Made by a program: the position numbers and the translations under genes. Shown piece after piece: positions 1-64,000 of a stretch of 64,000 bases of DNA. Origin of the DNA: Pseudomonadota bacterium (lineage in GTDB: Bacteria; Pseudomonadota; Alphaproteobacteria; Micavibrionales; CSBR16-224); the NCBI GenBank assembly GCA_013285465.1, contig CP053449.1:1177540-1241539 (forward strand), given 5' to 3'. Under the pieces are notes generated by a model. The model saw nothing but the letters and a program-made list of their open reading frames with translations. It was not told where the DNA came from and did not search any database. Numbering within the stretch: position 1 is the first letter of the stretch; each line of letters starts with the position of its first letter.

Positions 1-18253: not shown

Positions 18254-19111
18254 TTAGTTGATATATCCGGTTTTTGCCATTTCGGCGTAGCGCATGACTC
18301 GCGGGTCAATATTTCCTGCTCTTTTGATAAAGTTCTCAATGATCTCGGCGGCGTGTGGCCAGTTATAGACCGCATGTCCTAAGCCGTGCAAGCCGCTCTC
18401 TATGCAGGCAATATTATTTAAGGTTAGGGCATATTCCATCACATCTGTAACGGCGGGATAAAAGATTTCTCGGTTTGGGTCATCTGCTGGATAATAGCTC
18501 AGTGTTGTTACATCCCACCACATATAGCAGAAATCATTTAGTTTGTTACCTGTCTCCGATAAATACCCCAGAACAGGTTGGCAACGCAGTTCTAGGCAGT
18601 CTCTATAAAGATATTTCATAGACTTTATGGCTTGTAATCTTGTTTTTACAGGGGCTTCGCTGACCTCTATGGCATACGCAATATTCGAGCATGATGGGCT
18701 ATAAATGTAATCTAAGCCCATACCTAACTGCCAGTCTGTGTAGTATTTGGTAATTTCCGGTAGTTCGTGATTAAGCTTTATAATAAATTCCGGTATTAGT
18801 TTCTCGGGAATATCCAGAGGTTCTTGGTCGATTGCAAAGCGCCAATCACCATCTTCCTCGGGATGATCAAAGAGCGATACAATCCATTGCTCAAATAAGT
18901 TTTTGTCAAGGGATATAGATGTAATAGCGGATTGAACGTCGTCCAGCAACTCTTGCCAAGATTTCTGCCCCCGCTTGGCCATTTTTTTAGAGCTGCTTGT
19001 ATAGATGCTGTCCATGCGCATAGCTATATAAGATTCTGCCCATTGAAGCTCGTCAGCGTCTCGGGTTTCAATGGCGTTTTCTATTCGCTTGATTTCTTTG
19101 ACGCGGCTCAT
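18254..19111 (-). CDS. AT-rich protein of unknown function
   Basis: 285 aa, soluble, rich in Trp, Tyr and acidic residues, helical throughout. No catalytic motif or family was recognised. It follows the deoxyribosyltransferase-like gene with 3 nt between stop and ATG and so is the last gene of the valS operon. Its base composition is visibly more AT-rich than valS or etfA, which suggests later acquisition. The N-terminus is basic and charged (MSRVKEIKRIENAIETRDAD). Confidence 0.65.
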   Translation of the reverse strand: MSRVKEIKRIENAIETRDADELQWAESYIAMRMDSIYTSSSKKMAKRGQKSWQELLDDVQSAITSISLDKNLFEQWIVSLFDHPEEDGDWRFAIDQEPLDIPEKLIPEFIIKLNHELPEITKYYTDWQLGMGLDYIYSPSCSNIAYAIEVSEAPVKTRLQAIKSMKYLYRDCLELRCQPVLGYLSETGNKLNDFCYMWWDVTTLSYYPADDPNREIFYPAVTDVMEYALTLNNIACIESGLHGLGHAVYNWPHAAEIIENFIKRAGNIDPRVMRYAEMAKTGYIN

Positions 19112-19114
19112 GAT

Positions 19115-19609
19115 TCACGCCGCATCAAGCCGTCCGGTTTGAACAAAAACGCGCACCGCTTCAATCAGCGCGACTTTGTCCGGCACTTGGCGCACGCCGT
19201 AACGCGCGCCGGTAATATCGACATTGCCCTTGCGCCAAAAGCCGTCAGGGCAGCAAACCAGCAGTTTTTCAGGGGCGCTTTTCGCATAAAGGCCGAATTC
19301 CAGCAGGGAAATCGGCGATTTCGTATCGGGCTGTAGATAGAGCAGGATCAGATCGGCATGTTCCAATGCCTGCAGCTCCCATTCCACTTGCTCGCGGAAA
19401 TGCGGGTTGTCGATTGTCTGTTCCCAGCTGGCATCCCAGCCTTTGCGGCGCGGGTTCAGCAGCAGCACATTCTCGCCCTGCATGGCGGCGGCCATTTCAT
19501 CCTGCCAGCGTTCGGCCTTGCCCATTTCGATGGAACCGCCCAGAAACACCGCAGGACGATCAGCGGAGAGATGCGCACTGTAATCTTCGGGGGCTTTAAC
19601 GTGGATCAT
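19115..19609 (-). CDS. Nucleoside 2-deoxyribosyltransferase-like protein
   Basis: 164 aa. 'RPAVFLGGSIEMGKAERWQDEM' near the N-terminus, 'LLNPRRKGWDASWEQ' and 'QVEWELQALEHADLILLYL' plus 'ISLLEFGLYA' are the pattern of the Nuc_deoxyrib_tr2 family (Rossmann-like, base-exchange or nucleoside hydrolase relatives). Actual substrate is unknown. ATG 19609 with GTGAG upstream gives MIHVKAPEDY; a longer frame to 19690 would overlap the previous gene. It lies 7 nt after the CigR-like gene in the valS operon. Confidence 0.8.
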   Translation of the reverse strand: MIHVKAPEDYSAHLSADRPAVFLGGSIEMGKAERWQDEMAAAMQGENVLLLNPRRKGWDASWEQTIDNPHFREQVEWELQALEHADLILLYLQPDTKSPISLLEFGLYAKSAPEKLLVCCPDGFWRKGNVDITGARYGVRQVPDKVALIEAVRVFVQTGRLDAA

Positions 19610-19616
19610 GCTCACT

Positions 19617-20111
19617 TTATTGCCCCGCAACGCCTTCCAGAACATCAAGGATAATATCCGTGGCCGCATCAACCAGCACAACATCATCACCGGCCAGAAT
19701 ACGCTTCAAACCCTTGCGCAGGGGGAGGCGGCTTTCAAGATCATCGGGCAGGTCGCGTTTTTCCAGCCCCGGCGGCAATTTGCCGTTTTTCTCAAGTTGC
19801 ATCGCCAGCCCGGGCGGAAGCTTGTCTTTTTTCGCAAGGCCGGGCGGCATGGATTTGCCGTTTTTCTTCCCCTTGCCGTTTCCTTTGCCGTGTTTTTCGC
19901 TGTCGGTGCTGCGGCGGGCTTTGTAATAATCGCCGATCAGCACTTTTTCCGCCTCGGTAAAGACGCGCTCCAGCACGGCTTCCGTTGTGTTTTCGGCTGT
20001 GCGTTTCTTCCAGATAATATCCGACAGTTTAATGCCGTCTGCCGCCTGTACGGGGGAGGCTGTCAAAACCGCCAGAACAACTGCGGCGGAAAAGGTCAAA
20101 AAATGTTTCAT
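19617..20111 (-). CDS. Exported CigR-like protein with PPGL repeats
   Basis: 164 aa. A signal peptide (residues 1-23, ending SPVQA|AD) is followed by a Lys/Gly-rich stretch and three PPGL repeats (MPPGLAKKDK, LPPGLAMQLE, LPPGLEKRD). The C-terminal 'DVVLVDAATDIILDVLEGV' resembles the last helix of the CigR / RcnB-like exported family. CigR is an anti-virulence factor in Salmonella, but most homologues have no known role. It begins 1 nt after the valS stop, so it is co-transcribed with valS. Confidence 0.75.
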   Translation of the reverse strand: MKHFLTFSAAVVLAVLTASPVQAADGIKLSDIIWKKRTAENTTEAVLERVFTEAEKVLIGDYYKARRSTDSEKHGKGNGKGKKNGKSMPPGLAKKDKLPPGLAMQLEKNGKLPPGLEKRDLPDDLESRLPLRKGLKRILAGDDVVLVDAATDIILDVLEGVAGQ

Positions 20112-20112
20112 G

Positions 20113-22806
20113 TTATGCTGCTCCTAATTGTTTCAGGGCCAGCATCAGCTTTTCATGCGCATCTTCGGCCTCGGCTTGGCGGGATTTTTGCTCGGCAACG
20201 ACTTCTTCCGGCGCTTTCTGAAGAAAGTTTTCGTTCGAGAGTTTTTTCTTTATTTTCCCGATCTCTGCTTCGACTTTCTCAATCTCTTTCTTGAGGCGTG
20301 CGCGCTCCTGATCCATATCAATCACATCGGCCAGCGGCAGAATGATGGTCGCTTCATCCACCACATCCTGAATGCTGCCTTGCGGCGCGTCACCGTCATG
20401 TGGCGTAATGCTTTCCAGACGCGCCAAACGCTTGATGATGTCCAGATGCGCGTCCAGACGCTTCAAGTTTTCGTCAGATGCTCCGCGCAGCAGCATATGG
20501 ATAAACGCCCCCGGCGGCACATTCATATCACCGCGCACACGGCGGACGGTGGTAATCAAACGGATCACCCAATCCATATCGTCAATCGCCTTGCGGTCGA
20601 TCGCGCTGTCGTCAAATTCCGGCCATGATGCCGTCAGCAACCATTCCTGCTTATCCGTTGCATCGGGGTTTTTGCCGTGCAGATGCGCGTGCAGTTCTTC
20701 GGAAATAAAGGGCATCACGGGGTTCAGCATCAAAATCAGCTGGTCAAACACCCATGCGGCAGTGGCGCGGGTTTCGGCTTTTGCGGCCTCGTCATCGCCT
20801 TGCAGCAGCGGTTTCGACATTTCCACATACCAGTCACAGAAAGTGCCCCATGCGAAATGATACAGATGGTTGGCCGCTTCGTTGAATTTATAGGCATCCA
20901 GCGCTTCGGCGGTTTTTTGGCTCAGCAAGGCAAGCTCGCTGACAATCCAGCGATTGACGGCATGGCTGACCTTTGCCGGATCAAAATCCGCAACGGGTTT
21001 ACAATCATTCATTTCACAGTAACGGGCGACATTCCACAGCTTTGTGGCAAAGTTGCGGTAACCTTCCACGCGACCCGGTGCCAGTTTGATATCGCGCCCC
21101 TGCGCGGCCAGCGCGGTGAGGGTAAAGCGCAGCGCATCCGCGCCGTATTCGTCAATCACATCCAGCGGGTCAACGATATTGCCCTTGGTTTTTGACATTT
21201 TCTGCCCGTGTTCGTCACGGACGAGGGCATGAATATAAACTTTGCGGAAGGGAACATCTCCCATGAAATGCAGCCCCATCATCATCATACGGGCAACCCA
21301 GAAGAAGATGATGTCAAAACCTGTAATCAGCGTATCGGCGGGATAGTAACGCCCCAGCTCTTTCGTCTGTTCCGGCCAGCCAAGGGTAGAGAAGGGCCAC
21401 AGAGCGGAAGAAAACCACGTATCCAGTACGTCTTCATCCTGCGTCAGCGTCACATCATCCTTGCCGTAATGTTTGCGCGCCTGTGCATAGGCATCTTCCT
21501 CGTCCTCGGCAACGAAAACCTGTCCGTCATCCGCATACCACGCCGGAATCCGGTGTCCCCACCACAGCTGGCGCGAAATACACCAGGGCTGGATATTGCG
21601 CATCCATTCAAAATAGGTTTTTTCCCAGTTTTTCGGCACAAATTCCGTGCGTCCGTCTTCAACGGCTTCAATCGCGGGTTTGGCGAGCGTGGCGGCATCA
21701 CAATACCATTGATCGGTCAGCCACGGCTCCAAGACCGTTTGCTTGCTTTTCTCGTCATAGGGGACGGAATGGGTAATCTCGGTAATTTCGCCCAACAACC
21801 CGAGCTTCTCGAATTCTTCGATGATTTTCTTGCGGGCGTCAAAGCGATCCATGCCCTGATATTCCGCAGGCGCGTTTTCATTGATTTTCGCATCGGCATC
21901 CAGAATATTGATCAGCTCCAGATCATGCCGCCGCCCGACTTCAAAATCATTGAAATCATGGGCGGGGGTAATCTTCACCGCACCGGTACCCTGTTCGGGG
22001 TCGGCATAATCATCGGCGACAATCGGAATCTCGCGTCCGACAAGCGGCAGGGTCACGGTTTTGCCGATCAAATCCTTATAGCGTTCATCTTCGGGGTGAA
22101 CGGCAACGGCGCTATCGCCCAGCATGGTTTCAGGGCGGGTCGTGCCGACCTCGATAAATTTTGACGGGTCATCTGTCAGTGGATATTTCAAATTCCACAT
22201 ATGACCCTGTTTCTCCAGCATGCTGACTTCCAGATCGGAAACGGCGGTGTGCAGCTTCGGATCCCAGTTCACAAGGCGCTTATCCTTGTAGATCAAACCT
22301 TCTTTATACAGCTGGACAAACACCTTTTTTACGGCATCGGACAGCCCGTCATCCATCGTAAAGCGCTCGCGCTCCCAATCGGGGGAGGCACCAAGACGGC
22401 GCAGCTGCGTGGTGATGGTATTGCCGGATTGCTCCTTCCATTCCCAGACTTTTTCAAGGAATTTCTCGCGTCCCAACTCCTGACGTTTAATACCTTCTTT
22501 GTTCAATTCACGCTCGACAACCATTTGCGTGGCGATACCGGCATGGTCGGTGCCCGGCTGCCACAGCGTGTCATCGCCGCGCATACGGCGGTAACGCGTC
22601 AGAATGTCCTGCAAGGTCATGGTCAAAGCATGGCCCATATGCAGACTGCCGGTCACGTTCGGCGGCGGCATCGGAATGGTATAGGCCGTGCGGTTGCTAT
22701 CCACATTCGCCGCAAACACACCGCTGTCTTCCCAGCGTTTGTAATGTTTATCTTCAACGGATTTCGGTTCGAATGTTTTATCCAGCATTGTTTTTGTCTG
22801 TCCCAT
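20113..22806 (-). CDS. valS: Valyl-tRNA synthetase
   Basis: 897 aa. Class Ia synthetase charging tRNA-Val. The HIGH-type motif 'PNVTGSLHMGHAL' lies at ~48-60, the KMSKS-type motif 'KMSKTKGN' at ~535, and the CP1 editing domain between them ('TTRPETMLGDSAVAVHPED'). The last ~65 residues form the ValRS coiled-coil ('DQERARLKKEIEKVEAEIGK'). The open frame extends to 23226, but that part overlaps fumC upstream sequence and lacks family similarity; ATG 22806 (MGQTKTM) or ATG 22788 is the true start. First gene of a four-gene operon, divergent from fumC. Confidence 0.97.
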   Translation of the reverse strand: MGQTKTMLDKTFEPKSVEDKHYKRWEDSGVFAANVDSNRTAYTIPMPPPNVTGSLHMGHALTMTLQDILTRYRRMRGDDTLWQPGTDHAGIATQMVVERELNKEGIKRQELGREKFLEKVWEWKEQSGNTITTQLRRLGASPDWERERFTMDDGLSDAVKKVFVQLYKEGLIYKDKRLVNWDPKLHTAVSDLEVSMLEKQGHMWNLKYPLTDDPSKFIEVGTTRPETMLGDSAVAVHPEDERYKDLIGKTVTLPLVGREIPIVADDYADPEQGTGAVKITPAHDFNDFEVGRRHDLELINILDADAKINENAPAEYQGMDRFDARKKIIEEFEKLGLLGEITEITHSVPYDEKSKQTVLEPWLTDQWYCDAATLAKPAIEAVEDGRTEFVPKNWEKTYFEWMRNIQPWCISRQLWWGHRIPAWYADDGQVFVAEDEEDAYAQARKHYGKDDVTLTQDEDVLDTWFSSALWPFSTLGWPEQTKELGRYYPADTLITGFDIIFFWVARMMMMGLHFMGDVPFRKVYIHALVRDEHGQKMSKTKGNIVDPLDVIDEYGADALRFTLTALAAQGRDIKLAPGRVEGYRNFATKLWNVARYCEMNDCKPVADFDPAKVSHAVNRWIVSELALLSQKTAEALDAYKFNEAANHLYHFAWGTFCDWYVEMSKPLLQGDDEAAKAETRATAAWVFDQLILMLNPVMPFISEELHAHLHGKNPDATDKQEWLLTASWPEFDDSAIDRKAIDDMDWVIRLITTVRRVRGDMNVPPGAFIHMLLRGASDENLKRLDAHLDIIKRLARLESITPHDGDAPQGSIQDVVDEATIILPLADVIDMDQERARLKKEIEKVEAEIGKIKKKLSNENFLQKAPEEVVAEQKSRQAEAEDAHEKLMLALKQLGAA

Positions 22807-22926
22807 TATTTTGTGTTTGTGCCTTTGATACGATATGAAATATGCCCTATTTTCCTTGCGTAATAAAGGTTTTTTGGCAAGAATAGCGGGCAAAAGCTTG
22901 AAGAAATAAACGAAAGGCAGCCAAGG

Positions 22927-24357
22927 ATGGGGCAAATCATGCAAAAGAACACGGAAAACGGCAGCGCAACAGTACGGATGGAAAGCGACTCGATGGGAGA
23001 GATCGCCGTTCCCGCAGACAAATACTGGGGCGCACAGACGCAGCGCTCGCGCGAGAATTTCGAAATCGGCGGCGAAACCATGCCCGCGCCGCTCATCCGC
23101 GCCCTCGGCATTCAGAAAAAAGCTGCCGCCCTGACCAATATGGAACTCGGAGAGCTGGAAAAAAATATCGGCGAGGCAATCGTCAAAGCCGCCGATGAAG
23201 TGATTTCGGGCGGATTGAACGACCATTTCCCGCTGGTTGTCTGGCAGACAGGCTCAGGCACGCAAACCAATATGAATGCCAATGAAGTCATCGCCAACCG
23301 CGCCATTGAAATGCTGGGCGGCAAAATCGGCAGTAAAACCCCCGTCCATCCGAATGACCATTGCAACCGCGGCCAGTCCTCCAATGATACATTTCCCGCC
23401 GTGATGCATATTGCTGCTGTGGAGGAAATCAACAACAATATGCTGCCCGCACTGGCGCATCTGCACAAAGTGCTGGACGGCAAGGCAACGGCCTTTAAAG
23501 ACATCATCAAAATCGGCCGCACCCATTTGCAGGATGCCACGCCTGTGACACTGGGGCAGGAATTTTCCGGCTATGCCGCGCAAATCGCCTATGGTATCGA
23601 ACGCGTCAAAACAACACTGCCGCGCCTGTCTGAACTGGCGCAGGGCGGTACGGCCGTTGGTACAGGACTGAACTGTAAAATCGGCTTTGCCGAGCTGTTT
23701 GCCAAAAAAGTCTCCGAGATCACAGGGCTTTCCTTTGTCACGGCGGAAAACAAATTCGAGGCGCTTGCCGCGCATGATGCGGTGGTCGAGGCGTCGGGCG
23801 CGCTGAATACGCTGGCTTGTTCGCTGATGAAAATTGCCAATGACATCCGTCTGCTCGGCTCCGGTCCGCGTTCGGGTATCGGTGAAATTCTGCTGCCGGA
23901 AAACGAGCCCGGCTCCTCCATCATGCCGGGCAAGGTCAATCCGACGCAATGCGAGGCGCTGACGATGGTCGCCGCGCAGGTGATGGGCAACAACACCACA
24001 ATCACCATTGCGGGCTCAAACGGTCATTTCGAGCTGAATGTCTTTAAGCCGGTGATGATCTATAATTTGCTGCAATCCATCCGCCTGCTGGCAGATTCCG
24101 CGCACAGCTTTGCCGATAAATGCGTTGTCGGGATTGAGGCCAATCAGAAACGGATTACCGAACTGATGCAGCAAAGCCTGATGCTGGTCACGGCGCTGAA
24201 CCCGCATATCGGCTATGATAATGCGGCAAAAATCGCCAAAAAGGCGCATCAGGAGGGAACAACCTTGAAAGAGGCGGCGCTGGCGCTTGACCTGCTGACA
24301 GCGGAACAATTCGATGAATATGTCCGCCCTGAAGATATGGTTGCACCGCGTAAATAA
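22927..24357 (+). CDS. fumC: Fumarate hydratase, class II
   Basis: 476 aa. Iron-independent fumarase, interconverts fumarate and malate in the TCA cycle. '[18 protein letters not shown]', '[17 protein letters not shown]', '[18 protein letters not shown]' and the fumarase signature '[11 protein letters not shown]' are all intact. The start could be ATG 22927 or ATG 22939 (GGGG 6-9 nt upstream); the N-terminal residues before 'MESDSMGEI' are not conserved. The RHH gene follows within 15 nt. Confidence 0.97.
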
Positions 24358-24371
24358 TACTGGATGGGAAA

Positions 24372-24605
24372 ATGACGGGAAACAAAATCTCGCCCTGCAA
24401 AGTCGTAAAACGCTCCGTCGCCGTGGCGGGGCATCCGACCAGCGTCACGATGGAATTCGCCTTTTGGGAAATCCTCGACCAAATCGCCGCGCGGGATGAT
24501 ATGTCCGTCAGCGCCCTGATTACCGCCGTTGACGACGCCAATAAAGGCAAATGCACCCTGTCGGCGGCCTTGCGCGTTTATATCCTCAAACGCGTCACGC
24601 GGTAG
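24372..24605 (+). CDS. Ribbon-helix-helix domain protein (RHH_4 type)
   Basis: 77 aa. 'CKVVKRSVAVAGHPTSVTMEFAFWEILDQIA' followed by 'MSVSALITAV' matches the small alphaproteobacterial ribbon-helix-helix family, which has one beta strand and two helices for DNA binding. It sits 14 nt behind fumC and is probably co-transcribed with it. The target sequence is unknown. Confidence 0.8.
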   Translation: MTGNKISPCKVVKRSVAVAGHPTSVTMEFAFWEILDQIAARDDMSVSALITAVDDANKGKCTLSAALRVYILKRVTR

Positions 24606-24633
24606 GCGGCGCGATATGAAGTGAGGAAACCGC

Positions 24634-25051
24634 ATGAGTAATTTGGCTGAAAAAGAGGGCGTGTGGTTTGTCTATGACGGTGAATGCCCGATGTGCACAT
24701 CGGCGGCGCATGCCTTGCGGATCAAAAAGGATTACGGTGCTCTTCATTTGATCAATGCCCGCGAAGCCGCCAATGACCCGCTTGTCAAAGAGATCAATCA
24801 ACAGGGTTTTTATCACGGGAAAGATGCCCTCAAATTCATGGCGCGCTATGGTGACGCGGGCAATGTATTTACGGCTGTTTGGCCACTTCATTCCCGTTCC
24901 GCTGACCATGCTGATGGGGAAAGGCTATGCGGAAGAGATTGCTGTGGATGATGAAAGATTTGATATGATTGTAAATATCACGCATCCGTGGTGGGGGAAG
25001 ATCTATGAATATAAAGGCCGTTTTAAAATTGTGGAGCAGGCTGAAAACTGA
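24634..25051 (+). pseudogene. DUF393 thiol-disulfide-oxidoreductase-like gene with a frameshift
   Basis: The first frame (from ATG 24634) gives 'GVWFVYDGECPMCTSAAHALR', the N-terminal Cys-x-x-Cys signature of DUF393 (YuxK-like), and runs well to about 24870 ('GDAGNVFTAVW'). The expected C-terminal half continues only in the next frame ('LFGHFIPVPLTMLMGKGYAEEI' to 'WGKIYEYKGRFKIVEQ', ending 25051). One extra base between about 24860 and 24890 explains this. It may be a real pseudogene or a sequencing error. In an intact form it would be ~138 aa. Confidence 0.75.
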
Positions 25052-25151
25052 GCAGGGGGCGGCGCGGTTTATTGACACGGTTGATTTAACTATGGGATGA
25101 TTTTAACAATTGCCTGTTATAATAATGGGAAAAGACGATGGGGAATGGAAA

Positions 25152-26210
25152 ATGAGTACTGTAGCAGCACCGGCGCCGTCCGGCTGGTTGAAAAGCCGCT
25201 GGTTTGATGTCAATTTTATCGGCCTGATTGCTGCGGTGGCGATTATTGTCGGTGTCACGGCCTATCTTTTTCCGCAAAGCGCGGAACCTATTTTCTTCAT
25301 GAATGTCTGGTTCTTAGGCTATCACCATGTGATTGCGACCTATACGCGGCTGGTCTTTGACAAGAGCAGCGCCAAAGAATATATCCATCTTCTGACGACG
25401 ATACCGGCGATTGTACTGATTTTTACCGCGGGGCTGGGCTTTACGGTCGGTGTGGCGGCGCTTATAACGGTGTTCTTCCACTGGCAATGGTTTCACTATA
25501 CGCGGCAAAGCTGGGGAATAGCCTGCGCCTATCGCAGGCAGGCGGCCAAACAGCCGATGCATCACCCTAAAATTGCGGAAATCGTGTTTTGGAGCGTTCC
25601 GATCTTTGGCTTGATCCACCGTTCATGGCAGGGCTGGGATGCTTATTGGTCGGTGCCGATGATGATGCTTCCGGTCGGCGATATCGTCTATTACGCGTTC
25701 ATGGCTTATGCCGGTGCGGCGATATGTTATTGGATATGGTCGATGGTGCATGACCTCAAACATAAGCAATTTGCCAAATTTTATCATGCCTATCTGGCAT
25801 CGCATTTTGCGATTTTCTTCATCAGCTATTATGTGATTCCGGATTTAAGCATGGGCTGGCTGGTGGTAAATATCTGGCATAACGCACAATATATCGCCTT
25901 TGTCTGGCTGTATAACCAGCGCAAATTCAAAGACGGTGTGGATCCAAAGGCCAAGTTTTTGTCAACGATCAGTCAGCCGCAAAATGTCTGGCTGTATTTT
26001 ACGGTCTGCATGGTGATTACGACCCTGATTTACGGAACCTTCAAGCTGATTACGGTGCGGCTGGCACCGGGGACGGAAGTTCTCGCGATGCTGATACTGT
26101 ATCAGACGATCAATTATCACCATTATATCGCGGATTCCATGATCTGGAAGACGCGCAAGAAAAAGGCAGTCGCATCAGGCAAGGCCGCGCGCCCCTATAA
26201 TATAGATTAG
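25152..26210 (+). CDS. Histidine-rich polytopic membrane protein, function unknown
   Basis: 352 aa with about 8-9 hydrophobic helices. Conserved-looking histidines lie at membrane edges: HH58-59 ('LGYHHVIATYTR'), H110 and H115 ('FFHWQWFHYTRQSWG'), H200-D201, H243 ('NIWHNAQYIAF') and HH323-324 ('NYHHYIADSMIWK'). Such spacing suggests a di-metal or heme site as in membrane-bound oxygenases, desaturases or carotenoid-cleaving Brp/Blh proteins, but no known motif set matches exactly. ATG 25152 with GGGGAATGG is preferred over 25110. The acyltransferase gene follows 14 nt later, so the pair may modify a lipid or glycan together. Confidence 0.75.
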   Translation: MSTVAAPAPSGWLKSRWFDVNFIGLIAAVAIIVGVTAYLFPQSAEPIFFMNVWFLGYHHVIATYTRLVFDKSSAKEYIHLLTTIPAIVLIFTAGLGFTVGVAALITVFFHWQWFHYTRQSWGIACAYRRQAAKQPMHHPKIAEIVFWSVPIFGLIHRSWQGWDAYWSVPMMMLPVGDIVYYAFMAYAGAAICYWIWSMVHDLKHKQFAKFYHAYLASHFAIFFISYYVIPDLSMGWLVVNIWHNAQYIAFVWLYNQRKFKDGVDPKAKFLSTISQPQNVWLYFTVCMVITTLIYGTFKLITVRLAPGTEVLAMLILYQTINYHHYIADSMIWKTRKKKAVASGKAARPYNID

Positions 26211-26224
26211 GAATAAAAAAGCGT

Positions 26225-27424
26225 ATGGCAGGTTTTGGCGACTATTTTTCCATACGGCGTTCTGAAAAGGCGATTGCGCCGCTGGACGGGCTGCGGGCAT
26301 TTGCCGTCATTCTGGTCGTGTTCCGTCACGCGACGCTGCCGTTTATGCCGCAAGAAGGTGCGCTTCTGCCCGTTGGCGGCTGGGATGCGGCTTTTCCGAT
26401 GATGAATGGCTGGATCGGTGTTGATCTTTTCTTTATCCTCAGCGGCTTTCTGATTAGCTATCATATTTGCAACCGCTATCTGGAAAAAAACACGTCCATG
26501 CATTGGCGTGATTATATCTTCCGCCGTTTGCTCAGAATTCTGCCGGCCTATTATACCGTGCTGTTTTTGGTGGTGTTGGGCGTATTTCCCGGATATGTGC
26601 CGCCTGCGGGGGACATCACTGCGGGTAATGTTATAAAACACCTCTTTCTGCTGCAGGATTATACCGGCTCCAATCTGCTGGTGGTGTTCTGGAGTCTGGG
26701 AGTAGAGGAAAAATTCTATTTCCTGTGCCCGTTTTTTCTGATGGCGCTGCTGAAAACTGACAAGGTGCGCATTCATTATACGGTCATGGCGCTGATGATT
26801 GCGCTGCTGCCGCTGATACGCTGGGTGACCGTGCTGATGCATCCTGAAATCAACGATTATCCCGGTTTTTTTACGATGTTGCGCAGCCCGTTTCATGTAA
26901 CGCTGGACGGTCTGCTGGTCGGTATCCTGTGCGCACTCGTTTATCGCAATAAGCCGCATCTGGAGGCTTTGCGCAAAACATCTGCGCCGGAATGTCTGTT
27001 CTGGGGCGGGTTTCTGGGGATTGCCGCTTTTCTGGTATCCGACGACCATTTGCGGCAAATCGGCTTTTTTGACAAAGTCTTCATGGAAAGCTATCTGGCG
27101 CTGTGTTTCGGCAGTATCGTTATGGCCTGCCTGCTGGGCGTGCGCGCCTGTAAGCTGCTGTCCGCCCGCATATTGTTTTATATCGGCACGCTGTCCTACA
27201 GCCTGTATCTGCTGCATTTTGCACTGCTGCCTTTGGCGGTGAAAGCGACGGCGGTGGTGTTGGCGGGCTATGGCATTAACTGGCTGACCGTACCGGCGGT
27301 CGGTCTTCCCGTGCTCCTGCTGATATTCTGGGTGATCTCGCTGAGTGCAACGCTGGCATTGTATTACGGCGTTGAAAAACCGTTCCTGCTGTTGCGTGAT
27401 GTGAAGAAAAGCAAAAAAGCCTAG
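26225..27424 (+). CDS. Acyltransferase family 3 membrane protein (OafA/YrhL type)
   Basis: 399 aa, about ten membrane helices. The N-terminal signature 'IAPLDGLRAFAVILVVFRHA' (catalytic His in the first helix) and 'WIGVDLFFILSGFLISY' are diagnostic. 'FRRLLRILPAYYTVL' is the next conserved block. These enzymes O-acetylate or otherwise acylate sugars of the cell surface, using cytoplasmic acyl-CoA. The substrate is not predictable. Same operon as the histidine-rich membrane protein. Confidence 0.92.
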   Translation: MAGFGDYFSIRRSEKAIAPLDGLRAFAVILVVFRHATLPFMPQEGALLPVGGWDAAFPMMNGWIGVDLFFILSGFLISYHICNRYLEKNTSMHWRDYIFRRLLRILPAYYTVLFLVVLGVFPGYVPPAGDITAGNVIKHLFLLQDYTGSNLLVVFWSLGVEEKFYFLCPFFLMALLKTDKVRIHYTVMALMIALLPLIRWVTVLMHPEINDYPGFFTMLRSPFHVTLDGLLVGILCALVYRNKPHLEALRKTSAPECLFWGGFLGIAAFLVSDDHLRQIGFFDKVFMESYLALCFGSIVMACLLGVRACKLLSARILFYIGTLSYSLYLLHFALLPLAVKATAVVLAGYGINWLTVPAVGLPVLLLIFWVISLSATLALYYGVEKPFLLLRDVKKSKKA

Positions 27425-27448
27425 GTTTACGGAGTATGGCGCACGTCG

Positions 27449-28969
27449 TTACTGCGGCGGTTTCGGGCGGAAAGGGTTGATATCGATTTTAATCTCCGGC
27501 TTATCGGCCTTTTTCACAACAGGTGCGGCGGCTTTTTCATCCGTCGCTTTTTTCGCGTCTTCCGCGCCGCTGTCGCGTTTGAAATATTTGTCTTCCGCCT
27601 TTTTGCGGTTCGCGCCGAATTGCTCCATCAGTGACATGATGGCCAGCGTGTCGCGATATTCGGATTGTTTCTTGAAAATCATCCGGTCGGTAAACAGCTT
27701 GTCGTAAAAGCCGTTGGCGGCTTTTTGCGGGTCTGCGCCATGCTCCAGCAATACATGCACGATGTCCTTGTTGCGATAGTCGCGGCGCTCTTTCTCGTTA
27801 TATTGCGTGGCGTGTTTGATGCCCTGCTGCAGCAATTCGTCATTCTCGATATCGCCTTTTTTCAGGATGTTATGTACCGTCCAGGGGCGGTTCAGCTTGC
27901 AGGCCTCGAAAAAGATGTCTTTCAGCCGTTGCTTGTCGCCTTTTTTGATGGCGGCATCAGCCGTTTTTTTGAAGCGGCGTTTTTCGCCCCAGCGCGGCTT
28001 CACATTGCGGGAGAAATATTTGCCCTGGTCATAGCTGTCGGCACAACGGTTTTGCAGGCAGAAATCCTCCAGCATTTTCGGAACCAGATCATCCCTGAAT
28101 TTCCAGCTGCGAAAGGTACGCATATGTTCTTCGGGGTCAGCGCCGCAGGCCAGCAGGTTCTTGATTGTAAATGTCCGTTCCTGACGAACGGCATGATATA
28201 GCGGCTCATTATTCCGTACACGCGGGTCGGCACCGTATTCCAGCAATGTGTCGACAATATCGGCATAGCCGAAAAAGGCGGCTTGCCGTAGCGGCAGGTC
28301 ATCTTCGCCATGAATGTCGAAATCCTGATTATCCAGCACACGTTTGACGCCGCGCAGATCGTATTTGGTAAGGGCGCCGGTGAACTCCCGCATCAGTTTT
28401 TCCTGCGTTGTCGGTGCCGGCGGCTTTTCATCCGTGCAGGCCACGTGATGTGCGGCGGTTCTCAGCGCATTGTAAACATCTTTCTTGCCTTGCTGCAGCA
28501 GGAAGGCGGGCGGGTTTTTCAGCAGATCGGCTTTCAGTTTCGGGCAATCGGCACCGGCAATCAGGTCAAGCGGGGTTTTGCCGTTTTTGTCTTTGGCAAA
28601 GGCATCGGCATGCCATTGCAGCAATTCGCGTACCACGGCGGGGTCGTCCTGCAATACGGCTTCATGCAGGGCGGTGCGCCCGTGATCATCGGGGATGCTC
28701 ATCATAACATCAAGGCGTTTGCCGAGCAGGCGGACAATATTCAGTTTTTCCTCTTTCGGAGCATAGCGCACGGCAAATAAGAGCGGCGTTTCACCGCCGG
28801 CATTTCTGATATTGGGGCTTAAATTGTCATGGCTGTCCAAAAGATGCGTGATATAGGAGGTATTGCCCTTAATCATGTCATAGAAAATGGCGCGTTCAGG
28901 CGTTGCCCGCCCGGGCTCGGGCTGTGGCGGAACATATCCGTACATATCCATGTAATGGCTGTAAACCAT
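27449..28969 (-). CDS. Large ankyrin-repeat protein
   Basis: 506 aa. Ankyrin repeats run through residues ~60-330 and ~360-450, e.g. 'GGETPLLFAVRYA', 'HGRTALHEAVLQDDPAVVRELL', 'LPLRQAAFFGYADIVDTLLEYGADP', 'DIVHVLLEHGADP'. The C-terminus is Lys/Pro-rich and low complexity (ends IDINPFRPKPPQ). No signal peptide. The start at 28969 is set by GGGAAGG 5 nt upstream; a longer frame to 29029 has no such site. Ankyrin proteins mediate protein contacts; partner unknown. It converges on the acyltransferase gene. Confidence 0.88.
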   Translation of the reverse strand: MVYSHYMDMYGYVPPQPEPGRATPERAIFYDMIKGNTSYITHLLDSHDNLSPNIRNAGGETPLLFAVRYAPKEEKLNIVRLLGKRLDVMMSIPDDHGRTALHEAVLQDDPAVVRELLQWHADAFAKDKNGKTPLDLIAGADCPKLKADLLKNPPAFLLQQGKKDVYNALRTAAHHVACTDEKPPAPTTQEKLMREFTGALTKYDLRGVKRVLDNQDFDIHGEDDLPLRQAAFFGYADIVDTLLEYGADPRVRNNEPLYHAVRQERTFTIKNLLACGADPEEHMRTFRSWKFRDDLVPKMLEDFCLQNRCADSYDQGKYFSRNVKPRWGEKRRFKKTADAAIKKGDKQRLKDIFFEACKLNRPWTVHNILKKGDIENDELLQQGIKHATQYNEKERRDYRNKDIVHVLLEHGADPQKAANGFYDKLFTDRMIFKKQSEYRDTLAIMSLMEQFGANRKKAEDKYFKRDSGAEDAKKATDEKAAAPVVKKADKPEIKIDINPFRPKPPQ

Positions 28970-29113
28970 AAGACCTTCCCACGTAAAATTATAACGGGTT
29001 ATGGTAGGAAATCTTTCTGAAAATAACAAGAGAAATTCCTGCTTGGCCTGAAAAGGCAGCCCGTGCTATAAACGCGGACGAAAAGAATAGAACAAAATAA
29101 AAAGGATATATCC

Positions 29114-29437
29114 ATGCCGAAAATGACCTTTATCGAAAAAGACGGGAACCATTTGGAAGTGGACGCGCCGCTGGGTCTATCCGTTATGGAGATTTCCCAC
29201 AAACACGGTGTGGATATCGAAGGTGCCTGCGGCGGCTGCCTTGCTTGCGCCACCTGCCATGTTAGTGTCAGCCCCGACTGGTTCGAAAAGCTCGAAGAGA
29301 TTGAAGAGGATGAGGAAGATATGCTGGATCTTGCCTTTGATCTGACCAAAACCTCGCGCCTTGGCTGCCAGATTATTATGTCGGACGAGCTGGACGGCTT
29401 GGTCGTTGCGCTCCCCGAAGCACCGCGTGAGTGGTAG
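29114..29437 (+). CDS. fdx: 2Fe-2S ferredoxin, adrenodoxin/ISC type
   Basis: 107 aa. Cluster ligands C39, C45, C48 and C85 in 'GACGGCLACATCHV' and 'SRLGCQI' match the vertebrate-type/ISC ferredoxin pattern (Cx5Cx2C...C); C42 is an additional cysteine inside the loop. The acidic helix ('EEIEEDEEDMLDLAFDL') is the partner-docking surface. It likely supplies electrons to Fe-S assembly or a cytochrome P450/heme enzyme. It is not linked to an isc operon here. Confidence 0.93.
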   Translation: MPKMTFIEKDGNHLEVDAPLGLSVMEISHKHGVDIEGACGGCLACATCHVSVSPDWFEKLEEIEEDEEDMLDLAFDLTKTSRLGCQIIMSDELDGLVVALPEAPREW

Positions 29438-29481
29438 TCTTGCCCCGACATTTCTTTTCTCCGGGATTTTCCTGCGCCTGA

Positions 29482-29496
29482 TTAAGACTATCTTAA
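29482..29496 (+). promoter_or_regulatory. CtrA-like box (TTAA-N7-TTAA)
   Basis: TTAA GACTATC TTAA, 51 nt before the ATG at 29547, with a possible -10 TATTAT at 29508-29513. It overlaps a palindrome-rich AT stretch: CATAATATTATG (29503-29514) is a perfect 12-bp palindrome. Confidence 0.4.
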
Positions 29497-29546
29497 ATAT
29501 TCCATAATATTATGAGATAGATTTAAATTCTTGATCAGGGGATGAT

Positions 29547-30788
29547 ATGACAGAAATCCGTGAAAGCTTTTCAAAACGTATGGGCGAAATGATCGCCGAT
29601 GTCATGGGCGTTGATGCCATTCAGGAAATGTATGAAAAAGGCAATCTGACGGAAGAGCAAAAGAAAAAGCCAAGCGGCTTTCTGGCGCTTGATCTCGGTA
29701 TTGTGACGGCAGGGGCGAAAAACGCGCTGCTGATCGCACAGGCGGCGGAACGGACATTGCAGACGATCGAGCGCGTCGAAACGGCGCTTGATAAAGCACC
29801 GGAATTGGCGGCCTCCATCCAGCAGGATATCGAAACCGTACAAACACAGAATTCCTGGGTCGGCACTGTTTCCCGTTTTGTGACAAGACAGCCAAAACCG
29901 GAGATCGCCGATAAAATCAAAACATGGAACGACTATAATATGCATTTGAAAGAGCGCTTTGACGGCGAATGCGGGTTTCTGCCATGTGATGATAAAGAAT
30001 TCGCACATCTTGGCCTGTCCAGCATGTCGGAGCCGCATTTCTCGCTTGTCGAGATTATAGCTCCGGGGGCTGAAGCGCCCGAGCAGAAAAAGAAAGAGGC
30101 GATGAAGCCCGAAGATGTCGATACCGTAAAACTGGCACAAACCGTTAATTATCTGGCGCGGCAAGAGGAAGTTATGACCAAAAACTCCGTCTTCTGGAGC
30201 TTTAGTCACAGATTAAGCGAGTTCGGCGGTAAAGAAGGAAAAGAAGTTGCCGCCCATCACCGGCCGCGGCATGACGGTCTCAAAGAAATCGCCAATCATT
30301 TGTATCATGTGGCTGCGGATATGCTGGAGAAAGAAGGTTATCCCGATGTTGCCAAACAAATCCGTAATGACGAGACGATACAAAATGCGGCGGGCAATAT
30401 GCTGGGCAAAACGCGTGATGAGAAATTTGAATCCTATGCGGGATCGCCGGCGAATATCATCAATTCCGCCTATGAAGAATATAAGGCGAATGATGATCAG
30501 ATTACGAATTACGCCGGTTGGGGCACGTCGCGCGGTTATAACGCCACGCAAATGACGGAATTGCTTAATCTGTCCACGATCATGGAGGCGATGCCCGGTA
30601 TTTTGCAAGGGGCAGGCTGTATTACGGAGAAGGAAGCCGCCAATATGTCGGCGAATACGCAAAGCGCGCTTCCCAATAAAGAGCATATTCAGTCCCGTAT
30701 TAACGAGTTTTCCCGTGATCCGTGGAATAATGATGACGGCGCAAAGCCGAAACCCGGCCAAAACCGTGTCGTGCGTGTCGAGGTCTAA
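29547..30788 (+). CDS. Soluble helical protein of unknown function
   Basis: 413 aa, no signal peptide, mostly helical and charged. An Ala-rich helix ('AKNALLIAQAAERTLQTIE', residues ~52-70) precedes a Gln/Glu-rich coiled-coil-like segment to ~110. The middle contains 'HHRPRHDGLKEIANHLYHVA'. No family recognised. Its stop overlaps the start of the GGCT-like gene (TAATG), so the two are co-expressed. A CtrA-like box lies upstream. Confidence 0.7.
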   Translation: MTEIRESFSKRMGEMIADVMGVDAIQEMYEKGNLTEEQKKKPSGFLALDLGIVTAGAKNALLIAQAAERTLQTIERVETALDKAPELAASIQQDIETVQTQNSWVGTVSRFVTRQPKPEIADKIKTWNDYNMHLKERFDGECGFLPCDDKEFAHLGLSSMSEPHFSLVEIIAPGAEAPEQKKKEAMKPEDVDTVKLAQTVNYLARQEEVMTKNSVFWSFSHRLSEFGGKEGKEVAAHHRPRHDGLKEIANHLYHVAADMLEKEGYPDVAKQIRNDETIQNAAGNMLGKTRDEKFESYAGSPANIINSAYEEYKANDDQITNYAGWGTSRGYNATQMTELLNLSTIMEAMPGILQGAGCITEKEAANMSANTQSALPNKEHIQSRINEFSRDPWNNDDGAKPKPGQNRVVRVEV

Positions 30789-31222
30789 TGGACTGCCGGC
30801 ACATCGTTTTCTACGGCACGTTACAGCTGGAATGCGATAAATTCCGCGAATTGGAGCTGGACCGGCATCTGGTCTTTGTCTCTGACTGTTTCTTTCGCGG
30901 TGATCTCTTTGATATTGAAGATATGCGCACAGGTCATAACTATCCCGCAATGGTTGACGGGGCAGGGACGGTCAAGGGGCAGTTGTTCCATATCCGCGAA
31001 CCGTCCTTTCTTCATGCCGCCGATCTTTATGAAGGCATCCGCCCGGGTGATGCGCCCGCGCAATCGGATTACCGCCGCGAAATTCTGCGCCTGACCCGGC
31101 CGGAGATTGATGCCTGGGTTTATATCTATAATCAAAGCGTTGCCGATTGCCTGAAAATAGACGGCGGTGATTGGCTGACCCATATCGCAGAGAAAAACTG
31201 CGGAACCCGCAAACAGGGCTAA
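30788..31222 (+). CDS. Gamma-glutamylcyclotransferase-like (AIG2/GGACT) protein
   Basis: 144 aa. 'IVFYGTLQ' (residues 6-13) is the YGTL substrate loop, 'VKGQLFHI' the barrel strand and 'AADLYEGI' carries the likely catalytic Glu of the GGCT-like fold. Such enzymes remove gamma-glutamyl groups as 5-oxoproline or act on gamma-glutamylamines. Substrate unknown. The start codon overlaps the stop of the preceding gene by one base (TAATG), which shows coupling. Confidence 0.8.
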   Translation: MDCRHIVFYGTLQLECDKFRELELDRHLVFVSDCFFRGDLFDIEDMRTGHNYPAMVDGAGTVKGQLFHIREPSFLHAADLYEGIRPGDAPAQSDYRREILRLTRPEIDAWVYIYNQSVADCLKIDGGDWLTHIAEKNCGTRKQG

Positions 31223-31299
31223 CCGCATCTGTGCAAAAACTTGCATTCGCAGCTGTCTTCTGTTTATATATTCCCGCAAATCAAATCGGGAATGGAAAT

Positions 31300-32658
31300 A
31301 TGTCACAGCGTAAACACCGCTTTATCACGGGTCTTTTAACAGCCGCTTTTCTGGCTGTTGCGCCGCCTGCTTTTGCACAGGATGCCGCCGTTCTGGAACA
31401 AGACAGCACCGCCGCCGTCAGTATTGTGCAGGTTGATACGGTCAAGCCCGCCCTTGATATTGACGCGATGCGGGAATGGCGGCAGGATTTCCACAAAAAC
31501 CCCGAAACCGCCTATGAAGAAACCCGCACGGCGGAAAAAGTCGCAACATTGCTGAAAGAATGGGGGATCGAAACCCATACCGGCATCGGCGGCACAGGCG
31601 TTGTCGGTATTTTGAAAAGCGCCGATGCGGATGAGAACAGCCCGTCAATTTGCCTGCGCGCGGATATGGATGCGCTGGCCATTACCGAGGCCAATACCGA
31701 TCTTCCCTACATCTCGCAAAATGACGGCAAGGCGCATGCCTGCGGCCATGACGGTCATACGGCAATGCTGCTGGGCGCGGCAAAATATCTTGCCGAAACC
31801 AAGGATTTCACGGGAACCGTCTATTTTGTCTTCCAGCCTGCCGAAGAAGGCGGCGCAGGTGCGCAAGCCATGATTGATGACGGCTTGTTTGATCTGGTGA
31901 AATGCGACGGTATTTACGGGCTGCATATCTGGCCGTCACTTCCGGCTGGGCAGGTGGCCGTTGCGGAAGGCTTCATCACCGCCAATAGTGACCGCTTCAC
32001 CGTCAAAATCACAGGCAAGGGCGGTCATGCCGCCTATCCCGCGCATAATATTGATATTGTCGCGATGGCCGCTGATCTGATTGCGGAACTGCATAAATAT
32101 AAAAAAGATGAAATCGCCGGAGATGAGGGCGCCGTACTGGCCGTCACCAAAATCCACGGCGGCGAGGCATTGAACGCCATGCCCGAAACGCTTGAACTTG
32201 GCGGTACGGTGCGAACCTTTACCGATGAAGATCAGGACAAATTGGAAGCTGCCATCAAGGACATTTCCGAAAAGCTGGCAAAGGAGTACGGCGCTACGGT
32301 TGAGGTCGCTTATAACCGCGGCTATCCGGCGGTGCATAACAGCCCTGAGGAAACCGCCGCAGTGCGCGATGTGCTGAAAGCGCAGCTGGGCGAAGAAAAT
32401 GTCAAGGAATTCACCCGTACGATGGGTGCGGAAGATTTCGCCTATTACACCGAACAGCTGGATGGTGCCTTTATCGCGCTGGGGCAGTGGGACGGCGAAA
32501 GCAACAAGATGCAGCTGCACAGCCCGCATTTCAATTTCAATGATGATGTGCTGGAAACCGGTGCGAAATACTGGACAGGTCTGGTCGAGGCACAATTGCC
32601 CGTTATCACTCCCGCCGTTGCGCCACCTGTGAAGCCGAAACCGGCTTCAACGCCTTAA
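31300..32658 (+). CDS. Exported M20D amidohydrolase
   Basis: 452 aa. A signal peptide (residues 1-27, ending APPAFA|QD) is followed by an M20D peptidase/aminoacylase fold. Metal ligands: 'KAHACGHDGHTAMLLGAAKY' (Cys and two His), 'FQPAEEGGAGA' (catalytic Glu and ligand), 'GLHIWPS' and 'MGAEDFAYY'. Family members hydrolyse N-acyl amino acids (hippurate, IAA conjugates). Here the enzyme would work in the periplasm, which is unusual but known. The open frame starts earlier (31171), but the ATG at 31300 with GGGAATGG gives the signal peptide. The proline-rich tail (APPVKPKPASTP) is not part of the fold. Confidence 0.92.
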   Translation: MSQRKHRFITGLLTAAFLAVAPPAFAQDAAVLEQDSTAAVSIVQVDTVKPALDIDAMREWRQDFHKNPETAYEETRTAEKVATLLKEWGIETHTGIGGTGVVGILKSADADENSPSICLRADMDALAITEANTDLPYISQNDGKAHACGHDGHTAMLLGAAKYLAETKDFTGTVYFVFQPAEEGGAGAQAMIDDGLFDLVKCDGIYGLHIWPSLPAGQVAVAEGFITANSDRFTVKITGKGGHAAYPAHNIDIVAMAADLIAELHKYKKDEIAGDEGAVLAVTKIHGGEALNAMPETLELGGTVRTFTDEDQDKLEAAIKDISEKLAKEYGATVEVAYNRGYPAVHNSPEETAAVRDVLKAQLGEENVKEFTRTMGAEDFAYYTEQLDGAFIALGQWDGESNKMQLHSPHFNFNDDVLETGAKYWTGLVEAQLPVITPAVAPPVKPKPASTP

Positions 32659-32817
32659 CGTCCTTGCGCGTAAAGCCCGGGAACAAACCCGCCATAGCTG
32701 TTGCTGTAAACCCGGCCATTGGCATCTTTATCGCCATCTCGCGGCTTTGCGTTTTCAGCTTTTTCTTTATTTGCCAGTTCATTAATATGCTGTCTTAAAG
32801 TTTTTTCTTTACTCATT
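32655..32817 (-). pseudogene. Small gene split by a one-base shift in an A run
   Basis: From ATG 32817 (AAAGGG 9 nt upstream) the frame reads MSKEKTLRQHINELANKEK and then stops at 32755. If one A of the six-A run near 32759-32764 is skipped, it continues as AENAKPRDGDKDANGR... to ...GLYAQGR, ending at 32655, a 53-aa basic protein. Downstream part alone can start at ATG 32783 (42 aa). The 3' end overlaps the M20 stop by 4 nt in antisense. The gene follows the ankyrin gene by 16 nt. No function is known. Confidence 0.35.
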
Positions 32818-32833
32818 GTGATTGCCCTTTATT

Positions 32834-33400
32834 TTACCGTTTTAAATGTTTGTTTTTCAAATAGCGGCGGAAATTTTGACATTGGCGGCTTTTGCGCTCC
32901 GCATGACTTTCCAGCCCGCAAAACAGTTCCGGATGTTTGCGGCTTTCCGCAAGATCGGCGGCGGTCTGTCCACGCTTGTCTTTATCATCGGTACGCGCAC
33001 CGGCATTTATCAATGTTTCAATCCCGTCGCGAAATCCCCACAAGGCGCACCACATCAGCGCCGTACGCCCGTCTTCAGTATCTTTGGCATGGATATTCGC
33101 GCCTTTTTTGATGAGCAGGTCCATTGCATCCCTGTCATCGGCATAAGCCGCGAACATCAACGGCGTCCAGCCGTCATCATCATTGGGTAGGGCGGGGTCG
33201 GCGCCGTTTTCCAGCAGGTATCGTACGCATTCCGTATGACCGCTACGCGCGGCCAGCGACAATGCTGTCCAGCCGTAATCGTCTTTACCGTTGATATCCA
33301 GCCCGCCATCCGCTATAAGCTGCTGTAAAGCGGCAAGCGCACCGTCTTCCGCATGGAAGAACAGCTTATATTGCGGCGTGTCATAGGGCGGTATAATCAT
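32834..33400 (-). CDS. Ankyrin-repeat protein
   Basis: 188 aa with four ankyrin repeats between ~20 and ~155: '[29 protein letters not shown]', '[28 protein letters not shown]', '[26 protein letters not shown]', '[10 protein letters not shown]'. The basic C-terminus ends '[13 protein letters not shown]', similar to the tail of the ankyrin protein at 37322-37990. No signal peptide. It is divergent from mnmA. Confidence 0.88.
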
Positions 33401-33494
33401 TTCTTTTTTAATCCGTTATTATGGAATAAAAACGATAACCGACTTGCTGCACCTTGTCTATGAAAAATTCTTGCCTTTTAAAGATAAAAAGGTT

Positions 33495-34658
33495 ATGGTA
33501 ACTGCGATGAAAAACAGTTTAGGATTTGATAAAAGCCCGGCGGAAACGCGTGTGGTTGTCGCAATGTCGGGAGGTGTGGATTCCTCCGTTACGGCAGCGT
33601 TGTTGCACGAGCAAGGCTATGACGTCGTCGGCGTGACATTGCAACTCTATGATCACGGCGAGGTTTTGAAGAAAAAGAACGCCTGCTGCGCCGGTATTGA
33701 CATCTATGATGCGCGCCGCGTCTCCGAAGCCTGCGGCTTTGATCATTACGTCCTGAACTACGAAAACAAATTCCGCCAAAGCGTCGTGGACGACTTTGCC
33801 GACAGCTATTTGCGCGGTGAAACGCCGATTCCTTGCGTGCGTTGTAACCAGACCGTCAAATTCCGTGATTTGTTGGCAACGGCACGTGATCTGAATGCCG
33901 ATTGTATGGCAACGGGGCATTATATCCGCCGCGTGGTCAATGCGGACGGGCAGGCGGAGTTGCATGCGGCCGATGACGGCGGCAAAGATCAAAGCTATTT
34001 TCTGTTTGCGACCACGCAAGACCAGCTTGATTTCCTGCGCTTTCCTTTGGGGGAGCTGACAAAGGATGAAACCCGCGCCCATGCCGAACGTCTCGGTTTG
34101 ATCGTGGCGGACAAACCCGACAGTCAGGATATCTGCTTTGTACCCGACGGCAATTATGCCGAAATCGTCACCAAGCTGCGCCCCGAGGCCGTAAAGCCCG
34201 GAAAAATCGTTCATATTGACGGGCGCGTACTGGGAGATCATCAGGGGATTGTCAATTACACGATTGGCCAGCGCCGCGGTATCGGTATCGGCGGCGGCGT
34301 GATCGAAGATAATGCTCCTGTTTACGTGGTGGCACTGAATGCGGAAAAAAATGAAGTGATTGTAGGCCCCTATGCCGCGCTGGCGCGGGATGTCGTCGCG
34401 ATCAGAGAGACCAACTGGCTGATTGATACGGCAGGTCTGGAAAACGGTATGGATATCCATGTGAAATTACGCTCGGCGCAAGAGCCGGCATCTGCGCGGC
34501 TTTACAAAGACGCGGAGGGGCATTATTTTGTCGTGCTTGATCAGCCGCAATTCGGTATTGCGGCGGGACAGGCATGTGTTTGTTATGACGGCTCCCGCGT
34601 GCTTGGCGGCGGCTGGATTTCCGGTGCAAGCCGTAAAGAAGAGGCCGCGGCGGCCTGA
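33495..34658 (+). CDS. mnmA: tRNA-specific 2-thiouridylase MnmA
   Basis: 387 aa. It thiolates U34 of tRNA-Lys, -Glu and -Gln using ATP and sulfur from the IscS relay. PP-loop '[12 protein letters not shown]' (residues ~20-31), catalytic cysteines in '[12 protein letters not shown]' and '[13 protein letters not shown]', and the tRNA-binding '[15 protein letters not shown]' are all present. The open frame begins at 33444; ATG 33495 (AAGG just upstream) or ATG 33507 are the likely starts. It is monocistronic, with an ankyrin gene 34 nt downstream. Confidence 0.96.
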
Positions 34659-34692
34659 AACAGAAATGCAATGTAAGTAAGCGGGCAGTTGA

Positions 34693-35556
34693 ATGGCGGG
34701 AAGCGCATTAATCAAAGCCGTAAAGGAAAATGACTTTCAGCAGGTCTATAATCTGCTGGAAAGCGGTGCCGATGTGCATGAAAAGGATGAAACCTATTCC
34801 ACCGCTCTGCATTATGCCGTCGATTACAAATGCAATAATCTGAATATCATCAAATTATTGATTCAGCAGGGCGCGGATGTGCATGCCATTAATAAAATCG
34901 GCACGCCGCTGGATATCGCCGTGCGTTACCCGAAAGGCATTCATGCGGTGCAGGTGCTGTTGGCGGCGGATGCCAATCCGAATTTTATCGCCAAGCCCGG
35001 CCAATATGAACGTCAGACACCGCTGCATTATGCTGCGGTCTACGGTACATCGGAAATCATCAAATTGCTGGTGAAAAAAGGTGCCAACCCGAATGTGCTG
35101 GATGGTGCAGGCAATGCACCGCTGCATTGGGCGGTATCGCGCTATGAAGTTGTGGAAACGCTGCTGTCCTGCGGCGCTTATCCCGCAATTGCCGGTCCCT
35201 CAGGTATGACGCCGTTGCATGTATTGGTGACGATGGGGGATGAGGCAGAAAATGTCGCCACGGCGGAATTGCTTATTAAAAAAGGCGCACAGGTCAATGC
35301 AACGGATAAGATTTTAAAGCAGACTCCGTTCCACCTCGCCGCAAAGGACGGTTGCTACCGCATGTGCCGCTGTCTGTTGCAACACGGTGCACAGCCGCTG
35401 CTGAAAGATGCCTATGGCAAACTTCCCGGTCAATTGGTACCGGAACAGGATCGTCCGTTATTCGACAGTTTCGCATCGGGGCATTTTGATACATTGATTA
35501 AAGAGCCGGCGGTGAATAAGCCGTCTTTTCATCTGACCAGCTGTTTCGTCCGCTAA
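34693..35556 (+). CDS. Ankyrin-repeat protein
   Basis: 287 aa, almost entirely ankyrin repeats (about seven): 'SALIKAVKENDFQQVYNLLESGADV', 'STALHYAVDYKCNNLNIIKLL', 'QTPLHYAAVYGTSEIIKLLVKKGANP', 'NAPLHWAVSRYEVVETLLSCGAYP', 'MTPLHVLVTMGDEAENVATAEL', 'QTPFHLAAKDGCYRMCRCLLQHGAQP'. No signal peptide or second domain. It follows mnmA in the same direction and could be co-transcribed. Binding partner unknown. Confidence 0.9.
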   Translation: MAGSALIKAVKENDFQQVYNLLESGADVHEKDETYSTALHYAVDYKCNNLNIIKLLIQQGADVHAINKIGTPLDIAVRYPKGIHAVQVLLAADANPNFIAKPGQYERQTPLHYAAVYGTSEIIKLLVKKGANPNVLDGAGNAPLHWAVSRYEVVETLLSCGAYPAIAGPSGMTPLHVLVTMGDEAENVATAELLIKKGAQVNATDKILKQTPFHLAAKDGCYRMCRCLLQHGAQPLLKDAYGKLPGQLVPEQDRPLFDSFASGHFDTLIKEPAVNKPSFHLTSCFVR

Positions 35557-35562
35557 TCTCCG

Positions 35563-36528
35563 TTATCTGATGTGGTCTTCCGCCGCGCGGATCAGCCGGT
35601 CGACAATCCCCAATTCCATTGAAGAATGCCCCGCCGTGTCAATTGCGTAAAGCTTAGACTTGGGATAATTGATATGCAGCTCCCAGGCCGTTTCAAACGG
35701 GCAGATAATGTCATAGCGCCCGTGCACAATCGTGCAGGGAATGTGATGGATTTTCGGCAGATCCTGTAAAATCACATCATCGGGGGTAAAGCGGTTATTG
35801 CGGAAGTAATGCGCTTCAATGCGGGAAATCGCAAGATCCTGCTCCGGCTTTTCTTCCGCTGCAGGGTCGGGTTTTTTGCTGCGCAAGCGGCTGAAACCGG
35901 TTTCAAAATTGCTCCATTGCTTTCCTGCGGGCAGGTGTATGGCAGGGTCGGGATCGGTCAGACGCTTGTAATAACTCTCCAGAATGTCGCCGCGCTCTTC
36001 TTCGGGGAGGAAATTGACAAAAGCATGATGGACATCGGGGAAAATCTTTTTCATACCGTCCAGAAACCAGTCCAGCTCTTTTTGCCGCATCATGAAAATG
36101 CCGCGCAAGATCAAACTTAAACAGGCTTCGGGATGTGTCTGGGCATAGCGCAAGGCCAGCGTACTGCCCCATGATCCGCCCCAGACATGCCAGGTTTCGA
36201 TTCCCAGCATATTACGCAGGGTTTCGATATCGGCGACAAGATGTTCGGTCGTATTGTCATGCAGTTCGGCAATCGGCGTGGATTTTCCTGCGCCGCGCTG
36301 GTCAAACAGAATAATACGGCAGGTCAGCGGATTAAAAAAACGCCGCATATCGGGGTTACAGCCGCCGCCCGGCCCGCCATGCAGGCAGATGACGGGAATG
36401 CCCGCAGGGTTGCCCGATTGCTCCCAATACAGCATATGCACATCATCCACAGGCATCATGCCTGTCTCATAAGGCTCGATGGCGGGAAACAAAGGACGGA
36501 AATTATCTACGGGCGTAACAGTGTTCAT
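35563..36528 (-). CDS. pip: Proline iminopeptidase (alpha/beta hydrolase)
   Basis: 321 aa, family length. It removes N-terminal proline from peptides (serine peptidase S33). The oxyanion motif 'CLHGGPGGGCNP' (~49-59), nucleophile elbow 'GGSWGSTLALRYA' with Ser119, Asp in 'HGRYDIICP' and His in 'DTAGHSSME' complete the triad. 'FDQRGAGKSTP' is also characteristic. Divergent from the amidotransferase gene; a short palindrome lies between them. Confidence 0.95.
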   Translation of the reverse strand: MNTVTPVDNFRPLFPAIEPYETGMMPVDDVHMLYWEQSGNPAGIPVICLHGGPGGGCNPDMRRFFNPLTCRIILFDQRGAGKSTPIAELHDNTTEHLVADIETLRNMLGIETWHVWGGSWGSTLALRYAQTHPEACLSLILRGIFMMRQKELDWFLDGMKKIFPDVHHAFVNFLPEEERGDILESYYKRLTDPDPAIHLPAGKQWSNFETGFSRLRSKKPDPAAEEKPEQDLAISRIEAHYFRNNRFTPDDVILQDLPKIHHIPCTIVHGRYDIICPFETAWELHINYPKSKLYAIDTAGHSSMELGIVDRLIRAAEDHIR

Positions 36529-36535
36529 GGAAATC

Positions 36536-36551
36536 AGAATAATGTTATTCT
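36536..36551. promoter_or_regulatory. Palindrome in the pip / amidotransferase divergent region
   Basis: AGAATAA-TG-TTATTCT: perfect 7-bp arms around a 2-nt centre in the 55-nt divergent intergenic space. It may be an operator for one or both genes. Confidence 0.35.
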
Positions 36552-36583
36552 ATGATCATGGAAAGAGCAGGAAGAAGAAAAAT

Positions 36584-37318
36584 ATGAAACCTCTGATCGG
36601 CATCACATTGGACTGGCAAAAAGACGGCAGTTTTTCAAAACGCCCGCATTATGCCCTGCGCACACATTATTTTGATGCCGTGGCGGCAGCGGGCGGGCTG
36701 GGCTTTGGCATTCCCTATCAAAAAGACATGATTGCGGATTATGTGGCGCGCTGTGACGGCTTTCTCTCCCCTGGCGGCGAATGCGCATCGCCTGCGGAAT
36801 GGTATGTGGCGGAAGAACAAAAAGACGGGCAGGGCGGCAGTCCTTATGATGTGTCGCCGCGTGTGGCGTTCGAGCTGGCTTTGACGCGCGCTTTTCTGGA
36901 TGCGGGCAAACCCGTTCTGGGCATTTGTCAGGGGATGCAGCAGCTGGGCGGCATGCATGGCTGTAAAATGACAGGGGATGTTCACAGCTATTTGAAGACG
37001 GACATCAATCATGCTCCCGGCATCACACCGCCGGAGAATTACGCCTATGATGTCACAATTGAAAAGGGCAGCCGCTTATGCGGGATCGTCGGCACGGAAA
37101 CACTGCCTGTGAATACCGCCCATCGCGAGGCATTGGTCACGGCAGGACCGGGCGTGCGTATCAGCGCCCGCTCCGCAGATGGCTGCATTCAGGCGATCGA
37201 GCTTGAAAATCACGCTTTCGCCATCGGCATCCAATGGCACCCCGAATATTTCATTAATGCGGAAACCCGCGGCCATCAAAAGATTTTCGAGGCTCTCGTC
37301 GCCGCAGCAGGGAAATAG
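36584..37318 (+). CDS. Class I glutamine amidotransferase, gamma-Glu-GABA hydrolase type
   Basis: 244 aa. 'KPLIGITLDWQ' start, nucleophile Cys115 in 'PVLGICQGMQQLGG', and His219/Glu221 in 'IGIQWHPEYF' form the GATase triad. The family (peptidase C26, PuuD-like) hydrolyses gamma-glutamyl-GABA or related gamma-glutamyl amides. A putrescine-degradation context is missing, so the substrate is uncertain. The long frame begins at 36479 inside pip, but GGAAG before ATG 36584 gives the natural N-terminus. Confidence 0.92.
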   Translation: MKPLIGITLDWQKDGSFSKRPHYALRTHYFDAVAAAGGLGFGIPYQKDMIADYVARCDGFLSPGGECASPAEWYVAEEQKDGQGGSPYDVSPRVAFELALTRAFLDAGKPVLGICQGMQQLGGMHGCKMTGDVHSYLKTDINHAPGITPPENYAYDVTIEKGSRLCGIVGTETLPVNTAHREALVTAGPGVRISARSADGCIQAIELENHAFAIGIQWHPEYFINAETRGHQKIFEALVAAAGK

Positions 37319-37321
37319 ATT

Positions 37322-37990
37322 TTATCTCTTCAGATAATTGCGGAAGGCGGTTTGGCGGTTGCGTTTGGCGGCTTGCTGTGCTGCCCGTTTTTCGCGGCCG
37401 CGTTTGATGCGGGCTTCATCCAGCAGCTGGGTCGCCTGTCCGCCCGCACGTTTGGCAAGGCTATCGGCGCTTTGCTCCTGATCATTCACAAAATCAATAT
37501 CCGCCCCGGCATCCAGCAGCACCTTGACGCTGGCGATATCTTTTTTATAGATGGCGCACATCAGCGGCGTCCATTGCATCTCGTTGTCGGCATCGTCAAG
37601 TTTTGCGCCGCATTCCGCCAGCATCTGCACCGCGGCGCTTTGCCCGCTTAACACGGCACGCATCAGCGGTGTTTCCCGATCATTATTCTTCATCTCAATA
37701 TCGGCATGGGCATCAAGCAGCATTTTTATGATGCGCAGATGTCCGTAATTGGCGGCATCATGCAGCGCGGCCCAGCCGCTGACACTTTGCATGTTCACAT
37801 CGGCTTTTTGCGCAATCAGCCATTGCACAACCTCTTCATTGCCGTCGGCTGTGGCAAAAATCAATGCTGTGCGCCCGTGCTGGTCGGTGGTGTTGACGGT
37901 GATTTTCTCGCGGCGCATCAGGTCGCGCAGCTTGTCCCAACTGCCCGTTGATGCGGTATCGAAATAGGAATGGTCTTTATCAAGTTCCAT
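37322..37990 (-). CDS. Ankyrin-repeat protein
   Basis: 222 aa with about five ankyrin repeats (residues ~10-170): 'HGRTALIFATADGNEEVVQWLIAQKADV', 'GWAALHDAANYGHLRIIKMLLDAHADI', 'RETPLMRAVLSGQSAAVQMLAECGAKL', 'WTPLMCAIYKKDIASVKVLLDAGADI'. The last 45 residues are Arg/Lys/Ala-rich and end 'AFRNYLKR', like the tail of the ankyrin protein at 32834. The stop is 3 nt from the convergent amidotransferase stop. Confidence 0.88.
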   Translation of the reverse strand: MELDKDHSYFDTASTGSWDKLRDLMRREKITVNTTDQHGRTALIFATADGNEEVVQWLIAQKADVNMQSVSGWAALHDAANYGHLRIIKMLLDAHADIEMKNNDRETPLMRAVLSGQSAAVQMLAECGAKLDDADNEMQWTPLMCAIYKKDIASVKVLLDAGADIDFVNDQEQSADSLAKRAGGQATQLLDEARIKRGREKRAAQQAAKRNRQTAFRNYLKR

Positions 37991-38059
37991 GAAATACTTT
38001 ATATCCGGCTTTCTGCTGGTGAAACAATTTCAATAATATGGCAAATAACGGCAGGAATG

Positions 38060-38638
38060 TCAATCAAGAACGCGAATCTGTGCGGGATGGGTAACGGTGA
38101 TAAAAGGGCCGTTCAATTTAAACAGCCAGCCGCGCACTTCGATGTCCTTGTCGCGCCAGTCTTGCGGCGACAAGCCCGCCTTGCGGAACAGCGGCAGATT
38201 TGCGCGGCGAATGCCGATAGAAAAATCCGTGCGCCAGTCGGACGCAAAATTAAGATACAGGAATTCACTTTTCAGGGCGGTTTTCGTCACGGTACCGCGC
38301 ACAATCTGGAATTGGTTTTTCTGTTGCAGCAATAAATCCGTCTCTGCGGCACTTTTGATGCGCCACTCATCTGATGCCCATAAACCCTTTTCGGCTTGAC
38401 GGGCGGTTTCTTCCAGATCAGACCAGTTTTGATTCGGCGCGGGGGAGGGCAGAACAACAGCAAACCCTGTGGCCAACAAGGCTTCCGGCGTGTTATCTGC
38501 CAGCTTATTCGCTTGCTCCCGAAAGGCGGGCGGCGTCCAGATATCCGCAGCATATGCCGCAGAAATGCCGGAAAACCAGCAAAAAGCGCAAAATAAAAAG
38601 AATCGGTACGGATAAGCCAAGAGAATCACATGTTTCAT
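38060..38638 (-). CDS. Exported thermonuclease-like (SNase-type) protein
   Basis: 192 aa. A signal peptide ends near residue 30 (GISAAYA|AD). 'ETARQAEKGLWA' recalls the last part of the staphylococcal nuclease domain. The C-terminal 'SEFLYLNFASDWRTDFSIGI' and 'DIEVRGWLFKLNGPFITVTHPAQI' are the OB-fold block that follows it in alphaproteobacterial homologues. The catalytic N-terminal half of SNase (RxDxxE region) is essentially missing, so nuclease activity is doubtful. Faces an operator-like palindrome at 38724. Confidence 0.75.
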   Translation of the reverse strand: MKHVILLAYPYRFFLFCAFCWFSGISAAYAADIWTPPAFREQANKLADNTPEALLATGFAVVLPSPAPNQNWSDLEETARQAEKGLWASDEWRIKSAAETDLLLQQKNQFQIVRGTVTKTALKSEFLYLNFASDWRTDFSIGIRRANLPLFRKAGLSPQDWRDKDIEVRGWLFKLNGPFITVTHPAQIRVLD

Positions 38639-38723
38639 GCCGCAAAACTTTACGACTGGTTAAAAGCCTCTGTCATAACAGGTCGAACAATTTATAGAAT
38701 CTTAACCGCAGCTTGTCTACATT

Positions 38724-38745
38724 ACATAATATTGTAATATTATGT
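38724..38745. promoter_or_regulatory. Large AT-rich palindrome
   Basis: Perfect 10-bp arms ACATAATATT and AATATTATGT around a 2-nt centre, midway in the 259-nt divergent region between the thermonuclease-like gene and the 38898 gene. This looks like a repressor operator. The rest of the region (38639-38897) shows no clear promoter pair. The core CATAATATT recurs in the 12-bp palindrome at 29503-29514. Confidence 0.5.
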
Positions 38746-38897
38746 CTTTTTAGGGGGCGGTAGGCAAATTTTTCCTAGTGTCAAAAGCTTGTTAAGAAAC
38801 TCATGGCATCATGGGAGTATAGAAAAAAAGGGCGAACAGAAGTTTCGCAAATAATAAAAGACTTTAAACTTAAACTGAGGGCAAAAAGAGAGAGAAG

Positions 38898-39908
38898 ATG
38901 GTCGATAACACAAAAAATGAAGACGACATCAATCGCAAACCGAAGCTGCAGAATTTCCGCCACAAAACGGAATATATGCGACAGGGCGGAGGCAATGGCG
39001 GGCTCCGCCACCGCGAAACGCTGGAATGGCATCTCAGCCAGGACGTTTGCGACTATTTCGATGACGAATGTCTGGACATTGGTGTTGAAGATCTGACCGC
39101 CGTGCTGAAAGACAGCCGGACGGGGCAGGCGTTTCTGGAGGATGACAAACAGAAAAATCTGGTCATCAATTTTGACCGCCAGATCTCGATTTCACAATAC
39201 TATCCCGATATGAACATGATCACATTAAACCCGAATCATCCGAAAATGGTTCTGGTCGTTAATCTGATCCGCGAGCTGCGCCGCAGCTGGCAACATATGC
39301 GCGGAAAACTGGTAAATCCTTTGAGTTTTCAGCCGGATGAGGCGGTTTTGTTAAACCGCGCCCAACAGGCGGATGCGACGATGATTTATGTCCGTATCGC
39401 ATGGGAGTTGAAACTGAACGGCAAGAACGAGCTGTGGGATCATCTGCTGGCGACGTCCAATTCCGATATTGCCCGCAGTTTTGAAATGCGCGCACGGTCC
39501 GATTTCCGCTCGCTGAACAACGGTGACGCCGCCCGCACGGCCTATGATATGTGGTTTGCGGATGAGCGCATGAAATTCCACGATAAACGCATTATTCACC
39601 AGATGCTGCTGGACGATAAAGGCACGGATCATTACGAAGACGGTGTCAGCACCATGTCGGGCCAGATGCTCTACGGCGTTGCCGATATGCCGCATGGCCG
39701 CAACTATCTGTCGCTGCCGGGGCATAAGCCGCCGACGGATCGCGACTATGTCACGGTGGAAGACCGGTCCAATGCCAATTTCCTCTGGTTCATCAAATTC
39801 GAGCGCAGTTTCCAAATGCGCGAGAGAGAGATGATGCAAAAAAAAGCTGCGGCGCAAACGAATATCGTTGACATTCGTAGCTGGAAAAAGAACTATGCAG
39901 AACAATAG
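38898..39908 (+). CDS. Protein of unknown function, paralogue A (DUF6782-like)
   Basis: 336 aa, soluble. The central part (residues ~110-250) aligns with the next gene: 'MITLNPNHPKMVLVVNLIRE' with 'DVPALQGVRGAERHKLMLAEM', 'ADATMIYVRIAWELKLNGKN' with 'ADADRVAFVVLVCDELREAG', 'AYDMWFADERMKFHDK' with 'AYRHWFDSGDREAASEHK', and 'GVADMPHGRNYLSLPG' with 'GELPGGGNYLDRR'. The layout resembles an alphaproteobacterial putative metallopeptidase family (DUF6782), but no HExxH is seen. GAGAGAAG precedes ATG. 38 nt to the next gene suggest an operon. Confidence 0.75.
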   Translation: MVDNTKNEDDINRKPKLQNFRHKTEYMRQGGGNGGLRHRETLEWHLSQDVCDYFDDECLDIGVEDLTAVLKDSRTGQAFLEDDKQKNLVINFDRQISISQYYPDMNMITLNPNHPKMVLVVNLIRELRRSWQHMRGKLVNPLSFQPDEAVLLNRAQQADATMIYVRIAWELKLNGKNELWDHLLATSNSDIARSFEMRARSDFRSLNNGDAARTAYDMWFADERMKFHDKRIIHQMLLDDKGTDHYEDGVSTMSGQMLYGVADMPHGRNYLSLPGHKPPTDRDYVTVEDRSNANFLWFIKFERSFQMREREMMQKKAAAQTNIVDIRSWKKNYAEQ

Positions 39909-39946
39909 ATTGAATCAGATTCTTAAGGTAAAGGTTTAATTCAAAA

Positions 39947-40855
39947 ATGGGTGTGTACGATTATCGCGAGCAGCTGCTGACGACGGGGCAGGCGGATATC
40001 AATCTGCTTCTTCTCAAGGACCTTCTCAAACTCTCCGGCGGCGATTCCAATATTTTGACGATTCCGCAATCGCTTCATTATTTGCGTCAGGCGCTGGATA
40101 TGCTTGGGCGCAGTCCGACGGCGAAGAAAATTCTTCTGCAATGCGCCAAGGCGCGGCTGTTGATCAATCCCGATACGCTGCTGTCAACGGGCGAAACGCT
40201 GTTTCATCCCGATGACAATGTTCTGGATGTGCCCGCTCTGCAAGGTGTGCGCGGCGCAGAGCGGCATAAGCTGATGCTGGCGGAAATGACGGTTGCGCTG
40301 ATTGCAGGATTGCGCGAAGCGTCCCATTATCACCGCGGGCAGGCCTTTCACCCCGAGCTTTGCGTCCCCGATTACCTGCATCTTGCGCGCAGCGCCGATG
40401 CGGATCGCGTGGCTTTTGTTGTTCTGGTCTGTGATGAGCTCCGCGAAGCGGGCAATCCGCTGCCTTGGCGTCACCTTCTGGCGGGCGAGACGGGCGATAT
40501 TGCCGAAGTTTTTGAAGAAACCATGCTGCGGCATGACAATACCGAAATCGCATTGCGCGCCGCATACCGGCACTGGTTTGATTCCGGTGACCGCGAGGCC
40601 GCATCCGAGCACAAAGCGCTTGAAAATCTCGACCGGCTTCTGATGCATCTGCGCAGCAGCGGCGCGATGAGCGACTGGATCGGTCAGGCCGATCTGGCGG
40701 CGCCGACATGGGTGCGGCTGGGCGAACTGCCTGGGGGCGGCAATTATCTTGACCGCCGCCGCAATGCGCTGATGCGTCACGGCTATCGCGCACAGCCCTC
40801 CGACCTGTTCAACAGGGCGCATTTCAAGCAGATTATGCGCGAGCTTTTCGCATAG
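39947..40855 (+). CDS. Protein of unknown function, paralogue B
   Basis: 302 aa, soluble. It is a diverged tandem copy of the preceding protein (matching blocks listed there), with a different N-terminus (~95 residues, helical, 'LLLLKDLLKLSGGDSNIL'). The most conserved element of both is 'R-x-AY-x-x-W-F-x(5)R', suggesting a shared ligand or structural role. More GC-rich than paralogue A. AAGG about 12 nt before ATG. Confidence 0.75.
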   Translation: MGVYDYREQLLTTGQADINLLLLKDLLKLSGGDSNILTIPQSLHYLRQALDMLGRSPTAKKILLQCAKARLLINPDTLLSTGETLFHPDDNVLDVPALQGVRGAERHKLMLAEMTVALIAGLREASHYHRGQAFHPELCVPDYLHLARSADADRVAFVVLVCDELREAGNPLPWRHLLAGETGDIAEVFEETMLRHDNTEIALRAAYRHWFDSGDREAASEHKALENLDRLLMHLRSSGAMSDWIGQADLAAPTWVRLGELPGGGNYLDRRRNALMRHGYRAQPSDLFNRAHFKQIMRELFA

Positions 40856-40873
40856 ATTTCCGTTAGAAATTTT

Positions 40874-40902
40874 TTGACAGCATTGCCTGCCCGTGCTATT
40901 TG
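40874..40902 (+). promoter_or_regulatory. Promoter of the 40948 gene
   Basis: TTGACA (40874-40879), 17-nt spacer, TATTTG (40897-40902), 46 nt before ATG 40948. The -10 is weak. Confidence 0.45.
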
Positions 40903-40947
40903 AATAAGACATAATCCTTTTTCAAATAAACCTTAAGGGAAAAGCGC

Positions 40948-41658
40948 ATGGCACGGTATCGCGGCTACGACAAGCAACACATCATTGAATCGCTGCAAAA
41001 TGCGGAAAATTTTCTGCGCAGCCTGTCCATCGGCCCGGCAACGGAAGAAATGCTGGATGAATGGCTGAAGGAAGAGCCGTATAAGGACATCAGCGCGGCG
41101 CAGATCGACAAAGATCTGGTCGAAGCCATGCAAACCAGCGATGCCACCACGGTTTTCCTGCGCTCCCATGAAATTTTCCGCGCCCATGCCCTGACCGATA
41201 CGGCAGGCAAAGGCCGCAATGTTTACGAAGATTTGATGTGCTGGGGCGCCTTTGCCGGTATGGTCACGCATGAGCTGCGCCCGTCGGATACCGAAGAATA
41301 TAACCATCTGATCGAATTTTACGGCGATTATATTCAGGCCAAAATTGATCCTGATACCGCTTTGTCAAAACAGGCGCTTGATGCCAGCAAGTTTTTGCAG
41401 AAAGTCGAAAAAGATTACGGCACAAAAACCGTCGGTCAGGCGATGGAGGTGCTGAAAGACGGTTTTGCCAAAAAGGAATTCCGCGATCATCAGATGAAAG
41501 AGGCACTGGCCGCAATCTCCGGTCTGGAAGCCAATTTCAAAGACGAATTAAAGGCACAATCACCATTTCAGGCTTACGGCATTGTTGTGGATTATGACGG
41601 CAATAATTTTCAGGAAATTCAGCGCCGCGCCAATGAATATCCTGCCCAAACTCTATGA
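40948..41658 (+). CDS. Helical protein of unknown function
   Basis: 236 aa, soluble, acidic helices ('ATEEMLDEWLKEEPYKDI'). AAGGGAAAAGCGC before ATG is a good ribosome binding site, and it has its own promoter. No family recognised. Its last 26 nt overlap the start of the next frame; the two may be one protein interrupted by a one-base shift, because '...FQEIQRRANE' can join 'ILPKLYEVLEKYHDMDEV' smoothly. Confidence 0.65.
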   Translation: MARYRGYDKQHIIESLQNAENFLRSLSIGPATEEMLDEWLKEEPYKDISAAQIDKDLVEAMQTSDATTVFLRSHEIFRAHALTDTAGKGRNVYEDLMCWGAFAGMVTHELRPSDTEEYNHLIEFYGDYIQAKIDPDTALSKQALDASKFLQKVEKDYGTKTVGQAMEVLKDGFAKKEFRDHQMKEALAAISGLEANFKDELKAQSPFQAYGIVVDYDGNNFQEIQRRANEYPAQTL

Positions 41659-41893
41659 AGTGCTGGAAAAATACCACGATATGGACGAGGTCGATCTCGG
41701 TCATGTCATGCTCGGCTCCGTCACCAAGGATCAAAGCAAAAACGGCGTGCTGTTTTTTGCCACCGAGCGCACCGCACAGGCCGTCATGCGCGCCTTGCCG
41801 GACCAACAGCTGGTCGATTATAACGGCGATCCGGTCCGTTTCGCCCCGCCGCGCCCGAAAATCAGCCGCCTGACCCGCCCGAAAACCCCGTAA
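41633..41893 (+). CDS. Small protein of unknown function, overlapping the previous gene
   Basis: 86 aa from ATG 41633 (MNILPKLYEVLEKYHDM). The C-terminal part has a compact fold-like sequence ('GHVMLGSVTKDQSKNGVLFF') and a basic Pro-rich tail ('PPRPKISRLTRPKTP'). There is no Shine-Dalgarno sequence, so it is either coupled to the upstream gene (26-nt overlap) or is its C-terminal part after a frameshift. Confidence 0.5.
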   Translation: MNILPKLYEVLEKYHDMDEVDLGHVMLGSVTKDQSKNGVLFFATERTAQAVMRALPDQQLVDYNGDPVRFAPPRPKISRLTRPKTP

Positions 41894-41910
41894 TTTACGC
41901 CGACAATAAT

Positions 41911-41939
41911 TTGACATAATTAAAATTTTGCGGTATAAA
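41911..41939 (+). promoter_or_regulatory. Strong sigma-70 promoter
   Basis: TTGACA (41911-41916), 17-nt spacer, TATAAA (41934-41939), 40 nt before ATG 41979. This is the best match to the consensus in the window. Confidence 0.75.
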
Positions 41940-41978
41940 TAAGGCTGTGTTTTGATTATTTAAACGGAGCGGTTAACA

Positions 41979-42203
41979 ATGGCGGACAGCAAAAGCATTC
42001 TTCAAGATCTTTTCAAAGATATGGGGCAGGCCATGATCGACGGTCAGCGCATCGCGCAACGTGCCGAGCAGGAATTTATCGAACATGCCCGCGGGAATAA
42101 AGCGACGGAAGAAAAATGGGAAGATGGCGCGGTCTCCGAAGAGAAAATAAAGGCCGGCAAGACATCTGCCAAAGCTTCAAAAGGCACATCTCAAAAACGA
42201 TAA
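41979..42203 (+). CDS. Small charged protein of unknown function
   Basis: 74 aa, beginning MADSKSILQDLFKDMGQAM. The N-terminal half forms an amphipathic helix; the C-terminal half is Lys/Ser-rich ('IKAGKTSAKASKGTSQKR') and may be disordered or nucleic-acid binding. GGAG lies 9 nt upstream of ATG. Its near-consensus promoter suggests high expression. Not recognised. Confidence 0.7.
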   Translation: MADSKSILQDLFKDMGQAMIDGQRIAQRAEQEFIEHARGNKATEEKWEDGAVSEEKIKAGKTSAKASKGTSQKR

Positions 42204-42213
42204 AATTTACAGT

Positions 42214-42753
42214 CTATTCTTTCGGCTCTGTCGCTGTGTCCACAACGCAATGACCAAGCCGTATATCTGTTAAACCTTCTATATCAGTATTGATGAAAGA
42301 CACAAATTCTCCGGTTTGCCTGTCAATGTGAAAGCTAGCGGCTTGTCCGACCTCATCTGTACCCGTTTTCACTAGAAATGAACCAGGATAATGGCACGAG
42401 CTATGATCGTAGCTCAATTGAAAAGTGAAGGGCTTCTTTTCTTTGCAAGCAAACCGCGTTTCGTTCTCTTCCCCCAGAAAATTATAACCAATAATTTTTG
42501 GGCATGAATATTCCGTCGTTTTGAAATCTAAAAAATATTTGGAAGGGTAGGCAAGCCAGTCACGTTGTTCACACATGTTTTGACCACAATGGATACTGCT
42601 TTCGAATGTGCATGTCAGCATGGCATCTTCGGATATATTGTAGGTCGGCGTTTTGTGGACAAGGCAGGCCTGCGCCGCACCGTGCGCCATGCACAGCAAG
42701 ACTGTCCAGGCAGCAAAAAACAGCAGAATTGCGTTTGTTCTAAGCTTTTTCAT
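42214..42753 (-). CDS. Exported cysteine-rich protein of unknown function
   Basis: 179 aa. ATG 42753 (AAGG 9 nt upstream) gives MKKLRTNAILLFFAAWTVLL and a signal peptide ending near AAQA|C. About ten cysteines follow ('LTCTFESSIHCGQNMCEQRD', 'YSCPKI', 'FACKEK', 'SSCHYPG', 'LGHCVVD'), so the mature periplasmic or secreted protein is probably disulfide-bonded. AT-richer than average. It follows the beta-propeller-like gene by 11 nt (operon). Confidence 0.7.
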   Translation of the reverse strand: MKKLRTNAILLFFAAWTVLLCMAHGAAQACLVHKTPTYNISEDAMLTCTFESSIHCGQNMCEQRDWLAYPSKYFLDFKTTEYSCPKIIGYNFLGEENETRFACKEKKPFTFQLSYDHSSCHYPGSFLVKTGTDEVGQAASFHIDRQTGEFVSFINTDIEGLTDIRLGHCVVDTATEPKE

Positions 42754-42764
42754 GAGATGCATCC

Positions 42765-43916
42765 TTATTTCAGTCGACCGATTGTGACGCAGCCGTATTT
42801 TTGGGGAACATCAGCATTGCCGTTCACAACAATATAATCTGTCCCGTCAGTATTCGGCAGAATATCAACAATACGAAATCCTTGATAGCCTGGGGGAAAG
42901 CAATCTTGCGGCACGGTTTGTTGTGTCATTTCTTCAGTCGTTGTTTTTCCGTCTTTGGCGCTGAATGTAATGCGCTGCAGATTACGGATTGCATAGGGAT
43001 CGCCCTTTTGTAACAGAAAGAAAGGCATACGGGTGCTATAGGGGAGTGTTTGTGCTTTTGCCCAAATTGGCGTGCCTTGTAATTTCAAGATATGAATGTC
43101 CTCTGTCATTTCCTGCCTGCGCCGATCATTCGTTTTATCCCAGCCATAGACAGCGTAAACATTGTTTTTATAAACAAGCAGCGCGGTTTGGGATAAGCCG
43201 TTCCCTGTGGATTTCTTCTCTGTGCTTAAAGTGTTTTTGGTAATGAGAGAGAGCGTGGAATCGTATTCCCAATAAGTCGGGTGGGAAGAATGCTTTTCTT
43301 TCGTCACACGCTCAAAACCCAGAATGGCGTAATGCCCCTGCGGCGTAATGGCAAAAGCCGGACTGCTGTGGTCGCCGCTATGAATTTCAAGAGATTGTTC
43401 AGTTTTATTGATTGTGGTGTCCGTAAAAACCGTCAGACGGTAAATCCCGTTTCCTCCGGATAACAGAACGGGCTGTCCCTCGCTGTTGATTCCAAGGCCG
43501 TAGGAGAGGCGGTCTTGTAACTTACGGGAACGTATGATTTTAAGTTTTCTGTCTTCAAGCTTTGCCCTGACCAGTATGTTTTGCCGCTTGTCAGGCAGGC
43601 CGAGCAGACTTGACGGATCAAAGCGGCGCTTGTGATTATGACCGGCCAGCAGCAAGTCGCCGTTCGGCGCTTTTGCTATGGAATGAACATAAAATTCAAA
43701 GGGGAGATCGTAAATCAAAGGGGCTTCCCATGGTACCTTTGTATTGAAAACATAGTAATGCAGGCGGCCGAAAACGATGATGTCATCGTCCATGCGCACA
43801 GCGCCGTAACCGAGATGGCCTTTCCCGACATGTGTATAAACCGGATTGGTGGCCTTGGAAGGGGTGGGGAAGAAGATTAGCAGTAGCGATATGCTGATAA
43901 CATACAAAATACGCAT
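42765..43916 (-). CDS. Exported repeat protein, possible beta-propeller
   Basis: 383 aa. ATG 43916 starts a signal peptide (MRILYVISISLLLIFFPTPSKA|TN). The mature part is all-beta with recurring blades of the type 'AIAKAPNGDLLLAGHNHK', 'GLGINSEGQPVLLSGGNG', 'AFAITPQGHYAILGFER', 'ILPNTDGTDYIVVNGNA', consistent with a 5-6 bladed propeller. No catalytic motif. It begins 1 nt after the kinase stop; an in-frame ATG at 43934 would overlap the kinase. Role unknown. Confidence 0.7.
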   Translation of the reverse strand: MRILYVISISLLLIFFPTPSKATNPVYTHVGKGHLGYGAVRMDDDIIVFGRLHYYVFNTKVPWEAPLIYDLPFEFYVHSIAKAPNGDLLLAGHNHKRRFDPSSLLGLPDKRQNILVRAKLEDRKLKIIRSRKLQDRLSYGLGINSEGQPVLLSGGNGIYRLTVFTDTTINKTEQSLEIHSGDHSSPAFAITPQGHYAILGFERVTKEKHSSHPTYWEYDSTLSLITKNTLSTEKKSTGNGLSQTALLVYKNNVYAVYGWDKTNDRRRQEMTEDIHILKLQGTPIWAKAQTLPYSTRMPFFLLQKGDPYAIRNLQRITFSAKDGKTTTEEMTQQTVPQDCFPPGYQGFRIVDILPNTDGTDYIVVNGNADVPQKYGCVTIGRLK

Positions 43917-43917
43917 T

Positions 43918-44565
43918 TTAAGCCCGCGGGCCATAGCGGCGCTTTTGCGGGATGCGGAAATTGCATTGCTCGGGCGCGGCTTGTGGCGCGATCAGTTTGC
44001 GTTTTTCCATTTCACTGATGATATCCTGTGCAACGGTGTCAATACTGCGTCCTGCGTCAATTTTCGGCCAATCCGTGACGGTTTTTTGCTGGGCAATCTG
44101 CATTTTGACAATCTCCGCCGTGGCATCCGAGGCATCGGTTCCGGTCTCCGCGCGTTTGGTGACGCGGTCAATCAGCACATCTTCATGCGTTTCCAGCCAG
44201 AATCCGGCGAAAGCAACGCCTGCCTGCTGCGCGTAATCTTCCTTTTCCTTGCGTTGGTTTTCCGCCACCAGCGTTGAGGTCCAGATCACGGATTTGCCTT
44301 CCGCCAGCAATTCTTCGGTGCGGCGGTTCATTTCGGCGATCACCTGTTTGGTGACCTCCCATGTATAACCGTCCTTGCCCAGCCGCGTTGTATGCGGTAC
44401 GCCGAGAATATCCTTACGGATCGGGTCGGATTCCAGCACAACGGCCTCAATGCCGCGGGTGTCTTTCAGCTTTTTGGCGATGGCGTGCGCGGCGGTGGTT
44501 TTGCCGCTGCCGGAGAGCCCGCCAAGCGCGAGCAGAAAGTTGTTCTTTTGTGCTGTGTCTGACAT
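43918..44565 (-). CDS. P-loop kinase (COG0645-type)
   Basis: 215 aa. Walker A 'ALGGLSGSGKTTAAHAIA' (~residues 13-30) and a 'VVLESDPIRKDILGV' segment typical of small-molecule kinases related to gluconate/adenylylsulfate kinases. 'SVIWTSTLVAENQR' is the strand with the lid-proximal residues. The substrate is unknown. ATG 44565 with GGA 8 nt upstream; the frame extends 4 codons to a TTG at 44577. First gene of a three-gene operon with the two exported proteins. Confidence 0.85.
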   Translation of the reverse strand: MSDTAQKNNFLLALGGLSGSGKTTAAHAIAKKLKDTRGIEAVVLESDPIRKDILGVPHTTRLGKDGYTWEVTKQVIAEMNRRTEELLAEGKSVIWTSTLVAENQRKEKEDYAQQAGVAFAGFWLETHEDVLIDRVTKRAETGTDASDATAEIVKMQIAQQKTVTDWPKIDAGRSIDTVAQDIISEMEKRKLIAPQAAPEQCNFRIPQKRRYGPRA

Positions 44566-44606
44566 GGGATATTCCAATATGTTTTAAAAATGCTTTTTGT
44601 GATGAC

Positions 44607-44638
44607 CAAATAAAAAAGCCACGTTTATTTTTTATTTG
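44607..44638. repeat. Degenerate copy of the tRNA-terminator repeat
   Basis: Inverted repeat CAAATAAAAAA / TTTTTTATTTG with a 10-nt loop. The left flank reads GTGATGACCAA, the same as the start of the repeat after tRNA-Val (44703). It resembles a decayed member of the terminator repeat family. It also could serve as the promoter-proximal element of the kinase gene on the minus strand. Confidence 0.4.
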
Positions 44639-44705
44639 TACACTTTTGTCTAAATTCAGCCTGCGCCGATTATAAATCGGCTTGTCTTCATTAAGACATC
44701 CAGTG

Positions 44706-44752
44706 ATGACCAAGTCAAACGGCCCCGTTTAGGGGCCGTTTGACTTGGTCAT
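44706..44752 (-). terminator. tRNA-Val terminator: 21-bp perfect inverted repeat
   Basis: Arms 44706-44726 and 44732-44752 pair perfectly over 21 bp with a 5-nt loop. Outer part ATGACCAAG/CTTGGTCAT, inner part GGCCCC/GGGGCC. The outermost base of the stem is the last A of the tRNA CCA. There is only a short T-rich stretch (TTTGACTT). The same layout follows tRNA-Met. Confidence 0.8.
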
Positions 44753-44826
44753 GGTGGGCGTAACTGGGATTGAACCAGTGACCCCTACGATGTCAACGTA
44801 GTGCTCTCCCGCTGAGCTATACGCCC
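44752..44826 (-). tRNA. tRNA-Val (GAC)
   Basis: Minus strand: acceptor GGGCGTA/TACGCCC, D arm 'AGCTCAGCGGGAGAGC', anticodon arm CTACG-TTGACAT-CGTAG with anticodon GAC, T arm 'CTGGTTCAATCCCAG', discriminator A, encoded CCA. 75 nt. Confidence 0.97.
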
Positions 44827-44853
44827 TTGACCATGTATAAAGATCGGATATAT

Positions 44854-44882
44854 GAATAGCCGCAAGCGGCGGGGCTTGTCAA
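44854..44882 (-). promoter_or_regulatory. Promoter of tRNA-Val
   Basis: Minus strand: TTGACA (44877-44882), 17 nt, CTATTC (44854-44859). The spacer is GC-rich. Predicted start is ~20 nt before the tRNA. Confidence 0.45.
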
Positions 44883-44950
44883 CCTTTTTTCGGCACTTTC
44901 CTTTTTCTCTGCGCTCTGTCAGAATCTGCTGACAGAAAGGAAGAAAAACC

Positions 44951-45418
44951 ATGCCGCTTTACTTCGCCTATGGCAGTAATCTTTGTCCGCAGCAGATGCA
45001 AAAACGCTGTGCCGATGCGCGTTTTGTCACCATTGCCGCGCTAAAGGATCACCGCCTTTGCTTTCCCCGCATTTCCCGCACATGGGGCGGCGGCGGTGTT
45101 GCCGGTATTCTTGCCCATGCCGGGGCGACCTGTTTCGGCGTTGTTTATTATCTGACGGAGGATGATCTTGCCGCGATGGACGGTTATGAAGGCCATCCGC
45201 ATGATTATTTCCGCGCAGAAATCAATGTCGCGCCGCCCGAAGGCGAGTCCTTTGCCTGCTGGTCCTATTTTGCCAACCCGCAGGAGGGCGCACCGTTCCT
45301 GCCTGTCGCCGCCTATCTTGCGCGTATGGTCAGTGGCGCAGAGGCGCATGGTCTGCCGCAGGAATATATTGATGCATTAAAAGCGCAAAAAATACTGGCA
45401 AAGCATGAGGAAGTTTGA
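44951..45418 (+). CDS. Gamma-glutamylcyclotransferase family protein
   Basis: 155 aa. 'LYFAYGSNLCPQQMQKRC' (YGSN loop), 'GVVYYLTEDDLAAMDGYEGHP' (catalytic Glu in YEG) and 'YLARMVSGAEAHGLPQEYI' are the GGCT-fold pattern. Such enzymes release 5-oxoproline from gamma-glutamyl peptides. It is the second GGCT-like protein in the window (other at 30788) but only distantly similar. AAGGAAG before ATG. Lies between the two tRNA genes. Confidence 0.88.
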   Translation: MPLYFAYGSNLCPQQMQKRCADARFVTIAALKDHRLCFPRISRTWGGGGVAGILAHAGATCFGVVYYLTEDDLAAMDGYEGHPHDYFRAEINVAPPEGESFACWSYFANPQEGAPFLPVAAYLARMVSGAEAHGLPQEYIDALKAQKILAKHEEV

Positions 45419-45445
45419 TATATCTATTCCGCTTTTGTGAAGGAT

Positions 45446-45522
45446 GGCGGGGTAGCTCAGCTGGTTAGAGCAGAGGAATCATAATCCTTGTGTCGGGGGT
45501 TCAAATCCCTCCCTCGCTACCA
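45446..45522 (+). tRNA. tRNA-Met (CAT), elongator type
   Basis: 77 nt: acceptor GGCGGGG/CCTCGCT (with two G-T pairs), D arm 'AGCTCAGCTGGTTAGAGC', anticodon arm GAGGA-ATCATAA-TCCTT, T arm 'GGGGGTTCAAATCCC', discriminator A, encoded CCA. The anticodon stem lacks the GGG/CCC pairs of initiator tRNA, so it is an elongator; tRNA-Ile(CAT) is less likely. Confidence 0.95.
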
Positions 45523-45569
45523 TCACCAAGCAAAAAGGCCCCTTGAATGGGGCCTTTTTGCTTGGTGAT
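45522..45569 (+). terminator. tRNA-Met terminator: 21-bp perfect inverted repeat
   Basis: Arms 45522-45542 and 45549-45569, perfect 21 bp, 6-nt loop. Outer part ATCACCAAG/CTTGGTGAT, inner GGCCCC/GGGGCC followed by TTTTT inside the right arm. Again the stem starts at the last A of CCA. It matches the tRNA-Val repeat at 17 of 21 positions, and the four differences are compensated on the other arm. Confidence 0.85.
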
Positions 45570-45576
45570 CACTGAA

Positions 45577-45632
45577 GTCTTGCCGAAAGACAGCGGATTT
45601 ACAATCCGCGCCTCTTGAGGCTTAGACGCAAG
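45577..45632 (-). other. tRNA-Tyr-like remnant
   Basis: On the minus strand three consecutive hairpins follow the order of a class II tRNA: a D-arm-like GCCTCAAGAGGC, an anticodon arm GCGGA-TTGTAAA-TCCGC with GTA (Tyr) in the right loop position, and a long variable arm GTCTT-TCGGC-AAGAC. No acceptor stem or T arm could be found. It is a decayed tRNA or tRNA-like structure between tRNA-Met and the HEPN gene. Confidence 0.5.
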
Positions 45633-45643
45633 TGCGCAAATAA

Positions 45644-45675
45644 AAAGAAAGCCCCTAAACGGGGCTTTTTTCTTT
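45644..45675. terminator. Terminator at the end of the HEPN gene pair
   Basis: Stem AAAGCCCC / GGGGCTTT with a TAAAC loop, T-rich on both strands (TTTTTTCTTT on plus, TTTCTTTTTATTT on minus). It lies 9 nt beyond the stop of the HEPN gene and ends that minus-strand operon; it can also act on plus-strand transcripts. Confidence 0.8.
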
Positions 45676-45683
45676 GGAGTGGG

Positions 45684-46277
45684 TTAAGACATAATCTTAA
45701 ACCAAGTCTTGACAGCTAGGTTGAGCCGATCTTGTTCTAATTCATCCGTAGCTGTGCAATGGGCAATAGGTCCTCGTAACAAGTTGAGCTGGTTTGTAAC
45801 ATTGCTAACGGCTGTTTTTGACTGAAAGATAGGGTCAAACAAGTCCCAGTTATCGGTTATTAACTGTGCCAGTTCTCCAAATGTCGTGTAATCTATCAAG
45901 TTATCAGAGCGCGGAGTAATCCCGCTATCAATCTCTTTTTTGCGACTAGCGTTGGCTTTCTTTCTTATTCGGTCATCATCGACACGCTCGCTATCCCACC
46001 AGTCGGCTCCTTCAGCTTCTATCATTACATCGGCAACGAGTTTTCTTATTGAGTTCTCTAAGCAATAAAAAACTTCGTAAAACTCTGACATTCTTGCAGC
46101 TTCTTTGCGAAGATCCGCCTCAAATTGTTCATATTCCGAGAATTTTCTGCTTTTAGACTTCGTTTTTACGTGCCCGAGAGAAATATCATACTTTTTTTCA
46201 ATGTTTCTTAGGCCGGTTGTGATTTGCAACCCAGACATACCTAAAGCTCGTATTAATCCATCAGGTCTTTTAGGCAT
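45684..46277 (-). CDS. HEPN-domain protein (Swt1-like)
   Basis: 197 aa from ATG 46277 (GAG 9-12 nt upstream). The C-terminal two thirds match Swt1-like HEPN proteins: 'MSEFYEVFYCLENSIRKLVAD' (63-83), 'WWDSERV', 'LIDYTTFGELAQLITDNW' (128-144) and the HEPN motif R168-GPIA-H173 (R-x4-H; the usual N after R is G). HEPN domains are RNases or RNA-binding partners in toxin-antitoxin and abortive-infection systems. The start overlaps the DUF5343 stop by 8 nt. Strongly AT-rich compared with flanks, suggesting transfer. Confidence 0.82.
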   Translation of the reverse strand: MPKRPDGLIRALGMSGLQITTGLRNIEKKYDISLGHVKTKSKSRKFSEYEQFEADLRKEAARMSEFYEVFYCLENSIRKLVADVMIEAEGADWWDSERVDDDRIRKKANASRKKEIDSGITPRSDNLIDYTTFGELAQLITDNWDLFDPIFQSKTAVSNVTNQLNLLRGPIAHCTATDELEQDRLNLAVKTWFKIMS

Positions 46278-46914
46278 CTTCTGCACTCAATAAATTTTCT
46301 TTTAGGCTTTTGAAAATAGCGTCAAAAACTGCAGGGTCAGAAGTTGCAGGTAAGTTTAAATTGATAGTGTAGCCAAGATTTAAGCCAATAGAAGGAGACG
46401 GTTGCGAATTTTTTGCGTTGTGATTACTTTTATCATCCTCCATGTTTGGGGGATTGTTGTCAATTTTCGCGATGTGATTGTTTTCTTCATCACTAAAATC
46501 AGAGAAACTTTTTAAATGTTGAATGCAACTGACTATCAATTTTACAGGGTTTGAGTCGTGGGCATGACCAGTTTCTTCAACAACTAAACCTATTAGCTCT
46601 TCATCGTTCAGTTCGTGCATATACTCATTTCGCACATACAGAGGAGCATAGGCATCTTTAATGCATTGCGCTATAGCTTTGCCAGAGGATGTTGGGTTGC
46701 GAAATTTTCGATAGGTTTCATTAGGCGTACCGTCAGAATTTACTAAACTGATTTTCTTTAAAAAAGAGTTGATTTGATCGCCAGAACCTCCTGGTATTTT
46801 TAGAATTGTTTTTACGAAATCTAGGGTGACACGCTCAGGCACCCCTGCTTTCTTGATACCGTTTAAAGCTTTATCAATATTACCAGGAGATGTGATGTAT
46901 GGTAAAGTTGCCAT
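46270..46914 (-). CDS. DUF5343 protein
   Basis: 214 aa. Residues ~1-115 match DUF5343: 'LPYITSPGNIDKALNGIKKA', 'FLKKISLVNSDGTPNETYRK', 'AYAPLYVRNEYMHELNDEEL'. After a polar linker (~140-175) the C-terminus 'GYTINLNLPATSDPAVFDAI' followed by FKSLKENLL is a separate beta-alpha module often found in accessory proteins with HEPN partners. AAAGGA upstream of ATG. First gene of a two-gene AT-rich operon with the HEPN protein. Likely sensor or antitoxin, but this is inference. Confidence 0.82.
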   Translation of the reverse strand: MATLPYITSPGNIDKALNGIKKAGVPERVTLDFVKTILKIPGGSGDQINSFLKKISLVNSDGTPNETYRKFRNPTSSGKAIAQCIKDAYAPLYVRNEYMHELNDEELIGLVVEETGHAHDSNPVKLIVSCIQHLKSFSDFSDEENNHIAKIDNNPPNMEDDKSNHNAKNSQPSPSIGLNLGYTINLNLPATSDPAVFDAIFKSLKENLLSAEDA

Positions 46915-46965
46915 AGAAAGTCCTTTTTGGAAATTGTACTAGTAATTTTATAATATAAAAAAATA

Positions 46966-47814
46966 CTACTTCATTTTAAACGAGCAAACCAGCGTCGAAT
47001 TGATCACTTTCGGTGTCGGGCGGGTTTCGCGTTCGACCCGCATATTGAATTCTTCCAGCAGGGACGGCTTCACCGGATCATACAGCAGCGCATGCAGCCC
47101 TTCGGCTGAGCGCAGCGCAACCTCCGGCTCGTCATGTGCGGTGCTGCGGATTTGTTTCAGAACCTCTTTCTTGTCCGCGACAAGGCTTGCCACCATCACC
47201 AGCGCGGTATCACGGTAATCATATGCGCTGCCCGAGCTTTGCGTGAAATGCAGCTTGTCACTCATGCCGAGTTTTTCAGCCAGCGCTTCGCCGCGTTTGA
47301 CGGCGGCTTCATCCATATCAAGGCAGGTAATTTTCATGCCCGTTTTCTGCGCCATGATAATGGCGGTCAGGGGCAGGGGACCGCTGCCGATAAACACGAT
47401 TTCCTTATCCGGGTGTTTGCTGATGGAGACCTTTTCCAGCTCAAGATCGACAAGGTCAAGATAATTCTGCAAATACCAGAATTCATTGAGATTTTCTTCT
47501 TGAAAGTCGGGATTTTTCAGGAATTTGTCAGAGAAATAAAGCTCCATCGCATATTCGGCTTCCGAGAGTTCCGCCAGCATGGCGCGGCGCACGGCGCGGA
47601 TTTGCGGATTATCCAGCACCTGCTTTTTCTCGGAGTCAGAGAAATGTTCTTCGGCCAGCACGATGTTTTCCACCAGCGCGGACAGCGTTTCGGTAATCAG
47701 GGGATTGGTCGGGGAACGGTCACTGGCAGTTTTCAAGACCTCATGCGCGTAGAGTACCTGGGAAATCAACTCCTCTGCACAAATCTGCCGCACGATCTGA
47801 GGCTGTGCTGCCAT
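46966..47814 (-). CDS. Nicotianamine-synthase-like methyltransferase-fold protein
   Basis: 282 aa. 'FWYLQNYLDLVDLELEKV' (112-129) and 'EIVFIGSGPLPLTAIIMAQ' (138-156), followed by 'CLDMDEAAVKRGEALA', 'YRDTALVMVASLVADKKEVL', 'VALRSAEGLHALLYDPV' and 'PTPKVINSTLV', give the whole succession of blocks of nicotianamine synthase (PF03059), including bacterial CntL enzymes that add aminobutyrate from SAM in staphylopine/pseudopaline synthesis. No opine dehydrogenase or transporter gene is adjacent. GGAGGGG precedes ATG, so expression is likely efficient. Product may be a nicotianamine-like metal chelator (inference). Confidence 0.82.
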   Translation of the reverse strand: MAAQPQIVRQICAEELISQVLYAHEVLKTASDRSPTNPLITETLSALVENIVLAEEHFSDSEKKQVLDNPQIRAVRRAMLAELSEAEYAMELYFSDKFLKNPDFQEENLNEFWYLQNYLDLVDLELEKVSISKHPDKEIVFIGSGPLPLTAIIMAQKTGMKITCLDMDEAAVKRGEALAEKLGMSDKLHFTQSSGSAYDYRDTALVMVASLVADKKEVLKQIRSTAHDEPEVALRSAEGLHALLYDPVKPSLLEEFNMRVERETRPTPKVINSTLVCSFKMK

Positions 47815-47850
47815 TTTTCCCCTCCGGTCTTATCGTTGTGTGTAAAAGCT

Positions 47851-47878
47851 ATGTTAATAATTATATTTCATATGTCAA
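47851..47878 (-). promoter_or_regulatory. Promoter of the nicotianamine-synthase-like gene
   Basis: Minus strand: TTGACA (47873-47878), 16 nt, TAACAT (47851-47856), ~37 nt before ATG 47814. The following base pattern TTGACATAT is shared with promoters at 12224 and 14083. Confidence 0.45.
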
Positions 47879-47927
47879 TAAAGTTTTTACAGATCACGCT
47901 ATTTTGCCGCGATTTCCTTGAAAATAT

Positions 47928-47968
47928 TTGACATAATGTTAATTAACTGTTAATATAACCGCTGTAAT
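47928..47968 (+). promoter_or_regulatory. Promoter with CtrA-like box upstream of the four-paralogue operon
   Basis: TTGACA at 47928-47933 overlaps into TTAA-TTAACTG-TTAA (47939-47953), a TTAA-N7-TTAA box; TGTAAT (47963-47968) sits 9 nt after the box as -10, and another TAATAT lies 17 nt after TTGACA. Either a sigma-70 promoter or a CtrA-activated one. The ribosome binding site GAGG follows at 47983. Confidence 0.45.
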
Positions 47969-47995
47969 AACGGCAGGCAATAAGAGGTAAAAAAC

Positions 47996-48832
47996 GTGAT
48001 GATTGGGGGACCGCTACCACCGTCGGAACTTCCCGAGGACCCGCAACTGCGGGCAGAGGTGGAGATTGCGCGTCCCACACCGGAAGAAATTCAACAGCAA
48101 TTCATCGATGCGGTCAAAAACCGTGACTATGATGCAATCTCCGCTACATTGGCACAGGGCGCGGATATTGACGCGGAAATAATCGACCGACAATATCGCG
48201 GTTACCGCAGCCACGGCAGCTCTTACTATACACGCACATATACATCGCCGCTTTTCTATGCGCTGGAGAAACAGGACGGGCAATTGCTGGATTTTCTGGT
48301 TGCACATGGCGTAGATGTCAATCGTGTTGATGAGAATAAAACCGCCGCACTAACCCATGCGGTTTACAAGGAAATAAAAGGCTTGGTGAAAACAATCGCC
48401 ACCGCCCCGGGATTTGACCCGAAAACGGCGGCGAACAAGGCGGCACTGCAAGCTGCGGAAAACATAAAGCATAACGGCCCCGCACAAAAAGAGCTGTATA
48501 AATACGCCAAAAGCATTTTCGCCGATCCGTGGCAGCTGGTTGATGATGACATCATCAGCCGCGTTAGCTTTGACAAAGACGGTATGCTGGAGGTCACCGA
48601 CCAGTTCAATTTCAAAGCGGGGGAACGTGTCCGCCATATCCGCGATTTTGAATTCGGCAGTATTCAGACAACATCCTGCTTTTTCGCTGATATGCCTGCC
48701 AATATGCGCGCGCAGTTGAAAGAAGCTTGGGATGAATTAAAAGCCGCAGGCGGCGGCAAGAATGCCGACCCGCAAAGCATGAATAGCGTGCGCTTGCGTC
48801 AGGTCACCCGCCGCGTTTCGCAAACACAGTAA
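47996..48832 (+). CDS. Ankyrin-type protein with novel C-terminal domain, paralogue 1
   Basis: 278 aa (GTG 47996 or ATG 47999; GAGG upstream). Residues ~33-145 form ankyrin-like repeats: 'QFIDAVKNRDYDAISATLAQ' continuing GADI, and 'SPLFYALEKQDGQLLDFLVA' continuing HGVDV. The ~95-residue C-terminal domain (179-270) starts W/D-D-x-I and contains 'GMLEVTDQFNFKAGERVRHI', RDFEFG, 'CFFADMPANMRAQLKEA', and is shared by all four paralogues. No known family was recognised for it. No signal peptide. First gene of a five-gene operon. Confidence 0.85.
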   Translation: MMIGGPLPPSELPEDPQLRAEVEIARPTPEEIQQQFIDAVKNRDYDAISATLAQGADIDAEIIDRQYRGYRSHGSSYYTRTYTSPLFYALEKQDGQLLDFLVAHGVDVNRVDENKTAALTHAVYKEIKGLVKTIATAPGFDPKTAANKAALQAAENIKHNGPAQKELYKYAKSIFADPWQLVDDDIISRVSFDKDGMLEVTDQFNFKAGERVRHIRDFEFGSIQTTSCFFADMPANMRAQLKEAWDELKAAGGGKNADPQSMNSVRLRQVTRRVSQTQ

Positions 48833-48846
48833 AAAGGTAGAGATTG

Positions 48847-49569
48847 ATGTCAATCAGTGCAAAAGAGATGGGAGAATTGCTGGAAAATATAGATTACGCA
48901 GCCATTGAGCGCGCTCTTCTCCAAGGCACAGATGCAAATCTGCACATCAAAGACCCTTACCGCACGAGCGGAACCCTGTTATATCTCGCGGTATATAGGC
49001 AGGATCCGACACTGGCGGATATCGCCTTGCGTCATGGCGGCGATCCCAATCTGGGAAGCGAGAATTCATCGCCATTATACAAGGCCGTCCATGAAGGTTA
49101 TTTCAGTTTTTGCCGTCAGATCACCGAGGCCGAAGACTTTGACCCGACCACGCCTCTGAACCGTAAAGCCTGGGTATTGGCGGAACGCTATCAAAATGAA
49201 AGCCCGCGCCATGCGCAAATCTACCGCCTGCTACAGAATGTCTTTGATACGGCGAATGGCTGGAAAAAAATGGATGACAGTTCTATCCAGCACATTTCCC
49301 GCACACCGGACCAGATGATCGAAGTTACGACAATTTTCAATTTCCGTGCCGCAAAAATGAAGGAAATCACGCGCGATTACGCCACCGGACGCAGCGATGT
49401 CGAAAGCACCTATTTCGCCGATCTGCCGCAAAATGCCCGCGAACAGGTTGTCGAAGCTTTGACGGAATTGCAGAAACAGGATGGCGGTCAGGATGTTGAC
49501 CCGCGCAGCCTGTCGGGTGTACGTCATATCCAGCGCAGCCGCGGGAAACAGGTGCAGACAAAATCATGA
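48847..49569 (+). CDS. Ankyrin-type protein with novel C-terminal domain, paralogue 2
   Basis: 240 aa from ATG 48847 (AAGGTAGAG upstream). Ankyrin part: 'DYAAIERALLQGTDANLHIK', 'LADIALRHGGDPNLGS', 'SPLYKAVHEGYFSFCRQI'. C-terminal domain: 'WKKMDDSSIQHISRTPDQMI', 'EVTTIFNFRAAKMKEITRD', 'STYFADLPQNAREQVVEALTEL' spread over the last ~100 residues. It is the shortest copy, and lacks an N-terminal extension. Its stop overlaps the next start as ATGA. Confidence 0.85.
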   Translation: MSISAKEMGELLENIDYAAIERALLQGTDANLHIKDPYRTSGTLLYLAVYRQDPTLADIALRHGGDPNLGSENSSPLYKAVHEGYFSFCRQITEAEDFDPTTPLNRKAWVLAERYQNESPRHAQIYRLLQNVFDTANGWKKMDDSSIQHISRTPDQMIEVTTIFNFRAAKMKEITRDYATGRSDVESTYFADLPQNAREQVVEALTELQKQDGGQDVDPRSLSGVRHIQRSRGKQVQTKS

Positions 49570-50300
49570 GCAAAAAAGACGATAAAAATTGGCAGAAAGA
49601 ATTCCGCAAGGCGCTGAAAGCGAAAGATTGCGCCGCGCTGGATATCGCGCTGCAAAACGGCGCAAACCCGAATGCCAAAGTCACGATTGACGGCGACCAA
49701 TACGGTTCGGCACTGTGGTATGCGCTGGTCGAAGAGGAGCTGGGGCTGGTCAAAACCCTGCTGAAATATGATCTGAACCCGAATAAGAAGGATGAGGATT
49801 ACAGCTGCCTGCCGCTGCAATATGCCGTGGATGAAGATTTGATGGATGCGGCGCTGGCCATCGCACAGCATGAAAGACTGGCGCTGTTTTCCGAAGATAC
49901 GCAAGAGGTCTACGAAGAATCCGAAAACAACCGCGATGATGATGCGGAATATGAGGCGCTGTACCGCTGCCTGAAAGCACGGATCGAAACCGCTGACGGA
50001 CCGTGGCGCAAAATCTCCAATGACAGCGTGCAATATACGGAATTCGCCAGCGCGGGCATGGTTGAAATCACAGATGTTTTCAATTTCCGCAGCGGCAAAC
50101 AGACGCATATCATCCGTGATTTTGAGACGGAAACAACGACCTCCACGGATTGCTATTTCGATGATGCGCCGCGCGCCGCGCAAAAGATTATCAGCGAGGC
50201 CTTCGCCGCATTGCAAAAGGCGGGTGGCGCCAAAGAGCTGGAGCCGCATCAATTCGCGGGTATGCGCTATGTTTCACGCCGTACTGTGAAAAGGGGGTAA
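49566..50300 (+). CDS. Ankyrin-type protein with novel C-terminal domain, paralogue 3
   Basis: 244 aa. ATGA overlap with paralogue 2 proves translational coupling. Ankyrin part: 'EFRKALKAKDCAALDIALQN' continuing GANP, 'YGSALWYALVEEELGLVKTL', 'LPLQYAVDEDLMDAALAIA'. An acidic loop ('EDTQEVYEESENNRDDDAEY') separates it from the C-terminal domain 'PWRKISNDSVQYTEFASAGM', 'VEITDVFNFRSGKQTHIIRD', 'CYFDDAPRAAQKIISEAFAAL'. Confidence 0.85.
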   Translation: MSKKDDKNWQKEFRKALKAKDCAALDIALQNGANPNAKVTIDGDQYGSALWYALVEEELGLVKTLLKYDLNPNKKDEDYSCLPLQYAVDEDLMDAALAIAQHERLALFSEDTQEVYEESENNRDDDAEYEALYRCLKARIETADGPWRKISNDSVQYTEFASAGMVEITDVFNFRSGKQTHIIRDFETETTTSTDCYFDDAPRAAQKIISEAFAALQKAGGAKELEPHQFAGMRYVSRRTVKRG

Positions 50301-50302
50301 TC

Positions 50303-51115
50303 ATGGCAATTGATTTAGGTTTTGACGATCATTGGGATCCGCCGCCGCCGACGCCCGCACCTGCTCCTGAAAAAAAAGAGGAGAAAAAGCCCGACTGGCA
50401 GGCGCTTTTCGTTAAGGCGCTAAAGAAAACGGATTATGACGGCGTCAAAGAGGCGCTGTCCAATGGCGCAGATCCGGAGGTGAAAATCCGTGTTCCGCGC
50501 GGCTATGATTATTCCGACCTCACCTATCAAACGGCGATGTTTTTTGCGCTAAACCATATCAAGGACACCCGTATGATGGATATTCTTGTCGCGGGCGGTG
50601 TGGATGTGAATGCCGTTGACGGCAACAAAAAATCGCTTTTGCGGGCGGCTGTCGGCAATAATTATGCCGTATTGGCGCTGCATGTGGCGAAATATGACGG
50701 TGTGGATTTTACTTCCGCCGGCGCGCAGAAGGCTTACGAACTGGCAGCGGAAAAACGCCATAAAGAACCGCAAATGGAGGCTGTCTACCGCTATCTCCAT
50801 ATGAAGCTGGAGGAGCTGAAGGGCCCGTGGCGCAAAACCGCCGATGACAGCATCAAATATGTCAGCTACGACAATGACGGCATGACGGAAATCTCCGACA
50901 CATTCAATTTCCGCGCTGCAAAGCAAAGCCGCGTCATTCGCGATTTTGATACCAAATCCATGCTGACGACGGAAACCTATTTTGCCGATATCCCCGTCAA
51001 TGCGCAGGGCTTTGTGCGCGAAGCCTTTGATGAATTGAAAAAACAGGGCGGGGCTGTAAAAATCGATCCGCATATTCCCGGCCATATGCGCCGCTATGTC
51101 AGCCGTAAAAGATGA
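50303..51115 (+). CDS. Ankyrin-type protein with novel C-terminal domain, paralogue 4
   Basis: 270 aa; AAGGGGG 5 nt before ATG. A Pro/Lys-rich N-terminus ('PPPPTPAPAPEKKEEKKPDW') precedes ankyrin repeats ('LFVKALKKTDYDGVKEALSN' continuing GADP, 'TAMFFALNHIKDTRMMDILV' continuing AGGVDV). C-terminal domain: 'PWRKTADDSIKYVSYDNDGM', 'TEISDTFNFRAAKQSRVIRD', 'TYFADIPVNAQGFVREAFDEL'. Its stop overlaps the start of the hydroxylase gene by 4 nt. Confidence 0.85.
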   Translation: MAIDLGFDDHWDPPPPTPAPAPEKKEEKKPDWQALFVKALKKTDYDGVKEALSNGADPEVKIRVPRGYDYSDLTYQTAMFFALNHIKDTRMMDILVAGGVDVNAVDGNKKSLLRAAVGNNYAVLALHVAKYDGVDFTSAGAQKAYELAAEKRHKEPQMEAVYRYLHMKLEELKGPWRKTADDSIKYVSYDNDGMTEISDTFNFRAAKQSRVIRDFDTKSMLTTETYFADIPVNAQGFVREAFDELKKQGGAVKIDPHIPGHMRRYVSRKR

Positions 51116-51858
51116 TTGCCGGAAAGCTCGCCTTTGTTTTGGCCGCACTGGCTGCTTTGTTCCTGCTGGAACGCTTCAGGTCATTTATCAGAAAAAATAA
51201 GCATCATGCTGAAGATATTGTAAAAAACTTTGCGCTTTGGGGCCTAAATGCGCTGTTGTCGCTGGCGGTGATCCTGCCTGTGACAAAACTTGCCGCAAGT
51301 GTTGATCTCTGGGGGCGGGGCGCGGGCGGCATCGTCAGTATTATCCTGCATATCCTGCTGCTGGATTTCTGGGTCTATTGGTGGCACCGCGCCAATCACC
51401 GTTTTGACTTTCTCTGGCGGTTTCACCGCGTGCATCATCTCGATAAGATGCTCGATACATCAACGGCGGTGCGCTTCCATTTCGGGGAGGTATTTTTATC
51501 CGCGCTGGCGCGCATTCCCGTCATTCTGCTGTTTGCCATCCCGTTTCGCGATATCGTCATTTTTGAAACCGTGCTGCTGATTGCGGCTTTCTTCCAGCAT
51601 GCCAATATCCGCCTGCCGGAGAAACTGGAAAAACCGCTCTCCCGCATTATCGTCACGCCTTCCATCCATTGGGTGCATCACCATGCCGACAGCCGCGACA
51701 TGCACAGCCGCTACTGCCTGCTGCTCAGCATCTGGGATCATGTCTTCCGCAGCACCACAAACGGAACCCGCAAGGAAGATATGGCACTCGGCGTGCCGGG
51801 CGATAAAGACCGCAGCCTGCGGGATTTGCTGCTGCTGCCGTTTCGTAGAGGCGGGTAA
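51112..51858 (+). CDS. Membrane fatty-acid hydroxylase / sterol desaturase superfamily
   Basis: 248 aa, four to five membrane helices. The di-iron histidine boxes are present: 'WWHRANHRF' , 'WRFHRVHHLDK' and 'HWVHHHADSRDMHSRYC', with an extra His in 'RFHFGE'. Members hydroxylate or desaturate lipids, sterols or carotenoids. The ATGA overlap with the fourth ankyrin paralogue places it at the end of that operon, which is the only functional hint for those proteins: a membrane-lipid related role (inference). Confidence 0.9.
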   Translation: MIAGKLAFVLAALAALFLLERFRSFIRKNKHHAEDIVKNFALWGLNALLSLAVILPVTKLAASVDLWGRGAGGIVSIILHILLLDFWVYWWHRANHRFDFLWRFHRVHHLDKMLDTSTAVRFHFGEVFLSALARIPVILLFAIPFRDIVIFETVLLIAAFFQHANIRLPEKLEKPLSRIIVTPSIHWVHHHADSRDMHSRYCLLLSIWDHVFRSTTNGTRKEDMALGVPGDKDRSLRDLLLLPFRRGG

Positions 51859-51864
51859 GGCGTT

Positions 51865-52722
51865 TTAATGTAACTCATGATGTTTCGCACCATTGGTTTT
51901 GTGGTAAATTTCTACTGCTTGGTAAAGCTTGACCGTCTTCTGCCCGGAAGGACAGTATTTGATCCCGGATTCGGGATATGAAGAGTTATTTGCACGCCAA
52001 GCTGCAAAAGGTTTTCGGGGTAAATCTGGCTTAAAGAAAATATAGTAGAATGGTGGCGGGCTGTCCTGAATATTTGGAATTGCAATCGAAATAGCGCAGG
52101 AAGCAACGCCGGGAGGCATGTTTTTCTGGCATACCGTATGTTTCTTCTCCCATTGAGCTTTCCATTGAGCCTTCTCCGCTTCCGTCATAGTGCGAGAGCA
52201 GCGGTATTCTTTCCAGAAAAGATGAGAATAGCTGTAAATGCCAATATATCCAATCAGGCCACCCCAGATAGCCACATATAGGGCGAAAGCCGCAAGACGC
52301 CATTTCAAAACGGGTTTGCGCTCGATCAGTTTTTTGTAAAGGAAATATCCGACAAGCGGCACACCGATATAATATCCTGTGTATTCCAGCGCGGATATTA
52401 ACCAATCAACCCTTTTTGTGGCGGCAGGCCAAGAGATAAACAGGATGACTGCGAGCGTAACAGACGCGATGAAAAGGATGCGCAGGCTTGCACCAATTTT
52501 CTCCTGTCCGTCCTTTTTATGGGGATGTCTAAAAAGAAAATAGGTTGGAATGATGACCATAATTAGGGGCGTGATAATCAAAAACCAGAATGCCGAAAAA
52601 TGCCTTAATGCAATTTCAATTCCCCACTCTCCAAAGCCGTTCCAAAGCGGAGGAGCAAAAAAACCGAAAGTCAGCACGAAAGCAACACACAGACTACTGA
52701 TAACTTTAGAAGCTATGCTCAT
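51865..52722 (-). CDS. Polytopic membrane protein of unknown function
   Basis: 285 aa. Five or so hydrophobic helices in the first 175 residues ('VISSLCVAFVLTFGFF', 'FWFLIITPLIMVIIPTYFLF', 'ILFIASVTLAVILFISW', 'YIGVPLVGYFLYKK', 'LAAFALYVAIWGGLIGYIG'), then a ~110-residue soluble part with cysteines ('YRCSRTM', 'HTVCQKNM', 'VASCAIS', 'KYCPSG') that is probably periplasmic. AT-richer than neighbours. No family recognised. It converges on the hydroxylase gene with 6 nt between stops. Confidence 0.7.
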   Translation of the reverse strand: MSIASKVISSLCVAFVLTFGFFAPPLWNGFGEWGIEIALRHFSAFWFLIITPLIMVIIPTYFLFRHPHKKDGQEKIGASLRILFIASVTLAVILFISWPAATKRVDWLISALEYTGYYIGVPLVGYFLYKKLIERKPVLKWRLAAFALYVAIWGGLIGYIGIYSYSHLFWKEYRCSRTMTEAEKAQWKAQWEKKHTVCQKNMPPGVASCAISIAIPNIQDSPPPFYYIFFKPDLPRKPFAAWRANNSSYPESGIKYCPSGQKTVKLYQAVEIYHKTNGAKHHELH

Positions 52723-52780
52723 CTTGAGGTTGATCTTTCCTTAGTGAAGGGGACAGATTAAAAGGAAATTACCGCTGCTT

Positions 52781-54274
52781 CTACATCCCCGGCAATTTCG
52801 TGACCGTCACGGCGTTTTCAATGCCTTCCGGCTTGCCGACGATGACAAAGCTGAGATCATCGGCGTTCAATAGCCGCTCCGCCACGCGCTTGACATCGTC
52901 TTTTGTCACCGCCCGCAGCATATCGGCATAGCGGTTGATATAATCAATATCGCGCTTGTTTTTCTGCAATCCCGACAACATGCCGGAAATCGCATCGCTG
53001 GAGGTCAGCGCCAGCGGGAATGACCCGATCAGGTAATTCTTTGCCAGCCGCAGCTCTTCTTCCGTTGGCCCGTCCTTGGCCAGCCGCGCCCATTCTTCTT
53101 TCAACAGCGCGACGGCTTTGCCCGCGCTGTCATTGGTGGTGGCAAACTGCCCTTGCAACAGCGATGCGGCATCGGAATCGGAAAGCTGGGTGTAAATACC
53201 GTAAGTCAGCCCGTGCTCCTCACGCAATGAGGTCATCAACCGCGAGGCAAAACCGCCGCCTCCCAGAATGTAATTCATCACGCCTGCGGCCATATAATCA
53301 TCATCCTGCGGCGAAATGCCCTGATGCGCGAATTGGATAATGCTTTGCGGAATTTCCATGTGATAGACATAGGTTTTGCCCAGCGCCTTTTCATTCAGCG
53401 CGGATTTATGCTCTTTTTCTTCCGCGGGCGTGCCTTTTTGCAGCCCGCCGAAAATATCATCCAGCTTTGCCGCCAGCTCTTCCGCGCTGATATCTCCTGC
53501 GACCGAGATTTGCAGACCTTCGCGCACAAACTGCTTTTGCGCCAGTGCTTTTAAATCAGCCGCTGTGATTTTTTCGACGGTTGCGGGATTGCCTTGCCCG
53601 GGGCGTTCATAAGGGTGTCCGGCAAAGATTGTACCATTGAACAGCCGCGCTGTTGTCCAGCCCGGATTGCCGAGATTTTGGCGGATGCTGTTCAGCGTGG
53701 CGCGTTTCATCCGCGCCAGCGCATCTTCTTCAAAACGCGGCTGTGTCAGCGCCAGATGCGTCAGCGCAAAGGCTTTATCCTGATATTTTTTCAAGGTTTT
53801 TACCGAACCGAAAAAGCGGTCGCGCCCTGCGGAGAAAGACAGGCTGATGACATGATCGGCCAGCTCTTTCTGAAAAGCCTGACTGTCGTAAGATCCCGCG
53901 CCTTCATCCAGCATAATCGACATCATATTGGACAATCCGGCAGCGGCAGGGTCTTCCAGCGTCATGCCGCCGGGAAAGGAGAAATCAATGGAAATCACGG
54001 GAACGGAGCTGTCATTCACCAGCCATGCTTTCAACCCGCCGGGGCTGGTGACTTCTTCAATCGGTACGCGGCTTTTATGCTGCGGCGTTTCCGCACCGTC
54101 TTTCAGCATCTTTGCCAGTTTTGACGGCACGGCGCTTTGCGGCGTTGTCGCGGTTTTTTGCAGGAAAACAAAACCGATAATCAGTGAAAAAATAGCAATA
54201 CCGACCAGCACCCAGGAAAAGGGGGATTTCTTCCATGCATGCGCCGGATGCGTTTCTGCCGTTTGCGTTGTCAT
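52781..54274 (-). CDS. M16 peptidase family protein, non-catalytic partner
   Basis: 497 aa. One N-terminal membrane helix (~18-37, 'SWVLVGIAIFSLIIGFVFL'). The M16 fold is recognisable ('PVISIDFSFPGGMTLEDP', 'GLTYGIYTQLSDSD', 'NYLIGSFPLALTSSDAISG'), but the HxxEH site is replaced by 'GLSNMMSIMLDEGAG', so zinc binding is lost. In this family an inactive subunit pairs with an active one, which is encoded 15 nt upstream. Membrane-anchored, periplasmic. Confidence 0.92.
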   Translation of the reverse strand: MTTQTAETHPAHAWKKSPFSWVLVGIAIFSLIIGFVFLQKTATTPQSAVPSKLAKMLKDGAETPQHKSRVPIEEVTSPGGLKAWLVNDSSVPVISIDFSFPGGMTLEDPAAAGLSNMMSIMLDEGAGSYDSQAFQKELADHVISLSFSAGRDRFFGSVKTLKKYQDKAFALTHLALTQPRFEEDALARMKRATLNSIRQNLGNPGWTTARLFNGTIFAGHPYERPGQGNPATVEKITAADLKALAQKQFVREGLQISVAGDISAEELAAKLDDIFGGLQKGTPAEEKEHKSALNEKALGKTYVYHMEIPQSIIQFAHQGISPQDDDYMAAGVMNYILGGGGFASRLMTSLREEHGLTYGIYTQLSDSDAASLLQGQFATTNDSAGKAVALLKEEWARLAKDGPTEEELRLAKNYLIGSFPLALTSSDAISGMLSGLQKNKRDIDYINRYADMLRAVTKDDVKRVAERLLNADDLSFVIVGKPEGIENAVTVTKLPGM

Positions 54275-54289
54275 GTCTATCTTGTCCCG

Positions 54290-55666
54290 TTATTGTGTCG
54301 TTTTTTGTGTCTCTGGCAGCAGAATACCGGTAATGGCGGCTTTGCCGTCACCCAATATATCCCGCGCGGCGGCATTTACATCTTCCAATGCGGCATTTTC
54401 GATACGCTCCGTCCAGTATTCGACATAGTCCATATCAAACCCTGCCGTCAAAGCCTGCCCGAACACCATCGCCGGATATTGCAAACTGTCCCGCGCATAA
54501 ACCGCGCTGTTAATCATGCGGTTTTTCGAGGTCGTCAGCTCTTCCTGTGTGACGCCGTTTGCGGCAATCTCGTCAATTTCCGCCAGCAGGGCTTTTTCAA
54601 CCGTTTCAATCGCGACACCGGGGGCGGGAACGGCATAGAGCACAAAGCTCGACGGGCCGCGCTGCACGGCGTCATAGCCGCTGCCGATGCTGGTGGCGAT
54701 TTTCATCTCGATCACCAGTTTACGGTAAAGGCGCGAGGTCGTGCCTTCGCCCAGAATATCCGATAACAGCTCCGCCGCTTCCGATCCGTGCGGAGCGCGG
54801 TAATAACGGCGATAGGTCGGTGCCTGTACTTTTTCATCTTTCAGCACGATCCTCTGATCCGCCAAAAGCGGCGCGGGTTCAGTCCATACACGCTGATAAT
54901 CCGCTGTTTCCGGCGGGTTCGACAGCACGCCGTAATAGCTCTCCGCCAGTTTGCGCAGCTCCTCCAATATGATATCGCCCGCAACGATCAAAATCGCATT
55001 GGCGGGGCGGTAATTGGCGTGATAAAAATCCAGCGCATCCTGCCGCGTCAGCCCTTCCATTTCATGCCGCCAGCCGATCACCGGAATGCCGTAAGGATGG
55101 TTGACGAACAGCGCACTGTTCACGGCCTCACCCAGACGGGCGGAGGGGTTGTTATCCGTACGCTCGCTGCGTTCTTCCAAAATAACCTGCCGCTCCCGCG
55201 TCACCGTTTCTTCGGACAATATCAGGTTTTTCATGCGGTCAGCCTCCATCGCCATAATCAGCGGCAGCTTTTCCACCGCGATATTTTGGTAATAAGCGGT
55301 GAAATCCTGCGAGGTAAAGGCGTTATCCTGCCCGCCGTGACTTTTGACGATTTTTGAGAAACTGTCGGGTTCAATTGTGTCGGTTCCGGTAAACAGCAAA
55401 TGTTCCAGAAAATGCGCCACGCCCGATTTGCCGCGTTTTTCATCCGCCGCACCGCTTTTATACCAGACCATATGCGACACAACAGGCGCGCGGTGATTGG
55501 GGATCAGCACGACCTGCATACCGTTCTCCAGCGTAAAGCTTTGCGCGCCAAAGCTCTGCGCCTGCGCCGGATTGATGAAAATCAGGCTGCACAAAACCAT
55601 GCATAGCGTCAGCGCCGTGTAAAAAATCTTTTGACAGTGTACGGGTTGAACCGATAGAAAGAGCAT
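54290..55666 (-). CDS. M16 zinc peptidase, active subunit
   Basis: 458 aa. ATG 55666 with GGGG upstream gives a signal peptide (hydrophobic ~15-33, ending PAQA|QS). H85-FLE-H89 in 'SGVAHFLEHLLFTGTD' is the inverted zinc motif HxxEH, followed by 'VILEERSERTDNNPSARL' with the third ligand Glu. 'GWRHEMEGLTRQDALDFYHA' is typical of pitrilysin-like proteins. It degrades peptides in the periplasm together with the inactive partner encoded downstream. A longer frame to 55849 overlaps chorismate mutase in antisense and is not used. Confidence 0.94.
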   Translation of the reverse strand: MLFLSVQPVHCQKIFYTALTLCMVLCSLIFINPAQAQSFGAQSFTLENGMQVVLIPNHRAPVVSHMVWYKSGAADEKRGKSGVAHFLEHLLFTGTDTIEPDSFSKIVKSHGGQDNAFTSQDFTAYYQNIAVEKLPLIMAMEADRMKNLILSEETVTRERQVILEERSERTDNNPSARLGEAVNSALFVNHPYGIPVIGWRHEMEGLTRQDALDFYHANYRPANAILIVAGDIILEELRKLAESYYGVLSNPPETADYQRVWTEPAPLLADQRIVLKDEKVQAPTYRRYYRAPHGSEAAELLSDILGEGTTSRLYRKLVIEMKIATSIGSGYDAVQRGPSSFVLYAVPAPGVAIETVEKALLAEIDEIAANGVTQEELTTSKNRMINSAVYARDSLQYPAMVFGQALTAGFDMDYVEYWTERIENAALEDVNAAARDILGDGKAAITGILLPETQKTTQ

Positions 55667-55708
55667 GAAACATGTCCCCTTTAAAAAAACCGTGTAACAG
55701 GAACAGTT

Positions 55709-56020
55709 ATGAGCAAAACAGACAGCGCTGTAAAGGAAATTCTGGCTCCGTACCGGAAGGAGATCGACGCGATTGACAAGGAATTGGTCGCGCTGCTGGT
55801 GCGCCGCTTCCAAATCGTGCAGGAAGTCGCAGGCATCAAAGGCCGCCACGGCATCCCCTCCGTGCTACCGGATCGCGTTGATGAAGTGCGGAATAACGCC
55901 GCCGATATGGCTGCCGCGCAAGGGCTGGACAGAAAATTTGTCTATGACCTTTACACCCAAATCATTGATTACGCCTGCAGTTTTGAGGACGACCTGATGG
56001 ACGGGAAGGCGCAGCAGTGA
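55709..56020 (+). CDS. Chorismate mutase, AroQ type
   Basis: 103 aa. 'LAPYRKEIDAIDKELVALLV' with 'RRFQIVQEVAGIKGRHGIP' and 'RVDEVRNNAADMAAAQGLD' give the all-helical AroQ fold with the active-site Arg, Lys (K in GIKGR) and Glu/Gln positions. It converts chorismate to prephenate for Phe/Tyr synthesis. AACAGG precedes the ATG at 55709. Its end overlaps the start of rsmB by 4 nt (GTGA). Confidence 0.92.
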   Translation: MSKTDSAVKEILAPYRKEIDAIDKELVALLVRRFQIVQEVAGIKGRHGIPSVLPDRVDEVRNNAADMAAAQGLDRKFVYDLYTQIIDYACSFEDDLMDGKAQQ

Positions 56021-57297
56021 AGCAGGGGCTCGCCGCGCGGATCGCCGCTGCACGCGTTTTGGGACGCATCCTTGAACAGGGTCAGACGATTGATGATGCC
56101 TTCGCCGCAGAGCAGGGCGGGCAGCTTTCCCCTTCAGATAACGGCTTTATGCGCGCCCTGGTGATGACAACCCTGCGTCATTGCGGACAGATTGACGCAA
56201 CCCTGCGCCCGTTATTGCCGCGCCCGCCGCATAAAATCAAACCGCCGCATCTTTTGAACATCCTGCGCCTTGGCGTTGTGCAGCTTCTATGTATGGAAGG
56301 CGCGGAACATGCCGCCGTTGATCTGTCGGTCGAGGCTGCGGCGAAAAACCGCAAAACCGCCCCCGCGAAAAACATGGTCAATGCCGTGCTGCGCCGCATC
56401 CTGCGTGAGGGCATAAAGCTTGATCCCGATACGCAGCGCAATATCCCGCAATGGATGTATAAAAGCTGGCAAAAAGACTACGGCGCGGAGGTGGCGCAAA
56501 AAATCGCCGCCGCCGCTTTGGTCGAACCACCCTTGGACATCACGGTCAAAAACGCGGCGGAGCGTGAAAAATGGGCGGAAAAACTCGATGCCGTCATTCT
56601 GCCGACAGGCACCTTACGCTGTGCATTGCAAAAAGGCGATATCACCGCCATGCCCGGCTTTGCCGAGGGCGCATGGTGGGTGCAGGATGCCGCTGCGGCC
56701 TTGCCCGCGCAGGTGTTGGCGGAAGGCCATGATTTGAAAGATGCACAAGTCATTGATCTTTGCGCCGCGCCCGGCGGTAAAACCATGCAGCTTGCGGCAT
56801 TGGGCGCAAAAGTCACCGCCGTGGATAAATCAAAAAAACGGCTGGAGATGCTGGGGCAAAATCTGAAACGCACCGGATTATCGGCAAATGTCACGACGGT
56901 CGCAGGGGATGTCACGACATGGCAGCCCGCAGAACAGGTTGATTACGTGCTGCTGGATGCACCTTGCAGCGCGACGGGCACGCTCCGCCGCCATCCCGAT
57001 CTGCTGCATTTAAAGCAGGAAGAAGATATCGCCGGACTGGCCGCGTTGCAGGAACAGGCTTTGCAAAATGCCGTCCGTATGCTGAAACCCGGTGGCACGC
57101 TGGTCTATGCCGTTTGCGCCCTGCAAAGCGCCGAAGGCGAGGAACATGACGCACCGCAAGGCACAACACGCGTGGCGATTGACGCTTTCCCGCTTGCGGC
57201 GGACAAAGCCGGAAATCTAAGAATTTTCCCCTTCACGGATGCGGGCGCCGCAGGCGGCATGGACGGTTTTTTCATTGCCCGTTTTCGCAAGGATTGA
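56017..57297 (+). CDS. rsmB: 16S rRNA (cytosine-C5) methyltransferase RsmB
   Basis: 426 aa, GTG start coupled to chorismate mutase. The N-terminal ~140 residues are the NusB-like RNA-binding domain ('[20 protein letters not shown]' region, '[20 protein letters not shown]'). The C-terminal SAM domain has '[20 protein letters not shown]', '[18 protein letters not shown]', catalytic '[20 protein letters not shown]' and the second Cys in '[16 protein letters not shown]' (usually TCS). It methylates C967 of 16S rRNA (E. coli numbering). Confidence 0.94.
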
Positions 57298-57298
57298 T

Positions 57299-57988
57299 AT
57301 GATGAAAGCTATGGAACAGGATATCCTCATCGCACCCTCAATTTTATCTGCCGACTTCGCCAAACTGGGCGAGGAAGTCCGCGCCATTGATAAGGCAGGG
57401 GCGGATTACATCCATATTGATGTGATGGACGGGCATTTCGTGCCGAATTTGACCATCGGCCCGAATGTGGTGAAGGCACTGCGCCCGCATACGGATAAGG
57501 TTTTCGATGTGCATCTGATGATTGCACCGGTTGACCCCTATATCGCCGCTTTTGCCGATGCAGGAGCCGATATTATCTCTTTCCATCCCGAGGCGGGCGC
57601 ACATATGCACCGCACGATCCAGATGATTCAAAGCCACGGTAAAAAAGTCGGCATCGCGCTGAACCCCGGTACGCCGGTATCCGTGCTGGACCATATTATC
57701 GGCGAGATTGATATGGTGCTGATTATGACGGTCAATCCGGGTTTCGGCGGGCAGGCTTTCCTGCCGCTGGTTGATAAAATTCATGCCGTGCGCAAAATGA
57801 TCACCGCCGCAGGACGCGACGGTCAGGTCGATATTCAGGTTGATGGCGGTATTACGCCCGAAACCGCGCCGCTTGTCATTGCCGCGGGGGCAAATATTCT
57901 GGTTGCGGGAACCGCCGTGTTCCGTGACGGGCCGGAACATTACGCCGCCGCAATCTCCGCCTTGCGCAGCAAATCACTCTCTGCGTAA
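57299..57988 (+). CDS. rpe: Ribulose-phosphate 3-epimerase
   Basis: 229 aa from ATG 57299 (AAGGA upstream), 1 nt after the rsmB stop. TIM barrel: '[20 protein letters not shown]', '[19 protein letters not shown]' (metal and catalytic His/Asp), '[13 protein letters not shown]', '[16 protein letters not shown]' and '[20 protein letters not shown]'. Interconverts ribulose-5-P and xylulose-5-P in the pentose phosphate pathway. The rsmB-rpe order is common in alphaproteobacteria. Confidence 0.97.
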
Positions 57989-58058
57989 AGCTCTCCTACC
58001 TTTTGCCGGAAACCTCCGGCGGCCATGCGAAGAAACGTAACGAACGGGGCCGAAGCCC

Positions 58059-59684
58059 ATGCAGGATGACAGATCAATGCCGCAGGAAACGGGATTCTTC
58101 AAGAATCTCTCTGCCTATGCGCATCAGATCAAATGCCGCTCTCCGCTTTACGACATGGCGCTTGGCCGTGCCGCTTCCGTTGATGACGCGCCATTGGTTA
58201 TTCCCCCCGATCCGTGGTCGGGCGATGCGGGGCGGGGCTATGATATCGTGCAGGGCTTATATCTGTTCGACGGGCAAAGCTTTCGCAGCATTGATGTATT
58301 GTGGGAACCGGAAGGCTTCCATGACGGCTGGCTGTCATCCATGCACGGTTTTGACATGCTGCGCGATTTGCGCGCCTTTGGCGGAGAGCGGGCAAGGCAA
58401 CATGCCCGTTATCTGATTTCCGACTGGCTTGACCATTACAGCCGCTGGCATGCGCTGTCATGGCGGCCTGATATTACGGCGCGGCGGATTGTGCATTGGC
58501 TCTCCGCCTATTCCGCCTTTTGCGCCAGCGCGGGCGAGGAATTCCGCCATGCCATGCTGGAAAGCCTGTCCCGCCAGATCAAACATCTGTCCAAACATGC
58601 GGGCGAGGGCGATCTGCTTTATACGGCAAAGGCGTTGTTTTACGGCGGTATGGCGATGGGGCAGGAAAAATACTGCCGTCAGGCACTGCATATTCTCGCT
58701 GCCGATATCCAGAATGATATCTTAAGCGACGGCGGCCATAAAAGCCGCGCACCGGAACAGCATCTGGTCTTTTTGCAAAATCTGCTGGATATCCGTGCCG
58801 CCATCCATCTGGCAGGGCTGTCCGTACCGGATTTTCTGACCCATACCGCAGGAAAAATGGCGGCGGTGCTGCGCAGCTTGCGCCATAATGACGGCGGGCT
58901 GGGACTGTTCCACGGTGGCGGCGCGGCAGGCGGCAGCCTCTGTGATATGGTGCTGGCGCAAGCGGGGGCTTCGGGCGGGCGACCGCTGAAATCGCTGGGC
59001 GTGACAGGCTATGACCGTATGTCACAGGGGCGCACGACGATCATCATGGATACGGGCAAGCCCTCGGACAGGCAAAACTATGCCGGATTACTGGCTTTTG
59101 AAATGAGCGCGGGGCGTGACCGTCTGATCGTCAATTGCGGCGCATGGGCGGGCCATCCGGCATGGCAGCAGGCACTGGCCTCGACGGCGGCGCATTCAAC
59201 CGTAACGGTGGAGGAAAGCAACGCATTGCCTGCAAAGGGCGCAGAGATACCGCTGAAAAAAATCGCGGTCACAAAAATACGCGAGGATTTAAACGGCACA
59301 GGGCTGATTGATGCAACGCATGACGGCTATCTGGAACGCTTCGGCGTCACGCATCGCCGCGTTATGACGTTAAAAAACAACGGTAACCTCTTGCATGGGC
59401 AGGATATTTTATCAGGCATGGATGGCGCCAGCTTTGCCGTGCGCTTTCATCTGCACCCCTCCGTCCGTGCCTCCGTCATCGGTGACGGTACGCGGGTCTT
59501 GCTGCGCACAGGCACGGGGCAGGGCTGGGAATTTACCTGTAATGGCGGCGTTTTCGGCTTGGAGGAAAGCGTCTATTCCCCCGGCAGACATGCCGACACC
59601 CCCCGCAAAACCTTGCAAATCGCCGTTTATGCCCAAATTTTCGGCCAAAAAACAATCGTGGACTGGAACCTGTCCCGTATATAA
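58059..59684 (+). CDS. Heparinase II/III family protein
   Basis: 541 aa. Alpha-helical N-terminal toroid ('WHALSWRPDITARRIVHWLS') followed by a beta-sandwich with the family block 'LLAFEMSAGRDRLIVNCGAW' and 'ASTAAHSTVTVEESNA', the AHST motif of heparinase II/III proteins. Members cleave uronic-acid polysaccharides; the chromosomal alphaproteobacterial type (next to rsmB/rpe) has no established substrate. No signal peptide was seen, so its location is unclear. The frame is 70 nt after rpe. Confidence 0.9.
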   Translation: MQDDRSMPQETGFFKNLSAYAHQIKCRSPLYDMALGRAASVDDAPLVIPPDPWSGDAGRGYDIVQGLYLFDGQSFRSIDVLWEPEGFHDGWLSSMHGFDMLRDLRAFGGERARQHARYLISDWLDHYSRWHALSWRPDITARRIVHWLSAYSAFCASAGEEFRHAMLESLSRQIKHLSKHAGEGDLLYTAKALFYGGMAMGQEKYCRQALHILAADIQNDILSDGGHKSRAPEQHLVFLQNLLDIRAAIHLAGLSVPDFLTHTAGKMAAVLRSLRHNDGGLGLFHGGGAAGGSLCDMVLAQAGASGGRPLKSLGVTGYDRMSQGRTTIIMDTGKPSDRQNYAGLLAFEMSAGRDRLIVNCGAWAGHPAWQQALASTAAHSTVTVEESNALPAKGAEIPLKKIAVTKIREDLNGTGLIDATHDGYLERFGVTHRRVMTLKNNGNLLHGQDILSGMDGASFAVRFHLHPSVRASVIGDGTRVLLRTGTGQGWEFTCNGGVFGLEESVYSPGRHADTPRKTLQIAVYAQIFGQKTIVDWNLSRI

Positions 59685-59713
59685 CCCATCCTCTTAATGA
59701 GTAAGGCCGTTGG

Positions 59714-60196
59714 ATGATGACTAATAAAAATTGGATATCCAGTATAATACGTTATCGTGTAGCGATATTGCTGATAATCGTTATGGGGATTTCTGCCTAT
59801 CTTGATGGTTATTTCTATTTTGGTAGCGCACCTCACATCAAGCTGATTAAAGTGATTAATGAACCTATATTTGCGCGTACCAATAAAAAAGCGTTCTCTG
59901 GCGTAGATATTTCGAAAGATGTTCAAGAGATCATTAAAATAGGGGCAGATGCCGAAGAGGCCATTAAAATACTTAATAGTGCGGGAGTTGAGTTAAAAAA
60001 GATGCAGAAATTTAAGTATAAGATGTTTGGAATCACCGACCAGAGTCTTGATGTTTATAGTGGTAGCCGTCTCGTGAATAATTTCCCATTTTTCTTTTTT
60101 TCTTTTATATGCGCGGATAAGTCTTATTTTGACTTGCAGATTAAAGAAGGGCGCGTTTCTGATATCAAAGCCAATATATCAACCGTCTGTATATGA
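59714..60196 (+). CDS. AT-rich membrane-anchored protein of unknown function
   Basis: 160 aa. One N-terminal membrane helix at ~14-31 ('YRVAILLIIVMGISAYLDGY'); the rest is likely periplasmic and contains 'EEAIKILNSAGVELKKM', resembling a small stand-alone domain. It is far more AT-rich than the rsmB-rpe-heparinase run, and codons are unlike the neighbours, suggesting acquisition. Stop overlaps the lipoprotein start (ATGA). Confidence 0.65.
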   Translation: MMTNKNWISSIIRYRVAILLIIVMGISAYLDGYFYFGSAPHIKLIKVINEPIFARTNKKAFSGVDISKDVQEIIKIGADAEEAIKILNSAGVELKKMQKFKYKMFGITDQSLDVYSGSRLVNNFPFFFFSFICADKSYFDLQIKEGRVSDIKANISTVCI

Positions 60197-60756
60197 GAGT
60201 TTTCATGTTGAAGAATTTATATAAGGCTTGGTTCGGATTGCTGCTTTGTTTCTTTTTGACAGGGTGTATGTCTTCATCTTTCACGCAGTATGAAAGTTCG
60301 CGGCTATATTTGTTGCGTAAATATGCAGGGTTCAAAGTTGAAGATAAAAACACACCCCATTTTAAACTGGTATATCGGAATACCGAATACCTAGTTAAAG
60401 AGAATGCCAAGAAAAAAGACTTCGCACTGTACAGTCTTGCTATGGGGTATAAGGCCAAAGAGGAAAATGCGGTGACAGTTGGGGCGAAGTGTGAAGGCCC
60501 TGTAGAAAAGACAGTTTGGTTTACGGGTTGTTTTCCGCCTCCAGCGATTTTGATGAAGCTGATGTATGTTTATAATACAGCGATTATGGATCAGCCGGAC
60601 TTCCCTAAAGCGTGGGAATGTATCCGCGATGATAAAATGATGGAAGGCTACGAAAAGGGTATCAAAGAAGAAGAGGAATATGTGCGAAAATCCACAAAAG
60701 AGTCTATTGAAAAGTGGAAAGAAAAAAGAAAGAAATCTCTTTTATATAATGACTGA
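60193..60756 (+). CDS. Lipoprotein of unknown function
   Basis: 187 aa. Signal sequence 'LYKAWFGLLLCFFLTGC' with lipobox LTGC (Cys at ~25), so an outer- or inner-membrane lipoprotein. Two more cysteine pairs ('AKCEGP', 'FTGCFPPP', 'AWECIRDD'). The C-terminus is Glu/Lys-rich and helical ('EEEEYVRKSTKESIEKWKEK'). AT-rich, coupled to the preceding membrane protein by ATGA. Not recognised. Confidence 0.7.
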   Translation: MRVFMLKNLYKAWFGLLLCFFLTGCMSSSFTQYESSRLYLLRKYAGFKVEDKNTPHFKLVYRNTEYLVKENAKKKDFALYSLAMGYKAKEENAVTVGAKCEGPVEKTVWFTGCFPPPAILMKLMYVYNTAIMDQPDFPKAWECIRDDKMMEGYEKGIKEEEEYVRKSTKESIEKWKEKRKKSLLYND

Positions 60757-60937
60757 TTACAGCTATTGGGTGAAGAGAGGGACAAAATAATATTTCATCC
60801 TGCGCACTTTTAAGCCGTATTTGGCGCGAAAAAACTGTTTTTTCCTTACTTTTTTCAGGATGCAGCAAAAATGCCGTTAACCAATTCTATTTATAGGCAA
60901 GTAATTGTATTTATTAAATAAAGCGCGCATGTAATGG

Positions 60938-60952
60938 TTAATAAAGTGTTAA
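60938..60952 (+). promoter_or_regulatory. CtrA-like box (TTAA-N7-TTAA)
   Basis: TTAA TAAAGTG TTAA. It lies 45 nt upstream of a second cluster of TTAA repeats. In the 455-nt gap 60757-61211, the part 60757-60937 shows only AT-rich sequence with no recognisable feature. Confidence 0.45.
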
Positions 60953-60996
60953 TCGCCTGTTTTGGACGGGGTAAAATGCGTATATGTTAACCATAT

Positions 60997-61040
60997 TTAA
61001 CCCCTGATTAACCATTTCTTAACCAAAACCCCGCTATACT
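60997..61040 (+). promoter_or_regulatory. Overlapping double CtrA-like boxes with -10 element
   Basis: TTAA at 60997, 61008 and 61019, each separated by exactly 7 nt, with the CtrA-preferred TTAACC form (TTAACCCCTGATTAACC, then TTAACCATTTCTTAACC). TATACT (61035-61040) follows 12 nt later as -10. This is a convincing CtrA-type promoter with a start near 61047. Confidence 0.6.
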
Positions 61041-61046
61041 GAAATT

Positions 61047-61144
61047 ATGGATGGAGATTTATTTTAGTGGTTTCTTTTAAATCTCGTTTCATCTGTGCCT
61101 CCTCGTAGTCTTTTGCCCGGCCCGTGTGCCGGGCATTTCTTTTG
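61047..61144 (+). ncRNA. Candidate CtrA-controlled small RNA with anti-SD motif
   Basis: The predicted transcript from the CtrA-type promoter ends at the terminator 61115-61144 and has no ORF longer than six codons. It contains CCTCCTC (61098-61104), an anti-Shine-Dalgarno sequence used by many alphaproteobacterial small RNAs to block translation. It could instead be the leader of ctaA, which starts 68 nt after the terminator. Confidence 0.45.
61115..61144 (+). terminator. Intrinsic terminator upstream of ctaA
   Basis: Stem GCCCGGC / GCCGGGC (61115-61121 and 61128-61134) with a 6-nt loop followed by ATTTCTTTT. Confidence 0.85.
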
Positions 61145-61211
61145 TGCCGTATTTTGGGTTTGAGAACACGGCAGCAGCGGTGTATATCTGTAAGACAAAA
61201 GGAAAAAGACA

Positions 61212-62270
61212 ATGGATGTCATCGACTATCAAAAAACCAAACCCGTTGCGCTCTGGCTGTATAGCTGTGCCTTTCTGATCTTCTGCATTGCGGTGGTGGG
61301 GGCGATTACGCGACTGACGGGGTCGGGGCTGTCAATTGTCGAATGGCAGCCGGTCACAGGCGTGCTGCCGCCGCATGATGCCGAGTCATGGAACAAGGTT
61401 TTCGATCTTTATAAAGAAACGCCGCAATATCAGAAAATCAATGAAGGCATGTCGCTGGAGGAATTTAAATCCATCTTCTTCTGGGAATGGTTTCACCGCC
61501 TGCTGGGGCGTGCCGTCGGCGCGGTCTATCTGCTGCCCTTTCTGGTCTTTCTGGCCATGAAACGCATCCCCCGTATTTATTTCCCCAGCTTTGTCGGTTT
61601 TTTCCTGCTGGGCGGGGCACAGGGCGTGCTGGGATGGTATATGGTCAAAAGCGGGTTGATTGATATGCCTGCGGTCAGCCATTACCGTCTGGCGGCGCAT
61701 TTGTCGCTGGCGCTGATTTTGTTTTCGCTGATTTTGAATATGGCTTTAAAGCTTTCGGTGCCGCCGTCGAAAAACCGCGCGATTCTGTTCCCGCTTTATC
61801 GCATGGCGCGGCGCGTGATTATACTGCTGGCGCTGACCATTATCTGGGGTGCGCTTGTCGCAGGCTCAAAAGCCGGATTGATCTATAACAGCTTCCCGCT
61901 GATGGGCAAATATCCGTGGCCGACGGAGGGGCTGGATATGGCGCCGCTCTGGATCAATATTTTTGAAAACCATGCCACCGTCCAGTTTATTCACCGCGCC
62001 TTGGCGGTGCTGACGGCGTTTTCGGTCTTGTTCCTTGTCGGGCGCAGTATGAATTTCCAAAAAAGCCCGCGTGTTTCATGGGCTTTCGGGCTGGCGGGTT
62101 TTCTGGTGATTGTGCAATTTACGCTTGGCATGACAACATTGCTGACGCAGCTGATGCTGCCGGTCGCCGTGCTGCATCAGGCCGTGGCGGTCATGCTGCT
62201 GGGGTCGCTGATCTGGGTGCTGCATGAATTGCCGCCGGAAGATTACTCGCTGGATAAGAACGACAAATGA
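61212..62270 (+). CDS. ctaA: Heme A synthase (CtaA/COX15)
   Basis: 352 aa, eight membrane helices in two homologous halves. Conserved histidine/glutamate sites: 'RLTGSGLSIVEWQPVTGVLP' (30-49), 'FFWEWFHRLLGRAVG' (first heme His), 'AAHLSLALILF', 'QFIHRALAVLTAF' and 'AVLHQAVAVMLLG'. It oxidises heme O to heme A for cytochrome oxidase (type-2, COX15-like). AAAGG 10 nt before ATG. 4 nt from aat, so both are co-transcribed. Confidence 0.96.
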   Translation: MDVIDYQKTKPVALWLYSCAFLIFCIAVVGAITRLTGSGLSIVEWQPVTGVLPPHDAESWNKVFDLYKETPQYQKINEGMSLEEFKSIFFWEWFHRLLGRAVGAVYLLPFLVFLAMKRIPRIYFPSFVGFFLLGGAQGVLGWYMVKSGLIDMPAVSHYRLAAHLSLALILFSLILNMALKLSVPPSKNRAILFPLYRMARRVIILLALTIIWGALVAGSKAGLIYNSFPLMGKYPWPTEGLDMAPLWINIFENHATVQFIHRALAVLTAFSVLFLVGRSMNFQKSPRVSWAFGLAGFLVIVQFTLGMTTLLTQLMLPVAVLHQAVAVMLLGSLIWVLHELPPEDYSLDKNDK

Positions 62271-62274
62271 TGAC

Positions 62275-63033
62275 ATGTCCCATAATTTAGACGATATCAC
62301 ACCCGAATTACTGCTTTACGCCTATACGGAAGGCTTGTTTCCGATGGCGGAGGGGGCGGAGAGCAGCAAGATCTACTGGTTTGATCCCGAAATGCGCGGC
62401 CAGCTTTCCATCTCCGGTCTGCATGTGCCGAAAAGACTGCAAAAAACCATCCGGCATTACCCTTATGATATACGCGTCAATACGGATTTTGCCGCTGTCA
62501 TCAAATCTTGCGGCGTGTCAGGGCGCTATCGGCCGGAAAGCTGGATCAATAAGACCATCATTGATCTTTATACGCAGCTGCATGATCTGGGCTTTGCCCA
62601 TTCCGTCGAGGCATGGGACAGGGAAACGGAGGAGCTGGTCGGCGGTGTTTACGGCGTGGCGCTTGGCGGCGCGTTTTTCGGGGAAAGCATGTTCCACCGC
62701 GCCACGGATGCCAGCAAAATCGCTCTGGTTCACCTGACGGCAAGGCTGTGGCGGCAGGGTTACCGGATTTTTGATACGCAATTTGTGAATGATCATCTCG
62801 AACAATTCGGCGTTTACGAATTGCCGCGCGCGGAATATAAGGCGCAGCTCGCCGAAGCGCTTAAAAAGCCCTGCGTGTTTTATTCGGATTTAGGCTCTGA
62901 CGGCGCGGGCGGTTCTTCATCGCTGGCGGAATCGCCTGCGGAATCATCACCGGAGACAACAACCGCGCCTGCGGAGCTGGCTTTGGTATCGGATTTTTTG
63001 CAGTCAATCACCCAGACATCAAAGACCGGATGA
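62275..63033 (+). CDS. aat: Leucyl/phenylalanyl-tRNA-protein transferase
   Basis: 252 aa from ATG 62275 (MSHNLDDITPELLLYAYTEG). It adds Leu/Phe to N-terminal Lys/Arg of proteins for ClpS/ClpAP degradation (N-end rule). Conserved blocks: 'LLYAYTEGLFPMAEG', 'IYWFDPEMRG', 'SWINKTIIDLYTQLHDLGFA', 'HSVEAWDRETEELVGGVYGV', 'GGAFFGESMFHRATDASKIA', 'RIFDTQFVNDHLEQFG'. The conserved fold ends near residue 207; the last ~45 residues are Ser/Pro/Ala/Glu-rich and are encoded antisense to the tail of the convergent DUF2155 gene (154-nt overlap). Confidence 0.94.
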   Translation: MSHNLDDITPELLLYAYTEGLFPMAEGAESSKIYWFDPEMRGQLSISGLHVPKRLQKTIRHYPYDIRVNTDFAAVIKSCGVSGRYRPESWINKTIIDLYTQLHDLGFAHSVEAWDRETEELVGGVYGVALGGAFFGESMFHRATDASKIALVHLTARLWRQGYRIFDTQFVNDHLEQFGVYELPRAEYKAQLAEALKKPCVFYSDLGSDGAGGSSSLAESPAESSPETTTAPAELALVSDFLQSITQTSKTG

Positions 63034-63494
63034 TCCATTGCCGACAGGGCAGGGCTTGAGGCGAACATCCAGCCGCTGAAAACCCAGCGCGTGTTCTTTT
63101 TATCATCGCTTTCTTTCGGCTTCTTTTTTGCCGCATCAGGCAGCACATGTTCCCAGATTTGCAAGAAAGCGGCGCTTTCCGGCTGCTTGGTCGGCGGAGT
63201 CTTGCGGCAGGCCTGCGGACGGATGAACAATGTTTCCCCGAATTTGACCGTCTGGCCGACAGGCACTTCAAAGGTCGAGGTGCGGGCATAGGTCTTATCA
63301 AGGCTGCGCAATACGGCGACATCCATATCCGTCATTTCAACGGGCTGCGGCTGTGCCGGCTGAATTTGCGGCGGCGCGATCCGGTCCTGTTGCTGTGCAA
63401 AGACAGGCGCGGCTGTCAGAAACGGCACGGTCAGACACAAAACAGCAAACCATGATGCTTTGCGGTGATTATTCTCCGTCTTCCGGCGCATCAT
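62880..63494 (-). CDS. Exported DUF2155 protein
   Basis: 204 aa from ATG 63494 (AAAGG 11 nt upstream). Signal peptide to ~residue 34 (TAAPVFA|QQ). DUF2155 core: 'LDKTYARTSTFEVPVGQTVK', 'FIRPQACRKTPPTKQPESAA', 'VFSGWMFASSPALSAMDHPV' and 'FDVWVIDCKK'. The function is unknown, but it accompanies aat and MlaD in alphaproteobacteria, which suggests an envelope role. The Ser/Asp/Pro-rich tail of ~42 residues lies opposite the aat tail. The start overlaps the MlaD stop by 26 nt. Confidence 0.9.
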   Translation of the reverse strand: MMRRKTENNHRKASWFAVLCLTVPFLTAAPVFAQQQDRIAPPQIQPAQPQPVEMTDMDVAVLRSLDKTYARTSTFEVPVGQTVKFGETLFIRPQACRKTPPTKQPESAAFLQIWEHVLPDAAKKKPKESDDKKNTRWVFSGWMFASSPALSAMDHPVFDVWVIDCKKSDTKASSAGAVVVSGDDSAGDSASDEEPPAPSEPKSE

Positions 63495-63957
63495 CTGCTG
63501 CATCATCCTTTGTTTTGGTCATGCTGAAAATAACCTGCCCAAGCATTTGCTCCAGCCCCGGCGGCGATTGCGTGTATTCGATACGGTCACCTGTTTCCAG
63601 ATATTCCTCATCGGCGCCGATTTCCAGCGCAACATATTTGCCCCCCATCAGCCCTTCGCTGGACAATGTGGCAGAGGTATCGAGCGGTAGTTTAATACCG
63701 TTATCAATGTCCATCTGGACAATCGCTTCATAGCTGTCATTGTCCAGATAAAACCCGGCAACGCGTCCGACTTTGACACCGCTGATTTTGACAAGATTGC
63801 CGACATTCAAACCGTCAATCCGTGAAAAACGCGCTTCCACCGCGTATCCTTCCACCGGCGCAAGATCAATGACTTTATAGGCAAAGGTTAAAAACGCCCC
63901 TGTGACAGCAAGGACGAGCGCTCCCAAAACGGTTTCAACAAGGTTGTTATTATGCAT
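63469..63957 (-). CDS. mlaD: MlaD-like MCE-domain protein
   Basis: 162 aa. N-terminal membrane helix (~5-27, 'VETVLGALVLAVTGAFLTFA') and a single MCE domain: 'VEARFSRIDGLNVGNLVKIS', 'GVKVGRVAGFYLD', 'LSSEGLMGGKYVALEIG'. It is the periplasmic substrate-binding ring subunit of the Mla phospholipid-transport ABC complex, which returns mislocalised phospholipids from the outer membrane. The MlaE and MlaF genes are probably just outside the right edge. Acidic tail (DDAADDAPEDGE). Confidence 0.94.
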   Translation of the reverse strand: MHNNNLVETVLGALVLAVTGAFLTFAYKVIDLAPVEGYAVEARFSRIDGLNVGNLVKISGVKVGRVAGFYLDNDSYEAIVQMDIDNGIKLPLDTSATLSSEGLMGGKYVALEIGADEEYLETGDRIEYTQSPPGLEQMLGQVIFSMTKTKDDAADDAPEDGE

Positions 63958-64000
63958 ATTTTTCTCTTCTGCTTTTTAAAATCTTAAAAATTATTTCGGC

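What the first reader, a model, noticed from the sequence alone, without database searches (positions are those of the whole stretch)
47996..51858. Four tandem ankyrin paralogues with an unrecognised shared C-terminal domain, coupled to a membrane hydroxylase
Four consecutive genes encode proteins of 240-278 aa with variable ankyrin-type N-termini and one conserved ~95-residue C-terminal domain: W-x(2)-x-DDSI, then GM-x-E-[IV]-[TS]-x-x-FNF-[RK]-[AS]-[AG], then a RD-[FY] pair, then YFADxPxNAxxxVxEA. I recognise no family for it. All genes are spaced by at most 14 nt or overlap (ATGA twice), ending in a fatty-acid hydroxylase/sterol desaturase gene. Duplicated, diverging recognition modules on a constant effector-like domain look like a specificity array, perhaps a defence, conflict or membrane-lipid regulatory system. 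The function is inference; the repeat structure is directly visible.
Basis: partly seen in the sequence, partly recalled or inferred. Interest (0 to 1): 0.82.

Follow-up and report, generated by a model that had tools for sequence, protein, structure and literature searches.

The report
Ankyrin paralogue array with order-restricted domain
Four neighbouring genes in a Micavibrio-related bacterium encode binding proteins with different ankyrin arms and the same uncatalogued C-terminal domain, part of a large family found so far only in this bacterial order; the hydroxylase gene next to them is probably just a neighbour.

Summary
Four tandem genes (window 47999-51115) encode ankyrin-type proteins of 240-277 aa sharing one C-terminal domain of about 80 residues. 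It matches nothing in Pfam, NCBIfam, PHROGs or PADLOC. AlphaFold2 predicts five antiparallel strands plus a helix with good confidence, and no solved structure matches convincingly. The array is one locus of a much larger family: 20 copies in this genome, up to 32 in relatives, present in 27 of 142 genomes of the order (relatives are titled Micavibrio sp. / Alphaproteobacteria MAGs) and in no other genome of two samples of 385 (class) and 398 (phylum). Copies usually sit in tandem arrays of 2-4 made by local duplication. The hydroxylase link fails. A congener keeps two array genes at the same site without the hydroxylase; a family member keeps the hydroxylase beside the same peptidase without the array. 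Both halves are under purifying selection, so nothing suggests a fast-evolving defence array. Most likely these are two-part adaptors: a variable ankyrin arm and a constant docking domain. The genome encodes much of a Dot/Icm-like type IVB secretion system, so they may be exported ankyrin effectors, but this is unproven. A real new domain family, of moderate interest.

The parts
47928..47956 (+). sigma-70-like promoter of the array (TTGACA, 17 bp, TAATAT)
   Evidence: read from sequence; TTGACA-like boxes recur upstream of other copies in the genome but not beyond what shuffles give
47999..48832 (+). array gene 1 (ATG 47999; alternative GTG 47996): ankyrin arm + C-terminal domain, 277 aa
48527..48760 (+). 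shared C-terminal beta5-alpha domain of gene 1
   Evidence: HMM match E 1.5e-22
48847..49569 (+). array gene 2: ankyrin arm + C-terminal domain, 240 aa
49258..49491 (+). shared C-terminal domain of gene 2
   Evidence: HMM match E 1.2e-24
49566..50300 (+). array gene 3: ankyrin arm + C-terminal domain, 244 aa; ATGA overlap with gene 2
50001..50234 (+). shared C-terminal domain of gene 3
   Evidence: HMM match E 2.7e-23
50303..51115 (+). array gene 4: ankyrin arm + C-terminal domain, 270 aa; modelled by AlphaFold2
50825..51055 (+). shared C-terminal domain of gene 4 (five strands + helix)
   Evidence: HMM match E 5.2e-26; models
51056..51112 (+). flexible basic C-terminal tail of gene 4 (ends HMRRYVSRKR); similar basic tails in most copies of this genus
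51112..51858 (+). fatty-acid hydroxylase superfamily gene; same transcription unit here, but judged an independent neighbour
   Evidence: PF04116 E 5.2e-24; comparative synteny

Best explanation
The genes encode two-part adaptor proteins. The N-terminal ankyrin repeats differ between copies and bind different protein partners. The constant C-terminal domain (five antiparallel strands and a helix, with a short tail) docks all copies onto one shared, conserved partner. The family grew by repeated local tandem duplication within one alphaproteobacterial order, and the copies are kept as stable paralogues under purifying selection. Shown: the family, its architecture, its spread, duplication and selection. 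Inferred: that the arms bind different targets and that the constant domain docks to a common partner. Where they act is open. I give about 0.35 to export through the Dot/Icm-like type IVB system encoded by the genome, and a similar weight to a purely intracellular role. The hydroxylase gene is not a functional partner.
For: Homologous domain in all four and 20 matches in the genome. The domain sits at the C-terminal end of the proteins examined; 74 of 97 scanned members match Pfam ankyrin families and none matches a known family over the C-terminal domain. Confident predicted fold (pLDDT about 90 over the domain). Invariant residues are mostly hydrophobic or aromatic (W, F-N-F, F, A, L) with no catalytic-looking set, which suits a binding domain better than an enzyme. 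C-domain identity exceeds arm identity between paralogues, and dN/dS is purifying in both parts. Tandem duplicates cluster by locus in the tree: window 4 + G003 4 + G004 2 form one clade, support 0.997. 79 of 101 copies examined lie in same-strand arrays of 2-4.
Against: No binding partner is known for either half. Lack of catalytic residues is inferred from conservation, not tested. The loci were partly chosen because they held several hits, so the tandem fraction is biased upward. Different targets for the arms are assumed from their divergence only.
Confidence: 0.55

Rival explanations
1. Exported ankyrin effectors of a Dot/Icm-like type IVB secretion system, acting in prey bacteria or protists; the constant domain and/or its tail is read by the coupling complex or a chaperone. 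(A specific version of the adaptor model.)
For: The genome encodes DotF, DotG, DotH and DotI-like proteins in one cluster and a DotL-like coupling protein with DotM elsewhere. DotH is found in 132 of 142 genomes of the order. A published survey reports Dot/Icm-like systems in seven Micavibrionales (PMC9418006). Ankyrin proteins are a known class of type IV effectors (Pan et al. 2008, cited in PMC4686830). Copies are scattered over the genome, and no Sec-type signal peptide is apparent by eye. A short tail motif recurs: basic R-x-[IV]-x-[RK][RK] in 25 of 36 copies of this genus against a shuffle mean of 4.3; hydrophobic-x-K-[PK] in 21 of 44 of another family against 1.6 (patterns chosen after looking).
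Against: DotH is nearly universal in the order but the domain is in only 27 of 142 genomes, so co-occurrence carries no information. Tails are basic, unlike the acidic E-block reported for Legionella signals (own knowledge). The domain was seen only on ankyrin-type proteins, whereas an export module would be expected on varied cargo. An IcmB-type ATPase was not found with the Pfam model tried. Stable 1:1 orthologues under purifying selection are not typical of an arms race.
Confidence: 0.35
2. Strictly intracellular adaptors or regulators, for example linking different clients to one cellular machine. (The other version of the adaptor model.)
For: No apparent signal peptides; many sit between housekeeping genes; purifying selection and 1:1 orthologues. 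One copy lies beside an AAA ATPase gene (L043).
Against: Neighbours differ from locus to locus, so no common pathway is indicated; absent from most of the order, so not a core function.
Confidence: 0.35
3. Immunity or self-protection ankyrin proteins, like Bd3460 of Bdellovibrio, neutralising the organism's own secreted enzymes.
For: Ankyrin immunity proteins exist (PMC4686830); tandem immunity arrays are known; window and G004 arrays lie next to M16 peptidase genes.
Against: Bd3460 has a signal peptide and sits next to its target enzyme; no export signal is apparent here, other arrays lie next to unrelated genes, and G005 keeps the M16 peptidase without the array. A constant second domain is not part of that design.
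Confidence: 0.1
4. A membrane-lipid regulatory system in which the array controls the co-transcribed hydroxylase.
For: ATGA overlap of gene 4 and the hydroxylase in both G000 and G003.
Against: Array without hydroxylase in G004; hydroxylase at the same peptidase site without array in G005; hydroxylase orthologues at 43-51% identity in genomes where no domain copy lies nearby; none of the other arrays examined was seen beside a hydroxylase.
Confidence: 0.04
5. An anti-phage defence or conflict specificity array.
For: A candidate defence pair (PADLOC PDC-M34 A+B) lies 1.1 kb upstream; weak PADLOC hit PDC-M72A.
Against: The PDC-M72A match covers only ankyrin repeats. The M34 pair is on the other strand, separated by a NAS-like gene, and absent from the syntenic G003 contig that keeps the array. 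No diversifying selection, no phage, plasmid or viral-contig relatives.
Confidence: 0.05

Closest known systems
Ankyrin-repeat effectors of Dot/Icm systems (Legionella, Coxiella Ank proteins)
   Same: bacterial ankyrin proteins without apparent signal peptide, many paralogues in a genome that encodes type IVB components
   Different: a constant C-terminal domain absent from those families, basic rather than acidic tails, no evidence of translocation; NCBIfam AnkY/AnkH/AnkJ models match far below cut-off through the repeats only
Bd3460 ankyrin self-protection protein of Bdellovibrio
   Same: ankyrin protein in a predator-like lineage
   Different: Bd3460 is a six-repeat periplasmic protein with a signal peptide encoded next to its target enzyme; no C-terminal beta domain (PMC4686830)
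Polo-box domain
   Same: weak similarity of predicted fold: strands followed by a helix, Z 6.4 over 69 residues
   Different: Z under 8 and no Foldseek E below 0.001; 9% identity; treated as a common arrangement, not kinship
PADLOC PDC-M72A candidate defence protein
   Same: ankyrin repeats (best E 5.5e-6)
   Different: match stops at the repeats; the shared C-terminal domain is not covered
Ornithine-lipid hydroxylase OlsE / fatty acid hydroxylase superfamily (neighbour gene)
   Same: PF04116 domain
   Different: 84 bits against an OlsE cut-off of 475, so substrate unknown

Membership tests
Ankyrin-repeat proteins (Pfam Ank clan) | ankyrin repeats recognised by profile | tested here: met
   P0001 over the Ank_4 cut-off, others E 0.03-2e-4; 74 of 97 family members match Ank_2
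Ankyrin-repeat proteins (Pfam Ank clan) | stacked helix-pair fold | tested here: met
   AF2 model helices 32-173; top Foldseek hits are ankyrin proteins and DARPins
Any catalogued family for the C-terminal domain | profile match over the C-terminal 80 residues | tested here: not met
   none in Pfam, NCBIfam, PADLOC; one PHROGs hit of E 0.24 reaching the region is not significant; best PDB sequence hit E 0.013 to a dynein chain, not credible
Dot/Icm ankyrin effectors | type IVB secretion system in the genome | tested here: met
   DotF/G/H/I-like and DotL/DotM; an IcmB-type ATPase was not found by PF19044
Dot/Icm ankyrin effectors | Dot/Icm-dependent translocation | not testable with these tools
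   needs experiment
Dot/Icm ankyrin effectors | C-terminal translocation signal | tested here: inconclusive
   recurrent but lineage-specific basic or Lys-Pro tails; signal of this order unknown
Dot/Icm ankyrin effectors | match to a known Ank effector family | tested here: not met
   AnkY 16.7 bits against 600, AnkJ 13.6 against 300, AnkH 11.2 against 600
Bd3460-type self-protection proteins | gene next to the enzyme it inhibits | tested here: not met
   neighbours vary from locus to locus; the M16 peptidase near the window array is kept without the array in G005
Bd3460-type self-protection proteins | signal peptide | not tested
   no predictor on hand; N-termini look hydrophilic by eye
Polo-box domain | fold match | tested here: inconclusive
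   Z 6.4, rmsd 2.8, 69 aligned
PDC-M72A (PADLOC) | full-length match | tested here: not met
   profile positions 229-363 of 392 only, through the repeats
   linked only in G000 and G003; unlinked or lost elsewhere

The most novel reading that the evidence does not exclude
The beta5-alpha domain with its tail is a dedicated docking/export module by which Micavibrio-related bacteria feed a duplicated set of ankyrin effectors into a Dot/Icm-like secretion system aimed at prey bacteria or protists.
Probability: 0.25. Interest if true: 0.78.

Novelty: new variant of a known kind. Interest (0 to 1): 0.45.

Why it matters
It defines a protein domain family that is not in Pfam, has a confident predicted fold, and reaches 20-32 copies per genome in a poorly studied order that includes predatory bacteria. 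If the copies are exported, they would be a candidate effector set for the type IVB system that is nearly universal there; if not, they are a clear example of lineage-specific expansion of ankyrin adaptors.

Tried and rejected
Coupling to the hydroxylase: rejected by synteny. Defence array: no diversifying selection and no complete PADLOC match. Phage or plasmid origin: no relatives in phages, plasmids or viral contigs. Shared regulatory motif upstream of the copies: TTGACATA in 7 of 10 upstream regions, but shuffles reach 7 as well. Solved-structure relatives by sequence and fold: none convincing. Co-occurrence of the domain with DotH: uninformative because DotH is nearly universal in the order.

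Full report
Check of the observation. They encode proteins of 277, 240, 244 and 270 aa. The C-terminal 80 residues are 35-49% identical between the paralogues and the N-terminal parts 24-36%. Invariant residues include W, FNF, RD, F-x-D-x-P and EA. The N-terminal parts match Pfam ankyrin models and the C-terminal parts match nothing.

Organism. The window lies in a 2.67-Mb single-contig genome. DotH-based relatives in named genomes are titled Micavibrio sp. or Alphaproteobacteria MAGs. The order is therefore most likely Micavibrionales; this is an inference from record titles.

A large family. A profile of the domain finds 20 copies in this genome. It is in all seven genomes of the family, most of a second family (up to 32 copies in one genome), and three genomes of a third: 27 of 142 genomes of the order. 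In even samples of 385 genomes of the class and 398 of the phylum only the window's own genome matches. Phage, plasmid and viral-contig searches are empty. Of 97 members scanned, 74 match an ankyrin model and none matches a known family at the C-terminus. The large members that were scanned singly show only weak or no further domains.

Arrays. Of 101 copies in the loci examined, 79 stand in same-strand arrays of 2-4, most with gaps of -4 to 19 nt, 13 of 47 junctions being 4-nt overlaps (loci with several hits were favoured when fetching). In the tree the window copies, their four counterparts in G003 and two in G004 form one clade (0.997), with G004 holding orthologues of genes 1 and 2; other arrays also cluster by locus. 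So arrays arise by local duplication.

Selection. Between G000 and G003 the ankyrin part shows dN/dS of 0.13-0.17 and the C-domain 0.04-0.16. Both are under purifying selection; the ankyrin part changes somewhat faster at the protein level. This does not look like a rapidly diversifying recognition array.

The hydroxylase. P0005 is a PF04116 protein, far below the OlsE cut-off. Its orthologues (43-51% identity) occur in two further genera of the family and in seven genomes of another family of the order, and none of those nine neighbourhoods holds a copy of the domain. G004 has two array genes between the NAS-like gene and the M16 peptidase pair without any hydroxylase; G005 has the hydroxylase tail-to-tail with the M16 peptidase without any array. 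The hydroxylase therefore belonged to this site independently and the pairing is local to two species.

Structure. AlphaFold2 with the four window sequences gives a good model (mean pLDDT 82, about 90 over the C-domain): ankyrin helices, then strands 176-180, 183-189, 195-202, 207-214, 219-226 and helix 232-247 of gene 4; the isolated domain folds the same way. Foldseek finds no PDB match below E 0.001 and no viral match. The VIA realignment gives polo-box domains at Z 6.4, below the level at which a match means more than a common arrangement.

Tails. After the helix comes a flexible tail. In this genus it is basic, with R-x(0,2)-[IVY]-x(1,2)-[RK][RK] in 25 of 36 copies against 4.3 in shuffles; in another family of the order a hydrophobic-x-K-[PK] motif appears in 21 of 44 against 1.6. 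The patterns were chosen after seeing the tails and the copies are related, so this is a lead only.

Secretion system. The genome encodes DotF-, DotG-, DotH- and DotI-like proteins in one cluster (about 1,563,000-1,567,600) and a DotL-like coupling protein with DotM (about 2,521,300-2,525,900); an IcmB-type ATPase was not found with PF19044. DotH occurs in 132 of 142 genomes of the order. Dot/Icm-like systems in Micavibrionales have been reported (PMC9418006), while the first Micavibrio aeruginosavorus genome paper reported no type IV secretion system (PMC3189940). This makes export possible, not shown.

Conclusion. The best-supported reading is a family of two-part adaptors with a variable ankyrin arm and a constant docking domain, expanded within one order. 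Export as Dot/Icm-type effectors and a purely intracellular role are about equally likely. The coupling to lipid hydroxylation and the defence reading are not supported.

Noticed in passing
window 45684-46914 (- strand): DUF5343 protein plus Swt1-type HEPN protein, overlapping genes, matching the PADLOC candidate defence pair PDC-M34 A+B (E 1e-40 and 2e-35); lies in a low-GC patch and is absent from the syntenic G003 contig, so probably a recent insertion.
   Followed up: partly
window 46966-47814 (- strand): Nicotianamine-synthase-like protein (PF03059, E 1.7e-28) divergently transcribed from the array and kept at this site in G003 and G004; a bacterial metallophore or opine-type enzyme is possible.
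   Followed up: partly
G000:C1:1563000-1567600 and 2521300-2525900 (L151, L152, L185): Dot/Icm-like type IVB secretion genes (DotF, DotG, DotH, DotI; DotL with DotM); DotH is in 132 of 142 genomes of the order, although the 2011 Micavibrio aeruginosavorus paper reported no type IV secretion system.
   Followed up: partly
L043:438-2132: AAA ATPase (AAA plus AAA_lid_6) gene directly downstream of a 520-aa member of the ankyrin/C-domain family.
   Followed up: no
L185:5280-6293: Sel1-repeat protein gene a few kilobases upstream of the DotM/DotL genes, another eukaryote-like repeat protein.
   Followed up: no
L112, L117, L121, L122, L127, L128: In the second family of the order an array of the same domain recurs at one site next to genes that look like tyrosine catabolism (HPPD-like and fumarylacetoacetase-like, judged by eye), apparently a conserved insertion site.
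   Followed up: no
window 39947-40855: DUF6782 putative metallopeptidase gene.
   Followed up: no
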